Of a stretch of 64,000 bases of DNA, positions 1-64,000 are shown piece after piece. Origin of the DNA: Allobosea psychrotolerans (lineage in GTDB: Bacteria > Pseudomonadota > Alphaproteobacteria > Rhizobiales > Beijerinckiaceae); assembly GCF_002917105.1 (NCBI RefSeq), contig NZ_PQFZ01000003.1:406520-470519 (forward strand), written 5' to 3'. The notes below the pieces were generated by a model, which made no database searches, was not told the DNA's origin, and saw only the letters and a program-made list of their open reading frames with translations. The stretch's first letter is position 1, and each line of letters starts with the position of its first letter. Made by a program: the position numbers and the translations under genes.

Positions 1-90
1 CTCGCGGCCGCCGTCGCCGCCTTCGGGGCAGAGGTGGAGGACCCAGTCGGCGATCGTGATCTCGAGATTGCTCGTCAGGCCGACATTCTT
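1..90 (-). pseudogene. uvrA-like 3' remnant, continues past left edge
   Basis: Read on the minus strand, this stretch encodes SNLEITIADWVLHLCPEGGDGGRE-like sequence. It matches the C-terminal end of the intact UvrA next door ([20 protein letters not shown]), and the DNA of 1-69 aligns with 841-912 apart from a 3-base gap and scattered substitutions. Just upstream, where a real UvrA would carry the DEPTTGLH Walker B region, there is no such sequence and no good start, so it looks like a decayed duplicate. The fragment runs off the window, so a more complete second uvrA further left cannot be excluded. Confidence 0.55.
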
Positions 91-169
91 CCCCGGTGTT
101 CGCCCGCACGAACAAGCCTGACCCGCTGCCCGCGAAGAGGGAATACCTCGCGACGAGCGCTGCTGTCGT

Positions 170-688
170 TCAGAGTGGCTTGATGAAATAATAGCGCCGG
201 ATGCCGCCGCCGAGCGTCTTGTTGCTCGCTGAAACGGCGACCTCCTCGCGCAGGAGCTGGTAGCCGGCGCCGCGATAGAGCGCGAGCGCATCACCTTGCA
301 ACTCGGAGGTGCTGAGGTCGAGGCTCGCCTTGCCGCGGCGGCGGCACTCTTCCTCGGCAAAGGCGAGCATGCCCCGGGCGATGCCGTGCCGGCGCGCGGC
401 CGGATCGACATACATGCGCCGCAACTCCATCGCCGCCGGGCCGGAGGGCTCCAGCCCGAACATGCCGAGGAGGCCGGCCTCACCGGTAGCGACCCAGAAG
501 CCGCCCCGCTTCTCGCCGTAATAGGCTGTGATGCGGCCGATCTCCTCGTGCAGCGAGCGCTCGATATACGCCTCGAACGCCTCTGAGAGATGAGGCGGGG
601 CGAGCTGCCGGTTGACCCGGATGAAAAGGTCCCGCACCGCAGCCGCATCTTCCGCGGCGAAAGGCCTGATCGCGACGCTCGCATCCAT
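170..688 (-). CDS. GNAT family N-acetyltransferase
   Basis: A 172-residue GCN5-related acetyltransferase, expected to move acetyl from acetyl-CoA to an amine; the substrate is not predictable. The acetyl-CoA binding region is visible as RRMYVDPAARRHGIARGMLA in the middle, followed by the family's C-terminal strand GYQLLREE. I chose the ATG at 688 because the protein then begins MDASVAIRPFAAEDAAAV, a normal GNAT first strand; the open frame upstream is arginine/serine-rich and lies inside uvrA. It begins 16 bases after the uvrA stop on the same strand, so it is probably co-transcribed with uvrA and exposed to the same SOS control. A role in DNA repair is not implied by the sequence. Confidence 0.85.
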   Translation of the reverse strand: MDASVAIRPFAAEDAAAVRDLFIRVNRQLAPPHLSEAFEAYIERSLHEEIGRITAYYGEKRGGFWVATGEAGLLGMFGLEPSGPAAMELRRMYVDPAARRHGIARGMLAFAEEECRRRGKASLDLSTSELQGDALALYRGAGYQLLREEVAVSASNKTLGGGIRRYYFIKPL

Positions 689-704
689 GGCAGACGGTCC
701 CGTC

Positions 705-3671
705 CTATTCCGCCGCCTGCACCTGCTGGGCTTTGACGCCCTTCTTGATCGGCCGCCGCGCCAGCACCTCCTTGAGGAAGCGCGCGGTGTGGCCCTTGCC
801 GATGCGCACCACATCCTCCGGCGTGCCCTGGGCCACGACCTCGCCGCCGCCGTCGCCGCCTTCGGGGCCCATGTCGATGATCCAGTCGGCGGTCTTGATG
901 ACTTCGAGGTTATGCTCGATCACCACCACGGAATTGCCCTGCTCGACCAGCTCGTGCAGCACCTCCATCAGCTTGGCGACATCGTGGAAATGCAGGCCGG
1001 TGGTCGGTTCGTCCAGGATGTAGAGGGTGCGGCCGGTGGCGCGCTTGGAGAGCTCCTTCGAGAGTTTGACGCGCTGGGCCTCGCCGCCTGAGAGCGTCGT
1101 CGCCTGCTGGCCGACCTTGACGTAGTCGAGCCCGACGCGGTGCAGGGTCTCCATCTTCTCGCGGATCGAGGGCACGGCCTTGAACAGGATTTTTGCCTCC
1201 TCGACCGACATGTCGAGCACATCGGCGATCGACTTGTCGCGGTATTTCACCTCGAGCGTCTCGCGGTCGTAGCGCTTGCCCTTGCAGACGTCGCAGGTGA
1301 CGTAGACATCGGGCAGGAAGTGCATCTCGATCTTGATGACGCCGTCGCCTTGGCAGGCCTCGCAGCGGCCGCCTTTCACGTTGAATGAGAAGCGGCCTGG
1401 CTGATAGCCGCGCGCCTTGGCCTCGGGCAGGCCGGCGAACCATTCGCGGATCGGCGTGAAGGCGCCGGTATAGGTCGCCGGGTTGGAGCGCGGCGTGCGG
1501 CCGATCGGCGACTGGTCGATGTCGATGACCTTGTCGAGCAGCTCCATGCCCTCGATGCGCTCATGCGGGGCAGGGTGCTCGATTGAGCCGTTGAGCTTGC
1601 GCGCCACCGCCTTGTAGAGCGTGTCGATGACGAGCGTCGACTTGCCGCCGCCCGAGACGCCCGTGATGCAGGTGAACAGCCCGAGCGGGATCTCGACCGT
1701 GACATCCTTGAGGTTGTTGCCGCGCGCGCCGACGATCTTGAGCGAACGCCCCTTGGTCGCCTTGCGGCGCTTGTCGGGCACCGCGACCGAAAGCTCGCCG
1801 GTGAGATAGCGGCCGGTGAGCGAATCCGGGTTGTCGAGAATGTCCTGCGGCGTGCCCTTGGCGACGATCTCGCCGCCATGGATGCCGGCGCCGGGGCCGA
1901 CATCGACGACGTAGTCGGCGGTCAGGATCGCGTCCTCGTCATGCTCGACGACGATGACGGTGTTGCCGAGGTCACGCAGGCGACGCAGCGTGCCGAGCAG
2001 GCGCTCATTGTCGCGCTGATGCAGGCCGATCGAGGGCTCGTCCAGCACATAGAGCACGCCGGTGAGGCCGGAACCGATCTGGCTGGCGAGGCGGATGCGC
2101 TGGCTCTCGCCGCCCGAAAGCGTGCCGGAGCCGCGGGCGAGCGTCAGATATTCCAGCCCGACATCGAGCAGAAAGGTCAGGCGGTCGCGGATTTCCTTGA
2201 GGATGCGCGGGGCGATCTCGTTCTGCTTCTTCGACAGGCGCGAGGGCAGGGCGCTGACCCACTCCAGCGCGTCCTTGACCGAAAGCCGCGAGATCTCGCC
2301 GATATGGCGCATGTCGATCTTCACCGCCAGTGCCTCGGGCTTGAGGCGGAAGCCGTCGCAGGCCTTGCACGGCGTCTCGGACATGAAGCGGCCGATCTCC
2401 TCGCGGGCCCAGTCCGACTCCGTCTCCTTCCAGCGCCGCTCCATATTGGTGATCACGCCCTCGAAGGGCTTCTTCACCTCGTACGCCCGCAGGCCGTCAT
2501 TATAGGCAAAGCGCACCGGCTCGGTGCCGGTGCCGAACAGGATCGACGTCTTCGCCTTCTCCGGCAACTCGCTCCAGGGCTTCGTCATCGAGAAGCCGAA
2601 ATGCTTGGCGAGCGCGTCGAGCGTCTGGCCGTAATAGGGCGAGGTCGACTTGGCCCAGGGCGCGATCGCGCCTTTCTTCAGGGAGAGCGCATGATCGGGC
2701 ACGATCATCTCGGGATCGATGCGCATCTCATGGCCGAGCCCGTCGCAGGCCGGGCAGGCGCCGAAGGGGTTGTTGAAGGAGAACAGGCGCGGCTCGATCT
2801 CGGGGATGGTGAAGCCGGAGACCGGGCAGGCGAATTTCGAGGAGAAGGTGACGCGCCTGGCCTCGCCATTCTCGTCCTTCTCATCGGCATATTCGAAGAC
2901 GGCGATGCCGTCGGCGAGCTCCAGCGCCTGCTCCAGCGAGTCGGCGAGGCGGGCGCCGAGATCGGGCCTGATGACGATGCGATCGACCACGACGTCGATG
3001 TCGTGCTTGAACTTCTTGTCGAGCGCCGGCGCGTCGGGGATCTCGAAGAACTCGCCATTGACCTTGACGCGCTGGAAGCCGCGCTTCAGCCACTCGGCCA
3101 TTTCCTTGCGGTACTCGCCCTTGCGGCCGCGCACCACGGGCGCGAGCAGATAACCGCGCGTCTTCTCCGGCAATTCGGTCAGCCGGTCGACCATCTGCTG
3201 CACGGTCTGGCTCTCGATCGGCAGGCCGGTCGCTGGCGAATAGGGAATGCCGGCCCGCGCCCAGAGCAGGCGCATATAATCGTGGATCTCGGTGACGGTG
3301 CCGACCGTCGAGCGCGGGTTCTTCGAGGTCGTCTTCTGCTCGATCGAGATCGCTGGCGAGAGCCCGTCGATCTGGTCGACATCGGGCTTCTGCATCATCT
3401 CGAGGAACTGACGGGCATAGGCCGAGAGGCTCTCGACATAGCGGCGCTGGCCCTCGGCATAGATCGTGTCGAAGGCGAGCGACGACTTGCCCGAGCCCGA
3501 CAGCCCGGTGAAGACGACGAGCTTGTCGCGCGGAATCGCGAGGTCGACATTCTTGAGATTGTGCTCGCGCGCGCCGCGCACGGAAATCACGCGCGAATCG
3601 ACCTTGCGGTTGGCGTCGAACATATCTTCGAGCGCGGCGGCCTGATCGGCGAGGGAAGACTTGCGGGCCAT
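705..3671 (-). CDS. uvrA: Excinuclease ABC subunit A
   Basis: UvrA, the damage-recognition ATPase of nucleotide excision repair, which loads UvrB at bulky DNA lesions. The 988-residue product has two ABC modules: Walker [10 protein letters not shown] near residue 56 and GVSGGGKST near 672, with signatures LSGGESQR and LSGGEAQR and Walker [10 protein letters not shown] and LDEPTTGLH. The C-terminal zinc finger is intact (CEAC...CDVC). In the first zinc module the usual CPxC is CPVS, so one ligand is missing; I recall this in other rhizobial UvrA proteins but cannot check it. The start at 3671 ([10 protein letters not shown]) fits family length; an upstream in-frame start at 3722 adds 17 unlikely residues. 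A LexA box lies about 100 bases upstream. Confidence 0.98.
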
Positions 3672-3769
3672 GGGGGCGTCCGGTTCGGGTAAGCGGTAGA
3701 GATAGGGCAAATGCCGGGCCATACGAGGCCCAGCTTCGCGCGCCGGGCATGATTAGCATGCAAGGCCAT

Positions 3770-3784
3770 GTTCCGCAGCCGTTC
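3770..3784 (-). promoter_or_regulatory. LexA (SOS) box upstream of uvrA
   Basis: GTTC CGCAGCC GTTC, an exact GTTC-N7-GTTC direct repeat, which is the LexA operator of Alphaproteobacteria. It sits 99 bases before the uvrA start, in the space shared with the divergent chemoreceptor gene. Confidence 0.8.
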
Positions 3785-3953
3785 TCCTGACAACAGCTGT
3801 CAGCAGCGCCGAGTCAGCCCGCGGCGACCTGGTTGGCCACGGCATGACTGAGGGTTCGAGCGACCGACCTTGCCGATCGGCGCGATCCGTAACGAACCGT
3901 TAAGGAAATTGCCGCGTAGTCTCTGCCTCAGTATCCAACCGTCTGGCCGTCCT

Positions 3954-5306
3954 GTGACAGCCCTCATCGAAATCGTCAGGCATGAGATCGACAAACGTCT
4001 GCCGGCGTTCGGACTCGACAGCAAGACGCGATCGCTCCTCCGGCGGCTGAAACCGGTCGTCGAGAAGAATATCGAGAGGCTGTGTTACCTTGATTACGCA
4101 CGGGCTCTGGTTGTCCATGCCGACAAGGCGCCGGATATTTCGACCAGAATGGACGAAATGGTCGCCTGTGCTTCGAGCCATTTCAGCGTGCTGTTCGCTG
4201 CGAATTTCGACGAGGAATACGTCGCGTCAGTCGTCAGGTTCCGCAATATCGAGATTGAATCGTCGCTCGGCGCCCGGTCGCGCCTGTCGATCGCGATGCG
4301 TCTGCTCGAGCCGATCGCGCTGGTGCTGGCCCGGGAAAACCGTTTCTCGCCGGCAGGAATGGCGCGTGACATGGAGATCGTCGGGCGGGTCTTCACGCTG
4401 GATATCAATACGACCATCGCCCTGGAGCAGCAGAAGCTCTCGGATGATAGCGCCGCGCGACAAATGCGCCTCACTGAGGGCGCTGCCGATTTCCAGACGA
4501 AAATGCGCGAGCTGAATCAGGCCGTCTATGATTCATCCGACCGTTTTCTCAAAAGCGCCGATCGCGCCTCGCAGATGAGCGAGGCTGCGGCCCACGAAAC
4601 CGCCGAGGTCAGCTCGGCGGCGCGCCGGACCCGGGAAAGCGCAGCCGTGACCGCCTCGGCGACGGAAGAGCTCTCGATGGCCGCCGCCGAGATCGGCAGC
4701 ACGATGGAGCGGAACCGGGACATCGCCGTTCGCGGCGTCGCGGACGCGCTCAGGCTCTCTGCCAATGTCGAAAGCCTTGGCGCGGGTGCAAACCAGATCG
4801 GCTCTGTCGTCGGCCTGATCGCGGCCATCGCGGCGCAAACCAATCTCCTGGCGCTCAATGCGGCCATCGAGGCCGCGCGGGCGGGTGCGGCAGGCCGTGG
4901 CTTTGCCGTGATCGCCGGCGAAGTGAAGGCCCTGGCTGGCCAGACGGAATTGGCGACCAGGGATATCGCCGCACAGATCACCGCACTGCAGGCGATCGCA
5001 AACGGCTCCATCCTCGCGGTGAAATCGATCTCCGCGACAATTCGCGAGATGGAAACGGAGATGCGTTCGATCTCGGAACTGGCTTCAAAGCAGAGCGCTG
5101 CCACAGCGCTGATTTATGGCGATGCTGCGGAGGTCTCGACGATCGCTGAGGGAACCATGACGAGCGCCGGCATTGTCAAGAATGCGGTCGGCATCCTGCA
5201 TGAGACGACCGGACAGGCGCGCGACCTGGCCAAGCAGCTCAGGTCGACCTCTGTGGAGCTCGACAGCGATATCGGCGATTTCGTCGGCTGGCTGGCTGTC
5301 ACCTAG
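3954..5306 (+). CDS. Globin-coupled methyl-accepting chemotaxis protein (soluble)
   Basis: A cytoplasmic chemoreceptor with an N-terminal protoglobin-type sensor (about residues 1-165) and a C-terminal MCP signalling domain. The signalling tip is textbook: [18 protein letters not shown] followed by [11 protein letters not shown]. There is no membrane segment or HAMP domain. The sensor keeps the family pattern HFSVLF...FDEEYV but has Glu (about residue 100) where globin-coupled sensors place the heme-binding His, so heme binding is doubtful. Start choice is uncertain: a TTG at 3870 gives 28 extra residues, while GTG at 3954 starts [16 protein letters not shown] just before the globin fold. Its 3' end overlaps the convergent MFS gene by 8 bases. 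It would signal through CheW/CheA encoded elsewhere. Confidence 0.88.
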
Positions 5307-6483
5307 CCTGCGGCTGCCCGAAGCGCAGCCTGAGCAGGGCCGCCGCGATCAGCATGAGGACGGCGATGACGATCGACAGGCAGAGCGCGCCCGCCTCGCC
5401 GAAATGCCGGATGACGGCGGCGTAGACGACCGGCGCGGTGGCGGAGAGGAAGAAGCTCGGCGCGAGCAGCCTGCCGACGACGCTGCCATAGCTGCGGTGG
5501 TCGAAGAGCAGCAAGGGCAAGGTGCCGCGCGTGATCGTCAGGATGCCGTTGCCGGCGCCGTAGCAGAAGGCGAAGGCGAAGGCCGCGATGCTGGAGTGCC
5601 CGCTGGCGAGGCCGGCGACGAAGCAGAACGGCAGCAGCTCACAGGCCAGGAGATTGAGGGTCAGCGGCTCGATCCGCCGGCCGAACAGGACCTCGCCGAG
5701 GCGCGCCAGTGACTGGCCGACGCCGCGCAGCGTGGCGATCCAGACCGAGACCGAGGCGGCGAGGCCCAGCCCGGCCAGGATGCCGATCATATGGGCGGAC
5801 ATGCCGGCATTGAGGAAATTGGCCAGCGTCGCGATCGCCGCATAAAGCGCGCCGGCGATCGCGATGTCGCGCGGGCTGGTGGCGAGGGGGCGCTGCTCGG
5901 TTGTGGCGCCGCGCGGGACAGGGCTTTGATAGCGGCGGTTCGGGATCGCGAGATAAAGCGGTGCGGAGAGCAGCGCGATGCCGGCATAGACCAGGAGCGC
6001 GCCGCGCCAGCCGAGCTGCGCGGCGAGCGCGGCGCCGACAGGCCAGAACAGGGTGGAGGCGAGCCCGCCGAGCAGCGTGATCTGCGCGATAGGGCCGCGC
6101 GCCTGCGGCCCGCCGATCCGCGCCAGCGCCGCGAAGGCGGCGTCATAGAGCGTCAGGCGCATCGCCAGGCCGAGGCAGATCCAGGCGGCGTAATAGGCCG
6201 GCACCGTCTCGGCGAGAGCGAGTCCGGCGCAGCCGGCGGCGTTGAGCAGCGCGCCCGCCGTCATCACGGGCAGGCCGCCATGACGGTCGACCAGGCGTCC
6301 GACGATGGGCGAGGTCAGGCCCATCACCAGCAGCGCGGCGGAAAAGCCGCCATAGACGACAGCGCCCGACCAGCCGAGATCATTGGCGATCAATTCGCCG
6401 AAGCTGCCGATCAGATAATAGGAGATGCCCCAGGAGACGAGCTGCGACAGACCAAGGCAAAGGGTGGTCCGGCGCGGGATCAC
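5299..6483 (-). CDS. MFS transporter
   Basis: A 394-residue major facilitator with about 12 hydrophobic segments and the loop 2-3 signature GRLVDRHGG. The substrate cannot be told from sequence. I chose the GTG at 6483 because it overlaps the stop codon of the upstream acetyltransferase in a GTGA arrangement, a typical coupled start; the longer open frame reaches back into that gene. Pairing with a phosphinothricin-type acetyltransferase suggests an export-plus-inactivation pair for a toxic amine, which is inference only. Confidence 0.85.
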
Positions 6484-7070
6484 GAGCTGGGTTCTGACCT
6501 GTCGCCGATTGCGGGAAGCGTGCTGTCGCCGGTGGCCAGCGGGCGCTGCATCAGGATGGTATCGACCCACCGGCCGAGCTTGAAGCCGACGGAGCGCAAG
6601 CTGCCGGCGGGCTCGAAGCCGAAGCGCCGGTGCAGCGCGATCGAACCCGCATTGCCGCTATCGCCGATATTGGCGAGCATCTGCCGCCAGGGGCCGGCCT
6701 CGCAGCGGGCGATCAAGGCTGCGAGGAGCGCCGTGCCGATGCCGTGCCCGCCGAGCCCCTCAGTGACATAGACGGAATCCTCGATGGTGTGCCGATAGGC
6801 GGCCCTGGGGCGATAGGCCGTGGCGTAGCAATAGCCGGCGACCGTGCCGTCGAGCTCGGCGACGAGATAGGGCAGGCCAAGCTCCAGCACGGCGGCGCGG
6901 CGCGCCTGCAATTCGTCGATGCCGGGCGGCGTCTCCTCGAAGCTCGCCAGCCCGTGCAGGACGTGATGGGCGTAGATCGCCTGCACGGCGGCCATGTCGG
7001 CCTCGGCCGCGTCCCGAACGAGGACCGACGGCCGGCTGGCCGCGGCTTCATGCCATTCCAGATGTCTCAC
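6480..7070 (-). CDS. Phosphinothricin-type N-acetyltransferase (GNAT)
   Basis: A 196-residue acetyltransferase of the Pat/Bar group, which acetylates phosphinothricin, methionine sulfoximine or related amino compounds. Family marks are IYAHHVLHGLASFEETPP near the start, YRPRAAYRHTIEDSVYV, the acetyl-CoA loop GLGGHGIGTALL, and the C-terminal VGFKLGRWVDTILMQR. The GTG at 7070 is preferred over an upstream ATG at 7103 because GGAGGA lies six bases before it. It is the first gene of a two-gene unit with the MFS transporter. Upstream lies the 230-base spacer shared with a divergent LysR gene, so the LysR protein may control it. Family assignment is firm; the natural substrate is unknown. Confidence 0.88.
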   Translation of the reverse strand: MRHLEWHEAAASRPSVLVRDAAEADMAAVQAIYAHHVLHGLASFEETPPGIDELQARRAAVLELGLPYLVAELDGTVAGYCYATAYRPRAAYRHTIEDSVYVTEGLGGHGIGTALLAALIARCEAGPWRQMLANIGDSGNAGSIALHRRFGFEPAGSLRSVGFKLGRWVDTILMQRPLATGDSTLPAIGDRSEPSS

Positions 7071-7179
7071 GGATTCTCCTCCGGCCGGGGGTGCCGATCT
7101 CATGGGGCAGGGGATGGCCTCAGGGGCTTGTTCCGAGCCTCCGGTTCACCGTGCCGGAGCGCGTTCGATAAAAGAAGCT

Positions 7180-7196
7180 TTTGCCAATTATGCAAA
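7180..7196. promoter_or_regulatory. LysR-type operator candidate (T-N11-A dyad)
   Basis: TTTGC CAATTAT GCAAA, a 5-7-5 perfect dyad containing TGC-N7-GCA, so it fits the T-N11-A rule for LysR-family sites. It lies between the acetyltransferase and the divergent LysR gene, where an autoregulatory LysR would bind. Confidence 0.55.
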
Positions 7197-7223
7197 GCAT
7201 GAGGAATTCTTTGGTAAGAGGAG

Positions 7224-7300
7224 CTCTTGGCAAAGAAAGGTCTTTGGCAAAGAAAGGCCTTGGGCAAAGAAAGGCCTTGGGCAAAGAAAGGCCTTGGGCA
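7224..7300. repeat. 17-bp tandem repeat running into the LysR start codon
   Basis: Four full copies of a 17-base unit close to CCTTGGGCAAAGAAAGG (7224, 7241, 7258, 7275) and a partial fifth (7292-7300). The last base of the partial copy is the A of the LysR start codon. The two final full units are identical; the first two differ by two or three bases. Every unit carries the Shine-Dalgarno-like AAAGAAAGG, and the last one is correctly spaced (8 bases) for the start at 7300. Confidence 0.9.
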
Positions 7301-8262
7301 TGCGCGACTTCAATCTCGACCAGCTTCAGACCTTCTGCGACGTCGTCGCCCTCGGCAGCTTCACCGCCGCCGCGGAAAGGCTGAAGCTGAGCCAGCCGGC
7401 GGTGAGCCTGCAGATCCGTCAGCTCGAACGGCGCCTCGGCGTGGTGCTGATCGAGCGCGTCGGGCGCCGGGCGCGGCCCACCGTGGCCGGCGTCGAATTG
7501 CTCGGCCATGCCGGCCAGATCGAGGCCGTGGTGTCGGCTGCGCTCGACGGCATGGCCCGGCACGCCACGGGAGCGATGGGGCGGGTGCGGCTCGGCACCG
7601 GCGCGACCGCCTGCACCTTCCTGCTGCCGCCGATCCTGCGCGAATTGCGCCGGCGCTTTCCGACGCTCGAGATCACGGTCAGCACCGGCAACACCTCGGA
7701 CATGGTCAAGGCGATCGACGAGAACCTGCTCGATCTCGGCCTGGTCTCGCTGCCGGTCTCCGGCCGCATCCTCGAGATCACGCCGGTCCTGGAGGACGAA
7801 TTCGTCGTGATCGCGCCGCCCGAGATGCGCCTGCCCGCGCGCGTCACCGCGGCGGCCCTGTCGGGCCTGCCGGTGCTGCTCTACGAACCTGGCGGCAATA
7901 CCAGGCGGATCGCCGATGAATGGTTTGCGCGCGGCGGGGTCAGCCTGAAGCCGGTGATGTCGCTGGGCAGCGTCGAGGCGATCAAGGAGATGGTCGGGGC
8001 GGGCCTCGGCTGCGCCGTGCTGCCGGGCATGGCCGTGCGCAAGGACAGGAATCGGGCCAGTTTCGTGGTGCACCCGCTCTCGCCGCGCTTGCATCGCACG
8101 CTCGCGGTGGTGATCCGCCGCGACAAACTCCTGCATCGCGGCCTCAGGGAAACGGTCAAGGCGCTGAAGGCGCTGGCGGAGGGGGCTCAAGGCGTCGAGG
8201 ATGGCCTCGCAAGCGAAGAGCGGGATGCTGCCTTTGGCTCTCACGGCCGGGATGGCCAGTAG
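7300..8262 (+). CDS. LysR family transcriptional regulator
   Basis: A 320-residue LysR-type activator/repressor. The N-terminal winged helix is clear: LDQLQTFCDVVALGSFTAAAERLKLSQPAVSLQIRQLE, followed by the effector-binding domain (GRVRLGTGATACTFLLPPIL, then a second lobe from about residue 165). The ATG at 7300 gives the canonical beginning MRDFNLDQLQTF; a longer open frame starting near 6994 reads through the 17-bp repeat and is not credible. It is divergent from the acetyltransferase/MFS pair, which is the obvious target. The leader is unusual because its ribosome-binding region is the last unit of a tandem repeat. Confidence 0.93.
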   Translation: MRDFNLDQLQTFCDVVALGSFTAAAERLKLSQPAVSLQIRQLERRLGVVLIERVGRRARPTVAGVELLGHAGQIEAVVSAALDGMARHATGAMGRVRLGTGATACTFLLPPILRELRRRFPTLEITVSTGNTSDMVKAIDENLLDLGLVSLPVSGRILEITPVLEDEFVVIAPPEMRLPARVTAAALSGLPVLLYEPGGNTRRIADEWFARGGVSLKPVMSLGSVEAIKEMVGAGLGCAVLPGMAVRKDRNRASFVVHPLSPRLHRTLAVVIRRDKLLHRGLRETVKALKALAEGAQGVEDGLASEERDAAFGSHGRDGQ

Positions 8263-8283
8263 AGACTGTTCGCTTCCTCCCTG

Positions 8284-8398
8284 AGCCCTCATCCTGAGGA
8301 GCCGCGAAGCGGCGTCTCGAAGGATGTTCCAGGAGGCTACCGTGCAAGCTGGAGCATCCTTCGAGACGCGCCTGCGGCGCTCCTCAGGATGAGGGCTG
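8284..8398. repeat. Dispersed inverted-repeat element, copy 1
   Basis: Outer arms AGCCCTCATCCTGAGGAGC and the reverse complement at the far end, inner arms GTCTCGAAGGAT and ATCCTTCGAGAC, and a central asymmetric part (CCAGGAGGCTACCGTGCAAG). Related copies are at 11834-11954 and 18279-18399. It is able to fold into one long hairpin on either strand. It lies just after the LysR stop, so it may also end transcription. Confidence 0.9.
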
Positions 8399-8525
8399 GC
8401 GTTTCCAAAGGGGTTCGAGGGGACCGGCCGCCGATCGCGTCATCCGCGGTCGTCGCCGCGCTCTCTTGCAGTCGCGGCGCTTGTATGCGGAAAGTCGCCG
8501 ATCGTCTGAAGCCGGTTTGTTTCCC

Positions 8526-9428
8526 ATGAGGCTAGATCCAGTTCGGCACGCGGAGTTCGTGACCGGCCGCAGGCAGTCGGCACTTGTCGACCTGTGGTCG
8601 AAGACGGGGTTCGCCGCGGCGCTGAGCGACGTGACGGGCCCGCATCTCTATGACTATGGCGAGCTGCCCATCGCGACCGTCGCGATCACCCTCTATGATG
8701 TGCGCCGTCATGTGCTGATCGAAGACGGCCGGGTTCGCCGCGACGGCCGCGTTGCGGCCGGGCGCTTCCGCATCGGGCAGCCGGGCAGGAAAGTCTTCGT
8801 CGACGCCGTTCCCGATGTCCCATCCGGAAAGCTGCTGCTGCTTTATCTGGGCGATGCGTTGCTCCGGGATGTCGGAGCCGGCCAGGGCAGATCGACGCCG
8901 ATCGAACTGATGGACAAGGCCTGGGACGTCGACGATCCGTTTCTGTCGCAGGCTGCCCAGCGGCTGGTCGAGGCGAGCGACGCCGCCCATTCCGGCCAAT
9001 CCCTGCTGGCCGAGCAGCTCGCCTATACGCTGGCGCTGCATCTGTCGGATCGTTACGCCGCCCCGAGCAGCGCATCAGGCGAGCACGCTCGCGATCTCGA
9101 CGCCGGCATGCGCGTACGGATCGCGGATTTCGTCCGCGCCGATCCGGCGCGGGACATCACGCTCTCCGACATGGCGAAACTCTCGGGCCTCAGCCCCTCC
9201 GCCTTCATCCGCAGCTTCAAGCGCTCCACCGGCCAGACGCCGCATCGCTTCGTCGTCGAGCAACGGGTCGAGGCGGCCGGGGATCTTCTCTGCGAGTCCG
9301 GGATGACGATCGCCGAGATCGCGCTTGCCGTCGGTTTCTCCTCGCAATCCCATCTCGGCACGGCGTTCCGGGCGATCACTGGCTTGAGCCCGGCGCGCTT
9401 TCGGCGCCTCAAGCGCGGCGAAGAGTGA
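8526..9428 (+). CDS. AraC family transcriptional regulator
   Basis: A 300-residue regulator with a C-terminal AraC/XylS double helix-turn-helix: DITLSDMAKLSGLSPSAFIRSFKRSTGQTPHRFV and the second helix pair MTIAEIALAVGFSSQSHLGTAFR, ending TGLSPARFRRL. The N-terminal 190 residues are a ligand/cupin-like domain I cannot assign. The start at 8526 (MRLDPVRHAEF) is chosen over an ATG at 8466 on composition; neither has a strong ribosome site. It sits 126 bases before, and on the same strand as, the MFS importer and amidohydrolase, so it is the likely local activator of that catabolic pair, though this is inferred from position only. Confidence 0.9.
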   Translation: MRLDPVRHAEFVTGRRQSALVDLWSKTGFAAALSDVTGPHLYDYGELPIATVAITLYDVRRHVLIEDGRVRRDGRVAAGRFRIGQPGRKVFVDAVPDVPSGKLLLLYLGDALLRDVGAGQGRSTPIELMDKAWDVDDPFLSQAAQRLVEASDAAHSGQSLLAEQLAYTLALHLSDRYAAPSSASGEHARDLDAGMRVRIADFVRADPARDITLSDMAKLSGLSPSAFIRSFKRSTGQTPHRFVVEQRVEAAGDLLCESGMTIAEIALAVGFSSQSHLGTAFRAITGLSPARFRRLKRGEE

Positions 9429-9554
9429 TTTTCTGACAGAAGCGCCGGTTTCCGCGCACCGCGCGCCTGTTTTCCGGCAGACATTCCCGGCGGTCTCGCA
9501 ACATCGTCCCGCCTCAGCGCTCGCCCGACCGAAGGCGAGGCAAGGGAGGCAAGA

Positions 9555-10841
9555 ATGTCGACGACACCAACAACGATCATTCCGATCGAAGATACGAGCC
9601 TGACCGGCTTCTACAAGGACATGAGCGTCCCGGAGAAGCGCACCTTCTGGGCCTGCGCCACCGGCTGGACCCTCGATGGCATGGATTTCATGATCTATCC
9701 GCTGGTGATCGGCACGATCATCCAGCTCTGGAAGGTCGATGCCGGCACCGCTGGCCTTGCCGGCACGGTGACCTTGCTGGCCTCGGCGCTCGGCGGCTGG
9801 GGCGCGGGCTATCTCGCTGACAGGATCGGCCGGGTGCGGACGCTCCAGCTCACGATCATCTGGTTCTCGTTCTTCTCGCTGCTTTGCGCCTTCGCGCAGA
9901 ATTTCGACCAGCTCCTGATCTGCCGCGCCTTGCTCGGCCTGGGCTTCGGCGGCGAATGGGCGGCCGGCGCCGTGCTGATGGGCGAGACCATCCGGGCGCA
10001 ATATCGCGGCCGCGCCGTGGGGTCCGTGCAGTCGGGCTGGGCCGTCGGCTGGGGGCTCGCCGTGCTGGCGCAAGCCGCCCTGTTCTCCTACCTGCCGCCC
10101 GAACAGGCCTGGCGCTGGATGTTCGCGATCGGTGCGCTGCCGGCGCTGCTGGTGCTCTATCTGCGCGCCTATGTGAAGGAGCCCGAGGTCGCGGCGCAAA
10201 CGCGCGCCAAGGTCGCCGCCAAGGGGGAGAGCCCCTCCATCCTCGAAATCTTCCAGGGCCCGATCCTGAAGGTCACGGTTCTCGCCTCCCTCGTCTCGAT
10301 GGGCTGCCAGGGAGGATATTACGCCATCACCTTCTGGGTGCCGCGCTTCCTGACGACCGAGCGCAAGCTCTCGATCGTGAGCTCGACCGGCTATCTCGCG
10401 GCGCTGATCGTCGGCTCCTTCGCCGGATATCTCGTCGGGGCCTGGTATGCCGACCGATTCGGCCGCAGAAACCTCTTCCTCGTCTTCTCGCTCGGCGCGA
10501 TTGCGGTCGTCGCGGCCTATACGCAATTGCCGCTGTCGAACGAGGTGCTGTGGGTGCTCGGCTTCCCGCTCGGCTTCTTCGCCTCCGGCTATTTCTCCGG
10601 CATGGGTGCGTTCCTGACCGAGCTCTATCCCACCAGGCTGCGCGGCTCGGGCCAGGGCTTCTGCTATAATTTCGGGCGCGGCATGGGGGCGCTCTTCCCC
10701 TTCCTCGTCGGCTATCTCTCGCAGACCACGACGCTCGCCAACGCGATCTGCATCTTTGCCGTCATCGCCTATCTGGTGTTCTTCGCGGCGGCCTATGCCT
10801 TGCCTGAAACCCGCGGCAAGGTGCTCCATGCCGATGCGTGA
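9555..10841 (+). CDS. MFS transporter, sugar/organic-acid importer type
   Basis: A 428-residue 12-helix transporter of the proton-coupled organic-acid branch (sialate/aromatic-acid symporter-like). Visible marks are TGWTLDGMDFMIY in helix 1, GYLADRIGRVRTLQ in the helix 2-3 loop, RALLGLGFGGEWAAGAVLMGE in helix 4, and ADRFGRRNLFLVFS in the second half. AGGGAGG sits five bases before the ATG at 9555. Its last codons overlap the start of the amidohydrolase gene, so the two are translated together. This suggests it imports the substrate of that hydrolase, perhaps a lactone-forming dicarboxylate. Confidence 0.92.
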   Translation: MSTTPTTIIPIEDTSLTGFYKDMSVPEKRTFWACATGWTLDGMDFMIYPLVIGTIIQLWKVDAGTAGLAGTVTLLASALGGWGAGYLADRIGRVRTLQLTIIWFSFFSLLCAFAQNFDQLLICRALLGLGFGGEWAAGAVLMGETIRAQYRGRAVGSVQSGWAVGWGLAVLAQAALFSYLPPEQAWRWMFAIGALPALLVLYLRAYVKEPEVAAQTRAKVAAKGESPSILEIFQGPILKVTVLASLVSMGCQGGYYAITFWVPRFLTTERKLSIVSSTGYLAALIVGSFAGYLVGAWYADRFGRRNLFLVFSLGAIAVVAAYTQLPLSNEVLWVLGFPLGFFASGYFSGMGAFLTELYPTRLRGSGQGFCYNFGRGMGALFPFLVGYLSQTTTLANAICIFAVIAYLVFFAAAYALPETRGKVLHADA

Positions 10842-11754
10842 GGCCGGCTCCCATCAGGATCGGGCCCCGGCATGTCCGGGCCCCGATCCGCGCCCGCATG
10901 GGCCGACGCGCTATCGCGTGCCGCCAGGCGCGGTCGATACTCACGCCCATGTCATCGGCCTGCCGCCGGCCTATCCCTTCGTGGACAGCCGCAGCTACAC
11001 GCCGCCGGAGGCCACGGCGGAGCGCTATCTCGCCATGCTCGACGCCACCGGCATGAGCTATGGCGTGCTCGTCCAGGTCAGCGTGCATGGCACCGACAAC
11101 CGATTGACCGTCGAGACCCTGAGGGCCCATCGCGACAGGCTGCGCGGCATCGCCGTCATCCCGCTCGGCCTGCGCGACCGAGAGCTCGCGGAGCTGAAGG
11201 AGGCCGGCATCGTCGGCCTCAGGCTCAATATCCTCTATGGCGGCGGCATCGGCTTCGAGCAGCTCGACGCCTATGCGGCGCTCGCGCGAGAAATGGGCTG
11301 GCATCTCCAGTTCCTGATCGATGCGCGCGATCTCGTCCCGCTCGCGCCGAAGCTGGGGACGCTGCCGGTTCCCTTCGTGGTCGATCATTGGGGCCATTTC
11401 CCGGTCTCGCGCGGCCTCGACGATCCCGGCTTCCAGACGCTGCTCGCGCTCCTGCGCGATGGCGGCTGGGTCAAGCTCTCGGGCGCCTATCGCAACAGCG
11501 TCGAGGGGCCGCCCTATGCGGACACCATCCCCTTCGCCCGGCTGCTGCACGAGGCGGCTCCCGAGCGCTGCGTCTGGGGCTCGGACTGGCCCCATGTCGC
11601 GCATTGGCAAGCGATGATGAATGTCGGCGAGCTGCTCGACCTCCTGGCCGAGTGGGTGCCGGACGAAGCGGCGCGCAAGCGCGTCTTCGTCGACAACGCG
11701 CACAGGCTCTATGGTTTTGAGGGCGTCGTTCCGGCCGGGTCTGCTGGGGGCTGA
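10828..11754 (+). CDS. Amidohydrolase, 2-pyrone-4,6-dicarboxylate lactonase-like
   Basis: A 308-residue TIM-barrel metal hydrolase of the amidohydrolase_2 family, closest in pattern to PDC lactonase (LigI) and related lactonases. Metal or active-site residues visible are VDTHAHV (about 37-42), FVVDHWGHF (about 183-191) and the conserved aspartate in WGSDWPHV (about 249-256). The ATG at 10828 overlaps the transporter's end by 14 bases; a second ATG two codons later is equally possible, and starts further upstream lie deep in the transporter. Acting with the transporter it probably opens a cyclic ester taken up from outside. The exact substrate is not determined. Confidence 0.88.
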   Translation: MPMREAGSHQDRAPACPGPDPRPHGPTRYRVPPGAVDTHAHVIGLPPAYPFVDSRSYTPPEATAERYLAMLDATGMSYGVLVQVSVHGTDNRLTVETLRAHRDRLRGIAVIPLGLRDRELAELKEAGIVGLRLNILYGGGIGFEQLDAYAALAREMGWHLQFLIDARDLVPLAPKLGTLPVPFVVDHWGHFPVSRGLDDPGFQTLLALLRDGGWVKLSGAYRNSVEGPPYADTIPFARLLHEAAPERCVWGSDWPHVAHWQAMMNVGELLDLLAEWVPDEAARKRVFVDNAHRLYGFEGVVPAGSAGG

Positions 11755-11833
11755 GCCGCCGGGAGAGGGACCTGGATCGGTTCGGCCCCAGCGCAGGCCG
11801 AACCATCAGAGATTTCTGTCTCGAAACGCCCTG

Positions 11834-11954
11834 AGCCCTCATCCTAAGGAGCCATTCCCTTGGGAATGGCGTCTCGAAGGACGCTCCAGGAGGCTCCCCT
11901 GCAGGCTGGAGCATCCTTCGAGGCGCGCCTGCGGCGCTCCTCAGGATGGGGGCT
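11834..11954. repeat. Dispersed inverted-repeat element, copy 2
   Basis: Same family as 8284-8398 and in the same orientation: outer arm AGCCCTCATCCTAAGGAGC, inner arms GTCTCGAAGGA and ATCCTTCGAG, and the CTCCAGGAGGCT core. It differs by an inserted small palindrome, CCATTCCC TT GGGAATGG. It lies between the convergent amidohydrolase and aminotransferase genes, filling most of the spacer. Confidence 0.9.
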
Positions 11955-11988
11955 TGGGGGGGCCGAATGGCCTCTAAGAAGTGCCCTT

Positions 11989-13170
11989 TCAGCGCACGCC
12001 TTCCGCCAGAAAGGCCACCGCCGCCGCGACGCCGCCGCTGCCATGGGGGATGCCCTTGGCCTGCAGCGTCATCTCGACGGCGCCGAGCGCGCCCAGAACC
12101 ATCGGCGCGTTGACATGGCCCATATGGGCGATGCGGAAGGCTTTTCCGGTCAGGTCGCCGATGCCGAGACCCAGCGTCACGCCGCAGATGTCGCGGGCAT
12201 GGTCGGTGATCGTGGCGGCCTCGACGCCTTGCGTCAGGATCGTCGTCACCGAGGGCGCGCGCTGCGAGGGCTCCGGGATGTTGAAGGCCAGCGCCTGGCC
12301 CTCGGTCCATTTCGACACTGCCGCATGGGTCGCGCCGGCGAGCAGTTCATGGCGCTTCCAGACCGCCTCCAGCCCCTCGCTCAGGATCATGTCGAGCGCG
12401 GCGCGCTGGCCGAAGAGCAGGTGCTCAGGCGCCGTGCCGCAATGCTTCATATAGGCCAGCGTGTTCATGCGGGACGACCAGTCCCAGTAGAGCGTCTTCA
12501 TCGTCGCGCTCCGATGGGCCTGCATCGCCTTCTCATTGGCGGCGACGAAGGCGAGGCCGGGCGAGGACATCAGCCCCTTCTGCGAGGCCGACATCGCGAC
12601 GTCGATGCCCCAGGCATCCATTTCGAACGGCATGCAGCCGACCGAGGCGACACCGTCGACCATGAACAAGGCCGGGTGGCCGGCGGCATCCAGCGCCTTG
12701 CGCACCGCGGGCACGTCGTTGACGACGCCTGAGGCGGTGTCGATCTGGACCATCAGCACGGCCTTGATCTCGTGCCTTGTGTCCTGCCGCAGGCGCTCCT
12801 CGACGGCAGCGGGATCGACCGCCCGGCGCCAGGTGCCGGCGAGAACCTCGACCTCGGCGCCCATGAAGCGCGCCATCTCGCCCCAGCCGATGGCGAAGCG
12901 CCCGCTCGCCAGCACCAGCACCTTGTCGCCGCGCGAGAGCACATTGGTCAGGGCCGCTTCCCAACCGCCATGGCCGTTGGCGGTGTAGATGAAGGTCTCG
13001 CCGGTGGTGCGGAAGATCTGCTTGAGGTCGTCGAGCACCGACTCGGTGAGGTTGACGATCGTGGCCGAGCTGAGCTCCTCGGCCGGGCGCATCATCGCCT
13101 GGAGAACCCGGTCGGGAATATTGGTCGGGCCCGGAGTCGCCAGGAAAGCCCGGCCGTTTGCGACGCTCAT
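11989..13170 (-). CDS. Class V aminotransferase, serine-glyoxylate/alanine-glyoxylate type
   Basis: A 393-residue PLP enzyme of the small-subunit class V family that includes serine-glyoxylate and alanine-glyoxylate aminotransferases. The N-terminus FLATPGPTNIPDRVLQAMM is the family's glyoxylate-binding start; the PLP-lysine is in SASQKGLMSSPG (about residue 197), and VDGVASVG holds the PLP aspartate. It would transfer an amino group to glyoxylate or a related 2-oxo acid. It is monocistronic and convergent with the amidohydrolase gene, so a shared pathway is possible but unproven. The ATG at 13170 begins MSVANGRAFLATPGP, a normal family start. Confidence 0.93.
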   Translation of the reverse strand: MSVANGRAFLATPGPTNIPDRVLQAMMRPAEELSSATIVNLTESVLDDLKQIFRTTGETFIYTANGHGGWEAALTNVLSRGDKVLVLASGRFAIGWGEMARFMGAEVEVLAGTWRRAVDPAAVEERLRQDTRHEIKAVLMVQIDTASGVVNDVPAVRKALDAAGHPALFMVDGVASVGCMPFEMDAWGIDVAMSASQKGLMSSPGLAFVAANEKAMQAHRSATMKTLYWDWSSRMNTLAYMKHCGTAPEHLLFGQRAALDMILSEGLEAVWKRHELLAGATHAAVSKWTEGQALAFNIPEPSQRAPSVTTILTQGVEAATITDHARDICGVTLGLGIGDLTGKAFRIAHMGHVNAPMVLGALGAVEMTLQAKGIPHGSGGVAAAVAFLAEGVR

Positions 13171-13644
13171 CTCGAAATCCCCAATATCTTGCCCGGCTGT
13201 CCTGGCGCGCAGGGCTGATGATTGGCGATGGCCTTAGAGCAGGATGCGGAAAAGGGGAAACCGGTTTTTTGCATCGATTTGCTGTCTTTTTGTGATGGGA
13301 GCCGGATTGGGCGCGAACGCAGCAACGCATGTCTTCGCGTCACGCAGGGCTGGAATGCCGGGGCGGCAGGATGGCCCGGGCCGGCCAGCCGATGAGGATG
13401 CAGGCGCGAGAAGGGCTGGCTGTTGCTGCGTGTTGCAAATGCAACAGTTCGCAACAATGGGTTAACGGAAGGGCAGTCCCTCCAGGGTTCGCGGCGGTTT
13501 GTGTCCGATTGTCATAAAACTCAAGTCTGGCCCGGTCATGAGCCGGACTGACCTATCGGAATTTCCGATCAGGTTCGTCCTGAAGAGCCGTGCTGTTTGC
13601 TCGTCCGAAGAGCCGCTCTCCCACTTCGATCTGGAGCCTCTGCG
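13171..13644. other. Gene-free spacer between aminotransferase and autotransporter
   Basis: 474 bases holding the divergent promoters of the two flanking genes. It includes a diverged copy of the GCAGGAT...ACCGG...GCATC hairpin (13237-13290) that occurs twice downstream of guaB. I recognise no regulator site or small gene in the rest. Confidence 0.6.
13237..13290 (-). repeat. Diverged single copy of the guaB-side hairpin module
   Basis: On the minus strand, ATCGATGCAAAAAACCGG TTTCC CCTTTTCCGCATCCTGC follows the same order as the modules at 48050-48095 and 48173-48220, with several substitutions that weaken the stem. It lies about 70 bases upstream of the aminotransferase start. Confidence 0.7.
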
Positions 13645-16600
13645 ATGAGTTCTGCCGCGATGTGCGTTGCCCGCGATGCGCGCGTTTCCCTGACATCGCG
13701 TCGCCGCGTGCTGTTGTGCAGCACGGCGCTGGTCGCAGCCGCGCTCGGCATGTTCGAGGCGCCGGCGGCCATAGCCCAGACCTTCACGGTCACCACCGGA
13801 ACGACCGACAACACCGCCAAGACGCTGAACGGGACGCAGACCGGAACGGTCGAGGCCGGCGGTACCTTGAGCACCTCGGGCTCGACCGTGGCGGTGACCT
13901 GGAACAACACCGCCAGCAATGTGATCCTGACCAATCGCGGCACCATCCAGCAGACCGGGACGGGGCGCGCGATCGACAGCTCGGGCGGCACCCTGACGCC
14001 GCGCAACTACACCTTCATCAACGAGGCGGGCGCGATCCTGCGCTCGGCCCAGAACGACACCTTGCGCATCAACACGGCGGTGACCGGCAGCACCATCCTG
14101 ATCGACAATGCCGGGCTGATCCAGGCGGGTGGGACCGGCTATGCCGGGCAGGGGCAGGCGCTCGATCTGCGCGCGATCACCGCGACCTCCGGCAACAGCA
14201 TCAGCATCGTCAACCGCACGTCCGGCATCATCGAATCCCTGACCGATGACGCGGTCAGGCCGGGCCAGGCGACCTCGATCAGCAATTCCGGGATCATCCG
14301 CAGCTTCGGGGCCAACACCTCCGGCGGCGCCAACGGCACGGCCGACGGCATCGATGCGGGCGGACGCACCGGGATCGTCGTCACCAACACCAGCACCGGG
14401 CTGATCTCGGGCGCGCGCCACGGCATCACCGCCGACACCGACATCACGGTGTTCAACCTGGCCGGCGGCACGATCATCGGACGCAACGGTTCCGGCGTCG
14501 GCTCGGACGGCACCGGCACGGTGACGAATTACGGCACCATCACCGGGGCCTATGCCGGGGTCGGCAACATCTTCAACTCGGACGGCACGGCTTCGGTGAA
14601 CGGCGATGGCGACGGCGTCGATATCGACCTGATCGGCACGGTCCGCAATTTTGGCATCATCCAGGGCACCGGCGCCGGCGGCGTCGATTCCGGCGGCCGC
14701 ACCAACGGATCCGAAGGCATCGCCATGGGCGGGGGCCTGATCGAGAACGCCTATGGCGCGCTGATTTCCGGCGCGTCCAGGGGCATCCTCATCGATGACG
14801 GCGCCAATGGCTCGGCCTATGGCGCGATCACGATCACCAATGCCGGCACGATCCAGGGCCTTGCCGGCTCGGGCGTGACGATCGTCGGCAATTTCGCCAA
14901 TTCGGTCAGCAATTCCGGCCTGATCTGGGGGACGGGTTCGGAGCCGGCGCTGTTCTTCAACGGCAATGGCAACAACACCGTCGTCAATACCGGCACGATC
15001 TCGGCGAGCGGCACCGGCCCCGCCATCCAGTTCGGCGACGGCAATAACAGCCTGACCAGCTCGGGCAGGATCGCCGCTGCGAGTGCGGCCGGCACGGCGG
15101 TGCTGTTCGGCAACGGCAATAACAGCGTCACCATCCAGGGCGGCAGCATCACCGGCAATCTGACGGCCGGCAGCGGCAGCAACGCGCTGACCTTCGCGCT
15201 GGGCCAGGGCAGCAGCTTCACCATCAACGGCAATATCAGCGGGTTCGCGACGACGGCGATCCAATCGGGCGAGGTGCATGTCAACGGCACGATCAGCGGC
15301 TCGTCGGGCCTGAGCGTCGGCGCGGGCGGCATTCTCGGCGGCAACTCCACCTTGCCGAGCGTCATCGTCGCCAGCGGCGGCACGATCTCGCCCGGCAACT
15401 CCATCGGCACCATCTCGATCAACGGCAATCTGACGCTGAGCGCGGGCTCGACCACGGTGATGGAAATCCAGGGTGCGGCGGCCGACCGCATCAACGTCAC
15501 GGGAACTGCGGCGCTGGCCGGCACGCTGCGGCTCGTGCCGCTGGCCGGCCCCTATGCCTTCAGGACGAATTATACGCTGATCTCGGCGCAGGGCGGCCGC
15601 TCCGGCAGCTTCGCCACGGTGGACACACAAGGCTCCTTCGGCCCGGCGATCCGGACGAATGTGAGCTATACCGGCACGGATGTGGTGCTGAGCCTCGATC
15701 CCAATGCCATCCTCTCGGTGGTCGGAGCTACACCGCTCAGCCGCAACGCGCTCGGCGTCGCCGCAGCCTTCGACCGGGCCGTCGCCGGCGGGGCCGACCC
15801 GTCCGCCTATTTCAACGTCTACAACACCCAGGCCGGTGCCCTTCCGGCGGCGCTGAACTCACTGTCGGGCGAGGTCCATACCGGCGCCAATACGATGGCA
15901 GTCCAGGCGTCGGGTCAGTTCCTGGGCATGATGCTCGACCCCTTCGCCAATGGCCGCGACGGCACGCTGGTCTCGGCCGCCGAGGCCGGCCTCGGCGCTG
16001 CGGCCTTCTCCGCCAGCCGCAGCGCGGTCGATCTGCCGAGCGGCAAGCGGCCGCGACCTGCCTTGCGCGAGGCGCCCAAAAACTATCGCGTCTGGGGTGC
16101 GGTCGCAGGCGGCTCGGCCCGTCTGGATGGCGATACTGTGACCGGCTCGGCCCGCAACAAGACCTCCGACGGCCATGTCGCGGTTGGCGTCGATATCGCG
16201 ATCCTGCCGGGAACGATCGCCGGCATCGCCGTCTCGGGCGGCCAGTCGGATGCGACGCTCGGCAACGGCATGGGGTCGGCCACGGCCGATGTCTATCAGG
16301 CCGGCCTCTACGGCATGACCCGGTTCGGGGCCTTCAGCCTCAATGCGTCGGGCGCCTATTCGTCCCTGCAGGTCGAGACCAAGCGGGCGGTGCCGGTGCT
16401 CGGCGTCAACTCGGTCAAGGGCTCCTACAGGGCGGAAGGCTGGAGCGGGCGGATGGAGGCGGCCTGGGCCGCCGCGACCTTCGCCGGCGTGACCTTGTCG
16501 CCCACCGCCGCCATCCAGGCGCAGAGCGTCAGGACGCCGGGCTTCACCGATACGAACGGCTTCACCGGGGCGGCCTTCGGCGTGAGCTCGCTCGGGCGCA

Positions 16601-16923
16601 CCAACAGCACCGTGCGCAGCGAACTGGGCGCGAAGCTCGACCTCGATACCGTTCTGGCCGGGGCGCAGGTCAATCTCTACGCCAAGGCGGCCTGGGCGCA
16701 TTATTATGTGCGCGATGCGGGCTTTTCGGCAGGCCTGGTCGGCCTGAGCGGTGCGAGCTTCGTCACCGAGGGGGCAAAGCCCGCGCGCGACGCGGCGCTG
16801 CTCAGCATCGGCGCGGATGTGAAGCTCAGCTCGCAGATGACCCTGGGCGCGCGCCTCGATAGCGAATTGTCGTCGAGCACGACCAGCTATGCCGGCTCGC
16901 TCAGGCTGCGCTACGCCTTCTGA
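13645..16923 (+). CDS. Autotransporter with outer-membrane beta-barrel
   Basis: A type Va secretion protein of 1092 residues. A signal peptide (about 1-44, charged RRR then VLLCSTALVAAALG, cleavage after AIA) precedes a glycine/asparagine/threonine-rich passenger with repeating NxGTIxG strands, which predicts a right-handed beta-helix. The autotransporter-associated motif GGTISPGNSIGTISINGNL lies near residue 580. A barrel domain occupies about residues 813-1092 and ends in the outer-membrane signature RLRYAF. I chose ATG 13645 because the signal peptide then begins normally; an in-frame start at 13597 is possible. No protease or adhesin active site is evident in the passenger. It stands alone between unrelated genes and ends next to a strong hairpin. 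Confidence 0.93.
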   Translation: MSSAAMCVARDARVSLTSRRRVLLCSTALVAAALGMFEAPAAIAQTFTVTTGTTDNTAKTLNGTQTGTVEAGGTLSTSGSTVAVTWNNTASNVILTNRGTIQQTGTGRAIDSSGGTLTPRNYTFINEAGAILRSAQNDTLRINTAVTGSTILIDNAGLIQAGGTGYAGQGQALDLRAITATSGNSISIVNRTSGIIESLTDDAVRPGQATSISNSGIIRSFGANTSGGANGTADGIDAGGRTGIVVTNTSTGLISGARHGITADTDITVFNLAGGTIIGRNGSGVGSDGTGTVTNYGTITGAYAGVGNIFNSDGTASVNGDGDGVDIDLIGTVRNFGIIQGTGAGGVDSGGRTNGSEGIAMGGGLIENAYGALISGASRGILIDDGANGSAYGAITITNAGTIQGLAGSGVTIVGNFANSVSNSGLIWGTGSEPALFFNGNGNNTVVNTGTISASGTGPAIQFGDGNNSLTSSGRIAAASAAGTAVLFGNGNNSVTIQGGSITGNLTAGSGSNALTFALGQGSSFTINGNISGFATTAIQSGEVHVNGTISGSSGLSVGAGGILGGNSTLPSVIVASGGTISPGNSIGTISINGNLTLSAGSTTVMEIQGAAADRINVTGTAALAGTLRLVPLAGPYAFRTNYTLISAQGGRSGSFATVDTQGSFGPAIRTNVSYTGTDVVLSLDPNAILSVVGATPLSRNALGVAAAFDRAVAGGADPSAYFNVYNTQAGALPAALNSLSGEVHTGANTMAVQASGQFLGMMLDPFANGRDGTLVSAAEAGLGAAAFSASRSAVDLPSGKRPRPALREAPKNYRVWGAVAGGSARLDGDTVTGSARNKTSDGHVAVGVDIAILPGTIAGIAVSGGQSDATLGNGMGSATADVYQAGLYGMTRFGAFSLNASGAYSSLQVETKRAVPVLGVNSVKGSYRAEGWSGRMEAAWAAATFAGVTLSPTAAIQAQSVRTPGFTDTNGFTGAAFGVSSLGRTNSTVRSELGAKLDLDTVLAGAQVNLYAKAAWAHYYVRDAGFSAGLVGLSGASFVTEGAKPARDAALLSIGADVKLSSQMTLGARLDSELSSSTTSYAGSLRLRYAF

Positions 16924-16932
16924 GCTCCGGAA

Positions 16933-16965
16933 ACGGCCGGCCGATCATGTGATCGGTCCGGCCGT
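16933..16965. terminator. Hairpin between convergent genes, possible bidirectional terminator
   Basis: ACGGCCGGCCGATC and GATCGG-T-CCGGCCGT form a 14-bp stem with one bulged T and a 4-base loop. It fills the 47-base gap between the autotransporter stop and the binding-protein stop. There is no run of T, so intrinsic termination is plausible but not certain. Confidence 0.5.
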
Positions 16966-16970
16966 GAGCC

Positions 16971-18110
16971 TCAGTTGCTGATCTTCGGCAGGCGGCCGAT
17001 GATCTTCTGGCGGCCATCGACGACCTCGGCGAGGAAGCTCTCGCGCTGGACGTCGCCATTCTTGTCGAAGGTGGTCTCCATCAGGATGCCGGGTTCCTCC
17101 GCGGGCGTGATGGTGGCGCCGTGCAGCGTCGCGGCGAGCTTGGTCGGCTCGAATCTGCCCTGCTTCTCCGTCGCCCATTTCACGGCATGGACCGCCATAT
17201 AGCCCTTGATGCCGTTATGGTCGGGCAGGAAGTTGAAGCGCGCCTGGAAGCGCTTGCCGAACTCCTGCAGCGCCGGGATCGGGGCGTCGATCGTCTGGCC
17301 GACATGGCCGCGCACACCTTCCGCCGCCTTGCCGGCGAGCTCGATCACCTTGGAGCTCAGGATCGTGGTCTCGCCGATGACCGGCTTGCCGACCTTCTGG
17401 TCGTTCAGGGCGACGAGCAGGCGGGCGCTCTCCTCCTCGTTCAGATAGACGAAGACGGCGTCGGCCTGGACGTTCTTGATCTTGATCGCATCATTGGTGA
17501 AATCGGCCTGGCCTTGCTCGGTCGAGAGATCGGCGGCGACCTTGATGTCGCGGCTCGCGAGCTCCTTGACGATGGCGTCATGGCCGCCCTTGCCGAAGTC
17601 GTTGTTGACCCAGACTACGGCGACCGACTTCGCCTTGACCACGTCCTTGAGATAGGCGGCGATCTTGGGCATCGCCGCCGTCTGGCTCAGCGAGGTGCGG
17701 AAGATGAAGGGGTTGCCCTGCTGGGTGTAGGCCGCGCCGTCGCCGGCCGCGAGCTGGGCGATCTCGGCGCGCTGCGCCACCTGCATCGAGGCCAGGATCG
17801 AGCCGGTATAGACCGGGCCGAGCACGGCATGGGTGCCCTCGTCGATGGCGCGCTGCACGGCGGCGCGCGCATTGGCCGGATTGGTCTGGGTGTCGTAGGC
17901 GACGAAGTCGATCTTGCGGCCGAGAATGCCGCCCTTGGCGTTGATCTCCTCGACGGCAAGCTCGATCCCGCTCTTCCAGTTGACGCCGGCCGTGGCGCCG
18001 GGGCCGGAGAGCTCGGCGATGGTGACGAGCTTGACCTTGTCCTGGGCGAGCGCCGGCGACGCGGCGGCGAGCGCAGCCGCCAATGCGGCCGCCTTCAGCA
18101 TGAACTTCAT
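16971..18110 (-). CDS. Branched-chain amino-acid-type ABC transporter substrate-binding protein
   Basis: A 379-residue periplasmic binding protein of the LivJ/LivK (Peripla_BP_6) type. The signal peptide MKFMLKAAALAAALAAASPALA is cleaved before QDKVKL. The fold is recognised by AELSGPGATAGVNWKSGIELAVEEINAKGGILGRKI, typical of this family's N-terminal lobe. The ATG at 18110 has GGGAGGAT just upstream. No permease or ATPase gene is adjacent, so it must serve a transporter encoded elsewhere. Its upstream region carries 13 bases identical to half of the operator near the lyase/oxidase genes, suggesting control by the nearby GntR protein. Ligand unknown. Confidence 0.93.
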   Translation of the reverse strand: MKFMLKAAALAAALAAASPALAQDKVKLVTIAELSGPGATAGVNWKSGIELAVEEINAKGGILGRKIDFVAYDTQTNPANARAAVQRAIDEGTHAVLGPVYTGSILASMQVAQRAEIAQLAAGDGAAYTQQGNPFIFRTSLSQTAAMPKIAAYLKDVVKAKSVAVVWVNNDFGKGGHDAIVKELASRDIKVAADLSTEQGQADFTNDAIKIKNVQADAVFVYLNEEESARLLVALNDQKVGKPVIGETTILSSKVIELAGKAAEGVRGHVGQTIDAPIPALQEFGKRFQARFNFLPDHNGIKGYMAVHAVKWATEKQGRFEPTKLAATLHGATITPAEEPGILMETTFDKNGDVQRESFLAEVVDGRQKIIGRLPKISN

Positions 18111-18173
18111 TGGATCCTCCCGAGATCACAGCGGCCTTGAATGGCTCTGGTCACGATCATAATCGGTAGGACA

Positions 18174-18186
18174 CTGTATGCAAGAT
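18174..18186. promoter_or_regulatory. Partial copy of the GntR-type operator upstream of the binding protein
   Basis: CTGTATGCAAGAT is identical to 13 bases of the palindrome at 19993-20011, but the right arm (ACAGA) is replaced by GGATT. It lies 64 bases upstream of the binding-protein start, a sensible operator position. Confidence 0.5.
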
Positions 18187-18278
18187 GGATTTGCGTACTG
18201 TCGACGCGGTGGGGGGCGCCCAGGATCGGCCTATGGGGGAAGGGACCCGTTGTGCCGAGCGCCAGTCTGGAACTCCCG

Positions 18279-18399
18279 GCCCTCATCCTGAGGAGCGGCG
18301 CAGGCTCGGTCTCGAAGGATGCTGCAGCTTGCACGGGCGCCTCCTGGAGCATCCTTCGAGACGCCGTTCCTAGGGGGATGGCTTCTCAGGATGAGGGCT
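18279..18399. repeat. Dispersed inverted-repeat element, copy 3 (reverse orientation)
   Basis: Outer arms GCCCTCATCCTGAGGAGC and CTCAGGATGAGGGC with inner GTCTCGAAGGAT and ATCCTTCGAGAC. The asymmetric core reads as the reverse complement of that in the copies at 8284 and 11834, so this one is inverted. It lies between the GntR gene's 3' end and the binding-protein promoter. Confidence 0.9.
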
Positions 18400-18421
18400 C
18401 AGGAGGTTTCCAAACTAGCGC

Positions 18422-19114
18422 TCAGCCGGCGCTCGCGCGGCGCAGGACGTCGCCATAGGCGTCCCGGGCGCGCAGGATGTGCTGACGCAGGATGCCGTCG
18501 AGATCCGCCAGGCGGCCATTGGCGAAGGCTTCGACCATCAGGCGGTGCTCGCTCATGGAGCGGGCCTGCTCGCCTTCAAGCGGTACCGACAGATGCGTGC
18601 GCAGCGCCGCGACCCGGCCCGAGACGCTGCGATAGGCATTGCCGAGATAGCGGTTGCCGCAATGCAGGAAGAAGACCTCGTGGAAGCCGGTATCGGCGCG
18701 GGCATAGTCATGGCGCGTGCCGCTGGCCTGGGCCGCATCCATGGCCGCAATCGCACCCGTCATGCCGTCCAGCGTCGCCTCCCGCGCCGTTGCCAGGCAT
18801 TCGCGCAGCGCGTTGGTCTCAAGCATGAAACGGAAGGTGCAGAGCTCGGCGACGTCCTCGGCCGTCGGCGCAAAGACGAAGGTGCCCTTCTTCGGCACGA
18901 TGGTGACGAGGCCCTGGAGCTGGAGGCGCGCCAACGCCTCGCGCACCGGCGTGCGGCTGACGCCGAGCGCGCTGCTCAGCGCATCCTCCGAGAGCGCCTC
19001 GCCAAAGCGCATCTCGGCATCGATGATCGCCTTGCGCAGGCGTTCCTCGACGATGGTGACCAGCGATTTTGGTTGCTGGACCTTGAAACGCCTGATCGCC
19101 TTCATGCTCGTCAC
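18422..19114 (-). CDS. GntR family regulator with FCD domain
   Basis: A 230-residue GntR/FadR-subfamily repressor. The winged helix is at about 18-80 (FGEALSEDALSSALGVSRTPVREALARLQLQGLV) and the all-helical FCD effector domain follows, with metal/effector residues in the pattern D-x3-H (DTGFHEVF) and later histidines (SEHRLMVEAF, LRQHILRARD). The GTG at 19114 has GGAGGG seven bases before it; an ATG three codons later is the alternative. It starts 30 bases after the lyase gene on the same strand, so the two form an operon. FCD regulators usually sense a carboxylic acid; the probable operator is the palindrome at 19993-20011 in front of this operon. Confidence 0.92.
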   Translation of the reverse strand: MTSMKAIRRFKVQQPKSLVTIVEERLRKAIIDAEMRFGEALSEDALSSALGVSRTPVREALARLQLQGLVTIVPKKGTFVFAPTAEDVAELCTFRFMLETNALRECLATAREATLDGMTGAIAAMDAAQASGTRHDYARADTGFHEVFFLHCGNRYLGNAYRSVSGRVAALRTHLSVPLEGEQARSMSEHRLMVEAFANGRLADLDGILRQHILRARDAYGDVLRRASAG

Positions 19115-19144
19115 GTTTCGGCCCTCCGCGATTCGACGCCGCTA

Positions 19145-19981
19145 TCAGGCATAATGCTCGCGACCGAGAAAGGCTTCATAGCTCGGCAGATCCAGCATGG
19201 TGGCTTCCAGGCCGCGCGTGGTGCCGCTGCGCTTCAATTCACGGGCGAAGGCCGTCATCATATGGACGTAGGCGAGGGTGGACGAGACGGGATAGCTGAG
19301 CAGTTTGAATCCGATGCGGCCGAACTCTTCCGCGGTGAGTGAAGGCACGCGGCCCTCGACATAGTTGAACATCAGGGGCGCCTCGATCTCGCGCAGGGCC
19401 TGGCGCATCTCCTCTTCGGATTGCAGCATCTCCAGCAGGACGAGATCGGCGCCGGCCTGCGCATAAGCCTTTCCGCGCGCGATCGCCTCGTCGAGGCCCA
19501 AGGGCAAGCGCGCATCCGAGCGGCCAATGATCAGGAAATCGGGATCGCGCCGGGTCGCGACCGCGATGCGGATCTTTTCGGCGTGCTCCTCGCGCGAGAC
19601 CAGGGCAAGGCCGGCCATGGCGCCGCAGCGCTTGGGCGTGACCTGGTCCTCGAGATGGATCGCGGCGACGCCGGCGGCCTCGTATTCGGCGACCGTGCGG
19701 GCGACGTTGTTGAGGTTGCCATAGCCGGTGTCGGCGTCGGCGATGACCGGAACCGGGACGGCGGCGGCCAAGGCGCGGCCGCGCGCCACCATTTCGGTCA
19801 TGGTCAGGAGGCCGATATCGGGCGCGCCGATCAGGCTGGCGGAGAGGCCGTTGCCGGTCATGTAGACCGCTTCGAAGCCGGCCTGCGCAATGGCCCGCGC
19901 GCCGATCGCATCATGGCAGCCGGGGGCGACGACGAGGCCGGGTTGGCGCAGCCTGTCGGCGAGGGAATGGCGAGGGCTCAC
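19145..19981 (-). CDS. Isocitrate lyase/PEP mutase superfamily C-C lyase
   Basis: A 278-residue enzyme of the phosphoenolpyruvate mutase/isocitrate lyase superfamily. The metal site is seen in VIADADTGYGN and the catalytic loop in TPKRCGAMAGLALVSREEHAEKI. The KRCG cysteine is the residue used by carbon-carbon lyases such as methylisocitrate or dimethylmalate lyase, so a lyase or oxaloacetate decarboxylase is likelier than a mutase. I chose the GTG at 19981 (MSPRHSLADRL) because GGAG lies six bases upstream and the operator palindrome would otherwise fall inside the gene; an upstream in-frame start at 20020 exists. It is co-transcribed with the GntR gene and divergent from the FAD oxidase. Confidence 0.9.
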   Translation of the reverse strand: MSPRHSLADRLRQPGLVVAPGCHDAIGARAIAQAGFEAVYMTGNGLSASLIGAPDIGLLTMTEMVARGRALAAAVPVPVIADADTGYGNLNNVARTVAEYEAAGVAAIHLEDQVTPKRCGAMAGLALVSREEHAEKIRIAVATRRDPDFLIIGRSDARLPLGLDEAIARGKAYAQAGADLVLLEMLQSEEEMRQALREIEAPLMFNYVEGRVPSLTAEEFGRIGFKLLSYPVSSTLAYVHMMTAFARELKRSGTTRGLEATMLDLPSYEAFLGREHYA

Positions 19982-19992
19982 GGCAATCTCCG

Positions 19993-20011
19993 TCTGTATG
20001 CAAGATACAGA
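19993..20011. promoter_or_regulatory. Palindromic operator, likely for the GntR regulator
   Basis: TCTGTAT GCAAG ATACAGA, a perfect 7-5-7 palindrome lying 12 bases before the lyase start and about 95 bases before the divergent oxidase start. Position and symmetry fit autoregulation by the GntR protein encoded in the same operon. Confidence 0.65.
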
Positions 20012-20105
20012 ACCTTGCACGAGACGGGCTTGTATGCCAGTCCTCGCTGACGCCGGGACGGGGTGCAGCCGCGCCCGCCCGCGCCCGTTTCGACCGGAGA
20101 TAACC

Positions 20106-21569
20106 GTGACAGCCGTCTTGCCAGCTGCCTTGCCAGCCTCGCGCTCCCTCGATACGGCTCCCGCGACCGGCGGGCTCGCCCCGGCGCTGGCGGAGGCGCT
20201 GCGCGCCCTGCTCGGCCCCCGCTTCTCGACCTCGCTGGCCGAGCGCGAGCATCATGGCCGCGGCGAATCCTACCATGCCAGCCGCCCGCCCGATGCCGTC
20301 TGCAAGGCGCAGTCGACCGAGGAGGTCGCGGCGGTCGTGCGGCTCTGCGCCGGGCACGAGACCCCTGTGATCGCCTTCGGCGCGGGCACCTCGCTGGAGG
20401 GCCATATCGCGGCCTTGCAGGGCGGGGTGAGCCTCGATCTCTCCGGCATGACGCGTATCCTGGCGATCCGGCCGGAGGATTTCGACGCGACGGTCGAGGC
20501 CGGCGTCACCCGCCAGCAGCTCGATGCGGCGCTGCGCGATGTCGGGCTGTTCTTCCCGGTCGATCCGGGCGCCGAATGCACGCTGGGCGGCATGGCGGCG
20601 ACGCGCGCCTCGGGCACAAATGCGGTGCGCTACGGCACCATGCGCGAGAATGTGGTGACGCTCACCGTGGTGATGGCCGATGGGCGCATCATCAAGACCG
20701 GCGGCCGGGCGCGCAAATCCTCGGCCGGCTACGATCTGACCCGGCTGTTCGTCGGCTCGGAGGGAACGCTCGGCATCATCACCGAGGTGACGCTGCGCTT
20801 GCATCCGCTGCCCGAGGCCGTCTCGGCGCTGGTCTGCTCCTTCGCCACAGTGGCGAGCGCAGTCGAGGCCGTCACGGCGGTGATCCAATGCGCCGTGCCG
20901 GTGGCGCGGGTGGAGCTGGCCGATGCGCGGGCGATCGCGGCAGTGAACCGGCATTCGAAGCTGGAGCTGGCGGAGACGCCGACCCTGTTCTTCGAATTGC
21001 ATGGCAGCCCCGCCGAGGTCGAGCAGCAGGCGAGGGTGGTGGAGGGGATCGTCGGCGAGCATGGCGCGACCAATCTCGCCTGGGCGACTGACCCTGACGA
21101 GCGCCGCCGGCTCTGGCGCGCACGGCACAACATCCATTACGCGCTGCAGGCGATGCGCCCGGATGCGCGGATCTGGAGCACCGATGTCTGCGTGCCGATC
21201 TCGCAGCTCGCGCCCTGCCTTGCGGCGACGCAAGCCGATATCGAGGCGGCGAGCTTCTATATCGGCACGGTCGGCCATGTCGGCGACGGCAATTTCCATC
21301 TCGGCCTGGTGATCGACCCGAATTCGCCGGCCGAGCTGGCTGAGGCGAAGCGCTTGAACGAGCGCCTGATCGAGCGCGCCATCGCCTGCGACGGCACCTG
21401 CACCGGCGAGCACGGCATCGGCTATGGCAAGGCCCAGTTCATGGAGCGCGAGCATGGCGAGGCGGTCGACGTCATGCGCGCGATCAAGCAGGCGCTGGAC
21501 CCGCTCGGCATCCTCAATCCTGGCAAGGTCTTGCCCGGCAAGGTTTTGCCGGCGGCGGCACGGAGCTGA
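20106..21569 (+). CDS. FAD-linked 2-hydroxyacid dehydrogenase (D-lactate dehydrogenase/GlcD type)
   Basis: A 487-residue flavoprotein of the vanillyl-alcohol-oxidase fold. The FAD-binding PCMH domain is at about 50-225 (VIAFGAGTSLEGHIAALQGG, later FPVDPGAECTLGGMAATRASGTNAVRYGTMREN) and the FAD-oxidase C domain follows, with the signature GHVGDGNFHLGLVIDP and CDGTCTGEHGIGYGK near the end. This is the pattern of cytochrome-linked D-lactate dehydrogenases and glycolate oxidase GlcD. The GTG at 20106 has GGAG six bases upstream; longer frames cross the operator region. It is divergent from the lyase/GntR operon and probably acts on a hydroxyacid in the same pathway. Confidence 0.93.
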   Translation: MTAVLPAALPASRSLDTAPATGGLAPALAEALRALLGPRFSTSLAEREHHGRGESYHASRPPDAVCKAQSTEEVAAVVRLCAGHETPVIAFGAGTSLEGHIAALQGGVSLDLSGMTRILAIRPEDFDATVEAGVTRQQLDAALRDVGLFFPVDPGAECTLGGMAATRASGTNAVRYGTMRENVVTLTVVMADGRIIKTGGRARKSSAGYDLTRLFVGSEGTLGIITEVTLRLHPLPEAVSALVCSFATVASAVEAVTAVIQCAVPVARVELADARAIAAVNRHSKLELAETPTLFFELHGSPAEVEQQARVVEGIVGEHGATNLAWATDPDERRRLWRARHNIHYALQAMRPDARIWSTDVCVPISQLAPCLAATQADIEAASFYIGTVGHVGDGNFHLGLVIDPNSPAELAEAKRLNERLIERAIACDGTCTGEHGIGYGKAQFMEREHGEAVDVMRAIKQALDPLGILNPGKVLPGKVLPAAARS

Positions 21570-21637
21570 TCGGGGCGGCTGCGAGTCCCGGCAAAATCGA
21601 ATCACGAATTCCGGGGAAAACCCTAGTGAAGGCTCTT

Positions 21638-21652
21638 GAACAAAACAAGAAC
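21638..21652. promoter_or_regulatory. LexA (SOS) box upstream of ssb
   Basis: GAAC AAAACAA GAAC, that is GTTC-N7-GTTC on the other strand, the alphaproteobacterial LexA operator. It lies 85 bases before the ssb start. Confidence 0.85.
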
Positions 21653-21736
21653 ATCGTTGATAGTGGCGTCACGGATCGGTAGGGTCCGGCTCCGGTCGAT
21701 GGCCGGTTTCGATGTGCGCAGGAAATGGAGCCTCTC

Positions 21737-22273
21737 ATGGCTGGTAGCGTGAACAAGGTCATTCTGGTCGGCAATCTCGGGCGCGATCCCGAGGTGCGGC
21801 GTCTGGGCAGCGGCGAGCCCGTGGTCAATCTGCGGATCGCGACCTCCGAAACCTGGCGCGACAAGCAGTCGGGCGAGAAGAAGGAGCGCACCGAGTGGCA
21901 CTCGGTGGTGATCTTCAACGAGAACCTCGCCAAGGTCGCCGAGCAATATCTGAAGAAGGGCTCGAAGATCTATATCGAGGGCCAGCTCCAGACCCGCAAA
22001 TGGCAGGATCAGTCGGGTGTCGAGAAATATACCACCGAGATCGTGCTGCAGCGCTTCCGTGGCGAACTGACCATCCTCGACAGCCGGGGGCAGGGTGGTT
22101 CGGACGAATATGGCGAAGGCGGGGGCGCGATGGAGGATCGCTCGGGCGGCAGCAGCTCCTTTGGCCGGTCGAGCCCGATGGGCGGCGGCAACGCACCGCG
22201 CCAGCCCGCCATGGCGGGCGGCGGCGGCGGTCGTTCATCCTCGACCCATCTCGACGACGATATTCCGTTCTAG
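21737..22273 (+). CDS. ssb: Single-stranded DNA-binding protein
   Basis: A 178-residue SSB, which coats single-stranded DNA in replication, recombination and repair. The OB fold occupies about 1-115 ([59 protein letters not shown]). A flexible Gly/Ser-rich linker follows, and the acidic tail DDDIPF at the C-terminus recruits partner proteins. The ATG at 21737 gives the standard SSB start; an ATG four codons upstream is less typical. A LexA box upstream and a strong terminator downstream make this a single-gene, SOS-controlled unit. uvrA with its own LexA box lies 18 kb away in this window, whereas ssb and uvrA are immediate neighbours in many bacteria. Confidence 0.98.
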
Positions 22274-22310
22274 CCAATAGCTGTGACGGTTAGGTAAGGA
22301 ATGAGGCACT

Positions 22311-22336
22311 AAGGCGTTGTTTTACAACGCCTTTTT
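22311..22336 (+). terminator. Rho-independent terminator of ssb
   Basis: AAGGCGTTGT TTT ACAACGCCTT followed by TTT: a perfect 10-bp stem, 3-base loop and T run, 38 bases after the ssb stop. Confidence 0.92.
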
Positions 22337-22674
22337 GCTTCTTGCCAACGTCTGTCGGTTGGAGCCGGCTTCAGTTGGTGCGGAACTTTCGCATTTGTAG
22401 AAAATCCCGGCAGTGTCGCACCTTGTCTGCGGGTCGAAGTTGATTGGGAGGAGCGATTGGTTTGTTCGATCCGAGCCACGGCGCGCCGCGGGATCATGGC
22501 GCGCTTGAAGCTTGCTTCGCCGGTCAGGCGTTGAGCATAGGCGGTCCGTGACTTCGGGCAGCGCATCGACGTCTCCGAGGCCATGATCCACATCGCAATG
22601 GTCAGCCTCTTCCGTCGTGCCGGCCAATGATCGCGATCTCAAACGGACTCTGAGGCGGCCGAGGCGCCTCGCCG
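22337..22674. other. Gene-free spacer between ssb and motB
   Basis: About 340 bases with no intact gene. It holds the transposase-like remnant described separately at 22544-22630; the rest shows no motif I recognise. Confidence 0.6.
22544..22630 (+). pseudogene. Remnant of IS5-type transposase C-terminus
   Basis: The plus-strand frame reads RDFGQRIDVSEAMIHIAMVSL then FRRAGQ and a stop. This resembles the last residues of IS5-family transposases (DFxxRxxxSEAxIxIAMxxxxLRR). There is no start, no DDE catalytic region, and I could not find terminal inverted repeats, so only the tail survives. Assignment rests on remembered family pattern and is moderate. Confidence 0.45.
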
Positions 22675-23544
22675 TCAGCGAAAGGCGCTCGGAGGCAGCG
22701 CTGGCGCCTCATTGAGCAGCGTGATCGTCACCCGTCGGTTCGGCGAGATGTAGGGATTGTCGGGGACGACCGGCTCGGTGTCGGCGCGTCCCACCACGGA
22801 GGTGAAGCGGTCGTCGGGGAGCCCGGCACCCGACAGGATCTCGCGCACGGCGAGCGCGCGGCCGGCGGTGAGGCTCCAGGGATTGACGGCCCGATCCGAG
22901 CCCGGGCGCGCGGCGGCCGTGTGGCCGGTGACAGACAGGCGGTTGGGCAGCCGGCGCAGGGTGGGCGCGAGCGCCTCCAGCACGCGACGGGTGCGCTCGT
23001 GGGGCTGGACCGAGCCCTCGGGGAACATGGAGCGGCCGTCCTGGTCCATGAGGGAAACGTTGATCCCCTCCTTGGTCGGCTCGATCAAGATGTTGCGCGA
23101 GAGCTCGGCAATTTCGGGCATGTTCTGGAGCGCCTGCCGGAGGCTGGCCATGGCGCTGTGGTTATCCTGCATGCTGGCGGCCGGGCGGTTGACCTCGCGG
23201 TCGTTGGTGCGGCCCGGGTTGGCCCGACGCGTTCCGTCCTCCTTGGTGGCGCCCATCACCGTGTCGCGGGGCGCCGACGACTTGCTGCCCGACGTGTCCA
23301 GGGCGGTGCCCCACAGCATGCCGCCAGCGCCATTGGTGCTAGGACTCACAGCTGTAGGCGCGAAATATTCCGCCAGGCCGATCTTCTGCTCCTGCGTCGT
23401 CATGCTGATCAGCCACATCAGGAGAAAGAACGCCATCATAGCGGTCACGAAGTCCGCATAGGCGATCTTCCAGGCCCCGCCATGGTGCGCATGAGCGGCC
23501 TTCTTGACCTTCTTGATGATGATCGGCTGGATGGGCTTGGTCAT
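22675..23544 (-). CDS. motB: Flagellar motor stator protein MotB
   Basis: A 289-residue MotB, the peptidoglycan-anchored stator partner of MotA. One membrane helix lies at about 22-45 (AWKIAYADFVTAMMAFFLLMWLIS) with the essential proton-binding Asp in YADF. A long periplasmic linker follows, then an OmpA-like peptidoglycan-binding domain (VTGHTAAARPGSDRAVNPWSL, TAGRALAVREIL, NPYISPNRRVTITLL). The conserved GHTD is GHTA here, a mild variation. The ATG at 23544 is followed by the usual basic cytoplasmic start MTKPIQPIIIKKVKK. It is downstream of motA with a 28-base gap, forming a two-gene operon; no other flagellar genes are in the window. Confidence 0.96.
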   Translation of the reverse strand: MTKPIQPIIIKKVKKAAHAHHGGAWKIAYADFVTAMMAFFLLMWLISMTTQEQKIGLAEYFAPTAVSPSTNGAGGMLWGTALDTSGSKSSAPRDTVMGATKEDGTRRANPGRTNDREVNRPAASMQDNHSAMASLRQALQNMPEIAELSRNILIEPTKEGINVSLMDQDGRSMFPEGSVQPHERTRRVLEALAPTLRRLPNRLSVTGHTAAARPGSDRAVNPWSLTAGRALAVREILSGAGLPDDRFTSVVGRADTEPVVPDNPYISPNRRVTITLLNEAPALPPSAFR

Positions 23545-23572
23545 CGAATCCCTATTGGAGATTGGGTCAAAT

Positions 23573-24430
23573 CTAGGCGGGCAGACTGGCGGTTGCCGCT
23601 TCCACTTCGCTGAAGCTCGGGCGGACGTCGCTAAACAGAGCCTTGCGGGCAAATTCGACCGCCATCACCGGCGGCTGGCCGCCGATATGGGCGAGGAGCC
23701 CCGCCTTGAGTGAAAGGTAGTATTTGGATTCCGCCTCGAAGAGGCTCCTGAGCGACTGCGCCATGGGCCCGAAGAAGCCATAGGCGACGAAGACGCCGAA
23801 GAAGGTGCCCACGAGCGCGCCGCCGATCAGATGTCCCAGCACCTCCGGCGGCTCTTTGATCGCCCCCATCGTCTTGATCACGCCGAGCACGGCGGCGACG
23901 ATGCCGAGCGCCGGTGTTCCGTCGGCGAGCGACTGCATGGCCGCAACGAGACGCTCCTGCTCCTGGTGGTGCGTCTCCAGTTCCTCGTCCATGAGAGCGT
24001 CAATCTCGTGGACGTTGTTGGCGCCCTGCGTCAACATCCGCATGTAGTCGCAGACGAACTCGACCGCATGATGGTTCGCCGCAAAAGTCGGGAAGGCGTT
24101 GAACAGCGTCGACTCGCTCGGATTTTCAATGTGCTGCTCGACCGCGAGCATGCCCTTCTGCCTCACGAGCTTGTATAGCGAGTACTGCATCCCCAGCAGT
24201 TCGACATAGCATTCCTGCTTGTACTTGGGACCCTTCACGAGCGTGCCGAGCATGCCGGGCACGGCCTTGAGCACCGGCCCGGTGTTGCCGATGACGAAGG
24301 CGCCGATCGCTGCGCCAAGGATGATGACAAACTCGAATGGCTGCCAAAGGACCTCGAGGTGGCCACCCATAGCCGCGTAGCTGCCGAAGACGCAGGCGAA
24401 GACGATGATTGCGCCGACGATCAGCCGCAT
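23573..24430 (-). CDS. motA: Flagellar motor stator protein MotA
   Basis: A 285-residue MotA, the ion-channel stator subunit with four membrane helices. The first two are at the N-terminus (MRLIVGAIIVFACVFGSYAA and FEFVIILGAAIGAFVIGN). A cytoplasmic domain follows, with the charged region that contacts FliG (MDEELETHHQEQERLV), then helices 3-4 with the channel prolines (DGTPALGIVAAVLGVIKTMG and GGALVGTFFGVFVAYGFFGP). Length and order match rhizobial MotA. It is the first gene of the motAB operon; with MotB it converts proton flow to flagellar rotation. Confidence 0.97.
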   Translation of the reverse strand: MRLIVGAIIVFACVFGSYAAMGGHLEVLWQPFEFVIILGAAIGAFVIGNTGPVLKAVPGMLGTLVKGPKYKQECYVELLGMQYSLYKLVRQKGMLAVEQHIENPSESTLFNAFPTFAANHHAVEFVCDYMRMLTQGANNVHEIDALMDEELETHHQEQERLVAAMQSLADGTPALGIVAAVLGVIKTMGAIKEPPEVLGHLIGGALVGTFFGVFVAYGFFGPMAQSLRSLFEAESKYYLSLKAGLLAHIGGQPPVMAVEFARKALFSDVRPSFSEVEAATASLPA

Positions 24431-24787
24431 GATTTGTCATCCTTGCGCCGCAGCAAATACAGCCGGCGCGAAGCCACTACTGGTTCCGCGAAATAATCGA
24501 TCGAGGTTAATGGCGAGTTTAGAGCCATGGGGCCGCAGGTTTGTAAGCGTCTTCCTCGGCCTCGGCTTCGAGGCTAGGGGCGGCAGAGCAGCCCTGAGGA
24601 AGAAGTCGGAGAGTAATGTATCTCCCCCAATCCCGGTGATCGGCGTCCAGGACGACATGCGACCGCCAATTTTTTGATCGTCTTCCCGATGCGGTCGCCG
24701 CGCATTGGCATGCCGCTTGCCTGATTCTGGCTGCAGGATAGGCTTTCGCTTGTGCTGCGCTTCCGGTTCAGCGAGAGGAGGTCGATC
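24431..24787. other. Gene-free spacer between motA and peptide-binding protein
   Basis: About 360 bases carrying the two divergent promoters. A sigma-54-like element near its right end (24705-24720) is listed separately. No other gene or repeat is evident. Confidence 0.6.
24705..24720 (+). promoter_or_regulatory. Sigma-54-type promoter candidate
   Basis: TTGGCATGCCGCTTGC has the -24 GG and -12 GC separated by exactly ten bases, and matches TTGGCA-N6-TTGC except for T in place of C after TGGCA. It sits 68 bases before the ATG of the binding-protein gene, a normal distance. Confidence 0.6.
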
Positions 24788-26374
24788 ATGCCGACACGGC
24801 GTAGGTTCATCCAGTTTGGCGCCGCGGCGTTGGCCTTGCCCGCTCCGCATATCGGGCGTGCGGCCGACAAGAGCGTGCTGAAATTCGTGCCGCAGGCCGA
24901 TCTCGCCGTGGTCGATCCGATCTGGACGACGGCGACAGTGACGCGCAACCACGCCTTCATGGTCTACGACACGCTGTTTGGGCAGGATGAGACCTACAAG
25001 GCCCAGCCGCAAATGGCCGAGGGCGCGGTCGCCGATGCCGATGGCAAGGTCTGGACGATCAAGCTGCGCGACGGCCTCGTCTTTCATGACGGCGCGCGCG
25101 TGCTGGCGCGCGACTGCGTGGCGAGCCTGAAGCGCTGGGGCAAGCGCGATTCCTTCGGCCAGACGCTGCTGGGGCTGACCGACGAGCTCACCGCCGTCGA
25201 CGACAGGACGCTGCAATTCCGCTTGAAGAAGCCGTTCCCGCTCCTGCCCGATGCGCTCGCCAAGATGACCGCCTTCATGCCGGTGATCATGCCGGAGCGG
25301 TTGGCGAACACGGACGCCTTCACCCAGGTCACCGAGGTCGTCGGCAGCGGCCCGTTCCGCTTCGTCGCGGCGGAGCGCCAATCGGGCAGCCGTGCCGTCT
25401 ATGAGAAATTCGCCGGCTATGTTCCGCGCAACGGCGGCGTGCCCGGCCGCACCGCCGGGCCCAAGATCGTGAATTTCGACCGGGTCGAATGGCACACTCT
25501 GCCCGATCCCGCGACGGCGGCGGCGGCGCTGCAGAGCGGCGAGATCGACTGGGTCGAGCAGCCCTTGCCCGATCTGCTGCCGTTGCTGGCGAAGAATCCC
25601 GCGATCGAGGTCGTGGTCAAGGAGACCACTGGCGCGGTTGCGATCATGCGGATGAATCATCTGCATCCGCCCTTCGACAACCCGGCGATCCGCCGCGCGA
25701 TCCTGCTGGCGATCGACCAGTCCGAGTTCATGGAAGCGGTCGGTGGGCCTGACAAAAGCTTGTGGCGCCCTGGGGTCGGCGTGTTCCCGCCGGGCACGCC
25801 GATGGCGAGCGATGCCGGCATGGAGGTGCTCAACGGCCCGCGCGATGTCGGCAAGGTCAAGCAGGTGCTGGCGGCGGCCGGTTATAATGGCGAAAAGGTC
25901 GTGCTGCTCGGCGTCACCGATCTCGCCAATCTCAAGGCCGAATGCGAGGTCGCCAACGAGATGCTGATGCGCATCGGCATGAATGTCGACTATCAGGCGA
26001 TGGATTGGGGCACCGTCGTCGCGCGGCGTGCCAAGAAGGAGCCGCCGGCGCAAGGCGGCTGGAACTGCTTCTTCACGGGCTGGGCCGGGCTCGACATGTT
26101 CGACCCCGTCGGCCATCTCTCGCTGCGCGGCAATGGCGCCAATGCCTGGCCGGGCTGGCCGGTGGCGCCCAAGATCGAAGCCTTGCGCGATGCCTGGATC
26201 GAGGCACCCGACCTTGCCGCGCAGAAGGCGATTGCGGCCGATATCCAGAAACAGGTCTTCGAGGACGTGCCTTATGCGCCGCTCGGCCAGTATTTCCAGC
26301 CGACGGCCTATCGCAAGACGCTGACCGGTGTGCTGGCGAGCTTCCCGACCTTCTGGAACGTCAAGCGGGTGTGA
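24788..26374 (+). CDS. Peptide/nickel-type ABC transporter substrate-binding protein (SBP family 5)
   Basis: A 528-residue extracytoplasmic binding protein of the DppA/OppA family (SBP_bac_5). It starts with a twin-arginine-like signal (MPTRRRFIQFGAAALALPAPHIGRA), so it is probably exported folded by Tat. Family blocks include DGKVWTIKLRDGLVFHDGARVLARDCVASLKRW, VGSGPFRF, and IRRAILLAIDQSEFMEAVGG. The ATG at 24788 has AGAGGAGG seven bases upstream. No permease or ATPase follows, so it is an orphan binding protein serving a distant transporter. A sigma-54-like promoter suggests nitrogen-status control, which would suit a peptide scavenger. Confidence 0.93.
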   Translation: MPTRRRFIQFGAAALALPAPHIGRAADKSVLKFVPQADLAVVDPIWTTATVTRNHAFMVYDTLFGQDETYKAQPQMAEGAVADADGKVWTIKLRDGLVFHDGARVLARDCVASLKRWGKRDSFGQTLLGLTDELTAVDDRTLQFRLKKPFPLLPDALAKMTAFMPVIMPERLANTDAFTQVTEVVGSGPFRFVAAERQSGSRAVYEKFAGYVPRNGGVPGRTAGPKIVNFDRVEWHTLPDPATAAAALQSGEIDWVEQPLPDLLPLLAKNPAIEVVVKETTGAVAIMRMNHLHPPFDNPAIRRAILLAIDQSEFMEAVGGPDKSLWRPGVGVFPPGTPMASDAGMEVLNGPRDVGKVKQVLAAAGYNGEKVVLLGVTDLANLKAECEVANEMLMRIGMNVDYQAMDWGTVVARRAKKEPPAQGGWNCFFTGWAGLDMFDPVGHLSLRGNGANAWPGWPVAPKIEALRDAWIEAPDLAAQKAIAADIQKQVFEDVPYAPLGQYFQPTAYRKTLTGVLASFPTFWNVKRV

Positions 26375-26403
26375 GTGGAGAGAGGTACGGAGTCATCGTA
26401 GCG

Positions 26404-26484
26404 CGTCATTTTCGGGCTTGCCCCGAATCTCATGACCAGACTGCTCTGGTTTAAGAGATGGTCGGGTCAAGCCCGACCATGACG
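26404..26484. repeat. Inverted-repeat (REP-like) element
   Basis: Imperfect long palindrome: CGTCATTTTCGGGCTTGCCC at the left and TCGGGTCAAGCCCGACCATG near the right, with ACCAG...CTCTGGT and ATCTC...GAGAT paired inside. It lies between the convergent binding-protein and VOC genes. Confidence 0.7.
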
Positions 26485-26507
26485 TGCTCTGCATCCTGGA
26501 TGATCAC

Positions 26508-26987
26508 TCACCCCGCTGCGGCGCGCTCCAGCGCGGCGATGTCGATCTTGGTCATCTGCATCATGGCCTGCATGACCCGGCCGGCCTTGGCGGGGTCGGG
26601 GTCCATGTTCAGTTCCAGGAGCCGGTCGGGCGTGACCTGCCAGGACAGGCCGTATCTGTCCTTGAGCCAGCCGCATTGGCTCGTCTGGCCGCCATCGCCG
26701 AGCTTGTCCCAGAAGTAATCGACCTCCTCTTGCGAGCCGCAATGGATCAGGAGCGAGATCGCTTCGGTGAACTTGAAATGCGGCCCGCCATTCATGGCGA
26801 TGAACTGCACGCCTTCGAGTTCGAAAGATGCGCAGAGCACGCTGCCCTTGGGGCCGGGACCCGCATCGCCGCAGCGCATCACCGGGCCGGGCTTCGCATT
26901 CTTGAAGACCGAAAGATAGAAGTCGACCGCCTCCTCGGCCTGATTGTCGAACCACAGGAAGGGCGTGATCTTCTGGATGCCGGGCAT
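26508..26987 (-). CDS. VOC superfamily protein, PhnB/3-demethylubiquinone methyltransferase-like
   Basis: A 159-residue glyoxalase/bleomycin-resistance-fold protein of the PhnB-like group (often labelled 3-demethylubiquinone-9 3-methyltransferase domain). Typical marks are PFLWFDNQAEEAVDFYLSVF, FELEGVQFIAMNGGPHFKFTEAISL, and DYFWDKLGDGGQTSQCGWLKDRYGLSWQV. Such proteins bind small ligands or metals; true methyltransferase activity is not supported. The ATG at 26987 has GGAGG five bases upstream, so the longer frame is rejected. The start lies 36 bases from a 42-bp perfect palindrome, which probably regulates it; relatives of this gene are often controlled by ArsR-type repressors, but none is encoded nearby. 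Confidence 0.9.
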   Translation of the reverse strand: MPGIQKITPFLWFDNQAEEAVDFYLSVFKNAKPGPVMRCGDAGPGPKGSVLCASFELEGVQFIAMNGGPHFKFTEAISLLIHCGSQEEVDYFWDKLGDGGQTSQCGWLKDRYGLSWQVTPDRLLELNMDPDPAKAGRVMQAMMQMTKIDIAALERAAAG

Positions 26988-27022
26988 GTTGTCCTCCGTC
27001 GGGGCTGTCGCGGTTGGGTTGG

Positions 27023-27064
27023 GCACCGCCTCTACTTAACCATATGGTTAAGTAGAGGCGGTGC
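27023..27064. promoter_or_regulatory. 42-bp perfect palindrome between divergent genes
   Basis: Each half is 21 bases, with left half GCACCGCCTCTACTTAACCA ending at the centre (27043/27044) in CATATG. The symmetry is exact over 42 bases and stops abruptly on both sides. The core CTTAACCATATGGTTAAG resembles ArsR-family operators. It lies 36 bases from the VOC gene and about 100 from the M20 gene. Confidence 0.75.
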
Positions 27065-27166
27065 GTCATGTCAACCTGCCATGGCGGCTCGCCATGCGGT
27101 GTGGACAAGGCGGCCTCGGCGCCGTGCGTCCTTGCTCGCGCCATGCTTCTTGGCGAAGCTTGCGAG

Positions 27167-28282
27167 ATGAGCACAATTGATCCCGCCGTTTCCGCCCTCT
27201 CCGTCTGGCTTGCCCTGGAGAGCCCCACCCATCATGCGCCCGGCGTGAACGGGATGATGGATCTCGTCGCCAGGGAGGTCGAAGGGCTGCCGATCGCGGT
27301 CGAGCGCCTGCAGGGCCGTGACGGGCTCGGCGACAGCCTGATCCTGCGCGGCGGCCCCAATAATGGCGAGCTTGCGGTCGCGGTGATGTCGCATCTCGAC
27401 ACGGTCCATCCGGTCGGCACCAGCGCCAAGGATCTGCCGGTGCGCGTCGAGGGCGACAAGCTCTATGGTCCGGGCGCCTGCGATATGAAAGGCGGGGCCT
27501 GGCTTGCGCTGCAGGCCTTCAAGGAGGTCGCGATCGCGGGCTCGGCCAAGCGGCCGATGGTCTTCCTGTTCACGCCCGATGAGGAGATCGGCTCGCCGAC
27601 GACGCGCGGCGTGATCGAGGAGATCGGGCGCAAATCGGCAGCCGTCCTGGTGACGGAGCCGGCGCGCGACGGTGGGCGGATCGTCACCGCGCGCAAGGGA
27701 GTCGGCCGCTTCGACGTCAAGCTGGAGGGCAGGCCCGCTCATTCCGGCACGCGCCATGCCGATGGCCGCAGCGCCATCCGCGAGGCGGCGCATCAGATCC
27801 TGGCGATCGAGGGCATGACCGATTATGCGCGCGGCATCACGACCTCGGTCGCACTGGTCGGAGGCGGCACCGCGGCCAATGTGATACCGCAGCACGCCTG
27901 GTTTTCCGTCGATTGCCGCGTCACCAGTCTCGCCGATGGCGTGATGATGGAGAACCGCATCATCGGCCTGACGCCACGCGATCCCGATGTCGTGATCAAG
28001 GTCACTGGCGGGATGAACCGGCCGCCTTACGAGAAGTCGACTGCCGTGGCCGGGCTGTTCGAGACGGCGCGCGGCATCGCGGCGGGGATCGGCTTCGACC
28101 TGCAGGACGTGCCGATGACCGGCGGCGGCTCGGACGGCAATTTCACCGCGGCGCTGGGCATCCCCACGCTGGACGGCCTCGGCATCGATGGCGGCGGCGC
28201 CCATACGCTGAGCGAGTACGGGCTGGTCTCCTCGATCGCCCCGCGCCGGGCGCTGATCAAGGGCTTGCTGGAGACGATCTGA
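27167..28282 (+). CDS. M20 family metallopeptidase (glutamate carboxypeptidase/ArgE-like)
   Basis: A 371-residue two-zinc aminoacyl hydrolase of peptidase family M20. The metal ligands are all visible: His in SHLDTVHP (about 75), Asp in GPGACDMKGG (about 104), catalytic Glu pair in TPDEEIGS (about 138), an acidic ligand in VTEPARD (about 163) and His in GGGAHTLSEYG (about 343). The dimerisation domain lies between (KGVGRFDVKLEGRPAHSGTRH). I chose the ATG at 27167 (MSTIDPAVSALSVWLALES), the usual family beginning; a frame from 27068 adds 33 unlikely residues and its ribosome site is no better. Substrate unknown; probably an N-acyl amino acid or gamma-glutamyl compound. Confidence 0.92.
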   Translation: MSTIDPAVSALSVWLALESPTHHAPGVNGMMDLVAREVEGLPIAVERLQGRDGLGDSLILRGGPNNGELAVAVMSHLDTVHPVGTSAKDLPVRVEGDKLYGPGACDMKGGAWLALQAFKEVAIAGSAKRPMVFLFTPDEEIGSPTTRGVIEEIGRKSAAVLVTEPARDGGRIVTARKGVGRFDVKLEGRPAHSGTRHADGRSAIREAAHQILAIEGMTDYARGITTSVALVGGGTAANVIPQHAWFSVDCRVTSLADGVMMENRIIGLTPRDPDVVIKVTGGMNRPPYEKSTAVAGLFETARGIAAGIGFDLQDVPMTGGGSDGNFTAALGIPTLDGLGIDGGGAHTLSEYGLVSSIAPRRALIKGLLETI

Positions 28283-28298
28283 AGAGGGACGGGAAGGG

Positions 28299-28535
28299 CG
28301 CGGGGAACCCCTCTCCTGTAAGGAGAGGGGCAGGGGTGAGGTGTAGGCCCCTGGCCAGTTGGGCGACGACCTCGCCGTCATTGCGAGCGCGAAGCAATCC
28401 TGGAAGGCTCGCTCTGCAACCCTGCATTGCTTCGCGTTCGCAATGACGATGGAGCGGCGGTGAGGTTACGGCCAAACGTCCAACGGCCGACCCCTCACCC
28501 TGCCCTCTCCCTACGGGAGAGGGTTCTCTGTCGTG
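28299..28535. repeat. Large dispersed repeat, copy A, with a nested palindrome
   Basis: Begins GCGGGGAACCCCTCTCCTG, continues AGGAGAGGGGCAGGGGTGAG and ends GGCCGACCCCTCACCCTGCC then CTCTCC...GGAGAGGG. A second copy lies at 35297-35460. Copy A carries an extra palindromic insert (28377-28447). It fills the gap between the M20 and gyrA 3' ends. Confidence 0.85.
28377..28447. repeat. Palindromic element nested inside the larger repeat
   Basis: GTCATTGCGAGCGCGAAGCA at one end and TGCTTCGCGTTCGCAATGAC at the other form long inverted arms. The corresponding part of the sister repeat at 35297-35460 lacks it, so it looks inserted. Confidence 0.8.
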
Positions 28536-28572
28536 GCTCCGTGATCAACTTGGGAAGAGGGCGGCGAGGAGA

Positions 28573-31338
28573 TCACTCCCCGCTGCTCTCCTCCGGCGCC
28601 GGGCCGGCCTCGGCCTCGCCTTCGCCCTCATCGTCCCCGCCATCGTCGCTGACGCGCTCGACCGAGACGACCTTCTCGCCGTCGGCGGTGTTGAAGATGG
28701 TGACGCCCTGCGTCGCGCGGCCCTTGACGCCGATCTGGTCGACCGGGCAGCGGATGAGCTGGCCGCCGTCGGTCACCAGCATGATCTGGTCGCTCTCCTC
28801 CACCGGGAAGGAGGCGATCAGATTGCCGTTGCGCTCGGTGGTGGCCATGGCGACGATGCCTTTGCCGCCGCGCCCGGTGATCCGGTACTCATAGGCCGAG
28901 GTGCGCTTGCCATAGCCGTTCACCGAGATGGTCAGAATGACCTCTTCGGCCTCGGAGAGCTCGACATAACGCTCCTGGCTGATCTCGGCATTGCCGGTCG
29001 CCTCTTCGCCATCGCTCGCCGTGGCGTCGTCGCCGATCTCTCCGGCGATGGCGCGGCGCAGCTTGAGGTAGGCCTGGCGCGTCTCGCCATCGGCCTCGAC
29101 ATGGCGCAGGATCGCCATCGAGATGACGATGTCGTCCTTGGCGAGCGAGATGCCGCGCACGCCGGTCGAATCGCGGCCCTTGAAGACGCGCACCTCCGGC
29201 ACCGGGAAGCGGATGCACTGGCCAAGCGCTGTGGTCAGCAGCACGTCGTTGTCCTCGGTGCAGATTTGCACGTCGACGATGGCGTCGCCCTCGTCGAGTT
29301 TCATCGCGATCTTGCCGGCGCGGTTGACGTTGACGAAGTCCGACAGCTTGTTGCGCCTGACGCCGCCCGAGGCGGTGGCGAACATCACGTCGAGCTTCTC
29401 CCAGCTCTCCTCGTCCTCCGGCAGCGGCATGATCGTGGTGATGCGCTCGTTCAGTTCGAGCGGCAGCATGTTGACCAGCGCCTTGCCGCGCGCGTTCGGC
29501 GCCGCCAGCGGCAGCCGCCAGACCTTCTCCTTGTAGACCTGGCCATGCGAGGAGAAGAACAGCACCGGCGTGTGCGTGCTGGCGACGAACAGCCGCGCGA
29601 CGAAATCCTCGTCGCGTGTCGCCATGCCGGAGCGGCCCTTGCCGCCGCGCTTCTGTGCCCGATAGGTCGAGAGCGGCACGCGCTTGATGTAGCCGGCATG
29701 GGACACGGTGACGACCATGTCCTCGCGCGCGATCAGATCCTCATCGTCGAGGTCGGACCCCCAATCCTGGATCACGGTGCGGCGCGGCGTGGCGAAGGCG
29801 GCCTTCACCTCGACAAGCTCGTTCTTGATGATCGTCTGGATGCGTACCCGCGAGCGCAGGATCTCGAGATAGTCGGCGATCTCGGTGGCGAGCTTCGACA
29901 GCTCTTCGCCGATCTCGTCGCGGCCCAGAGCGGTCAGGCGGGCGAGGCGCAGTTCGAGGATCGCCTTGGCCTGCGCGTCCGACAGCTTGTAGGTGCCGTC
30001 GGCATTCAGCGGATGGCGCGGATCGTCGACCAGCGCGATCAGGGGCGCGATGTCCTCTGCCGGCCAGTTGCGTTCCATCAACGAAGCATGGGCGGCGGCC
30101 GGCGTCGGCGCGGTGCGGATCAGGCGGATGACCTCGTCGATATTGGCAACCGCCGTGGCGAGGCCGCAGAGCACATGGGCGCGCTCGCGAGCCTTGTTGA
30201 GCAGATAGCGGGTACGCCGCGAGACGACCTCTTCGCGGAACTCGACGAAGGCCGCGATGAAGTCCTTGAGGTTCAGGATCTCCGGCCGGCCGCCGGTCAG
30301 CGCCACCATATTGGCGCCAAACGAGGTCTGCAGCGGGGTGAAGCGGTAGAGCTGGTTGAGCACGACATCGGCGACCGCGTCGCGCTTGATCTCGATGACG
30401 ACGCGCACGCCCTCGCGGCTGGATTCGTCGCGCAGGTCCGAGATGCCCTCGATGCGCTTCTCGCGCACCAGATCGGCAATCTTCTCGACCATCGAGGCCT
30501 TGTTCACCTGGTAGGGCACCTCGGTGACGATGATCGCCTCGCGCTCCTTGCGCAGTTCCTCGATATGCGTCTTCGAACGCATCACGATCGAACCACGGCC
30601 GGTATGATAGGCGGAGTGGATGCCGCTGCGGCCCATGATCGAGGCGCCGGTCGGGAAATCCGGGCCGGGCACGATCTCGATCAACTCGTCGATCGTGATC
30701 TCGGGGTTGTCGATCAGCGCGATGCAGGCGTCGATGACCTCGCCGAGATTATGCGGCGGGATGTTGGTCGCCATACCGACGGCGATGCCGCCGGCGCCGT
30801 TGACGAGCAGATTGGGGAAGCGCGCCGGCAGGACCTTCGGCTCGAGTTCCTTGCCGTCATAGTTCGGCTGGAACTCGACCGTGTCGAGGTCGAGATCCTC
30901 CAGCAGCGACATCGCCGCCTTGTCGAGCCTGGCCTCGGTATAACGATCGGCCGCCGCGCTATCGCCGTCCATCGAGCCGAAATTGCCCTGACCGTCGATC
31001 AGCGGCAGGCGCAGCGAGAAATCCTGCGCCATGCGCACCAGCGCGTCATAGACCGCGAGATTGCCGTGCGGATGGTATTTACCCATCGTGTCGCCGACGA
31101 TGCGGGCGCATTTGGTGTAGGGCCGGTCGGGCGTGTTCTTATTCTCGTGCATCGAGAACAGGATGCGCCGGTGCACGGGCTTCAGGCCGTCGCGGACGTC
31201 GGGCAGAGCGCGGCTCACGATCACGCTCATGGCGTAATCGAGATAGCTCTTCTTCATCTCGTCGGTGATCGCGATCGGCTTGATGTCGCCGCCGAAATGC
31301 GGCTCGTCCGGGCGCTTGTCGTCTGTGTCGTCGCTCAA
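28573..31338 (-). CDS. gyrA: DNA gyrase subunit A
   Basis: A 921-residue GyrA, the breakage-reunion subunit that introduces negative supercoils together with GyrB. The winged-helix start [20 protein letters not shown] and catalytic tyrosine in ADRYTEARL are present. The GyrA box in the C-terminal domain is QKRGGKG, followed by the beta-pinwheel and a strongly acidic tail. In the quinolone region, E. coli GDSAVYD is GNLAVYD here, i.e. Asn at position 82 and Leu at 83. Leu at 83 is the classic resistance residue. The start is a TTG at 31338, since a stop codon lies in frame eight codons upstream and the next ATG would delete conserved sequence. Neighbours are unrelated. Confidence 0.98.
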
Positions 31339-31545
31339 GGGATTGGGTCCCGATTCCTGCTATTTTTCAAGCTTCTGGCTACCCGATTCCGGGCCTGTGC
31401 GCCAGCGAAACAGCCTTCTATCCGCAGAAAAGAAAGTGAAGTATTTCCAATAGTTTACAGCATGAAAATCACTGCGCTCGGAAACCCAACTAAGGGATTG
31501 CCATGAACCTGCCCCAATTGAACCGGGAAGGCCGCGATGGCGATG

Positions 31546-32091
31546 TCAGGTTTTGAGGGTCGATGGCGCGAAGCGTCGAAACGCGGCATCGATATCGTCA
31601 TAGTCGCAATCCAGTCGGCCTAGTGCAACGCGCAAGCCAGTCAACGCATTCCTGCGAGCCAGCCAATTCTGCAGAAGTCCCCTAGGCTTCGGCTCAAAAA
31701 GCTCGGGGTTTGCGACCTTGATATAAAGCGCCGGGCTGCTTTCCGGCCCGCCGCTGTCGAACGAGTAACTGCTAATCGCTGACCAAGGTAATTTGCGTGC
31801 GAAAACCTCCGGTGCGGCAAGGCCTTCGGTGTCGAAGGTCAGATGCGCTGAGCGATCCGGTCCCGCCATCACCTTTCCCAAGATCGTCAGCGCGAAGAAC
31901 GCACCGGAGCCAATGCCGGCGATGATGCCCTTCCAGCCGCCCTCGGACGCTGCCTCGTAGACCAGCCAGCCGCCCAGCCCGGCATAAATCAAAGCTCCCC
32001 AACGGCTCTCGTTCGAGCGGAACGCGATGCTTGAGCACGCTTGCGTGTCGCTCGCCAGCATGTCACGAGCGGTCAATGCCGTTTGGTTCAT
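31546..32091 (-). CDS. Hypothetical membrane protein with PH-like domain
   Basis: A 181-residue protein I do not recognise by name. Two hydrophobic segments near residues 32-75 (WGALIYAGLGGWLVYEA and GIIAGIGSGAFFALTILG) precede a soluble domain of about 100 residues. The pattern LTFDTEGLAAPEVFARKLPWSAISSYSFDS looks like the conserved strand-turn of small bacterial PH-like domains (two TM helices plus PH-like). Base composition is lower in GC than the flanking genes. It is divergent from marC by 27 bases. The ATG at 32091 is the only reasonable start. Confidence 0.7.
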   Translation of the reverse strand: MNQTALTARDMLASDTQACSSIAFRSNESRWGALIYAGLGGWLVYEAASEGGWKGIIAGIGSGAFFALTILGKVMAGPDRSAHLTFDTEGLAAPEVFARKLPWSAISSYSFDSGGPESSPALYIKVANPELFEPKPRGLLQNWLARRNALTGLRVALGRLDCDYDDIDAAFRRFAPSTLKT

Positions 32092-32118
32092 GCGCGCAAA
32101 CTAACATAAGTTCGGGTC

Positions 32119-32751
32119 ATGAACCTCGATTTCCTCACCTCTGCGCTTGTCACGCTTCTGGTCACGCTCGACCCGCCGGGGCTTGCGCCGATCTTCCTGT
32201 CGCTGACGCGCGGGATGACGGGCGATGAACGCAAGCAAGTCGCGGTTCGCGCCTGCATCATCGCATTCGGCATCATGGCCTTCTTCGGCATCGCGGGAGA
32301 CATCGTGCTGAAGGCGCTCGGCGTTTCGTTGCCGGCCTTCCGCATCGCGGGCGGCTTGCTGCTGTTCTGGATCTCGTTCGAGATGGTGTTCGAGCGCCGC
32401 AACGAGCGCAAGGCGCAGACCGCCGAGATCGCAATCACGCAAGACCATATCCGCAATGTCGCGGCCTTCCCGCTGGCGATCCCGCTGATGGCGGGGCCCG
32501 GCGCATTGACGGCGATGATGCTGCTGGCCGGCAGGGCCGAGGGCAACCCGCTGATGCTGGCCGCGCTCGCCGTGATCTGCGGCCTGGTGATCCTATCCTG
32601 CCTCGTCGTCTTCCTGCTGGCGGTGCCGATGGCCCGGCTGCTCGGCATCACCGGCAATGTCGTGCTGACGCGCCTGCTCGGCGTGATCCTGGCGGCGCTT
32701 GCGGTGCAGTTCGTGATCGATGGGGTGAAGGCGGTGATCACGGCGGGGTAG
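32119..32751 (+). CDS. MarC family integral membrane protein
   Basis: A 210-residue protein with six membrane helices of the MarC/UPF0056 family. Marks are the N-terminal LVTLLVTLDPPGLAPIFLSLTRGM, LPAFRIAGGLLLFWISFEMVF and PLAIPLMAGPGALTAMMLLAG, the second half repeating the first. The function of MarC proteins is not established; the old link to multiple antibiotic resistance is not supported for E. coli MarC. The ATG at 32119 gives the standard family start. It is a single gene divergent from the hypothetical membrane protein. Confidence 0.92.
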   Translation: MNLDFLTSALVTLLVTLDPPGLAPIFLSLTRGMTGDERKQVAVRACIIAFGIMAFFGIAGDIVLKALGVSLPAFRIAGGLLLFWISFEMVFERRNERKAQTAEIAITQDHIRNVAAFPLAIPLMAGPGALTAMMLLAGRAEGNPLMLAALAVICGLVILSCLVVFLLAVPMARLLGITGNVVLTRLLGVILAALAVQFVIDGVKAVITAG

Positions 32752-32899
32752 GGCGGTTCGCGCGGCCCTTGATGCGGCCGCGACGCCATCAGCTATGGCC
32801 CCTTTCGAGCCAAGTTGGACGCAGGCTCCGTCCCGATGCTGCCCACATATGCAAGAAATCCCGGCGGATTGAGCCCACCGGGCTTTCTTGTTGCGAAGC

Positions 32900-32934
32900 A
32901 GCCCCTCGCGGAGACGGTGTCTCCGCGAGGGGCT
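32900..32934. terminator. Strong hairpin downstream of peptide-binding protein gene
   Basis: AGCCCCTCGCGGAGAC GGT GTCTCCGCGAGGGGCT: a perfect 16-bp stem with a 3-base loop, ten bases beyond the stop of the gene at 32944. No T run follows on the minus strand, so it may be a terminator or an RNA-stabilising 3' hairpin. Confidence 0.65.
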
Positions 32935-32943
32935 GGCTGGCGT

Positions 32944-34731
32944 TTAGCTGCGATACCAGGCAGCGAGGTTCCAGGTGTCGACGTCCCAGCCGCTATGGTC
33001 GTGCGACAGCGTGTTCGCCGCGGCGACGACCTTCCGGCGCGATAGCACCGGCAGGATGACGTTGGCCTCGCAGAAGATCTCGTTGACCTTGATCAGCAGC
33101 GCGGCGCGCTTGGCCGGATCGAGCTCCTTCTGGGCAGCCTTATAGGCGTCGTCCGCCGCGGGATCGGTATAGCGCGAGACGTTGCGACCCAGCCATTTAT
33201 TCTCCTTGTTGGCGACCTCCCAGGAGGTGAACTGGTTGAGGAAGCGCTCCGGATCGGGCTGCGGCTGCGTCGTGGTGTACATCTCCATGTCGACATAGAG
33301 CTTGGTGTAGGTGTCGGGGTTGGCGACATCGGACGAGAAGAACACCGAAGCCGTGACCGACTTCAGCTCCAGTTCGATGCCGGCACGCTGGCAGGCCTGC
33401 TTGATGATGGCCTGGACCTTCTGGCGCGGGGCGTTGATCGAGGTCTGGAAGACGAACTTCAGCTTCTTGCCGTCCTTCTCGCGGATGCCGTCGGCGCCTT
33501 TCTTCCAGCCGGCTTCATCGAGAAGCTTGTTGGCCTTGTCGACGCTGAACTCGTATTTCAGCTTGCTCGACTTGAACTGCTTGGGCTCGTTGACGAAGCT
33601 CGCCGTGGCGACGCCGCCGCGGCCATAGATGAACTTCTGGATCGAGTCGCGGTCGATCAAAAGGTTGATCGCCTGGCGGACGGCCGGATCGGACAGCGTC
33701 GGGTGCTTGGTCTTGACGCTGGAACGCTCGCCATCGACCTCGGTCCACGGATCGGTCGTGTTGAGGGTGATGAACTCGACATCGCCTGCGGGCGCCGCGC
33801 TGATCTTGCCGCGGCCGCCGGTCTCCAGGCGCTTGAGGACCTCGTCCTCGACCAGCGTATCCCAGGCATAGTCGTACTCGCCGGTCTGCAGCACCGCGCG
33901 CGCCGCGGAGACCGCGTCACCGCCGCCCTTCACTTCGAGCGTGTCGAAATGCGGCTGGTTCTTGACGTGGTAATCCTCGTTGCGCGTGCCGGCGAGGATG
34001 TCGCCGGGCTTGAAGTCGGCGAATTTATAGGGGCCGGTGCCGACGGGCTTGAGGTTGGCCGGGGCTTCGCGCGATTTGGCGCCCTTGTACTCGGCGAAAT
34101 GATGCTTCGGGATGATCATGCCGGCGACGCCGACGAAGGCGTCGGCCCAGAACGGTGTCGGCTTGCTGAAGATCACCTTGACGGTGAGATCGTCGACCTT
34201 CTCGACTTTGATGTCCTTGTAAGCGCCGGTGGTGTAGGCGGCGGTCGCCGGATCGGCGGCGTATTCCCAGGTAAAGACGACGTCGTCGGCGGTGAGCGGC
34301 TTGCCGTCATGCCACTTCACGCCGGGCTTCAGCTTCCAGGTGACGCTCGTGCCGTCTTCCGAGAGGCCGCCATTCTCCTTGCTCGGAACTGCGGCAGCGA
34401 GTTGCGGGATGAGGTTGCCCTCCTTGTCCCAGCCGGCCAGCGGCTCATAGAAGATGCGCGAGGCGATCTGGTCCTTGGTGCCGGAGGCGAAATGCGGGTT
34501 CAGCAGCGTCGGCGCCTGCCAGAGCAGGATCTTGAGCGGCCCGCCACCGCCGGCCTTGGCCGGCTTGTATTCGAGCGTGGCGTTGGCCATCGCGACATTG
34601 TTCCAGGCAAGAATCTGGCTTGCGATCGGGGCGCCGATGCCAAACGCCGCCATCTTCTGGATGAAGGAGCGTCGCGATAGACGGCCTTCTTTCAGATTTT
34701 GCACCATGCCCTGGATATGCTGAATATTCAT
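32944..34731 (-). CDS. Peptide-type ABC transporter substrate-binding protein (SBP family 5)
   Basis: A 595-residue DppA/OppA-family binding protein with a Tat-like signal (LSRRSFIQKMAAFGIGAPIASQILA). SBP_bac_5 blocks include TSVTWKLKPGVKWHDGKPLTADDVVFTWEYAADP, VGTGPYKFADFKPGD, LSDPAVRQAINLLIDRDSIQKFIYG and PDTYTKLYVDMEMYTT. It is larger than the paralogue at 24788. The ATG at 34731 (MNIQHIQGMVQNL) has AAGG seven bases before it; an ATG six codons upstream is possible. No transporter membrane genes adjoin it. Two perfect inverted repeats lie in its upstream region (34804 and 34853). Confidence 0.93.
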   Translation of the reverse strand: MNIQHIQGMVQNLKEGRLSRRSFIQKMAAFGIGAPIASQILAWNNVAMANATLEYKPAKAGGGGPLKILLWQAPTLLNPHFASGTKDQIASRIFYEPLAGWDKEGNLIPQLAAAVPSKENGGLSEDGTSVTWKLKPGVKWHDGKPLTADDVVFTWEYAADPATAAYTTGAYKDIKVEKVDDLTVKVIFSKPTPFWADAFVGVAGMIIPKHHFAEYKGAKSREAPANLKPVGTGPYKFADFKPGDILAGTRNEDYHVKNQPHFDTLEVKGGGDAVSAARAVLQTGEYDYAWDTLVEDEVLKRLETGGRGKISAAPAGDVEFITLNTTDPWTEVDGERSSVKTKHPTLSDPAVRQAINLLIDRDSIQKFIYGRGGVATASFVNEPKQFKSSKLKYEFSVDKANKLLDEAGWKKGADGIREKDGKKLKFVFQTSINAPRQKVQAIIKQACQRAGIELELKSVTASVFFSSDVANPDTYTKLYVDMEMYTTTQPQPDPERFLNQFTSWEVANKENKWLGRNVSRYTDPAADDAYKAAQKELDPAKRAALLIKVNEIFCEANVILPVLSRRKVVAAANTLSHDHSGWDVDTWNLAAWYRS

Positions 34732-34803
34732 GACTTGCCTTCGCATCACATCGACAAGATACCGATCAAGAATTTGATCAGATCTAGTCTTGTTTTATCA
34801 AAT

Positions 34804-34871
34804 CCAAAGCACGGTTATGCTTTGGCCGCGGCACACGTCGTAAGAGCCGCAACCTTAAGCCCAGCTTAAGG
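34804..34871. promoter_or_regulatory. Two inverted repeats upstream of the peptide-binding protein
   Basis: CCAAAGC-N8-GCTTTGG at 34804-34825 and CCTTAAGC CCA GCTTAAGG at 34853-34871, both perfect. They lie 73-140 bases upstream of the start at 34731 and may be operator sites or an upstream hairpin; no regulator gene is next to them. Confidence 0.45.
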
Positions 34872-35030
34872 CGGCGGCGGAGTAGGGGGCGTCGAGGCCC
34901 GCTTGCGCTGCATCGCGGCCATTCCGTAAATCGCTACCAGCTATCGGGGACTGTCGGCCGGCTCCGAGGCAGCCTCCCCAGGCCGAAGACGTACGAATTT
35001 CATGGGAACGGGGGATGGACGGAGCTCTCG

Positions 35031-35231
35031 ATGACCGGAAGCGGTTGGATTGCCAGGGTCTTGCTCGCGCTCGTCGGAGTGTTCGCTGCGGCCTTCGTGA
35101 GCGACGAACTGATCGGCGGAGGAGCGCTGGGATGGACCGCAGGCGGCGCCATCCTCGGCGTAACCGTAGCGCCGCTGTTGTTGTCCCTGATCGCCTGGCG
35201 CCGGGAGCAAGACAGCCGCTCCGGTCGCTAG
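35031..35231 (+). CDS. Small two-helix membrane protein (hypothetical)
   Basis: A 66-residue open frame coding for two hydrophobic stretches (ARVLLALVGVFAAAFVSDE and AGGAILGVTVAPLLLSLIAW) and a basic tail WRREQDSRSGR, the usual topology of a small inner-membrane protein. GGAG lies about six bases before the ATG. It is unlike anything I can name; the composition of the protein is much more gene-like than the other frames here. It stands alone between the peptide-binding gene and a repeat element. Confidence 0.5.
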   Translation: MTGSGWIARVLLALVGVFAAAFVSDELIGGGALGWTAGGAILGVTVAPLLLSLIAWRREQDSRSGR

Positions 35232-35296
35232 GGGCGTAGCTGTGGCTCTGGCGGGGGGCTCGACGTGATCGTGGCGACTGTCGCCGTGCAGGAGGG

Positions 35297-35460
35297 CGCG
35301 GGGAACCCCGCTCCTGCAAGGAGAGGGGCAGGGGTTAGGTGCAGGCTCCTGGACCAGTTGAGCGTTAACCTCACCGCCTCGCTGCGGTCAGGTCACGGCC
35401 ACGGCGTCAAACGGCCGACACCTCACCCGACCCTCTCCTTACAGCAGAGGGCCCCCCGCG
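35297..35460. repeat. Large dispersed repeat, copy B
   Basis: GCGGGGAACCCCGCTCCTGC, AGGAGAGGGGCAGGGGTTAG, then ACGGCGTCAAACGGCCGACA and CCTCACCCGACCCTCTCC: the same order as 28299-28535 but without the nested palindrome. It lies in the spacer before the exported hydrolase gene's 3' end. Confidence 0.85.
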
Positions 35461-35542
35461 CCTGCTGGATTTCGGGTGGCGGCGTCATCCTTCCCGCGAG
35501 GGGAGAAGGGAGGAGGCGCGATTGGCCGAAAAGGGACGAGAG

Positions 35543-36736
35543 CTATTTCTCCAGGAACGCCCGGATCGGGCCTTCGGCCTGCTTCATCGAGATGACGCCG
35601 TCGAGATGGCCGCGCGTGCCCTGGATGAAGGCCTGGGTGAGGTTGACGCCGCCCTTCTTGAGCGTCTCGGCGGTGCGCTCGATGGTGTCCGCGGTGAAGA
35701 CGAGATCCTTGGGCTGGCTGATCAGCAGCACGGGCGCCTTGATCTTGCTGGCCGCGTCCGCGAGCGAGATGCCGCCGGCGGCATAGAGCTGGTTCGCTTT
35801 GACGAGATAGAGGAAATGGTTGGCGTCCGAGACTTTCGCGCGGGCCTCGCCGGCATTGTCGAGAATGCTCTGGACCTGGAACTTGTTGGCGAGCGCCTTG
35901 GCCGGGGCATCGCTCTCCTTGGCGGGACGGCGGCCGAAGGTGCCGTTGGTCCAGTCGCCGTGATTGGCCTGGAGCGTGACCACGGCCAGCGCCTTGGCGA
36001 GGCCGGCATTGGGCGGTGTCTTGCCGTAGTAATTGCCGTTGTTCCAGTTCTGGTCGACAAGGATGGGCGCGGCCCAGACGTCGAGCCAGGCGATGAGCTG
36101 TGCGTCGGCCTCGGCCGCGCCGATCACCGGCATCGCCTTGGCGACCATCTCGGGATAGCTCGCCGCCCATTCATAGGTCTGCAGCGCGCCCATCGAGGGG
36201 CCGGCGACCAGCACGAGCTTCCGGATGCCGAGGCTTTCGACCAAAGCCTTCTGGACATTGACGAAGTCGCCGACGGTCACGATCGGGAAATCGAGCGCAT
36301 AGGGCTTGCCGGTGTCGGGATCGATCGAGGCGGGGCCGGTCGTCGTGGTCTTGGGGTCGCCGGTGTTGAGGTTGACCAGCGTATCGGAGGAGAGGACGAA
36401 ATATTTGTTCGTGTCGATCGCCTTGCCGGGACCGACGATGGCGTCCCAATAGCCGGGAGCGGCGTCTGCGGCGGCGTATTTGCCGGCGGCGTGCGAATTG
36501 CCGGAGAAGAAATGGCAGATCAGGATCGCGTTCGATTTGTCGGCGTTGAGCGTGCCGTAGCTCTCCCAGCCGACCTTGACGTTCTTGAGGGTTCGACCGC
36601 TCTGCGTGGTGTAGCTCGGCAGTTCGAAGACCTTCTTTTCGACGATCAGCTCCTGAGATTGGGCCATGCCCGTCGTGATCATGCCCGTCATCATCAATCC
36701 CACGACGCCGGCCGCGCCTGCAATCCAGTGCTTCAT
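35543..36736 (-). CDS. Exported alpha/beta-hydrolase of the homoserine acetyltransferase (MetX) fold
   Basis: A 397-residue alpha/beta-hydrolase closest in pattern to MetX, but with a cleavable signal peptide (MKHWIAGAAGVVGLMMTGMI...GMAQ), so it works in the periplasm or outside. The nucleophile elbow is AGPSMGALQTYEWA; the acid is in PKDLVFTAD and the histidine in GTRGHLDG, so the Ser-Asp-His triad is complete. The MetX oxyanion region HALTGD is replaced by HFFSGNSHAAGK. GGGAGGAT lies nine bases before the ATG at 36736. Homoserine acetylation needs cytoplasmic acetyl-CoA, so an esterase or acyltransferase of another substrate is likelier. It lies downstream of asmA on the same strand, about 100 bases away. 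Confidence 0.85.
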   Translation of the reverse strand: MKHWIAGAAGVVGLMMTGMITTGMAQSQELIVEKKVFELPSYTTQSGRTLKNVKVGWESYGTLNADKSNAILICHFFSGNSHAAGKYAAADAAPGYWDAIVGPGKAIDTNKYFVLSSDTLVNLNTGDPKTTTTGPASIDPDTGKPYALDFPIVTVGDFVNVQKALVESLGIRKLVLVAGPSMGALQTYEWAASYPEMVAKAMPVIGAAEADAQLIAWLDVWAAPILVDQNWNNGNYYGKTPPNAGLAKALAVVTLQANHGDWTNGTFGRRPAKESDAPAKALANKFQVQSILDNAGEARAKVSDANHFLYLVKANQLYAAGGISLADAASKIKAPVLLISQPKDLVFTADTIERTAETLKKGGVNLTQAFIQGTRGHLDGVISMKQAEGPIRAFLEK

Positions 36737-36839
36737 GCCGATATCCTCCCCTTGAACGGCCGTCAGGCGGCCTTGGGAGGCATGAGAGCGGAATTCGCCC
36801 CGCAATGAAAGCCGTAAAAAGCGGCGCTTCAGCTCCGGC

Positions 36840-38594
36840 TCAGCGGAGAAGCTGCGTCGGAAAAGCGGTGGCTCCGCGCGACAGCGTCTCGGTGTCGAGA
36901 TCCAGCGTCGGGTTGTCGAGCGGACCCTTGAGGGTGAAGGGCAGGCGGAGCGGGCCATTGCTGGGTGTGAGCAGGAGGCCCATTTCATAAGCGCGCCCAG
37001 GCAGCGAGACTTGGCCGGCCAGCGTCAATTGATAGCCGGGGCCGATCATCTGCGCATCGGTCACCATCGCGACGCCATTGGCGACGCCGAGATTGATGGC
37101 CGCCATGTCGAACGGGGTCTTGCCCTGCCGCCAGTCGCGCAGCACGAGGCTTGGATTGCGCTCCATCCGGCGCAGCAGCTCGCCGAAGGCGACGCCGCCG
37201 AGTTCGCCCTGGCGCAGGCTCAGGCCGGCCTTGCCACTGAGCGAGGCGACGACCTCTTCGAAGGATGCGCCGAGACCGTCCAGCGCGATTTGCAGCGTGC
37301 CGGTGCCGCTGAGCTTCGCCAGGTCCGGTACATCGCCGGCAGCCTTGCCGAGATTGACCTTGTCGAAGCCGCCCTGGAGCTTGACGTCGACGCCGCCTGG
37401 CGCCGCCAGCGCCAGGAACCGGCCCTTCACGGCGCCACCATAAGCGCTGGCACGCAGCAGCCCAGCCTCGAAACGCCCTTTTTTGATCAGGAGATAGGTC
37501 GCGACATCATCGAGCCGCGCGCCATTGACCCTGGCCGCGTCGACGGAGATGCGCAGGTCGATATCATGGGCGGTCCAGGCGTCGAAATCGAGCGGGGCAC
37601 TCTCGTTCTCCGGCGCAGCGGCGGGCAGCAAGCCGAGGCGACCATAGAGCCGGCCGAGATCGAGCGTCGCGCCAGCCAGCGTGCCGGACAGGGCCAGCCG
37701 CCCGCCGACGTCGCCGAGCTTGATCGCGCCTTCGAGCCGCTCGCCTTCGAGGCTGACGATGGCGTTGCTCAGCGAGGCCTCATGCGGCTTGATCTGCGCG
37801 TCGGCGGTCAGATGGAGCGGGCCGATCGCGGAGGCCAGACGCGGTGTTTCGCCGAACCAGCCGAGCAGTTCAGGCAAGGCCTTGGTCGCAAGCGAGAGCC
37901 GGCCGTTGACGACGGGGTCGTTCAGGCCGCTGCGAATGCCCTCGAATTGCAGGTTCATCACGGGCGAGGCTGCCGTCAGCGCCAGCCGGGCATTCGCGCC
38001 GGCCATCGGCCAGAGCAGGCTGACCTGCGTTGGCACGCCGCGCCAGGTCAGCGAACCCGACAGGCTCAGCGGCTCGTCGGCGTCGCGATCCTGGAGGACG
38101 AGGTTGACGTCGCGCAGGATGGTGCGGATCACGCCCTGCGCCCGCATGAAGACCGAGCCGGCGGTGATGATGATGCGGCTCTGGACTTTCAGCCTCTCGA
38201 GATAGGCCAGGGGCGGCGTGAGCCAGTCGCCGAGCCCGTCATCCGTGCCTGCGACCGCGACGTCGATCTGCGGCACGACCAATTCGATGCGATCGAACCT
38301 GAACTGCCCGATGAGCAGAGGCAGAATGCGCGCGCGGGCCTTGATCCGCAGGGCGGATCCCGTCAGGAGGTCGTCGTGCTGCCGGAACGTGACCTTGGAC
38401 AGGCTGATGCGCGGCAAGGGCAGAAGCGCGATCTCGGCGCGCTCGATCCCGGTGACCTCGAGCCCGGTGCGCAGCTCTATGGCCGCGATCACACGCTGTT
38501 CGACCCGCCCGACCGCGATGCTCCAGGATTGCAATCCGAGCAGCACGACGGCGATGACGAGGCCGTAGGCGAGAATGGAAGCGCGTCTTGTCAT
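36840..38594 (-). CDS. AsmA family protein
   Basis: A 584-residue AsmA-like protein: one N-terminal membrane helix (ILAYGLVIAVVLLGLQSW), then a large periplasmic beta-rich domain of the bridge-like lipid-transfer type. Characteristic segments are RTGLEVTGIERAEIALLPLPRISLSKVTF at the start and the C-terminal AsmA_2 block ASLSGKAGLSLRQGELGGVAFGELLRRMERNPSL followed by TPFDMAAINLGVANGVAMVTDAQMIGPG. AsmA proteins affect outer-membrane assembly and phospholipid transport. The ATG at 38594 starts MTRRASILAYGL, normal for the family. The gene is separate from fbpB upstream. Confidence 0.9.
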   Translation of the reverse strand: MTRRASILAYGLVIAVVLLGLQSWSIAVGRVEQRVIAAIELRTGLEVTGIERAEIALLPLPRISLSKVTFRQHDDLLTGSALRIKARARILPLLIGQFRFDRIELVVPQIDVAVAGTDDGLGDWLTPPLAYLERLKVQSRIIITAGSVFMRAQGVIRTILRDVNLVLQDRDADEPLSLSGSLTWRGVPTQVSLLWPMAGANARLALTAASPVMNLQFEGIRSGLNDPVVNGRLSLATKALPELLGWFGETPRLASAIGPLHLTADAQIKPHEASLSNAIVSLEGERLEGAIKLGDVGGRLALSGTLAGATLDLGRLYGRLGLLPAAAPENESAPLDFDAWTAHDIDLRISVDAARVNGARLDDVATYLLIKKGRFEAGLLRASAYGGAVKGRFLALAAPGGVDVKLQGGFDKVNLGKAAGDVPDLAKLSGTGTLQIALDGLGASFEEVVASLSGKAGLSLRQGELGGVAFGELLRRMERNPSLVLRDWRQGKTPFDMAAINLGVANGVAMVTDAQMIGPGYQLTLAGQVSLPGRAYEMGLLLTPSNGPLRLPFTLKGPLDNPTLDLDTETLSRGATAFPTQLLR

Positions 38595-38730
38595 GAGCCT
38601 TTGCGTGGCGCGAATCCGGCCTGAAGCCGGTTTTCGGCCGGTGACCGGTTTATGACGATGCCAGGACCTTGTCGAGATGACGGAGCTTCTCGGGGTGACC
38701 GGCCTTGTCGAGAACCTGCCTTGTCGTGAC

Positions 38731-40410
38731 TCAGGCAGGCTTATCGCCCGCCCGCGCCAGGGTGATGGCGGGATAGAGGCCGGCCAGCACGATCAGCAGG
38801 CTGGCGAGCGCACCATCCTCGAAGCTGCCGCGCGAGGCGTGGCCGTAGACGATCGTTGCCAGGGTGTCGAGATTGAGCGGCCGCAACAGCAGCGTCGCCG
38901 GCAGCTCCTTCAGGCAATCGACGAAGACGAGCAAGGCCGCGGCCGTGATCGCCGGGCGCATCAACGGCCAATGCACCCGCCGCAGCAATTCGGGTGCTCC
39001 GGCACCGAGCAGCCGGGCGGCGTCGTCGATCCGCGGCGAAACCCGCGCGAGTCCGCTTTCGATACCGGCAATCGCGATAGAGAGGAAGCGCACGGTATAG
39101 GCGATGACAAGCGCTGCGCCGGAGCCGATCAGAAAGAGACCCGGATTGACGCCGAGCCAGGTCTGCGCGGCGTCGGCCAGCCTGTTGTCCAGCGCCGCGA
39201 GCGGCACCAGCAGGCCCAGCGCCAGCACCGTGCCGGGCACGGCGTAGCCGAGCGAGGCCGTGCGCGCCAGAGCCGGGAGCCAGGCCTCGCGCCCAAGCCG
39301 GCTGGCCGCCGCGATGGCGAGGCCGAGCGCGACGACGAGGCCCGAGGCCAGGCTCGCGAGCAGCAGCGCATTGGCGAGATTTCGCAGCAAGGCGGCGTCG
39401 GCCTGCTCCAGCAGACCGCGTGACAGCACCTCGCGGAGCAGGAAGCCGATCGGCAGGAGAGCGCCGAACAGGACGGGCAGGGCGCAGATGAGCGCGGCAC
39501 TGAGGGCTGCGCGCCCAGTGAGCCTGGTGCGCCCGACGGGGCGCGGCTGGCGCACCGAGAGCGCAAAGCGCCGCTGGCCGCGCAGGCGTTTCTCGATAAG
39601 GATCAGCCCGACGACCATCACCAGCATGACGCAGGCGATCTGGGCTGCGCCGGGCAGCGATCCTCGATTGACCCAGGTTGTGTAGATCGACAGCGTCAAC
39701 GAGCGCACGCCGAGATATTCTGTGGCGCCGACATCGTTCAGGGTTTCGAGCAAGGCGAGCGTCAGGCCGGCGGCCAGCGCCGGGCGCGCCATCGGCAGGC
39801 CGATGCGCCAGAACAGGCGCCGTCGCGAGGCGCCTAAAGTGCGCGCCGCCTCGACCATCGCTGCGCCCTGCAGGCCGAAAAGCGCCCGCACGCTGAGATA
39901 GACGTAAGGGTAGAGCACAAGCGCCATGATGACGATCGCGCCGACGAGATTGCGGGGGTCGGGAAACCAGTAATCGCGCAGCGAGCGCCAGCCGGTGAGG
40001 GCCCGCAGAGCCGTCTGGAACGGCCCCTGGAAGCCCAGGAATTCCACGTAGATATAGGCGGTGATGTAGGTCGGCATCGCCAGCGGCAGGACCAGCAGCC
40101 ATTCGAAGGCGCGCCGGCCCGGAAAGTCATATTGCGTGACGAGCCAGGCGGTCGTGACGCCGATCACCGCGCAGAGGGCGCCGACACCGAGCAGCAGCCG
40201 CAAGGTGTCGCCGAGTGCCCGAGGAATGACGTTGGCGGCGAGATGCGGCCAGATCTGCGCGGCCTCTGGCGAGAGCGCGGTCAGCGCCAGCGCGATGAGA
40301 GGAGTGGCGACGAGCCCCGCGCCGAGCAGCGACGCCCAGGCGAAATGCGTCGACGGCCGCCATGGGAATGACGGCCGTCGCAGCGATCTGGCGGGCGCGT
40401 CCAGGCTCAA
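38731..40410 (-). CDS. fbpB: Ferric-iron ABC transporter permease (FbpB/SfuB type)
   Basis: A 559-residue permease made of two fused binding-protein-dependent transport domains, as in FbpB. Each half has an EAA-type loop: MVEAARTLGASRRRLFWRIGLPMARPAL in the first and RIDDAARLLGAGAPELLRRVHWPLMRPAI in the second. The start is a TTG at 40410, overlapping the fbpA stop by four bases (TTGA); reading further upstream would run through fbpA out of frame. Coupled translation with fbpA makes this an fbpAB operon. The ATPase FbpC is missing downstream, where asmA follows, so it must lie elsewhere or be shared. Confidence 0.94.
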   Translation of the reverse strand: MSLDAPARSLRRPSFPWRPSTHFAWASLLGAGLVATPLIALALTALSPEAAQIWPHLAANVIPRALGDTLRLLLGVGALCAVIGVTTAWLVTQYDFPGRRAFEWLLVLPLAMPTYITAYIYVEFLGFQGPFQTALRALTGWRSLRDYWFPDPRNLVGAIVIMALVLYPYVYLSVRALFGLQGAAMVEAARTLGASRRRLFWRIGLPMARPALAAGLTLALLETLNDVGATEYLGVRSLTLSIYTTWVNRGSLPGAAQIACVMLVMVVGLILIEKRLRGQRRFALSVRQPRPVGRTRLTGRAALSAALICALPVLFGALLPIGFLLREVLSRGLLEQADAALLRNLANALLLASLASGLVVALGLAIAAASRLGREAWLPALARTASLGYAVPGTVLALGLLVPLAALDNRLADAAQTWLGVNPGLFLIGSGAALVIAYTVRFLSIAIAGIESGLARVSPRIDDAARLLGAGAPELLRRVHWPLMRPAITAAALLVFVDCLKELPATLLLRPLNLDTLATIVYGHASRGSFEDGALASLLIVLAGLYPAITLARAGDKPA

Positions 40411-41420
40411 TTGTCGAAGCCGACCTTGTCGACGAGATCGGCCGCGGCCTTGCGGTTCCTGGCGATGTCGGTCAGCGGCGTCTTGTCGGGTGTGATCGCG
40501 CCGAGCAGCTTGACGGCGGCGCTCTCCTTGACCTCGGCATTGACCGGGAATTCGAAGTTGCCGTCGCCATAGAGCTCCTGCGCCTTCGGGGTGAGCATGT
40601 ATTCGATCAGCTTGACCGCATTGTCCTTGTTGGGCGCGTTCCTGGCGATCGCGGCGGCTGAGACGTTCACATGGGTGCCGCCATTGGCGAAGGTCGTCTT
40701 CAGCGGCTTGATTGCGTCGTACCAGCCCTTCTGCTCGTTCTTGGCCTGGCTCATCAGGCCGATGTAATAGGTGTTGATCAAGGCGATGTCGCACTGGCCC
40801 GAGAGGATATCGCGGGCGACGTCGCGGTCTCCGCCGCCGGGCTTGCGGGCGGTGTTGGCCTTCAACGCCTTGAGATAGCCTTCCGTCTTCTCGGCGCCGT
40901 TGCGGGCGAGATAGGCTGCGAAGAAGGCATTATTATAGGGGTGCTGGCCGGCGCGGATGCAGAACTTGCCCTTCCATTTCGGGTCAGCGAGATCCTCATA
41001 GGTGATCGCGTCCTGCTGCACCCGGTCCTTCGAGACGATGACGATGCGGGCGCGCTTGGTCAGGGTGACCCAGCTGTCGTCGGGACCGCGCAATTGCGCC
41101 GGCACGATCTTGTCGACCGCAGCCGACTTGACCGGCTGGGTGATGCCGGCGTCCACGGCTGCATTGATCTCGCCGACATCGACCACCAGCATCACATCGG
41201 CAGGGCTGTTGGCGCCTTCCGCCTTGATGCGCTCCTGCAAGCCGTCCTTCAGGAACACGGCGTTGACCTTGATGCCGGTGTCCTGGGTGAAGGCGGCAAG
41301 CACCGGATTGAGCAGGCCGGGCTCGCGCGTGGTGTAGAGGTTGACGCTCTGCGCCATGACCGGTGTCGCCAGCAGGCCGGTGGCCAGCGCCAGGGCGGAC
41401 AGATGGGTGGAGTGGCTCAT
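40407..41420 (-). CDS. fbpA: Periplasmic ferric-iron-binding protein
   Basis: A 337-residue Fe(III)-binding protein of the FbpA/FutA transferrin-like family. The signal peptide runs to about 23 (ALALATGLLATPVMA, then QSVNLYTTREPGLL). The tandem tyrosine iron ligand motif is in LINTYYIGLM, and the family block DPKWKGKFCIRAGQHPYNNAFFAAYLARNG is present. It delivers ferric iron to FbpB. A GC-rich stem (GCCCC/GGGGC) lies in its leader, and an Irr/ICE-like site about 130-150 bases upstream suggests iron-dependent control. Confidence 0.95.
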   Translation of the reverse strand: MSHSTHLSALALATGLLATPVMAQSVNLYTTREPGLLNPVLAAFTQDTGIKVNAVFLKDGLQERIKAEGANSPADVMLVVDVGEINAAVDAGITQPVKSAAVDKIVPAQLRGPDDSWVTLTKRARIVIVSKDRVQQDAITYEDLADPKWKGKFCIRAGQHPYNNAFFAAYLARNGAEKTEGYLKALKANTARKPGGGDRDVARDILSGQCDIALINTYYIGLMSQAKNEQKGWYDAIKPLKTTFANGGTHVNVSAAAIARNAPNKDNAVKLIEYMLTPKAQELYGDGNFEFPVNAEVKESAAVKLLGAITPDKTPLTDIARNRKAAADLVDKVGFDN

Positions 41421-41552
41421 GGGGGCGCTCCCTCTCGATTAAAGGCCCCGCTTCTGGGGCTTAAGGCCGGGAGGGGTAGAGCCAGGTTGGCGTTGCGTCA
41501 ACAAAAAATGGAGTAAGATCAGAGACTTGAAGGCGTTCTAATCTGGCATCAG

Positions 41553-41569
41553 TTTAGGCTGGTTCTAAA
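41553..41569. promoter_or_regulatory. Irr/ICE-like iron-control element upstream of fbpA
   Basis: TTTAGGC TGG TTCTAAA matches the rhizobial iron-control element TTTAGAA-N3-TTCTAAA at 12 of 14 positions, with the right half perfect. A further half-site TTCTAAT lies at 41536-41542. It is about 133 bases upstream of the fbpA start. Confidence 0.55.
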
Positions 41570-41617
41570 GACCGGAAGGCTGCACAACCTGCCGTCTTTT
41601 CAGCTGGAGGGCCAGAA

Positions 41618-42745
41618 TCAGGGCTGCGTCGAGGATGTGGCGATCGGAATGATGCGGGCCTGCCCACGTGCGGTGGGATCGAGCGTGCCGCGCAGCGGAA
41701 CCGCGTCGCTGATGACGCTGTCGTCATGCAGGCTGGCCTCGCGCAGGAGCATCTGCCGGCGCAGGCCGCGCGCCTGCGCCTCCATGCGGGAGATGCCGAC
41801 GCGCTCGTCGATCTGCTGGCGCTGGCCCTTGCTGAGCTCGGAGGCCTTGCGGAAATCGCGGAAGTCGCTGGTGCTGTAAGGCCAGCGCGAGCCGCCCATG
41901 AAGGTGCGGACCTTGCCGTCAAGCACGACGCTGTCGCCGGGGCGCAGGGTGAAGTCGCGCAAGAGCGAGACCCGGCGCTCTCCGGCCTGGACGATGGCCG
42001 GCCGGCAGGCGGGATCGGCAGAGGTCTCATGGCCATGGGCGACAGGCAGGGCGGAATAGCGCTTGCCGTCGGCGGCCTGGGCTTCCTCGATGGTCGCAGC
42101 ACCCGCGGCGACCCGGAAGACCTTGACGGGGATGCCCGGATTCATCGCCTGGCAGAGCGCCTCATGCGCCTTCATGTCGGATTGGTTGCGCAGATAGCCG
42201 ATGGGCGCGTGAAAGCCGTCGCACAGGCGCACGCAGATGGTGCGGGCGACATCGGCTGCGCCGGAGACCGTATCGAGCCGGACCGCCTGCTGCGTTCTGG
42301 CCTGCTGAGCCTTGGTCTGCAGCGTCTTGGCGTGCTGGCGCTGCACTACGCCGGTGGGCACGTCATGCGGCCGGAACGGGTTGAGGCTGACCGCGGGGTG
42401 GGCGATGCGCCCATCGGCCTGCGTGCGCCAGAGCGGCAGTTCCCAGCGGCTGCGAGACGGCGCGTAGGCGGTCGGCGCGGCGGGGGCTGAGGCAGCCTGC
42501 TGCGCGGCCCGGCGATTGGCGCCTTCCTGCAGCAGAAAAGTGCGGGCGCCTGCGTCGTCCTCGGCCTGGACGAGAGAGATGGTGAAGATCGTGCCGCCCG
42601 CGCCGAGCGCCAGGCCCAGCCCCGTCATCGCGATGAGCCTGGTCGCACGGTTGCCCCGTGACGCAGATGGTGCTGCGGTGCTTGCGGCGACAAGAATATC
42701 ACTGCGGGACAAACCTCCCGCCGGAACTTCACGGACACGTAACAT
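41618..42745 (-). CDS. DUF2865 domain-containing protein
   Basis: A 375-residue protein with an N-terminal membrane anchor (RLIAMTGLGLALGAGGTIFTISLV, about 36-60) and the rhizobial DUF2865 domain, recognised by ARTICVRLCDGFHAPIGYLRNQSD and the later AMNPGIPVKVFRVAAG. It has paired cysteines in VRLCDG and in CQAMNPG that could form a periplasmic disulfide. Alanine/glutamine-rich segments fill the linker. Function is not known; the domain is widespread in Hyphomicrobiales. It is upstream of, and on the same strand as, fbpA, but separated from it by the iron-control element. Confidence 0.85.
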   Translation of the reverse strand: MLRVREVPAGGLSRSDILVAASTAAPSASRGNRATRLIAMTGLGLALGAGGTIFTISLVQAEDDAGARTFLLQEGANRRAAQQAASAPAAPTAYAPSRSRWELPLWRTQADGRIAHPAVSLNPFRPHDVPTGVVQRQHAKTLQTKAQQARTQQAVRLDTVSGAADVARTICVRLCDGFHAPIGYLRNQSDMKAHEALCQAMNPGIPVKVFRVAAGAATIEEAQAADGKRYSALPVAHGHETSADPACRPAIVQAGERRVSLLRDFTLRPGDSVVLDGKVRTFMGGSRWPYSTSDFRDFRKASELSKGQRQQIDERVGISRMEAQARGLRRQMLLREASLHDDSVISDAVPLRGTLDPTARGQARIIPIATSSTQP

Positions 42746-42843
42746 CGCGTCGACTCCACCCTACGCTTGTTTACTCGTCCGCCGCCGAATGGGTGTAATT
42801 CACTTTTTGTTAAGCTTCAACGTCGCTGCGGCGCAGCACACGG

Positions 42844-42878
42844 AAAAAGGGCGCGATGCTTAACGCAGCGCGCCCTTT
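42844..42878 (-). terminator. Rho-independent terminator of the RND operon
   Basis: On the minus strand, AAAGGGCGCG - loop - CGCGCCCTTTTT: a 10-bp stem with a 13-base loop and a T run, about 45 bases after the RND permease stop. Confidence 0.85.
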
Positions 42879-42922
42879 CGATCGTGGGGCAGGCAAACAG
42901 GGGCGAATATCGCCCTATTGCA

Positions 42923-45900
42923 TCAGAGTTCCGGCTTGTGGACGGCCTGGGGCACCGCCACGGGGACGCCAGGTACGAGCATGTCCTGCTGGCTGTCCCG
43001 CCGGTTGCGGCCCGAGAGCCAGCTGTCGACCTTGTCGAGATAGAAATAGACGACGGGGGTGATGTAGAGCGTCAGCAATTGCGAGACCATCAGGCCGCCG
43101 ACGACGGCGATGCCGAGGGGCTGGCGCAATTCGGCGCCGGCGCCATGGCCGAGCGCGATTGGCAGCACGCCGAAGATCGCCGCAAAGCTCGTCATCATGA
43201 TCGGCCGGAAGCGCACCAGCGCCGCCTCGCGGATGGCGCTGAGCGCGTCGTCGCCCATCTTGCGCCGCTCGATCGCGAAATCGACCATCATGATCGCGTT
43301 CTTCTTGACGATACCGACAAGCATCAGGATGCCGATGATCGCGATCACGGACAGGTCCATGCCGAAATATTCGAGCGCGAGCAGGGCGCCCAGGCCGGCC
43401 GAGGGCAGGCCGGACAGGATGGTGATCGGGTGGATGAAGCTCTCGTAGAGAATCCCGAGGATGATGTAGATCACCAGGATGGCGGCGAAGATCAGCAGGC
43501 CCTGGCCCTTCAGCGCATCCTGGAAGAGCTGCGCGGACCCTGCGAAGCTGGTCACGATGGTGGCGGGCAGGTTGACGTCGCGTTCGGCCGCCCGGATGGC
43601 GTTGACCGCGTCGCCAAGCGAGATGCCCGGCGCGGTGTTGAACGAGATCGTCACCGCCGGCTGCTGCGAGATGCGGTTGACCGCCAGCGGCCCGACGCTC
43701 GGCTTGATCGTCGCGACTGATTCCAAGGGTACGTTGAGGCCGTTCGCGGCCTTGAGCTGCAGGCGCGAGAGCACGCCCGGATCCTGCTGGTAGATGCGGT
43801 CGGCCTCCATGATGACCTGATAATCGGTCGCCGGGGTGAAGATCGTCGCGATCTGCCGCGAGCCGAAGGCGTTGCCCAGCGCCTGTCGGATCTGGTCGCT
43901 GGTGATGCCGAGACTGGCGGCGCGCTCGCGGTCGATATCGATCGAGAGCTGCGGATTGCGCAGTTGCAGGTCGATATTGGCGTCGCGCAATTGCGGGATC
44001 TGCGACAGGCGCTGCTGCATCAGCGGGGCATAGGTGAAGAGTTGATTCAGGTCCGGCCCCTGCAGCGAATAGAGGTACTGCGCGCGCGAGGAGCGTCCGG
44101 CGTTCAGGTTGATGTTCTGAACCTGCTGGAACACGGCGGTGATGCCGGGCACCTCAGCGGTCGCGCGCCTGAGTCTTGCGATGACCACCTCCGCCTTGTC
44201 GCGCTGTTCCTTCGGCTTCAGCGAGATGAACATGAAGCCGTTGCTGGTGGCGTTGAAGCCGCCGATATTGGCATTCAGATAATCGACTGCGGGATCGGCC
44301 TTGACGATGGCCGAGACACGCTGCTGGCGCTCGGCCATGGCCTCGAAGGAGGTGTCGGGCGGTCCTTCGGTCGAGGCGCGCAACAGGCCGGTGTCCTCGG
44401 TCGGGAAAAAGCCCTTCGGGATCGAGGTATAGAGCGACGCCGAGACCCAGACGGTGCCGAGCGTGAAGATCAGCATCAGGACGCGAGCCTTGAGGACCCA
44501 GTCCAGCGTCCAGCGATAGGCGTCGAGCATCGCCTGGAAGCCGGCCTCGAAGACCCGCTCGAGGATGTTCGGCTTCTTGTGGTGATCATGCGCCTTGAGG
44601 AAGCGGGCGCACAGCATCGGCGTCAGCGTCAGCGAGACGAAGCCCGAGACGATGATCGAGGCGGCGATCGTGCCGGCGAACTCGGCGAAGACCTTGCCGA
44701 CGACACCGCCCATGAAGAAGACCGGGATGAACACCGCTACCAGGGAGATGGTGATCGAGAGAATGGTGAAGCCGATCTCGCGCGAGCCGTCGAGTGCCGC
44801 CTGGAACGGCTTCTTGCCCATCTCGATATGCCGGATGATGTTCTCCAGCATGACGATGGCGTCGTCGACGACGAAGCCGACCGCCAGCGTCAGCGCCAGC
44901 AGCGAGATGTTGTCGAGCGAATAGCCGAGCGCGTGCATGATCGCGAAGGTGCCGATCAGCGAGATCGGCAGCGCCAGCGTCGGGATCACGGTTGCCGCCA
45001 GGCTCTTCAGGAACAGGAAGATCACCATGATGACGAGCGCGATGGCGACGACGAGCGAGAACTCGACATCCTCGACCGCTTCGCGGATCGGGATCGAGCG
45101 GTCGTTCAGCGCGTGCAGCTCGATTGCGGCAGGCAACTGCGAGCGATAGCTCTCGAGCCGGGCCTTGATGCTGTCGACGACATCGACGGTATTGGCGTCG
45201 GATTGACGATAGACGGCGAGCAGGATCGAGCGCTGGCCGTTGTACCAGCTCGCGGTCTGGTCGTTCTCGACCGAGTCATAGACCGTCGCGAGATCCTCGA
45301 GCCGGATCGGCACGCCGTTCTTCTGGGCGACGATCAGATTGCCGTATTCGCCGGCGCGCTCCATCTGGCCGGTCGCGCCCAGCGTCAGGCGCTGGTTCTC
45401 GCCGTTCAGCGTGCCGACGGGCGAATTGGAGTTGGCTGCGGCGATGGCGGTGCGCACATCCGAAAGCGCAAGGCCGCGCGAGGAGACCGCATCGGGATTG
45501 ATCTTGACCCGCACGGCGTATTTCTGCGCGCCGAAGATGTTGACCTGGGCGACGCCGTTGAGCTGCGAAATCTGCTGCTGCAGCACGTTCTCGCCGAACT
45601 CATGGACCTCGTAGAGCGGCTTGGTCGCCGAGGTCAGTACCATGAACAGGATCGGCGTATCGGCCGGATTGACCTTCCTGAAGCTCGGCGGGGTCGGCAA
45701 CTCCGGCGGCAGTCGCCGGGCGGTCGCGCTCAGCGCCGCCTGCACGTCGAGCGCAGCGCCATCGATGTTGCGGTTGAGGTCGAATTGCAGCGTGATCGAG
45801 GTCGAGCCCTGCTGCGAGACCGAGGACATCGAGGTGATGCCGGAGATCGAGGCGAATTCGCGCTCGAGCGGAGCTGCGATCGAGGATGCCATCGTCTCAG

Positions 45901-46066
45901 GGCTCGCGCCGGGCATGCGGGCGCTGACATTGATCGTCGGGAAATCGACGCGCGGCAGCGCCGCGACCGGCAATTGCTTGAAGGCGAAGAAGCCGAAGAT
46001 CAGGAAGGTCGCCATGATCAACGTCGTCATCACCGGACGACGAATGCAGGCCTCGGGCAGGTTCAT
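42923..46066 (-). CDS. RND multidrug efflux permease, MdtB/MdtC-like
   Basis: A 1047-residue inner-membrane proton/drug antiporter of the HAE1 RND family. N-terminal MNLPEACIRRPVMTTLIMATFLIFGFFAFKQLPV is typical of the MdtB/MdtC branch. The proton-relay pair is in LAVGFVVDDAIVMLENIIRHIE of helix 4, and the second half mirrors the first (ILVIYIILGILYESFIHPI, GILMLVGIVKKNAIMMVDFA). The ATG at 46066 shares its A with the stop codon of the adaptor gene (TGATG), so translation is coupled. Only one permease is present, unlike the mdtBC pair. No outer-membrane channel gene follows; a terminator does. Confidence 0.95.
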   Translation of the reverse strand: MNLPEACIRRPVMTTLIMATFLIFGFFAFKQLPVAALPRVDFPTINVSARMPGASPETMASSIAAPLEREFASISGITSMSSVSQQGSTSITLQFDLNRNIDGAALDVQAALSATARRLPPELPTPPSFRKVNPADTPILFMVLTSATKPLYEVHEFGENVLQQQISQLNGVAQVNIFGAQKYAVRVKINPDAVSSRGLALSDVRTAIAAANSNSPVGTLNGENQRLTLGATGQMERAGEYGNLIVAQKNGVPIRLEDLATVYDSVENDQTASWYNGQRSILLAVYRQSDANTVDVVDSIKARLESYRSQLPAAIELHALNDRSIPIREAVEDVEFSLVVAIALVIMVIFLFLKSLAATVIPTLALPISLIGTFAIMHALGYSLDNISLLALTLAVGFVVDDAIVMLENIIRHIEMGKKPFQAALDGSREIGFTILSITISLVAVFIPVFFMGGVVGKVFAEFAGTIAASIIVSGFVSLTLTPMLCARFLKAHDHHKKPNILERVFEAGFQAMLDAYRWTLDWVLKARVLMLIFTLGTVWVSASLYTSIPKGFFPTEDTGLLRASTEGPPDTSFEAMAERQQRVSAIVKADPAVDYLNANIGGFNATSNGFMFISLKPKEQRDKAEVVIARLRRATAEVPGITAVFQQVQNINLNAGRSSRAQYLYSLQGPDLNQLFTYAPLMQQRLSQIPQLRDANIDLQLRNPQLSIDIDRERAASLGITSDQIRQALGNAFGSRQIATIFTPATDYQVIMEADRIYQQDPGVLSRLQLKAANGLNVPLESVATIKPSVGPLAVNRISQQPAVTISFNTAPGISLGDAVNAIRAAERDVNLPATIVTSFAGSAQLFQDALKGQGLLIFAAILVIYIILGILYESFIHPITILSGLPSAGLGALLALEYFGMDLSVIAIIGILMLVGIVKKNAIMMVDFAIERRKMGDDALSAIREAALVRFRPIMMTSFAAIFGVLPIALGHGAGAELRQPLGIAVVGGLMVSQLLTLYITPVVYFYLDKVDSWLSGRNRRDSQQDMLVPGVPVAVPQAVHKPEL

Positions 46067-47307
46067 CAGCCGGCACTCCCGCGCTGAGAGGTCTGGTTGC
46101 TCGGCACCTGCTGGCCGCCGCGATTGCGTTCGATCGTGCGGGCGCCGTTGGTCAGCAGCAGCGCGCCGTCGACCACGACCGCCTCGCCACCCGTCAGGCC
46201 CGAGGCGAGCACGACGCGCCCGTCGACGGTGCGGTCGAGCACGACGGTACGCGCTTTGGCAATGTTGTCTTCGATGACGAAGACGAAGGGGCCGTTCTGG
46301 CCGTTCTGAACGGCCTCGCGCGGCACGGTCAGCGCATCGGGCTCGACGCGCAAGGTGACGCGGATCTGGCAGAGTGCGCCCGGCCAGAGCACCTCGGCTG
46401 CGTTGTCGAAGATGGCACGCAGCTGGATCGTTCCGGTGGTGGCGTCGACCGTGTTATCGACCACGGCGATCTTGCCCTCGACGCCCTTGGCGACGCCTTG
46501 CTGCGTTGCCAGCACCGTGGCCGTGTCGGCGTTCATCGCGGCGCGGATCGCCGGCAGATGGCGCTGGGGCAGGGCGAAGCTGGCATAGATCGGGTCGATC
46601 TGGTTGATCGTCGCCAAGGCGCCGGAGGTATCGCCGACCTTGGCGATGTTGCCCTCCTTCAGCGCCGCGACGCCGATGCGGCCCGAAACCGGCGAGACGA
46701 TGGTGTAGTAGCTGAGTTGGACCTTCAGCCCGTCGACCGCCGCCTCGCCGCCGCGGATCGAGGCCCGCAAGGTCGCGGCTGCGGCACGCGCGGTCTCGAG
46801 CCGCTGGTCGGTTGCGAAGTCGCGCTTGGCAAGTTCCTCGGCGCGGCGCAGATCGGCCTCGGCGGAGACCAGTGAGGCCTTGTCGCGCACGACATTCGCC
46901 TCGGCCTGCCTGAGCTGCGTTTCGAGCTGGCGGGAATCGAGCCGGAAGAGCAGGTCGCCCTTCTTGACGTAGTCGCCGTCCTTGAAGCCGACTTCCATGA
47001 TCTGGCTTTCGACGCGGGAGCGTACCGTGACGGCCGATAGCGTCTGCACCGTGCCGATGGCGTCGAGCCGCACGGGCATCGGCATCCGCTCGGCCTTGGC
47101 GGTAACGATCGTCACTGGCGGGCGTTGCGGGGCTGCTGCGCGCTGCGCGGGCTGCGCGGCTTCCGTCAGAGGCGGTATGACCTTGCCGTAGGGTATCTTG
47201 TCGAGAGGCCATGGCACCGGCTTGCCGGCATAGTGAAAACCCGCGCCTGCGCCGACGGCGCCGACAACGGCCAAAAGAGCCACGCGCCCAAAAGTCAGAA
47301 CTGCCAT
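46066..47307 (-). CDS. RND efflux periplasmic adaptor, MdtA-like
   Basis: A 413-residue membrane-fusion protein. An N-terminal membrane anchor (LTFGRVALLAVVGAVGAGAGFHY) precedes a barrel-sandwich domain (VRLDAIGTVQTLSAVTVRSRVESQIMEVGFKDGDYVKKGDLLFRLDSRQLE), an alpha-hairpin with coiled-coil character (about 120-190), and the returning lipoyl half (LSYYTIVSPVSGRIGVAALKEGN). I chose ATG 47307 (MAVLTFGRVALL), preceded by AAGG; a frame from 47394 has no membrane-protein character. It links the RND permease to an outer-membrane channel encoded elsewhere. Confidence 0.92.
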   Translation of the reverse strand: MAVLTFGRVALLAVVGAVGAGAGFHYAGKPVPWPLDKIPYGKVIPPLTEAAQPAQRAAAPQRPPVTIVTAKAERMPMPVRLDAIGTVQTLSAVTVRSRVESQIMEVGFKDGDYVKKGDLLFRLDSRQLETQLRQAEANVVRDKASLVSAEADLRRAEELAKRDFATDQRLETARAAAATLRASIRGGEAAVDGLKVQLSYYTIVSPVSGRIGVAALKEGNIAKVGDTSGALATINQIDPIYASFALPQRHLPAIRAAMNADTATVLATQQGVAKGVEGKIAVVDNTVDATTGTIQLRAIFDNAAEVLWPGALCQIRVTLRVEPDALTVPREAVQNGQNGPFVFVIEDNIAKARTVVLDRTVDGRVVLASGLTGGEAVVVDGALLLTNGARTIERNRGGQQVPSNQTSQRGSAG

Positions 47308-47514
47308 GTCAAGCCTTGCGCCAGAGGGAGGACGAGCCTCTGATCCCAACCAAACGGTTGTCCCCAAACCGTTACCGCCGCAAGCATTTAGCATGCCGAC
47401 GCTGGGTCAGGGGCGCAAGCAGTAAACACGGTTTATCGCGGCATGTAGCGAGGAAGTGACAGGCGTCCAGACGGGATATATCAGGCCCGCGAATCGTCTC
47501 TGGCGTGCGTCGTC

Positions 47515-47925
47515 TCAGACGACCGCGAGGACCACCCCGACCCACATCAGGAACAGGATCAGTACGCCGAGCGCGAACACGCCGGCGCGCGGCTTCATCG
47601 CGTTCGAGCCGACATGGATCAATGTGTGGACGACGCGGCTGGCGACGAAGGCCCAGGCCAGCCCCGCCATCGCATAGCCGCTCGCGCCGACCTCCATCGC
47701 CAGCATGATCAATGCGAAGAAGACGACCGGTGTCTCGAACTGGTTCGAGAAATTCGCTGCCGCCAACCGGGCGGGTTCGGGATAGCCCTCGCTGGAGACG
47801 GCGACATCGGCCAGGCGCACCTGCTTGCTCTTGAAGGCAGCCTGGCGGCGCAGGAAGACGATGACGAGCACCACGAAGATCCAAAGGATCATCGCCAAGG
47901 TGGGGTAGACCAGCTTCAACGTCAT
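47515..47925 (-). CDS. MAPEG family membrane protein
   Basis: A 136-residue, four-helix membrane protein of the MAPEG superfamily (membrane-associated proteins in eicosanoid and glutathione metabolism). The family block RLAAANFSNQFETPVVFFALIMLAMEVG and RVVHTLIHVGSNAMKPRAGVFALGVLILFLMW are clear; NQFE and RVVHTLIH are the conserved core. Bacterial members are often glutathione-dependent but their role is mostly unknown. The ATG at 47925 (MTLKLVYPTLAMILW) is preceded by GGGAGCG. Upstream lies the tandem hairpin module after guaB. Confidence 0.88.
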   Translation of the reverse strand: MTLKLVYPTLAMILWIFVVLVIVFLRRQAAFKSKQVRLADVAVSSEGYPEPARLAAANFSNQFETPVVFFALIMLAMEVGASGYAMAGLAWAFVASRVVHTLIHVGSNAMKPRAGVFALGVLILFLMWVGVVLAVV

Positions 47926-47980
47926 CGCGCGCTCCCGTTCGGCTTTCCTGAGGCTACGTACAGGCTGTGCTAGAGCCAAA

Positions 47981-48095
47981 TGATTTGAGCTGGGATCACA
48001 GAGTGATCCCAGCTCAAATCAGAATCCGTCTTTCATCTAAGAGTGGAGAGCAGGATCGATTGCGAAAAACCGGCTTCCACTTTTTCGCATCCTGC
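47981..48095. repeat. Composite hairpin module, copy 1
   Basis: Two hairpins in order. The first has arms TGATTTGAGCTGGGATCAC and its exact complement around an AGA loop (47981-48021, 19-bp stem). The second has GCAGGAT...TGCGAAAAA then TTTTTCGCATCCTGC (about 48050-48095). They are joined by GAATCCGTCTTTCATCTAAG. Confidence 0.92.
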
Positions 48096-48106
48096 AAGAG
48101 CCGGAT

Positions 48107-48220
48107 GATGTCAGATGGGATCACTTGATGATCCCATCTGACATCTGAATCCGTCTCTCATCAAAGAGTGAGAGCAGGATCTAATGCGAAAAACCGGCTT
48201 CCACTTTTTCGCATCCTGCT
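48107..48220. repeat. Composite hairpin module, copy 2
   Basis: Tandem repeat of the module at 47981 with a period of 125 bases. Its first stem is GATGTCAGATGGGATCA with its exact complement around a 5-base loop (48107-48145). The joint is GAATCCGTCTCTCATCAAAG and the second hairpin (48173-48220) is nearly identical to copy 1. It lies just beyond the guaB stop and can serve as its terminator. Confidence 0.92.
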
Positions 48221-48227
48221 CTCGCGC

Positions 48228-50040
<1,813 letters not shown>

Positions 50041-51480
50041 ATGCAGCGTGCCAAGCTCCTGCCCCTGATCGTCGCTTGCGCGCTGTTCATGGAGAACACC
50101 GACTCCACGGTGATCGCGACCTCGCTGCCGGTGATCGCGCAATCGCTGGGCGAGGATCCGATCGCGCTGAAGCTGGCGCTGACCTCCTATCTCGTCAGCC
50201 TCGCCGTATTCATCCCGATCTCGGGCTGGATGGCCGACCGCTATGGCGCACGCACGGTCTTCAGGGCGGCGCTTTGCGTCTTCATGGCCGGCTCGGTGCT
50301 GTGCGCCTTGTCGAATTCGCTCGGAGCCTTCGTCGGGGCGCGCTTCATCCAGGGCATGGGCGGGGCGATGATGGTGCCGGTCGGTCGGCTCGTGATCCTG
50401 CGCAGCGTCGAGAAATCGGAACTCGTCAGTGCGCTTGCCTATCTCACCGTGCCGGCGCTGGTCGGCCCTGTCGTCGGACCGCCGCTGGGCGGCTTCATCA
50501 CCACCTATTTCGACTGGCGCTGGATCTTCTTCATCAACATTCCGATAGGCCTCGTCGGCATCGTGCTGTCGAGCCTGTTCTTCGAGGACATACGCGAGGA
50601 GGATGTCGCACCGCTCGACATCCGCGGCTTCATTCTGTCCTCGTTCGGCTTCGCCAGCCTGATGCTGGGCCTGGCCACGGGCGGGCGCCATCTGGTGCCG
50701 GAGGCGGTCTCCTATGCCTGCGTTGCAGCCGGCGTCGTGGCGCTGACCGCCTACTGGTTCCATGCGCGCAACGTCGCCTATCCCGTGCTCAACCTGTCGC
50801 TGCTGCGGATTCCGACCTTCCGCATCGGCGTGGTCGGCGGTTCGATCTTCCGCACCGGCATCGGCGCCATTCCCTTCCTGCTGCCGCTGATGCTGCAGCT
50901 CGGCTTCGGTCTCGACGCCTTGCAATCGGGGCTGATCACCTTCGCCTCGGCCGCTGGCGCGCTGATCATGAAGACGCTCGCCAGGACGATCCTGGCCCGC
51001 TTCGGATTCCGCAACGTGCTGGCAGTCAACGCGCTGTTGGGCGCGGCGTTTCTGGCGGCGTCGGGCCTGTTCACGCCGCTGACGCCGCATTGGCTGATGC
51101 TCTCGGTCCTGCTGATCGGCGGCTGCTTCCGTTCGCTGCAATTCACCGGCATCAACGCATTGAGCTATGCCGACGTCTCCAATCGCGAGATGTCGAGCGC
51201 GACCAGCTTCTCCAGCGTCGCCCAGCAATTGTCGCTGAGCGTCGGCGTTACCATCGGCGCCTTCGCGCTCGAGACGGCCAACGCCTTCAATGGCGGCAAG
51301 GCGCTGGGAGCAGGCGATTTCTGGCCGGCCTTCGCGCTGGTCGGGCTGGTTTCGGCCTCGTCGGCGTTCTGGATGGTGCGGCTTGCACCGGACGCCGGCG
51401 CGGAGGTTTCGGGCCACGCTCCGTTCAGCGCGCGCAGGGCGACGGCAGAGGCGATCGCGGACCAGAAGCCGCTGGAGTAG
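50041..51480 (+). CDS. MFS drug exporter, DHA2 (EmrB-like) type
   Basis: A 479-residue transporter with about 14 hydrophobic segments, the DHA2 drug:proton antiporter layout. Visible marks are FMENTDSTVIATSLPVIAQSLG in helix 1 (with the acidic residue of this family), GWMADRYGARTVFRAALCVF in the helix 2-3 loop and the motif C-like VGPVVGPPLGGFITTYFDWRWIFFINIPIG. The ATG at 50041 (MQRAKLLPLIVACALF) is chosen over 49993 because the extra 16 residues add nothing; neither has a strong ribosome site. No adaptor protein is adjacent, so it likely exports into the periplasm. Confidence 0.88.
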   Translation: MQRAKLLPLIVACALFMENTDSTVIATSLPVIAQSLGEDPIALKLALTSYLVSLAVFIPISGWMADRYGARTVFRAALCVFMAGSVLCALSNSLGAFVGARFIQGMGGAMMVPVGRLVILRSVEKSELVSALAYLTVPALVGPVVGPPLGGFITTYFDWRWIFFINIPIGLVGIVLSSLFFEDIREEDVAPLDIRGFILSSFGFASLMLGLATGGRHLVPEAVSYACVAAGVVALTAYWFHARNVAYPVLNLSLLRIPTFRIGVVGGSIFRTGIGAIPFLLPLMLQLGFGLDALQSGLITFASAAGALIMKTLARTILARFGFRNVLAVNALLGAAFLAASGLFTPLTPHWLMLSVLLIGGCFRSLQFTGINALSYADVSNREMSSATSFSSVAQQLSLSVGVTIGAFALETANAFNGGKALGAGDFWPAFALVGLVSASSAFWMVRLAPDAGAEVSGHAPFSARRATAEAIADQKPLE

Positions 51481-51504
51481 CGATTCGAGGATCGGCCTGC
51501 TGGA

Positions 51505-52419
51505 TCACCGCGAAGGCTGCGGCGCTGGGGGCATCTGTTCGATGTCTCCGGCGGGATTCCGCTTTCGCGCCGATTTGACGAGCACATCGGTGATGACGGC
51601 GGCCATGACGATGCTGCCGCCGATCCAGGCGGACAAGGACGGCTGCTCGCTGAAGGCCAGCCAAACCCATAGCGGTGCGAGCGGGTTTTCCATGCTGCCA
51701 ATCAGTGCCGAACGTGTCGCCGAGATCAGCCGTGTGCCGGTCGTCATGAGCAGCAGGCCCAAGCCGAACTGGACGGTGCCGAACAAGAACAGGTTGAACA
51801 GGCTTGTCGTCGTGACATGAGCGGGACTTGCAAAGGGCAAGGCGACGAATGTGCAGAGGAAGGCCGACAGGCAGGCCGCCGGCAGCATGGAGACATGCCG
51901 GTTCTTGCGGATGACCACCATCACCGCAGCATATGACAGCGCCATCCCGACTGCGAAGGCGTAGCCGGCGAGATGCCCGGCCGGTGCCTGCGGGTTCACG
52001 ATGATTGCAACCCCGGCAAGCGCCGCAATGCTCGCTGCCCACGTCGTCCAATCCTCCTTCTCGCCGGCGATGACGAGCGCGAGGACGGCGGTCATGAAGG
52101 GGATCGCGGCGTGGATCGTCATGACATCGGCGACCGGGGTCAGCCGCAGAGCATTGATGAAGCAGATCGTGGCGGTAGCCGACAGGATGGTGACCCACAG
52201 CCCGGGCCATCCCATCGCACGGACAGAACCCAGTAAATCACGCCGATGACGCCATGCGATATAGGCGCCCAAGAACACGCCGCCGAAGATTCCGCGCCAG
52301 AACAATATGGTCCAGACATCGTGATCGACCAGGCGCGTGAAATAGCCCGACAAGCTGTAGGCGAACGCGGACGCCACGATCAGCAGCGTGCCGAGCCATT
52401 TGTCCTTGTCCTGATGCAT
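51505..52419 (-). CDS. EamA/DMT family transporter
   Basis: A 304-residue drug/metabolite transporter with ten hydrophobic segments and two EamA domains. N-terminal WLGTLLIVASAFAYSLSGYFTRLVDHDVWTILFWRGIFGG and the second repeat SYAAVMVVIRKNRH...GSMENPLAPLWVWLAFSEQPSL show the internal duplication. AAGGGGAAG lies seven bases before the ATG at 52419. Such proteins export amino acids, sugars or nucleosides; the substrate is unknown. It is convergent with the MFS exporter. Confidence 0.9.
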   Translation of the reverse strand: MHQDKDKWLGTLLIVASAFAYSLSGYFTRLVDHDVWTILFWRGIFGGVFLGAYIAWRHRRDLLGSVRAMGWPGLWVTILSATATICFINALRLTPVADVMTIHAAIPFMTAVLALVIAGEKEDWTTWAASIAALAGVAIIVNPQAPAGHLAGYAFAVGMALSYAAVMVVIRKNRHVSMLPAACLSAFLCTFVALPFASPAHVTTTSLFNLFLFGTVQFGLGLLLMTTGTRLISATRSALIGSMENPLAPLWVWLAFSEQPSLSAWIGGSIVMAAVITDVLVKSARKRNPAGDIEQMPPAPQPSR

Positions 52420-52521
52420 CGAGCTTCCCCTTGCCCGGGAAAGCTCTAGCAGGCTCCTGGCACCGTTCTGTCAGGGGCGTTTCGAGGCTGCGAACAATGC
52501 GCCGCGCCGACCCCGCATGCC

Positions 52522-53316
52522 TCAAGGCTTCGCCACCATTCCCTGATGCTCAGGCTCGCGCTCATAGAGACGCTGGGTTTCCGCGAGAGCTTCGTCCAGC
52601 CGCGCGCCTGCACGGTAGGCCGACAGGCTCTCGGGCCGCGAGACGCCCGGCAGCAAGCGCGGGCAGGGTTCTTCGGCGCCGATCACCGTTCTGACCGGGA
52701 TCACGCCCGCCCAGACGGGGTGATCGTAATCCTCCTCGTCGTCGCCGACGCCCTTGGCGCGGGCCTTGGCCGAGGCCTCCTCGATGCGCATGCCGATGAC
52801 CATCGTGGCCTTGGTCTCCTGCGCGCTGATCGGGCGCAGCGTCCCAGCCCGGCCGGGATAGAAGCGGTTGACGACGCCGAGCAGTGCCCGTGCCTTCTCC
52901 TCGGGATCGTCGATGATCCGGGCCGTGCCGAAGCACATCGCCGAGCGGTAATTGGCGGAATGATTGAAGCCCGAGCGGGCCAGCACGAGCCCATCGAGAT
53001 GGGAAACGGTCAGGCAGGCGGGTGTTCCCGTGCGCAAATGGCGCAGCATGCGGCTGGCCGAGGAGCCGTGCCAGTAGAGGACATCGTCCTCGCGCCAGTG
53101 AATCGTGGGAGTGCAATAGGGCTGGCCGTCGAGCACATAGGCGACGTGACACAGAAGCCCCGCATCGAGGATGGCGAAGACGGCGGCCCGGTCGTAGCGG
53201 CCGCGGTCATGCAGGCGCCTCACCCGGTTGCGGCTGGTGATGGGGAAGGCATCGTCGATTTGAGCGTCTGTCACCGCACTTGCATCCTTCTGTCGTGCCT
53301 GTGCAATCTGCGGCAT
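52522..53316 (-). CDS. Pyridoxamine 5'-phosphate oxidase-related flavin-binding protein
   Basis: A 264-residue split-barrel flavoprotein of the PNPOx-like/NimA group (flavin-nucleotide-binding protein). The FMN barrel begins SRNRVRRLHDRGRYDRAAVFAILDAGLLCHVAYVLDGQPYCTP and contains LYWHGSSASRMLRHLRTGTPACLTVSHLDGLVLARS. The C-terminus adds an Arg-rich helix absent from true PNPOx. The start codon at 53316 overlaps the start of the divergent MocR gene (shared CATG), so one of the two may really begin further in; a GTG at 53274 is an option here. The neighbour, a PLP-binding MocR regulator, probably controls it, suggesting a link to vitamin B6 or amino-compound metabolism. Confidence 0.87.
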   Translation of the reverse strand: MPQIAQARQKDASAVTDAQIDDAFPITSRNRVRRLHDRGRYDRAAVFAILDAGLLCHVAYVLDGQPYCTPTIHWREDDVLYWHGSSASRMLRHLRTGTPACLTVSHLDGLVLARSGFNHSANYRSAMCFGTARIIDDPEEKARALLGVVNRFYPGRAGTLRPISAQETKATMVIGMRIEEASAKARAKGVGDDEEDYDHPVWAGVIPVRTVIGAEEPCPRLLPGVSRPESLSAYRAGARLDEALAETQRLYEREPEHQGMVAKP

Positions 53317-54757
53317 GACATTGGCTCATAAAAGAACCAATCTTGTGCTGAAAAAGCCAACCAATCTGCCGGATTGGTCGACGCTCATACCGGTGCTGCC
53401 AGGCGAGGGGCCTCGCACGAGAGAGCTCTACGCGGCGATCCGGCGGTTGATTGAAGCCGGCGCCGTGCCGGCCGGGGCCAAGCTGCCGACGACGCGCGAT
53501 CTCGCCGGGCGCTTCGGCCTCTCGCGCGCTTCGGCGGTCGCGGCCTTCGAGATGCTGACGGCGGACGGTTTCGCCGAGGCCAGGGTCGGCGCGGGAACCT
53601 TCGTCGCGGCGCAAGTCCCGCATCTGCCGGTGGCGGCCGTCAAGGATCGCGGGCCGGATCTCGAGGTCCCGCCGCCTCTGCCTTGTGCGCTCGGCGTAGC
53701 CACGCCCGATGCGCGCACGCTGCGGGTGTTCCGGAGCCTCCTGGCGCGGCGCCTGGCGCGGCCCGGCCCGGAGCATTTTCACTATGGCGATCCGCGTGGC
53801 GGGCTCGCGCTTCGCCAAGCCATCGCCGCTTATCTGCGCTCGGCGCGGGGCGTCCGCTGCGATGCGGAGCAGATCATCGTGACCTCGGGCTCCCAGCAGG
53901 GGCTCGATCTGCTGATCCGCGCTGCGATCCGCCCAGGTGACGCCGTCTGGATCGAAGATCCCTGCTATCCCATGGCGCATGCGGCGCTCGCCAATTCCGG
54001 CGGCCATGTCGTCGGCGTACCCGTCGATTCCGAGGGGCTGGATCCGGCTCTCGGCGAGGCGCTCTGTCCGCGAGCGCGGGCCGTCTACGTCACGCCCTCG
54101 CATCAGTTTCCGCTTGGCATCACGATGACGATGCGCCGCCGCCTGGCCCTGATCGACTGGGCGCGGCGCAACGAGGCCTGGATCATCGAGGACGACTACG
54201 ACAGCGAGTTCCGCTATGCCGGGCCGCCGCTCACCGCCTTGCAGGGCATGGATGCCGAGCGCCGTGTCGCCTATCTCGGCACCTTCTCAAAAGTGCTGTT
54301 TCCAGGGTTGAGGGTCGGCTACGCCGTCGTGCCGGAGCCGCTGCTCGATGCCGTGCTCGAGTTGCGCGCTCGCACGGACAGGCATCCGCCGAGCCTGGCC
54401 GAAGGCGCGCTGGCGGATCTGCTGAACGAGGGCCATTTCGCCGCGCATCTGCGCCGCAGCCGCCGGCGGGTCCATGCGGCACGCGATGCGCTGGTGGCGG
54501 GACTTCAGGCTTCCCGCGCCGGCGCTCTGGATGTGACCGTGCCGGAGCAGGGGCTGCATCTGGTGGCGAAGCTCATATCCGCGCGCCGCGATGTCGAGAT
54601 CGTCGCGGCCGCGAAGGCGGCAGGCGTCGGCGCGCGGGCGCTGTCCTCGATGTTCGTGACGGCCCAACCGCAGCAGGGGCTGGTCCTGGGATTTTCAGGG
54701 TTTGCGGATGACGAACTGCGCGCTGCGGCGGCCAGGCTCGATGCGCTCCTCAGGTGA
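53315..54757 (+). CDS. MocR/PdxR family regulator (GntR-HTH with aminotransferase domain)
   Basis: A 480-residue fusion of a GntR winged helix (about 30-100: TRELYAAIRRLIEAGAVPAGAKLPTTRDLAGRFGLSRASAVAAFEML) and a class I aminotransferase-like PLP domain (HFHYGDPRGGLALRQAIAAYL, VTSGSQQGLDLLIRA, EDDYDSEFRYAG). The PLP lysine is in YLGTFSKVLFPGLRVGY. Such proteins sense PLP or a PLP-amino compound and regulate vitamin B6 or amino-acid genes. The annotated ATG overlaps the divergent gene's start, and two direct repeats AACCAATCT (53335 and 53359) lie inside the first 20 codons. The true start may therefore be the GTG at 53345. Confidence 0.92.
   Translation: MTLAHKRTNLVLKKPTNLPDWSTLIPVLPGEGPRTRELYAAIRRLIEAGAVPAGAKLPTTRDLAGRFGLSRASAVAAFEMLTADGFAEARVGAGTFVAAQVPHLPVAAVKDRGPDLEVPPPLPCALGVATPDARTLRVFRSLLARRLARPGPEHFHYGDPRGGLALRQAIAAYLRSARGVRCDAEQIIVTSGSQQGLDLLIRAAIRPGDAVWIEDPCYPMAHAALANSGGHVVGVPVDSEGLDPALGEALCPRARAVYVTPSHQFPLGITMTMRRRLALIDWARRNEAWIIEDDYDSEFRYAGPPLTALQGMDAERRVAYLGTFSKVLFPGLRVGYAVVPEPLLDAVLELRARTDRHPPSLAEGALADLLNEGHFAAHLRRSRRRVHAARDALVAGLQASRAGALDVTVPEQGLHLVAKLISARRDVEIVAAAKAAGVGARALSSMFVTAQPQQGLVLGFSGFADDELRAAAARLDALLR
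53335..53367. promoter_or_regulatory. Direct repeats, candidate MocR operator
   Basis: AACCAATCT at 53335-53343 and again at 53359-53367, start to start 24 bases, flanked by the inverted ATTGG at 53319 and 53373. Paired direct repeats of this spacing are typical of MocR/PdxR sites. They lie between the divergent genes, or just inside the MocR frame if it begins at 53315. Confidence 0.55.
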
Positions 54758-54789
54758 CGTGGCCTTGGCGGGAAACATCGGGCGCGCGG

Positions 54790-55749
54790 CTAGATGGCGT
54801 CGAGCGGCCACAGCATGCGTTCGAGCTCGGCCAGTGTCGCCGCCTTTTCGTGCCAGTCCGGGATGGCGATCTTGCGCATGGGATCGCTGGCGCGATGCAG
54901 GAAGGTCAGCGTCAATAACCGCCGCGTCAGGGCCGGATCGATCTCGGCGGGCGGATAGCCGAAACCCTGCAGCAGGCTCCGCACGCGGCCCGGTCGCCCC
55001 TCGGTCATGAAGGCGCTGGGGCCCAGAAGATCGTATTCGCTCCAGCCGGCGAGGACGTCTCCGAAATCGAAGAGGCCGGCGAGCCGCCAGCCATCACCAT
55101 CGGGCTCGAGCAGGAAATTCTCGGGGATGTATTCGCCGGTCAGGATGACGGGGGCAGCATCCATCGGGATCAGGACCGGGGCGGCGGCGATCAGCGCATC
55201 GAGTTCGTCCCAGTATTTCTCCGGCAATCCCAAGCGGATCTGGCGCGTCCGGCAGCCCGCGATCTGTCGGGACATGAACGCGGCCCAGCCGGGTTCGATG
55301 AGCGCGAGCTCGCCGATCGGCGCCCGCTGGACCTGAGCGATCGTCTCCCCGATCTGGCGGAGAACGATCTCCTTCCAGCTTTCGGGCAGGAGCGGCCAGA
55401 CGTCCGAGCCGAGCGTGCCGCTGAGGCGGGTCATCGCGAGATAGGGCCACTGATCCCGCTCGCCTTCGAGGACGATCTCAGGCGTGGGGATATCGAGCCG
55501 CCCGCGCAATTGCTTCAGCGTGATGCGCTCGGAGATGAACTGGCTTCTGAGGGCGGGGGGAAAGATCTTCAGGACCAGATCCGGGCCGAGACCCAGGACG
55601 AGATTGGTACCCGTGGCAAAGATATGAGGATTGTCCGCAGGCAAGCCATGGCTGCGCGCGATGTCGAGCGCTGCCGGCAACCAGCCTGCCGTCTCCTCAC
55701 GCCAGGCCGCGAAAGCCTGCCCGGTCTCCAGCAATGGAAGGCCCGTCAT
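54790..55749 (-). CDS. Aminoglycoside phosphotransferase-family kinase
   Basis: A 319-residue kinase-like protein of the APH/choline-kinase superfamily. N-lobe NPHIFATGTNLVLGLGPDLVLKIFPP contains the ATP-binding lysine. The catalytic loop reads ILTGEYIPENFLLEPDGDG and the metal loop GLFDFGD. The usual HGD catalytic aspartate is Glu here, with the Asn (PENF) kept. The ATG at 55749 (MTGLPLLETGQAFAAW) comes one base after the rlmE stop (TGA G ATG), so it is co-translated with rlmE; a longer frame overlaps rlmE. Substrate unknown; antibiotic resistance should not be assumed. Confidence 0.85.
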   Translation of the reverse strand: MTGLPLLETGQAFAAWREETAGWLPAALDIARSHGLPADNPHIFATGTNLVLGLGPDLVLKIFPPALRSQFISERITLKQLRGRLDIPTPEIVLEGERDQWPYLAMTRLSGTLGSDVWPLLPESWKEIVLRQIGETIAQVQRAPIGELALIEPGWAAFMSRQIAGCRTRQIRLGLPEKYWDELDALIAAAPVLIPMDAAPVILTGEYIPENFLLEPDGDGWRLAGLFDFGDVLAGWSEYDLLGPSAFMTEGRPGRVRSLLQGFGYPPAEIDPALTRRLLTLTFLHRASDPMRKIAIPDWHEKAATLAELERMLWPLDAI

Positions 55750-55750
55750 C

Positions 55751-56485
55751 TCAGCCGGTCGGCGCTGCGTCGTTGGTTTCAGGCTTGCGCCGAAATCCCG
55801 TCGCCAGCACGTAAAGCTCAGAGGAATCCGGACGGCTCGCCGCTGGCTTGACGTTGCGCACCAAGGTGAAATCGCGCTTGAGCTGCTTGAGCAGTTCGGC
55901 GCTGTCGCCGCCCTGGAAGAGTTTCGCCAGGAAGAAGCCGCCCGGCGCCAGGATGCCATTGGCGAATTCGAGCGCCGCCTCGGCCAGCGCGATGATCTTG
56001 AGATGGTCGGTCTTCTTGTGGCCGGTGGTGTTGGCCGCCATGTCGGACATCACGCCGTCGGCGCGCCCGCCAAGCCGTTCCGTCAGGAGGGCGGGGGCCT
56101 CCTCTGCCATGAAGTCCATCTCGATCAGATCGACGCCGGGGATCGGATCGACATGGAGCAGATCGATGCCGACGATGCGGCCCTTGCCCTGTTCAAGGCC
56201 GATGCGCTTGGCTGCGATCTGGCACCAGCCGCCGGGCGCGCAGCCGAGGTCTATCAGCTTCTGTCCCGTCTTGAGGAACTTGTAGCGGTCGTCCATCTCC
56301 TCGATCTTGAAGGCGGCGCGCGAGCGATGGCCGAGTTCGCGGGCCCGCTTGACATAGGGATCGTTGAGCTGGCGCTCGAGCCAGAGCTGTGAGGAATGCT
56401 TGAGCTTCCCCGCCTTCTTGACCTTGACCCGCAGGTCGCGGGCTCCGGCGACATTCGATTTGCCGCCCAGTTTGCCGACACTCAT
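55751..56485 (-). CDS. rlmE: 23S rRNA (uridine-2'-O)-methyltransferase
   Basis: A 244-residue RrmJ/FtsJ (RlmE), which methylates the 2'-OH of U2552 of 23S rRNA late in large-subunit assembly. The SAM site is KLIDLGCAPGGWCQIAAKR and the catalytic K-D-K-E tetrad residues lie in FKIEEMDD, VMSDMAANTTGHKKTDH, FFLAKLFQGGDS and PDSSELYVLATGFR. The basic N-terminus SVGKLGGKSNVAGARDLRVKVKKAG is usual for alphaproteobacterial RlmE. It lies 58 bases after ppx/gppA on the same strand and leads into the kinase gene. Confidence 0.95.
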   Translation of the reverse strand: MSVGKLGGKSNVAGARDLRVKVKKAGKLKHSSQLWLERQLNDPYVKRARELGHRSRAAFKIEEMDDRYKFLKTGQKLIDLGCAPGGWCQIAAKRIGLEQGKGRIVGIDLLHVDPIPGVDLIEMDFMAEEAPALLTERLGGRADGVMSDMAANTTGHKKTDHLKIIALAEAALEFANGILAPGGFFLAKLFQGGDSAELLKQLKRDFTLVRNVKPAASRPDSSELYVLATGFRRKPETNDAAPTG

Positions 56486-56543
56486 GGCTGTTCGCCCATA
56501 TCCTTTTGCCGGCGCTCAGCCAGCTTTCATCGTCGTGCCGGCC

Positions 56544-57629
56544 TCATGCCTGCCTGCGCCGCCACCAGGCGCGATCCTCGTGCATCATCCTGAGCAGGAT
56601 GCCCTCGCGCAGGCCGCGATCGGCGATGCGGACGCGGTCGCTCGGAAAGGCCCGGCGGATCGCCTCGAAGATGGCGCAGCCCGCGAGCACCAGATCGGCG
56701 CGCTCACGGCCGATGCAGGCATTCGCCGCCCGAGCGGCATAGTCCATTTCGACCAATTGGTCGATGACCGTCAGGATATCTTCCTGCCGCATCCATAGGC
56801 CATCAACGACGCGGCGATCATAGCGGGGCAGGCCGAGATGGATGCCGGCGACGGTGGTCACCGTGCCGGAGGTGCCGAGCAGATGGAAGCTCTTGGCGCA
56901 GCGCACCGCCGAGGCCTTCTTCGCGAAGGGCTCGAGCGCCTGCGTGCAATCCTCGACCATGCGCTCGAAGAGGGCGCGATCGACATCGACACCGCCATAG
57001 CGCTCGGCGACTGTGACGACGCCGATCGGCAGCGAAGCCCATTCACGGATGCGCGCGGCAGGGTCACGCGCTTCGTTGCGCCCGCCCATCCAGACGATCT
57101 CGGTGGAGCCGCCGCCGATATCGAAGACGATGACGCCTTCGGCTGCGGGATCGGCGAGGGCGGCGCAGCCCGATACTGCGAGCGAGGCCTCGGTGCGCTG
57201 GTCGACGATCTCGAGTTCGAGCTCGGCTTCGTCAGCGACGCGGCGGACGAATTCGAGTCCGTTGGTCGCGGCGCGGCAGGCTTCCGTCGTCACCAATCGG
57301 GCGCGGGTGACGCCGCGATTCGTCATCTTGGTCTGGCAGACCTTCAACGCCTCGACGGCGCGGTCCATCGCCGCCTCGCCAAGCTTGCCGCTGGCGGCCA
57401 GGCCCTCGCCAAGCCGGACGATGCGCGAAAAGGCGTCGACGACGCGAAAGCCGTGCTGCGCGGGTCTGGCGATCAGCAGGCGGCAGTTATTGGTGCCGAG
57501 GTCGAGCGCGGCATAGGTGGCGGCGGGCGGGCGCTGCGCATAGACGTGCACGGGCAAGGGCGTGACCGCGCCACCGGGCATCGCGCCGATCATGAGCGAA
57601 TCGCCGTTATGGGCCTGCACCGGCGCCAT
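56544..57629 (-). CDS. Ppx/GppA phosphatase family protein
   Basis: A 361-residue exopolyphosphatase/guanosine-pentaphosphate phosphatase-family protein with two actin-like lobes. Phosphate loops are YAALDLGTNNCRLLIARP and VIVFDIGGGSTEIVWMGG; the linking block ARLVTTEACRAATNGLEFVRRVADEAELELEIVDQRTEASLAVSGC is diagnostic. It may hydrolyse polyphosphate or pppGpp, tying it to stress signalling. The ATG at 57629 is preferred; a TTG at 57677 also exists. Being upstream of rlmE on the same strand, it probably forms a ppx-rlmE-kinase operon, an order common in rhizobia as I recall. Confidence 0.93.
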   Translation of the reverse strand: MAPVQAHNGDSLMIGAMPGGAVTPLPVHVYAQRPPAATYAALDLGTNNCRLLIARPAQHGFRVVDAFSRIVRLGEGLAASGKLGEAAMDRAVEALKVCQTKMTNRGVTRARLVTTEACRAATNGLEFVRRVADEAELELEIVDQRTEASLAVSGCAALADPAAEGVIVFDIGGGSTEIVWMGGRNEARDPAARIREWASLPIGVVTVAERYGGVDVDRALFERMVEDCTQALEPFAKKASAVRCAKSFHLLGTSGTVTTVAGIHLGLPRYDRRVVDGLWMRQEDILTVIDQLVEMDYAARAANACIGRERADLVLAGCAIFEAIRRAFPSDRVRIADRGLREGILLRMMHEDRAWWRRRQA

Positions 57630-57916
57630 GGTCGCGACGCCTTGCTCCTGCCGGTCCTCCACCGCCACCGCTTCCAATCCCCTGGCCGCCTGCAGGCGCT
57701 TTCACGCTGTGGCGGGAGCCGGACAACACGCCCGGCCGCTTGCTTCGGACGCGAGCGTAACAACAGCACGATGGCAGTGCCAAGCGGAACCTTTCGCTGC
57801 GGCCGACACCGGCCATCATGCTGGTCATCATGCTCTTGCCGCGCGCTCCCGGTTTCGGCCAGTCTGCGGTCAGGTCGCAGCAAGTCGATCGTCAATTGGC
57901 CAGGGACGGAAGCCTC

Positions 57917-59419
57917 ATGGGCGCAGCACGCCATATCCTCGCGATCGACCAGGGAACGACCTCCTCGCGCGCGATTCTGTTCGATGAGGGATTGCGCGCC
58001 GTCGCCAGTGCCCAGCAGGAATTCACGCAGCATTTCCCTGCTTCGGGTTGGGTCGAGCATGAGCCTGAAGACCTATGGGTGACTGTGCTGGCGACCTGCC
58101 GCGCAACGATCGCGAAGGCCGGCCTCAGTGCGGGCGACGTCGCGGCAATCGGAATCACCAATCAGCGCGAGACGACGCTGATCTGGGACCGCAGCACGGG
58201 CCACGCTATCCACCGCGCCATTGTCTGGCAGGACCGGCGCACGGCGGAAACTTGCGCGAAGCTGGTCGAGGCAGGGCATGAGGCGCTCGTCGCCGAGCGG
58301 ACGGGCTTGCGGATTGACCCCTATTTCTCCGCGACCAAGATCGCCTGGCTGCTCGACAATGTACCAGGCGCCCGCCGCCGGGCGGAGGCCGGGGAGCTCG
58401 CCTTCGGGACGGTCGATTCATTCCTGCTCTGGCGGCTGACAGGCGGGGCGGTGCATGCGACCGACGCGACCAATGCGGCGCGCACCATGCTGTTCGACAT
58501 CGGGCGCGGCGTCTGGGATGCGGAGCTGCTGGCACTGTTTGGGGTTCCGGCCGCGCTCCTGCCCGAGGTCAAGGATTGCGCTGCGCTGTTTGGCGAGAGC
58601 GCGGCGGAGCATTTCGGCAAGCCGATCCCGGTGCGCGGCATCGCCGGAGATCAGCAGGCGGCGACGATCGGGCAGGCCTGCTTCTCGCCGGGCATGGTGA
58701 AGTCGACCTATGGCACGGGCTGCTTCGCCTTGCTCAATACGGGGGCCGCGCCGGTCGCCTCGAAGCACCGGCTGCTCAGCACCATCGCCTACCAGTTCGG
58801 CGGCGAACGAACCTATGCGCTCGAGGGCTCGATCTTCATCGCGGGAGCTGCGGTGCAATGGCTGCGTGATGGGCTCGGCATCATCGAAAAGGCGAGCGAT
58901 ACCGGGCCCCTGGCGCAAGCGGCCGATCCGGCGCAGGAGGTGTATCTGGTGCCGGCCTTCGTCGGCCTTGGCGCGCCGCATTGGGATGCGCAGGCGCGCG
59001 GCGCGATGTTCGGACTGACGCGGAACAGCGGTCCGCGCGAATTCGCCCGGGCTGCGCTCGAAAGCGTCTGCTACCAGACGCTCGATCTGATCGAGGCGAT
59101 GCGGGCCGACTGGCCGGCAGCGGGGCAGGGCCAGTCGGTCTTGCGGGTCGATGGGGGCATGGTGGCTTCGGACTGGACGATGCAGCGGCTGGCCGACATT
59201 CTAGACCTCGCTGTCGATCGCCCCTCGGTGCTGGAGACCACAGCGCTGGGCGCGGCCTATCTCGCCGGGCTGGATGCGGGGCTGCTGCCGGAGCCCGATC
59301 GTTTCGCCGATCTCTGGCGGCTCGACCGGCGCTTTTTGCCGGCGATGGCCGGGAGCGAGCGGGAGCGCAAGGTCGCAGGCTGGCGCGACAGCGTGCGCCG
59401 GACCTTGAGCGGAGCGTGA
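57917..59419 (+). CDS. glpK: Glycerol kinase
   Basis: A 500-residue FGGY-family kinase that phosphorylates glycerol to glycerol-3-phosphate. Diagnostic blocks are [57 protein letters not shown], and [33 protein letters not shown]. The length equals that of E. coli GlpK. The ATG at 57917 begins [12 protein letters not shown], the normal start; a longer frame back to 57818 is not credible. No glpF or glpD is adjacent. It is convergent with the Crp/Fnr gene. Confidence 0.97.
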
Positions 59420-59428
59420 GCCCCGCTC

Positions 59429-60106
59429 TCAGCCTTGAGCCAATGCCTCGAGCTTTTTGAGGTCGGTGATGGTCATGGTCTTGCCGTCGACCGCGATACC
59501 GTGCTCGCGCAGGACATTGAACAGCCGCGACAGATTGGCCGGCGACATGCCGAGTTCATAGGCCAGGGCGCGTTTTGAGAAGACGATCTCGACGGTCGCG
59601 GAGCGACCGCTCGGATCCATCTCGGCCAGAATCCATTGCGAGAGCCGCTGTTCCGCCGTCCGCAGCTTCTGGTCGAGAAGCCGCTGCGTCATCGCCAGAT
59701 AGGTCCCTGAGACATGCACCAGCGCGGCGTTGCAGACGGCCTGGTCGTCGCGCACCGCCTTCAGAAAAGCCGCCGTTTCGACGGCGATGGCTTGGCAAGG
59801 CTCGCGCGTGACGATCGATAACGCGGCGGGTTGATTTCGGATGGTGGCGGCCACCTCGAACACCATCGGTGCCGTTGTCGTGGCGAGGATGGTTTCGGCA
59901 TCGTTCAACCGGGCCCAGGCTTCGATGGAGCCGGAGCGCAGGCAGTAGATGTAGCGCGGAATCTGGCCGACCTTGTTGATCTCGATGCCGGCCGAGAAGG
60001 ACTGGAAGATGCAGCTTGGCGCGAGCTCGCGCAGCGTGTTTTCCCGTGCGTCGGAGAACAACGCGAATGTCCTCAGCGCCGATATGGCGATGTCAGGCAT
60101 CATCAT
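59429..60106 (-). CDS. Crp/Fnr family transcriptional regulator
   Basis: A 225-residue regulator with an N-terminal cyclic-nucleotide-binding-like barrel (about 10-130: APSCIFQSFSAGIEINKVGQIPRYIYCLRSGSIEAW) and a C-terminal winged helix (about 150-225: RLSQWILAEMD, FSKRALAYELGMSPANLSRLFNVLREHGIAVDGKTMTITDLKKLEAL). It lacks the cysteine set of FNR, so an iron-sulfur sensor is unlikely; the ligand is unknown. It is convergent with glpK by ten bases. A gene-free stretch of 850 bases lies upstream. Confidence 0.9.
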   Translation of the reverse strand: MMMPDIAISALRTFALFSDARENTLRELAPSCIFQSFSAGIEINKVGQIPRYIYCLRSGSIEAWARLNDAETILATTTAPMVFEVAATIRNQPAALSIVTREPCQAIAVETAAFLKAVRDDQAVCNAALVHVSGTYLAMTQRLLDQKLRTAEQRLSQWILAEMDPSGRSATVEIVFSKRALAYELGMSPANLSRLFNVLREHGIAVDGKTMTITDLKKLEALAQG

Positions 60107-60954
60107 GCTCGTGGCGTTTTGCTTGGCCGACCGTCATGCGATCCGGCGAGAAGCTGATCCGGACCGCAGCCAGCGACGGGCTGCAATGGCGCTGTCGCAG
60201 CCCGTGCGGCCGATTTGTCAGATCGGTAGTCGGAAATTGGTTATATAGAAAAGACATCTTCACTTTTCGAAGATTTCGAGCGTGTTCGGAAAGACCGCGA
60301 TTCATTTATGCAGGTATAATATCAATCCCGTGCCGCGCTACCTCATCATGGTTGCAGCATCGCGTTTAGCCATGCGTTGCAGCATTGGGCGCAGGCCGAT
60401 TTTGCAGAAATGACGGCGTGCTCCCTCCGGGGCGCTCCATGGCCTGCCTGTCCGCTCCCACTGTGCCGAGGGAGATGGCGGGCGCCGTGGTTGGTGGGCT
60501 CGCAAGCGCGCGCGACCGCCCTCTGATTTGAGCGGGCGCAGGGCTGCGTTGCACGCGGGCCTGCGCAGTATCCGATTCGGAATTCCAAGCTTCTCTAGAA
60601 TCGATGTAAACTACTGTTGTTGCAATAGAAATTTCCATTTGCTATGGCACGTCGCAGTGCCGCTGAGTTGTCGTGGCCATGCGGAATGCGCGTGGTTTGG
60701 CGATGTCCGAGCCTTCGCCGCCAGCCCGTTTTGGGGTGAGCCAGCCGTTTCTTGGATGTGCGCCCGCTCGGCCATGTCGGACTTAAGCCGCAACGGGGCC
60801 GTAAGGACCCAGGGCGCTGACGATTGGGACCAGACACAGCGATGGATTGTAGGAAGCGTGTCATCCGCCTGGAAACGAAACGCCAGGGCAAGGTCCGCCG
60901 TTGCGAGCGGGCGCGTTGCAATCTCGATTGCGGCGCAGCCTCGATGTGGCGGCC
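60107..60954. other. Long gene-free region between Crp/Fnr and TonB genes
   Basis: About 850 bases. The part from 60230 to 60380 is clearly more AT-rich than its surroundings and includes GGTTATATAGAAAAGACATC and a 10-base direct repeat GTTGCAGCAT (60351, 60387). Around 60590-60650 a second AT-rich patch precedes the TonB gene. Open frames on both strands have shadow-like or low-complexity composition, so I see no protein gene. It may hold promoters or a small RNA, neither supported directly. Confidence 0.5.
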
Positions 60955-61848
60955 ATGAGCATGCGTCGTGATGTGAGCGTCTCGCGCTTCTGGCCGGGCG
61001 CGCTGCGCTGGAGCGTGGCGGCGCTCGTCGTCGCCGGCGCCCATGCCGGAGCCGGTTGGACGATCCTGAACTGGCAGCAGGCCGAGGCTGCGGTGGGGGA
61101 GCCGCCGGCGGCCGTGATGATCGAACTCGCGCCGATCGCGGTTGCGCCAGAAGCGCCGCCGCAGGAGGTCGCCCCCGGTCCTGAAATGGTCGAGGCCCAG
61201 CCGGAGCCAGCGCCTGAACAGGTCGTCGAGAAGCCGCCCGAGGAGACGCCGCCCGAGCCTGAGCCGGTGGTGAAGCCGGTCGAGCCGATGCCGGAGGTCC
61301 CGCTGCCGGCGGTGCATCCCGAGCCCGAGATCAAGCTGCCCGACATGCCGCAGGTCGCCGATGCGCCGGTGGTGCTGCCGCCGCCTCCGCCGCCGCCACG
61401 CCCGGTGGTGCAGCGCAAGCCGCCTCCGCCCAAGCCCCGCGTGGCCGAGAGGCGCAAGCCGATCGAGCCTGACCGCCCGCAGATGCGCCAGACCTCGGCA
61501 CCGCCGAGCGCGCAGGCCCAGACGGCGCCCAGCATGGCCGCTCCCTCGGCCGGGGCCGCTTCTGCGCCGTCGGTGTCGCCGGCGAGCTGGCGCGGCACGC
61601 TGATCGCTCATCTCAATCGCTACAAGCGCTTCCCCGGCGGGGCGAGCCCCGGCACGGTGCAGGTCGCCTTCAGCATCGATCGAGGCGGGCGCGTGCTCTC
61701 GGCGCGTCTGGCGGGGTCCTCGGGCGACGCGATCCTCGACGAGGAGGCCGTGGCGATGGTCCGGCGTGCGAGCCCGGTGCCGGCGCCGCCGCAGGGCATC
61801 GGTGGCGGAACGATCGCTCTGGCCGTGCCGGTCAGGTTCTCACGCTGA
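60955..61848 (+). CDS. TonB family energy transducer
   Basis: A 297-residue TonB-like protein that would pass inner-membrane energy to outer-membrane receptors. It has one N-terminal helix (RWSVAALVVAGAHAGAGWTIL, about 18-38) with the Ser-His pattern of TonB only partly kept, a long Pro/Glu/Lys-rich spacer (PEPAPEQVVEKPPEETPPEP, then a polyproline run), and a C-terminal domain (WRGTLIAHLNRYKRFPGGA, VQVAFSIDRGGRVLSARLAGSSGDAILDEEAVAMVRRASPVPAPP). The ATG at 60955 gives MSMRRDVSVSRF. No exbB or exbD adjoins it. It may support uptake of ferric siderophores or heme. Confidence 0.92.
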   Translation: MSMRRDVSVSRFWPGALRWSVAALVVAGAHAGAGWTILNWQQAEAAVGEPPAAVMIELAPIAVAPEAPPQEVAPGPEMVEAQPEPAPEQVVEKPPEETPPEPEPVVKPVEPMPEVPLPAVHPEPEIKLPDMPQVADAPVVLPPPPPPPRPVVQRKPPPPKPRVAERRKPIEPDRPQMRQTSAPPSAQAQTAPSMAAPSAGAASAPSVSPASWRGTLIAHLNRYKRFPGGASPGTVQVAFSIDRGGRVLSARLAGSSGDAILDEEAVAMVRRASPVPAPPQGIGGGTIALAVPVRFSR

Positions 61849-61860
61849 GCTTGTTGAGGG

Positions 61861-62814
61861 TCAGGGTCGGGGGGGGCTGTCGGCCTGGTCGAGCCGAGGG
61901 GCTGGCGCCTGCCGGCTGGCGACGGCAAAGCCTGCCAGGATCAGCGCGACCCCGATGAGATGGAACGAGCGGACGGGCTCGCCCAGCAGGAGGAAGGCGA
62001 GCGTCGCCGTGAACAGCGCGACAAGGTGGAAGGACGCGCCGGTCACGGTCGCTCCCAGCATGGCGACGCAACGGTTCCAGAGCACGAAGGCCAGGAGCGA
62101 GGCGAAGACGCCGATATAGAGCACGGCGGCGATCGAGCCGGCATCGAGCGGGATTGTCGCGCCGCGGGCGAGTTCGGTCACCCAGAACGGCATCAGCACG
62201 AGCAGGCCCGTCACCATCGTCGCGGCGAGGAAGACGAGCGGGTCCAGCGCGGCGGGTTTGCGCCGGATCAGGACCGAGTAGAGTGCGTAGTTTGCGACCG
62301 CGATCAGGACGAGGATCTCGCCGCCGCCGAGCGACAGATGCCCGAGGCCGACGAGATCGCCGCGCGACACGATCCAGGTGACGCCCAGGAAGGAGAGGGC
62401 GATGCCGAACAGGGTCTTGGGCCGCACGGGCTCGACACCGAGCGCGAAGGCGGCGAGCGGCACCATCAGCGGCAAGGTCGAGTTCAGGAAGGCAACGCTG
62501 GCCGCCGGCACGGTCTGGAGGGCGAGATAGCCCAATGCGTTGTAGCCGGCGACGCCGAAGGCTCCGCAGGCGAGGATGAGAAGAGCGTGCTGACGCAGGA
62601 GCTGCCGCTGCCCATAGGCGCGCCGCGCCACAAACGGGGCGAGTACGACGAATGCCACGAGCCAGCGCCCGACGGCGAGCGAGACCGGTGGAAAGGTCGA
62701 CCCGAGTGCCCGGCCGAGCACGAGGTTGCCGGCCCAGAACAAGGGCGGCAGCCAAAGCAGAAGCGCAGGGCGCGCCCAAAGGCGAGCGGCGAGCCCCGGG
62801 ACGGGATGTATCAT
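61861..62814 (-). CDS. EamA/DMT family transporter
   Basis: A 317-residue drug/metabolite exporter with ten hydrophobic segments in two EamA repeats (LLWLPPLFWAGNLVLGRALGSTFPPVSLAVGRWLVAFVVL; later NYALYSVLIRRKP, VLYIGVFASLLAFVLWNRCVAMLGATVTGASFHLVALFTATLAFLLLGE). The ATG at 62814 overlaps the AlaX stop codon by four bases (ATGA), so the two are translated together. Pairing with an alanyl-tRNA editing protein suggests export of an amino acid such as serine, glycine or alanine, but this is inference. It is a distant paralogue of the transporter at 51505. Confidence 0.9.
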   Translation of the reverse strand: MIHPVPGLAARLWARPALLLWLPPLFWAGNLVLGRALGSTFPPVSLAVGRWLVAFVVLAPFVARRAYGQRQLLRQHALLILACGAFGVAGYNALGYLALQTVPAASVAFLNSTLPLMVPLAAFALGVEPVRPKTLFGIALSFLGVTWIVSRGDLVGLGHLSLGGGEILVLIAVANYALYSVLIRRKPAALDPLVFLAATMVTGLLVLMPFWVTELARGATIPLDAGSIAAVLYIGVFASLLAFVLWNRCVAMLGATVTGASFHLVALFTATLAFLLLGEPVRSFHLIGVALILAGFAVASRQAPAPRLDQADSPPRP

Positions 62815-63536
62815 GCCGCACCGTCGAGGCCGATGCGCAGGCGGCGGTTGTGACGGCCCTTGTTGTCGATCTTGAGGATGCGGATCGGGCGTGACGCCCC
62901 GGTCGCGGCGAGATGCGTCCCGCCGCAGGCCTGGCGGTCGAGCCCGACGATCTCGACGACGCGGATCGTGCCGTCGGGGGCCGGCGGTGGCGCGACCGAG
63001 CGCGAGCGGATCAGGCCCGGTTCGTCGAAGGCCGCGCTTTCGGTGACGTAGGCATCGCGGACGGGCAGGTTTTGCCTGATGACGTCGTTGATCGCCGGCT
63101 CCAGAGCGCGCAGCCGGTCGTTATCGGCCTCCGGCAGGTCGAAATCGATCCGGGCGCTGCCGTCCTCGTTCATCTGGACGCCGGTGACGAGCGCGCCGTT
63201 GAAGGACTGGTAGACCAGCGCATTGACGACATGGAGGCCGGTATGGAGCTCGCGCATGAGCTGGCGGAAGACCGGATCCACGACGGCCTCGACCGACCCT
63301 GAGGGCAGTTCGACAGGCCCCGCCAGAACATGCCAGAGCTTGCCTTCCTGCGCCTCGAAGCCGACCACACGGCTCTCGCCGCCGGCCCAGCGCAGGAGGC
63401 CGCGATCGGGCAATTGCCCGCCGCCGCCGGGGTAGAACGGGCTCTCATCGAGGAGCAGGCGCCCGGGCGCTGTTTCCGTCACCGTGGTGGCGAGCGTGAG
63501 CGTGTCTGGATTGTCGAGGCAGTAGTGGCGGGCCAT
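62811..63536 (-). CDS. Alanyl-tRNA editing protein (AlaX type)
   Basis: A 241-residue free-standing editing domain homologous to that of alanyl-tRNA synthetase, which hydrolyses mischarged Ser- or Gly-tRNA(Ala). The zinc ligands are present as HTGLH (about 97-101) and CGGTH (about 206-210). The N-terminal AlaX-M/L region (LLLDESPFYPGGGGQLPDRGLL) with its glycine-rich loop is clear. The ATG at 63536 begins MARHYCLDNPDTLTLATTV. It is the first gene of a unit with the EamA transporter downstream. Confidence 0.94.
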   Translation of the reverse strand: MARHYCLDNPDTLTLATTVTETAPGRLLLDESPFYPGGGGQLPDRGLLRWAGGESRVVGFEAQEGKLWHVLAGPVELPSGSVEAVVDPVFRQLMRELHTGLHVVNALVYQSFNGALVTGVQMNEDGSARIDFDLPEADNDRLRALEPAINDVIRQNLPVRDAYVTESAAFDEPGLIRSRSVAPPPAPDGTIRVVEIVGLDRQACGGTHLAATGASRPIRILKIDNKGRHNRRLRIGLDGAA

Positions 63537-63660
63537 GCCGGTGATGTCCTGAGGCTTGAGCCGGCGGCCGCCGCTCCATAGCGGCAGCCGGCGGTCCGGT
63601 GTTCAGGACAGCCTGGCAGAATCGCGGCGGGCGCTATTGGCTGGAATTGCGCGGCGGCGT

Positions 63661-64000
63661 TCAGCCCCGCGTTGCCCGCAGCCATTGCAGCGGCGTGATG
63701 CCGAAGCAGCGCTTGAAGTGCTTGTTGAGCGCGCTCTGGTCGCAGAAACCCGCGGCGAGGGCGGCCTCGACGATCGGCGTGCCGGCCTTGAGTTCGCGGA
63801 AAGCCGCCTTGAGCCGGACCTGCGTCAGATAGGCGTGAGGCGTCAGGCCCGTCGCCCGCTTGAACAACCCGATGATCTGGAACGGCGTCAGGCCAACGAC
63901 CGCACCCATTTCGTCGAGCGTGAGCTCTTCAGTGTAGCGCTCGTTCATCAGCGCCTGGACCAGGCCGGCGAGCTCGCGGTCGCGCGGCGCGGCGGGAATG
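63661..64000 (-). CDS. AraC family regulator, truncated by the right edge
   Basis: C-terminal part (at least 112 residues) of an AraC/XylS regulator. The two helix-turn-helix units are LTLDEMGAVVGLTPFQIIGLFKRATGLTPHAYL and TPIVEAALAAGFCDQSALNKHFKRCFGITPLQWL. The frame stays open to base 64000 (PAAPRDRELAGLVQAL before the first Met), so the gene starts outside the window. It is upstream of, and on the same strand as, alaX, and could control it or act elsewhere. Confidence 0.88.
   Translation of the reverse strand, partial: IPAAPRDRELAGLVQALMNERYTEELTLDEMGAVVGLTPFQIIGLFKRATGLTPHAYLTQVRLKAAFRELKAGTPIVEAALAAGFCDQSALNKHFKRCFGITPLQWLRATRG

Follow-up and report, generated by a model that had tools for sequence, protein, structure and literature searches.

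The Rhizobium-specific intergenic mosaic elements (RIMEs), said to go back to a 1995 description by Osteras et al., are reportedly units of about 108 bp that each contain two large palindromes. For the REPINs, the relevant passages of PMC3116915 give conserved ends, inverted doublets and tandem clusters, with compensatory changes being common in the hairpins, and what defines REP sequences, in the parts of PMC6006769 and PMC3733652 devoted to them, is a GTAG/GTGG or CGTC tetranucleotide situated at the hairpin foot. The Bru-RS elements of Brucella, as they figure in passages of PMC2267715 and PMC2266754, are palindromic, about 103–118 nt long and count 222 members. Similarly, Br-REP1 and Br-REP2 of Bradyrhizobium are described, in sections of PMC5082802, as palindromic intergenic repeats that occur in 3'-UTRs and are unevenly distributed between related genomes. 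Alphaproteobacteria such as the Rhizobiales are credited, in a passage of PMC6006769, with none or few Y1 transposase genes; since palindromic repeats are nevertheless described from several Hyphomicrobiales, the route of their spread is in question.

Two tandem modules situated behind guaB, in the stretch of 64,000 nucleotides analysed here (the window), are copies of one two-hairpin element of about 125 bp, very probably a non-autonomous, palindromic mobile DNA repeat similar to RIMEs and REPINs. In layout and behaviour the element was found to be closest to these two systems, and it is placed among the RIME-like repeats as a new member from Bosea. With RIMEs it shares its intergenic position (53 of 59 copies), its dispersal, its two palindromes and a host among the Hyphomicrobiales; it differs in that the host is Bosea and that hairpin 1 has a longer upper stem than in two Rhizobium/Pararhizobium homologues. 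With REPINs it shares an inverted pair of hairpins, conserved ends, a freer, covarying part, tandem clusters and non-autonomous spread, but it lacks the tag (the foot reads CN-AGAGC), has longer hairpins and altered junction bases, and is present in two copy-rich relatives without Y1_Tnp. The REP tag and an accompanying RAYT were looked for and not found with the element, which is therefore said to work like a REPIN and is not filed as one. The Bru-RS, compared by description only, resemble it in size, in being palindromic and in their Hyphomicrobiales host, whereas the Br-REP1/Br-REP2 consensus printed in the sections of PMC5082802 mentioned above is, by eye, unlike the Bosea element. No paper on the element was recognised by title in the open-licence literature searched for Bosea.

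The modules behind guaB and the copies in the genome

The features of the locus are collected in Table 1. The first-pass annotation had reported two modules with a 125-base period following guaB, and both points were borne out: identity was 79% over 78 nt at a spacing of 125 and 96% over 50 nt at a spacing of 124, and the modules lie 3' of guaB, which is on the minus strand, with module 2 ending 5 nt past the stop codon. The six pairs named in the first stems all have the bases claimed. The statement that every difference keeps pairing was correct for the inner stems, which are perfect (47981–47999/48003–48021, 19 bp, and 48107–48123/48129–48145, 17 bp), but not for the foot of hairpin 1, where AAAT in module 1 replaces GGAT in module 2 and leaves two A.C mismatches in module 1. 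A diverged single copy of the second hairpin had also been placed at 13237–13290; a match does lie there, but it is weak and decayed. Module 1 lacks the final TCT, at the very point where module 2 starts. The predicted fold of module 2 reached −69.2 kcal/mol on the plus strand and −76.0 kcal/mol on the minus strand; the z-score was close to −9.9 for each strand, and none of 200 shuffles was equally stable. The tandem pair was found at guaB in the host genome (G000) and in the relative G007, whereas G044 has one module, with the stem type of module 1, and G031 has one module and a hairpin-2 remnant, hairpin 1 of the module 1 type being absent.

Table 1. Element copies and neighbouring genes, in window coordinates
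Feature	Position	Strand	Basis
Module 1: element copy, right end cut short where module 2 begins	47972..48095	+	inverted-repeat/alignment
Module 1 hairpin 1; inner stem 47981-48021 (inverted repeat I3)	47972..48033	+	
Module 1 hairpin 2, right foot incomplete	48047..48095	+	
Module 2: full-length copy, AGAGC...GCTCT ends	48097..48222	+	model R1 match 48095-48224, 148.9 bits
Module 2 hairpin 1: conserved foot AGAGCCGGAT/ATCCGTCTCT, TGA bulge, covarying upper stem 48107-48145	48097..48158	+	
Module 2 joining sequence linking the hairpins	48159..48170	+	alignment A1
Module 2 hairpin 2, sequence-conserved; family core AAAAGTGnnnnnCGGTTTT on minus strand	48171..48222	+	
guaB (IMP dehydrogenase), 3' end facing module 2	48228..49727	-	ORF; Pfam PF00478 + CBS
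MAPEG-family gene, far side of the repeats	47515..47925	-	Pfam PF01124
Decayed partial copy (hairpin 2 part)	13234..13305	-	R1, 28.9 bits

Full-length copies in the host genome numbered 61, of which 59 were recovered in loci L002–L090 by plain alignment and two are those of the window. A search with a 281-nt stretch gave at least 63 matches (40 of 183 candidates scored). The covariance model R1 was built from alignment A1, with 31 rows comprising both modules and 29 copies from other sites, and the covariance search and copy count that had been suggested for this genome yielded at least 149 matches from the 150 candidates scored out of 2765 found at first look. At least 59 of the matches, counted by eye, reached 90 bits, and many copies match on both strands. 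The order within the unit is AGAGCCGGAT-[stem]-TGA-ATCCGTCTCT-joint-AGAGCAGGAT-[bulge]-GCGAAAAA...TTTTTCGC-ATCCTGCTCT, with ends of the form (C)N-AGAGC...GCTCT-N(G), and the bulge on the inner arm of each hairpin makes the unit roughly mirror-symmetric. By the ORF heuristic, 53 of 59 copies are intergenic, four overlap a predicted ORF and two lie at edges; the intergenic ones are distributed between co-directional (27), divergent (13) and convergent (13) genes, at a median distance of 14.5 nt from 3' ends and 62 nt from starts. The core AAAAGTGnnnnnCGGTTTT of hairpin 2 occurs 102 times in the genome, its backward control not once. Among 21 partial copies, many possess the joint and hairpin 2 without hairpin 1, and few show the reverse (L058, L062, L067). 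The half-elements with hairpin 2, mostly with the joint (L061, L065, L066, L068–L070, L075, L076, L079, L080, L083), include several that start near GGCTCTCATC, which would fit a loss of hairpin 1 or a failure to copy it. Another repeat family that is abundant, of the GAGCGTTTTC...GAAAACGC type, abuts two element copies (left flanks of L021 and L009) and accounts for many matches of relatives to positions 1350–1424 and 3300–3374 of the joined-flank query.

Empty sites, junctions and shared slots

The description of the modules as a possible structured mobile repeat was upheld by dispersed copies, empty sites in relatives and insertion polymorphism, and on these genome comparisons the element is mobile within Bosea. 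For 26 copies the two flanks were joined and compared with the genomes of three close relatives (G007, G031 and G044), and 20 of the 26 sites were found to be empty in at least one of these. Flank length was identical between empty and occupied alleles at 16 sites, indicating that insertion adds a core of about 125 bp without target duplication, and a direct-repeat test for target-site duplication at the insertion sites was likewise negative. The sites L004, L005, L011 and L029 are empty with a length difference of one or two bases and stand outside the 16; L035, with a left flank poorly matched in all three relatives, was excluded from the empty-site and slot-sharing counts; and no clean empty allele was obtained for L034, L009 (repeat in the flank), L013, L018 or L042. 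At the L034 site of G007 (L225, G007:C22:143900-145150) the element is seemingly absent and about 850 nt are found in addition close to the slot.

The base at −2 was C in 54 of 59 copies and that at +2 was G in 46 of 59, with −1 being variable. When empty and occupied alleles were compared, positions −1, +1 and +2 differed at 8, 8 and 6 of the 16 sites, respectively, amounting to 22 changes in 48, while the positions farther than 4 from the junction gave 43 in 512 (p 2e-10, for three positions picked after inspection). Insertion takes place at CN/NG-like sites (the stroke marking the junction) and goes with altered junction bases. In the commonest occupied form CTAG is restored at each end, so that a resident copy may offer a new target, which would fit the tandem pair behind guaB.

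Several slots were found to be used in more than one way. At L006, G007 carries a different two-hairpin element of 102 bp with AGAGC...GCTCT ends, G031 and G044 being empty. At L008, a copy in the opposite orientation is present in G007 and G044 and the site is empty in G031; the G000 copy ranks fourth and third in similarity to the two inverted copies, and inversion in place is therefore possible. At L020, G044 has an inverted copy and G031 is empty; here the G000 copy comes only 18th of 80 in similarity, and an independent insertion is the likelier event. The site L015 holds a tandem pair in G031 and G044, one copy in G000 and none in G007. A modest excess of inverted repeats was detected around the sites at 15 nt (equalled by 68 of 2000 shuffles) and at 20 nt (equalled by 20). 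A general preference of insertion for inverted repeats was rejected, with no excess at 25, 30 and 40 nt (357, 658 and 186 of 2000 shuffles, respectively).

Covariation in hairpin 1 and paired changes in place

In the alignment of 31 copies, nine pairs showed two-sided change, in 22 cells, a value reached by none of 500 shuffles, and further pair types were as frequent in only two of 500. In a set of 80 copies (61 from the host genome and 19 from relatives), 1347 cells belong to the upper stem of hairpin 1, and of these 103 were two-sided Watson-Crick alternatives and 120 were mismatched or wobble, whereas the foot of hairpin 1 and the whole of hairpin 2 had 11 against 157 (p 3e-19); the copies share descent, so that two-sided counts overstate independent events and the p values ignore kinship. 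The covariation is real, but in hairpin 1 it is a feature of the upper stem alone, being strongest in the lower part of that stem, and it is nearly absent from hairpin 2, with its wide loop. Stem changes without compensation, which had been named as the observation to look for against the idea, are thus present in 120 of 1347 upper-stem cells, and covariation is a strong tendency and not a rule.

Changes in place were followed in 19 comparisons at shared sites. The inverted or foreign elements L216, L235, L236, L222 and L234 were excluded together with L226, L231 was retained in the pair count though it is maybe a different insertion, and the same G000 copy was used twice for L003, L011, L013, L014, module 1 and module 2. 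The upper stem displayed 11 double and 18 single changes, as against 1 and 26 elsewhere (p 0.002). The G000 copy at the site was the nearest of 80 in just 10 of 15 same-orientation comparisons, which suggests that some of these changes may stem from re-insertion; the pool of 80 contains few copies from G007. Within those 10 comparisons (eight different G000 copies), three doubles were found, at L004, L005 and L010, where about 0.33 were expected (p 0.005). L004 and its G007 counterpart are identical except at two of 125 bases, which pair with each other, and a higher G.T mismatch is common to both, which would make conversion by another copy unlikely there. The changes at L005 (C-G to G-C) and L010 (T-A to G-C) are without a G.U intermediate. 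These three paired changes in place are fairly secure, and the in-place doubles point to a coordinated change of the arms, by palindrome correction or by selection on a DNA fold. Hairpin 2 changed in place at 15 of 684 positions and the flanks at 103 of 2059 (p 0.001, the flank count omitting the four guaB comparisons and L231); its slower change may reflect a host-level function.

The first-pass annotation had taken the covariation to imply selection on folded RNA or cruciform DNA and had suggested a small RNA, and of that proposal the covariation of the upper stem was supported and the RNA part was not. A small RNA or 3'-UTR element, in which selection on the RNA fold for stability, processing or regulation causes the covariation, is very unlikely, even though both strands fold strongly, copies lie nearer to the 3' ends of genes than to their starts and hairpin 2 is slow to change in place, and even though repeats in 3'-UTRs and transcription of REP elements are mentioned for Bradyrhizobium and Sinorhizobium in passages of PMC5082802 and PMC2873474, respectively. 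Selection on a plus-strand RNA predicts more G.T than A.C among one-sided changes, and that excess is absent, with 64 G.T against 92 A.C over all pairs (p 0.03). The A.C excess would be G.U on the minus strand, a weak hint of RNA selection there that vanishes when the single pair holding 18 A.C cells is left out (60 against 74, p 0.26). Additionally, orientation relative to co-directional genes is unbiased (10 against 17, p 0.25), divergent and convergent gaps are equally occupied, the foot and hairpin 2 are little compensated, the majority of the sites searched lack a copy in at least one close relative, and a simple scan of 47500–48700 gave no promoter-like site and no terminator-like site (stem followed by a T run). 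No Rfam family matched at gathering scores in the whole window; the permissive hits at 47900–48300, none of which reached the gathering score, were to miRNA hairpins of eukaryotes and to a Staphylococcus sRNA. The lack of a G.T excess, together with the unbiased gene orientation, means that selection at the RNA level is not indicated.

Covariation in a mobile palindrome does not on its own speak for a functional RNA, and the paired mutations seem to reflect the palindromic nature of the DNA itself. A putative trans-acting recombinase would depend on sequence in recognising hairpin 2 and the conserved feet, whereas in hairpin 1 it would mainly read the fold, formed in single-stranded or cruciform DNA; the upper stem may accordingly drift while its arms match. 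Some paired changes would, moreover, arise when one arm is copied onto the other by template switching or palindrome correction, as suggested by doubles that also occur in place at the same site, some of them without a G.U intermediate. It is a serious possibility, to which somewhat less than even credence is given, that the covariation is altogether neutral, with template switching in a tight, perfect palindrome producing it and no recombinase being required. The in-place doubles in otherwise near-identical copies, as at L004, fit such an origin, as do the concentration of covariation low in the upper stem and its near absence from the wide-loop hairpin 2; that hairpin 1 stayed palindromic over the distance between Bosea and Rhizobium is left unexplained by it unless the same process operates there. 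Neutral covariation is compatible with the mobile repeat preferred here, and both can hold.

Spread of the element and candidates for its mobilisation

Relatives of the MAPEG-family gene are encoded at 31 named loci, most of them from Bosea, with Bosea sp. OK403 closest at 94%, and on this basis the window is assigned to Bosea. The element was searched for in 31 genomes (the host, 18 congeners and 12 from other families of the order) with a cut-off of E<=1e-6, and matches were obtained in 18, namely 17 of 19 Bosea genomes and 1 of 12 outside the genus. The number of matches per Bosea genome, in which one copy can match on both strands, ranged from none (G008 and G010) to at least 111 (G007), with 62 in G006 and 45 in G013; about 99 separate full-length rows were counted by eye among the matches listed for G007. 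The core AAAAGTGnnnnnCGGTTTT was present in 23 of 289 genomes of the class, with 8–16 occurrences in eight of those other than the host; since the backward control occurs at most once in any genome, single matches may be due to chance. Some of the core matches in other families lie within two-hairpin elements with CTAGAGC...GCTCTAG ends (L260, L266). Among plasmids, 20 of 72,556 records matched module 2 by BLAST, 17 of them from Rhizobium, the best covering 72% of the query at 75.5% identity and none covering 80%, with identities of 73.4 to 76.3% in the 15 rows listed. Four Rhizobium/Pararhizobium plasmid homologues, presumably RIMEs and with R. leguminosarum among their hosts, could be aligned with that of Bosea across the two hairpins, and the conserved TGAATCC is present in them. 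Three of the four aligned are 112–114 bp long, as against about 125 bp in Bosea, and the upper stem of hairpin 1 has 11–12 pairs in the folds of two of these homologues (L279 and L280), as against 17 in Bosea. No match to the element was found in phage records. In G124, from another alphaproteobacterial family, the core forms short tandem arrays (contigs C5, C16, C17, C19 and C27) with a spacing of 58–65 nt, and once of 124 nt.

The Y1_Tnp family includes the RAYTs, and a REPIN proper would be moved by such a Y1/HUH transposase (TnpA-REP) through single-strand transposition of the folded hairpins. The host genome has one Y1_Tnp gene (238 aa; L091 1414–2130, G000:C5:403422-403745), and among 20 relatives Y1_Tnp (PF01797) was detected only in G007, G031 and G044 (loci L253–L258). 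The possession of this gene, the two inverted hairpins with a bulge on each inner arm, the modest excess of inverted repeats at 15–20 nt and the missing target duplication, which to our knowledge is not expected in REPIN/REP insertion, all agree with a RAYT. It is nonetheless unlikely that a RAYT is at work, considering that 17 of 20 relatives, including the copy-rich G006 and G013, have no Y1_Tnp at E<=0.001, that the Y1 gene is bounded by a palindrome of its own (GGTGACAGTGCACT/AGTGCACTGTCACC), and that no element copy was found at the Y1 loci, the palindrome at L091 and L256 being different by eye. Moreover, neither GTAG/GTGG nor CGTC is present at the foot of the element, and the junction bases are altered, which as far as we know is not expected of IS200/IS605-type insertion. 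The Y1_Tnp gene was rejected as the mobiliser on its absence from G006 and G013 and on Y1 loci devoid of the element. That the element is a MITE of a conventional DDE insertion sequence, the full copy of which was lost or missed, appears highly improbable; its short inverted ends, the absence of any coding capacity seen and copy numbers that are very uneven between genomes would suit a MITE, but target duplication is missing both from the direct-repeat test and from the 16 equal-length empty sites. In addition, ten ORFs lying between neighbouring copies in eight loci gave no transposase by Pfam, one of them belonging to no family at all.

The non-autonomous mobile repeat could, on a broader proposal that is put forward tentatively and held to be rather doubtful, belong to a widespread alphaproteobacterial superfamily of two-hairpin elements with AGAGC...GCTCT ends and the AAAAGTGnnnnnCGGTTTT core, moved by an undescribed recombinase that would insert folded DNA, along with one left and two right bases, into CTAG-like slots. 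Such slots would be open to different elements and orientations, and copying from one arm to the other would maintain the palindrome of hairpin 1, so that paired mutations would appear with no selection on RNA. The family offers sharp material in its young insertions with empty alleles, its junction footprint, the slots shared by different elements and the paired mutations in place. At a further site, L023, the copy (1508–1632 in reverse-strand coordinates) lies in the loop of a GC-rich stem-loop with a T tail and may split a terminator; the stem-loop is unsplit in G007, G031 and G044.
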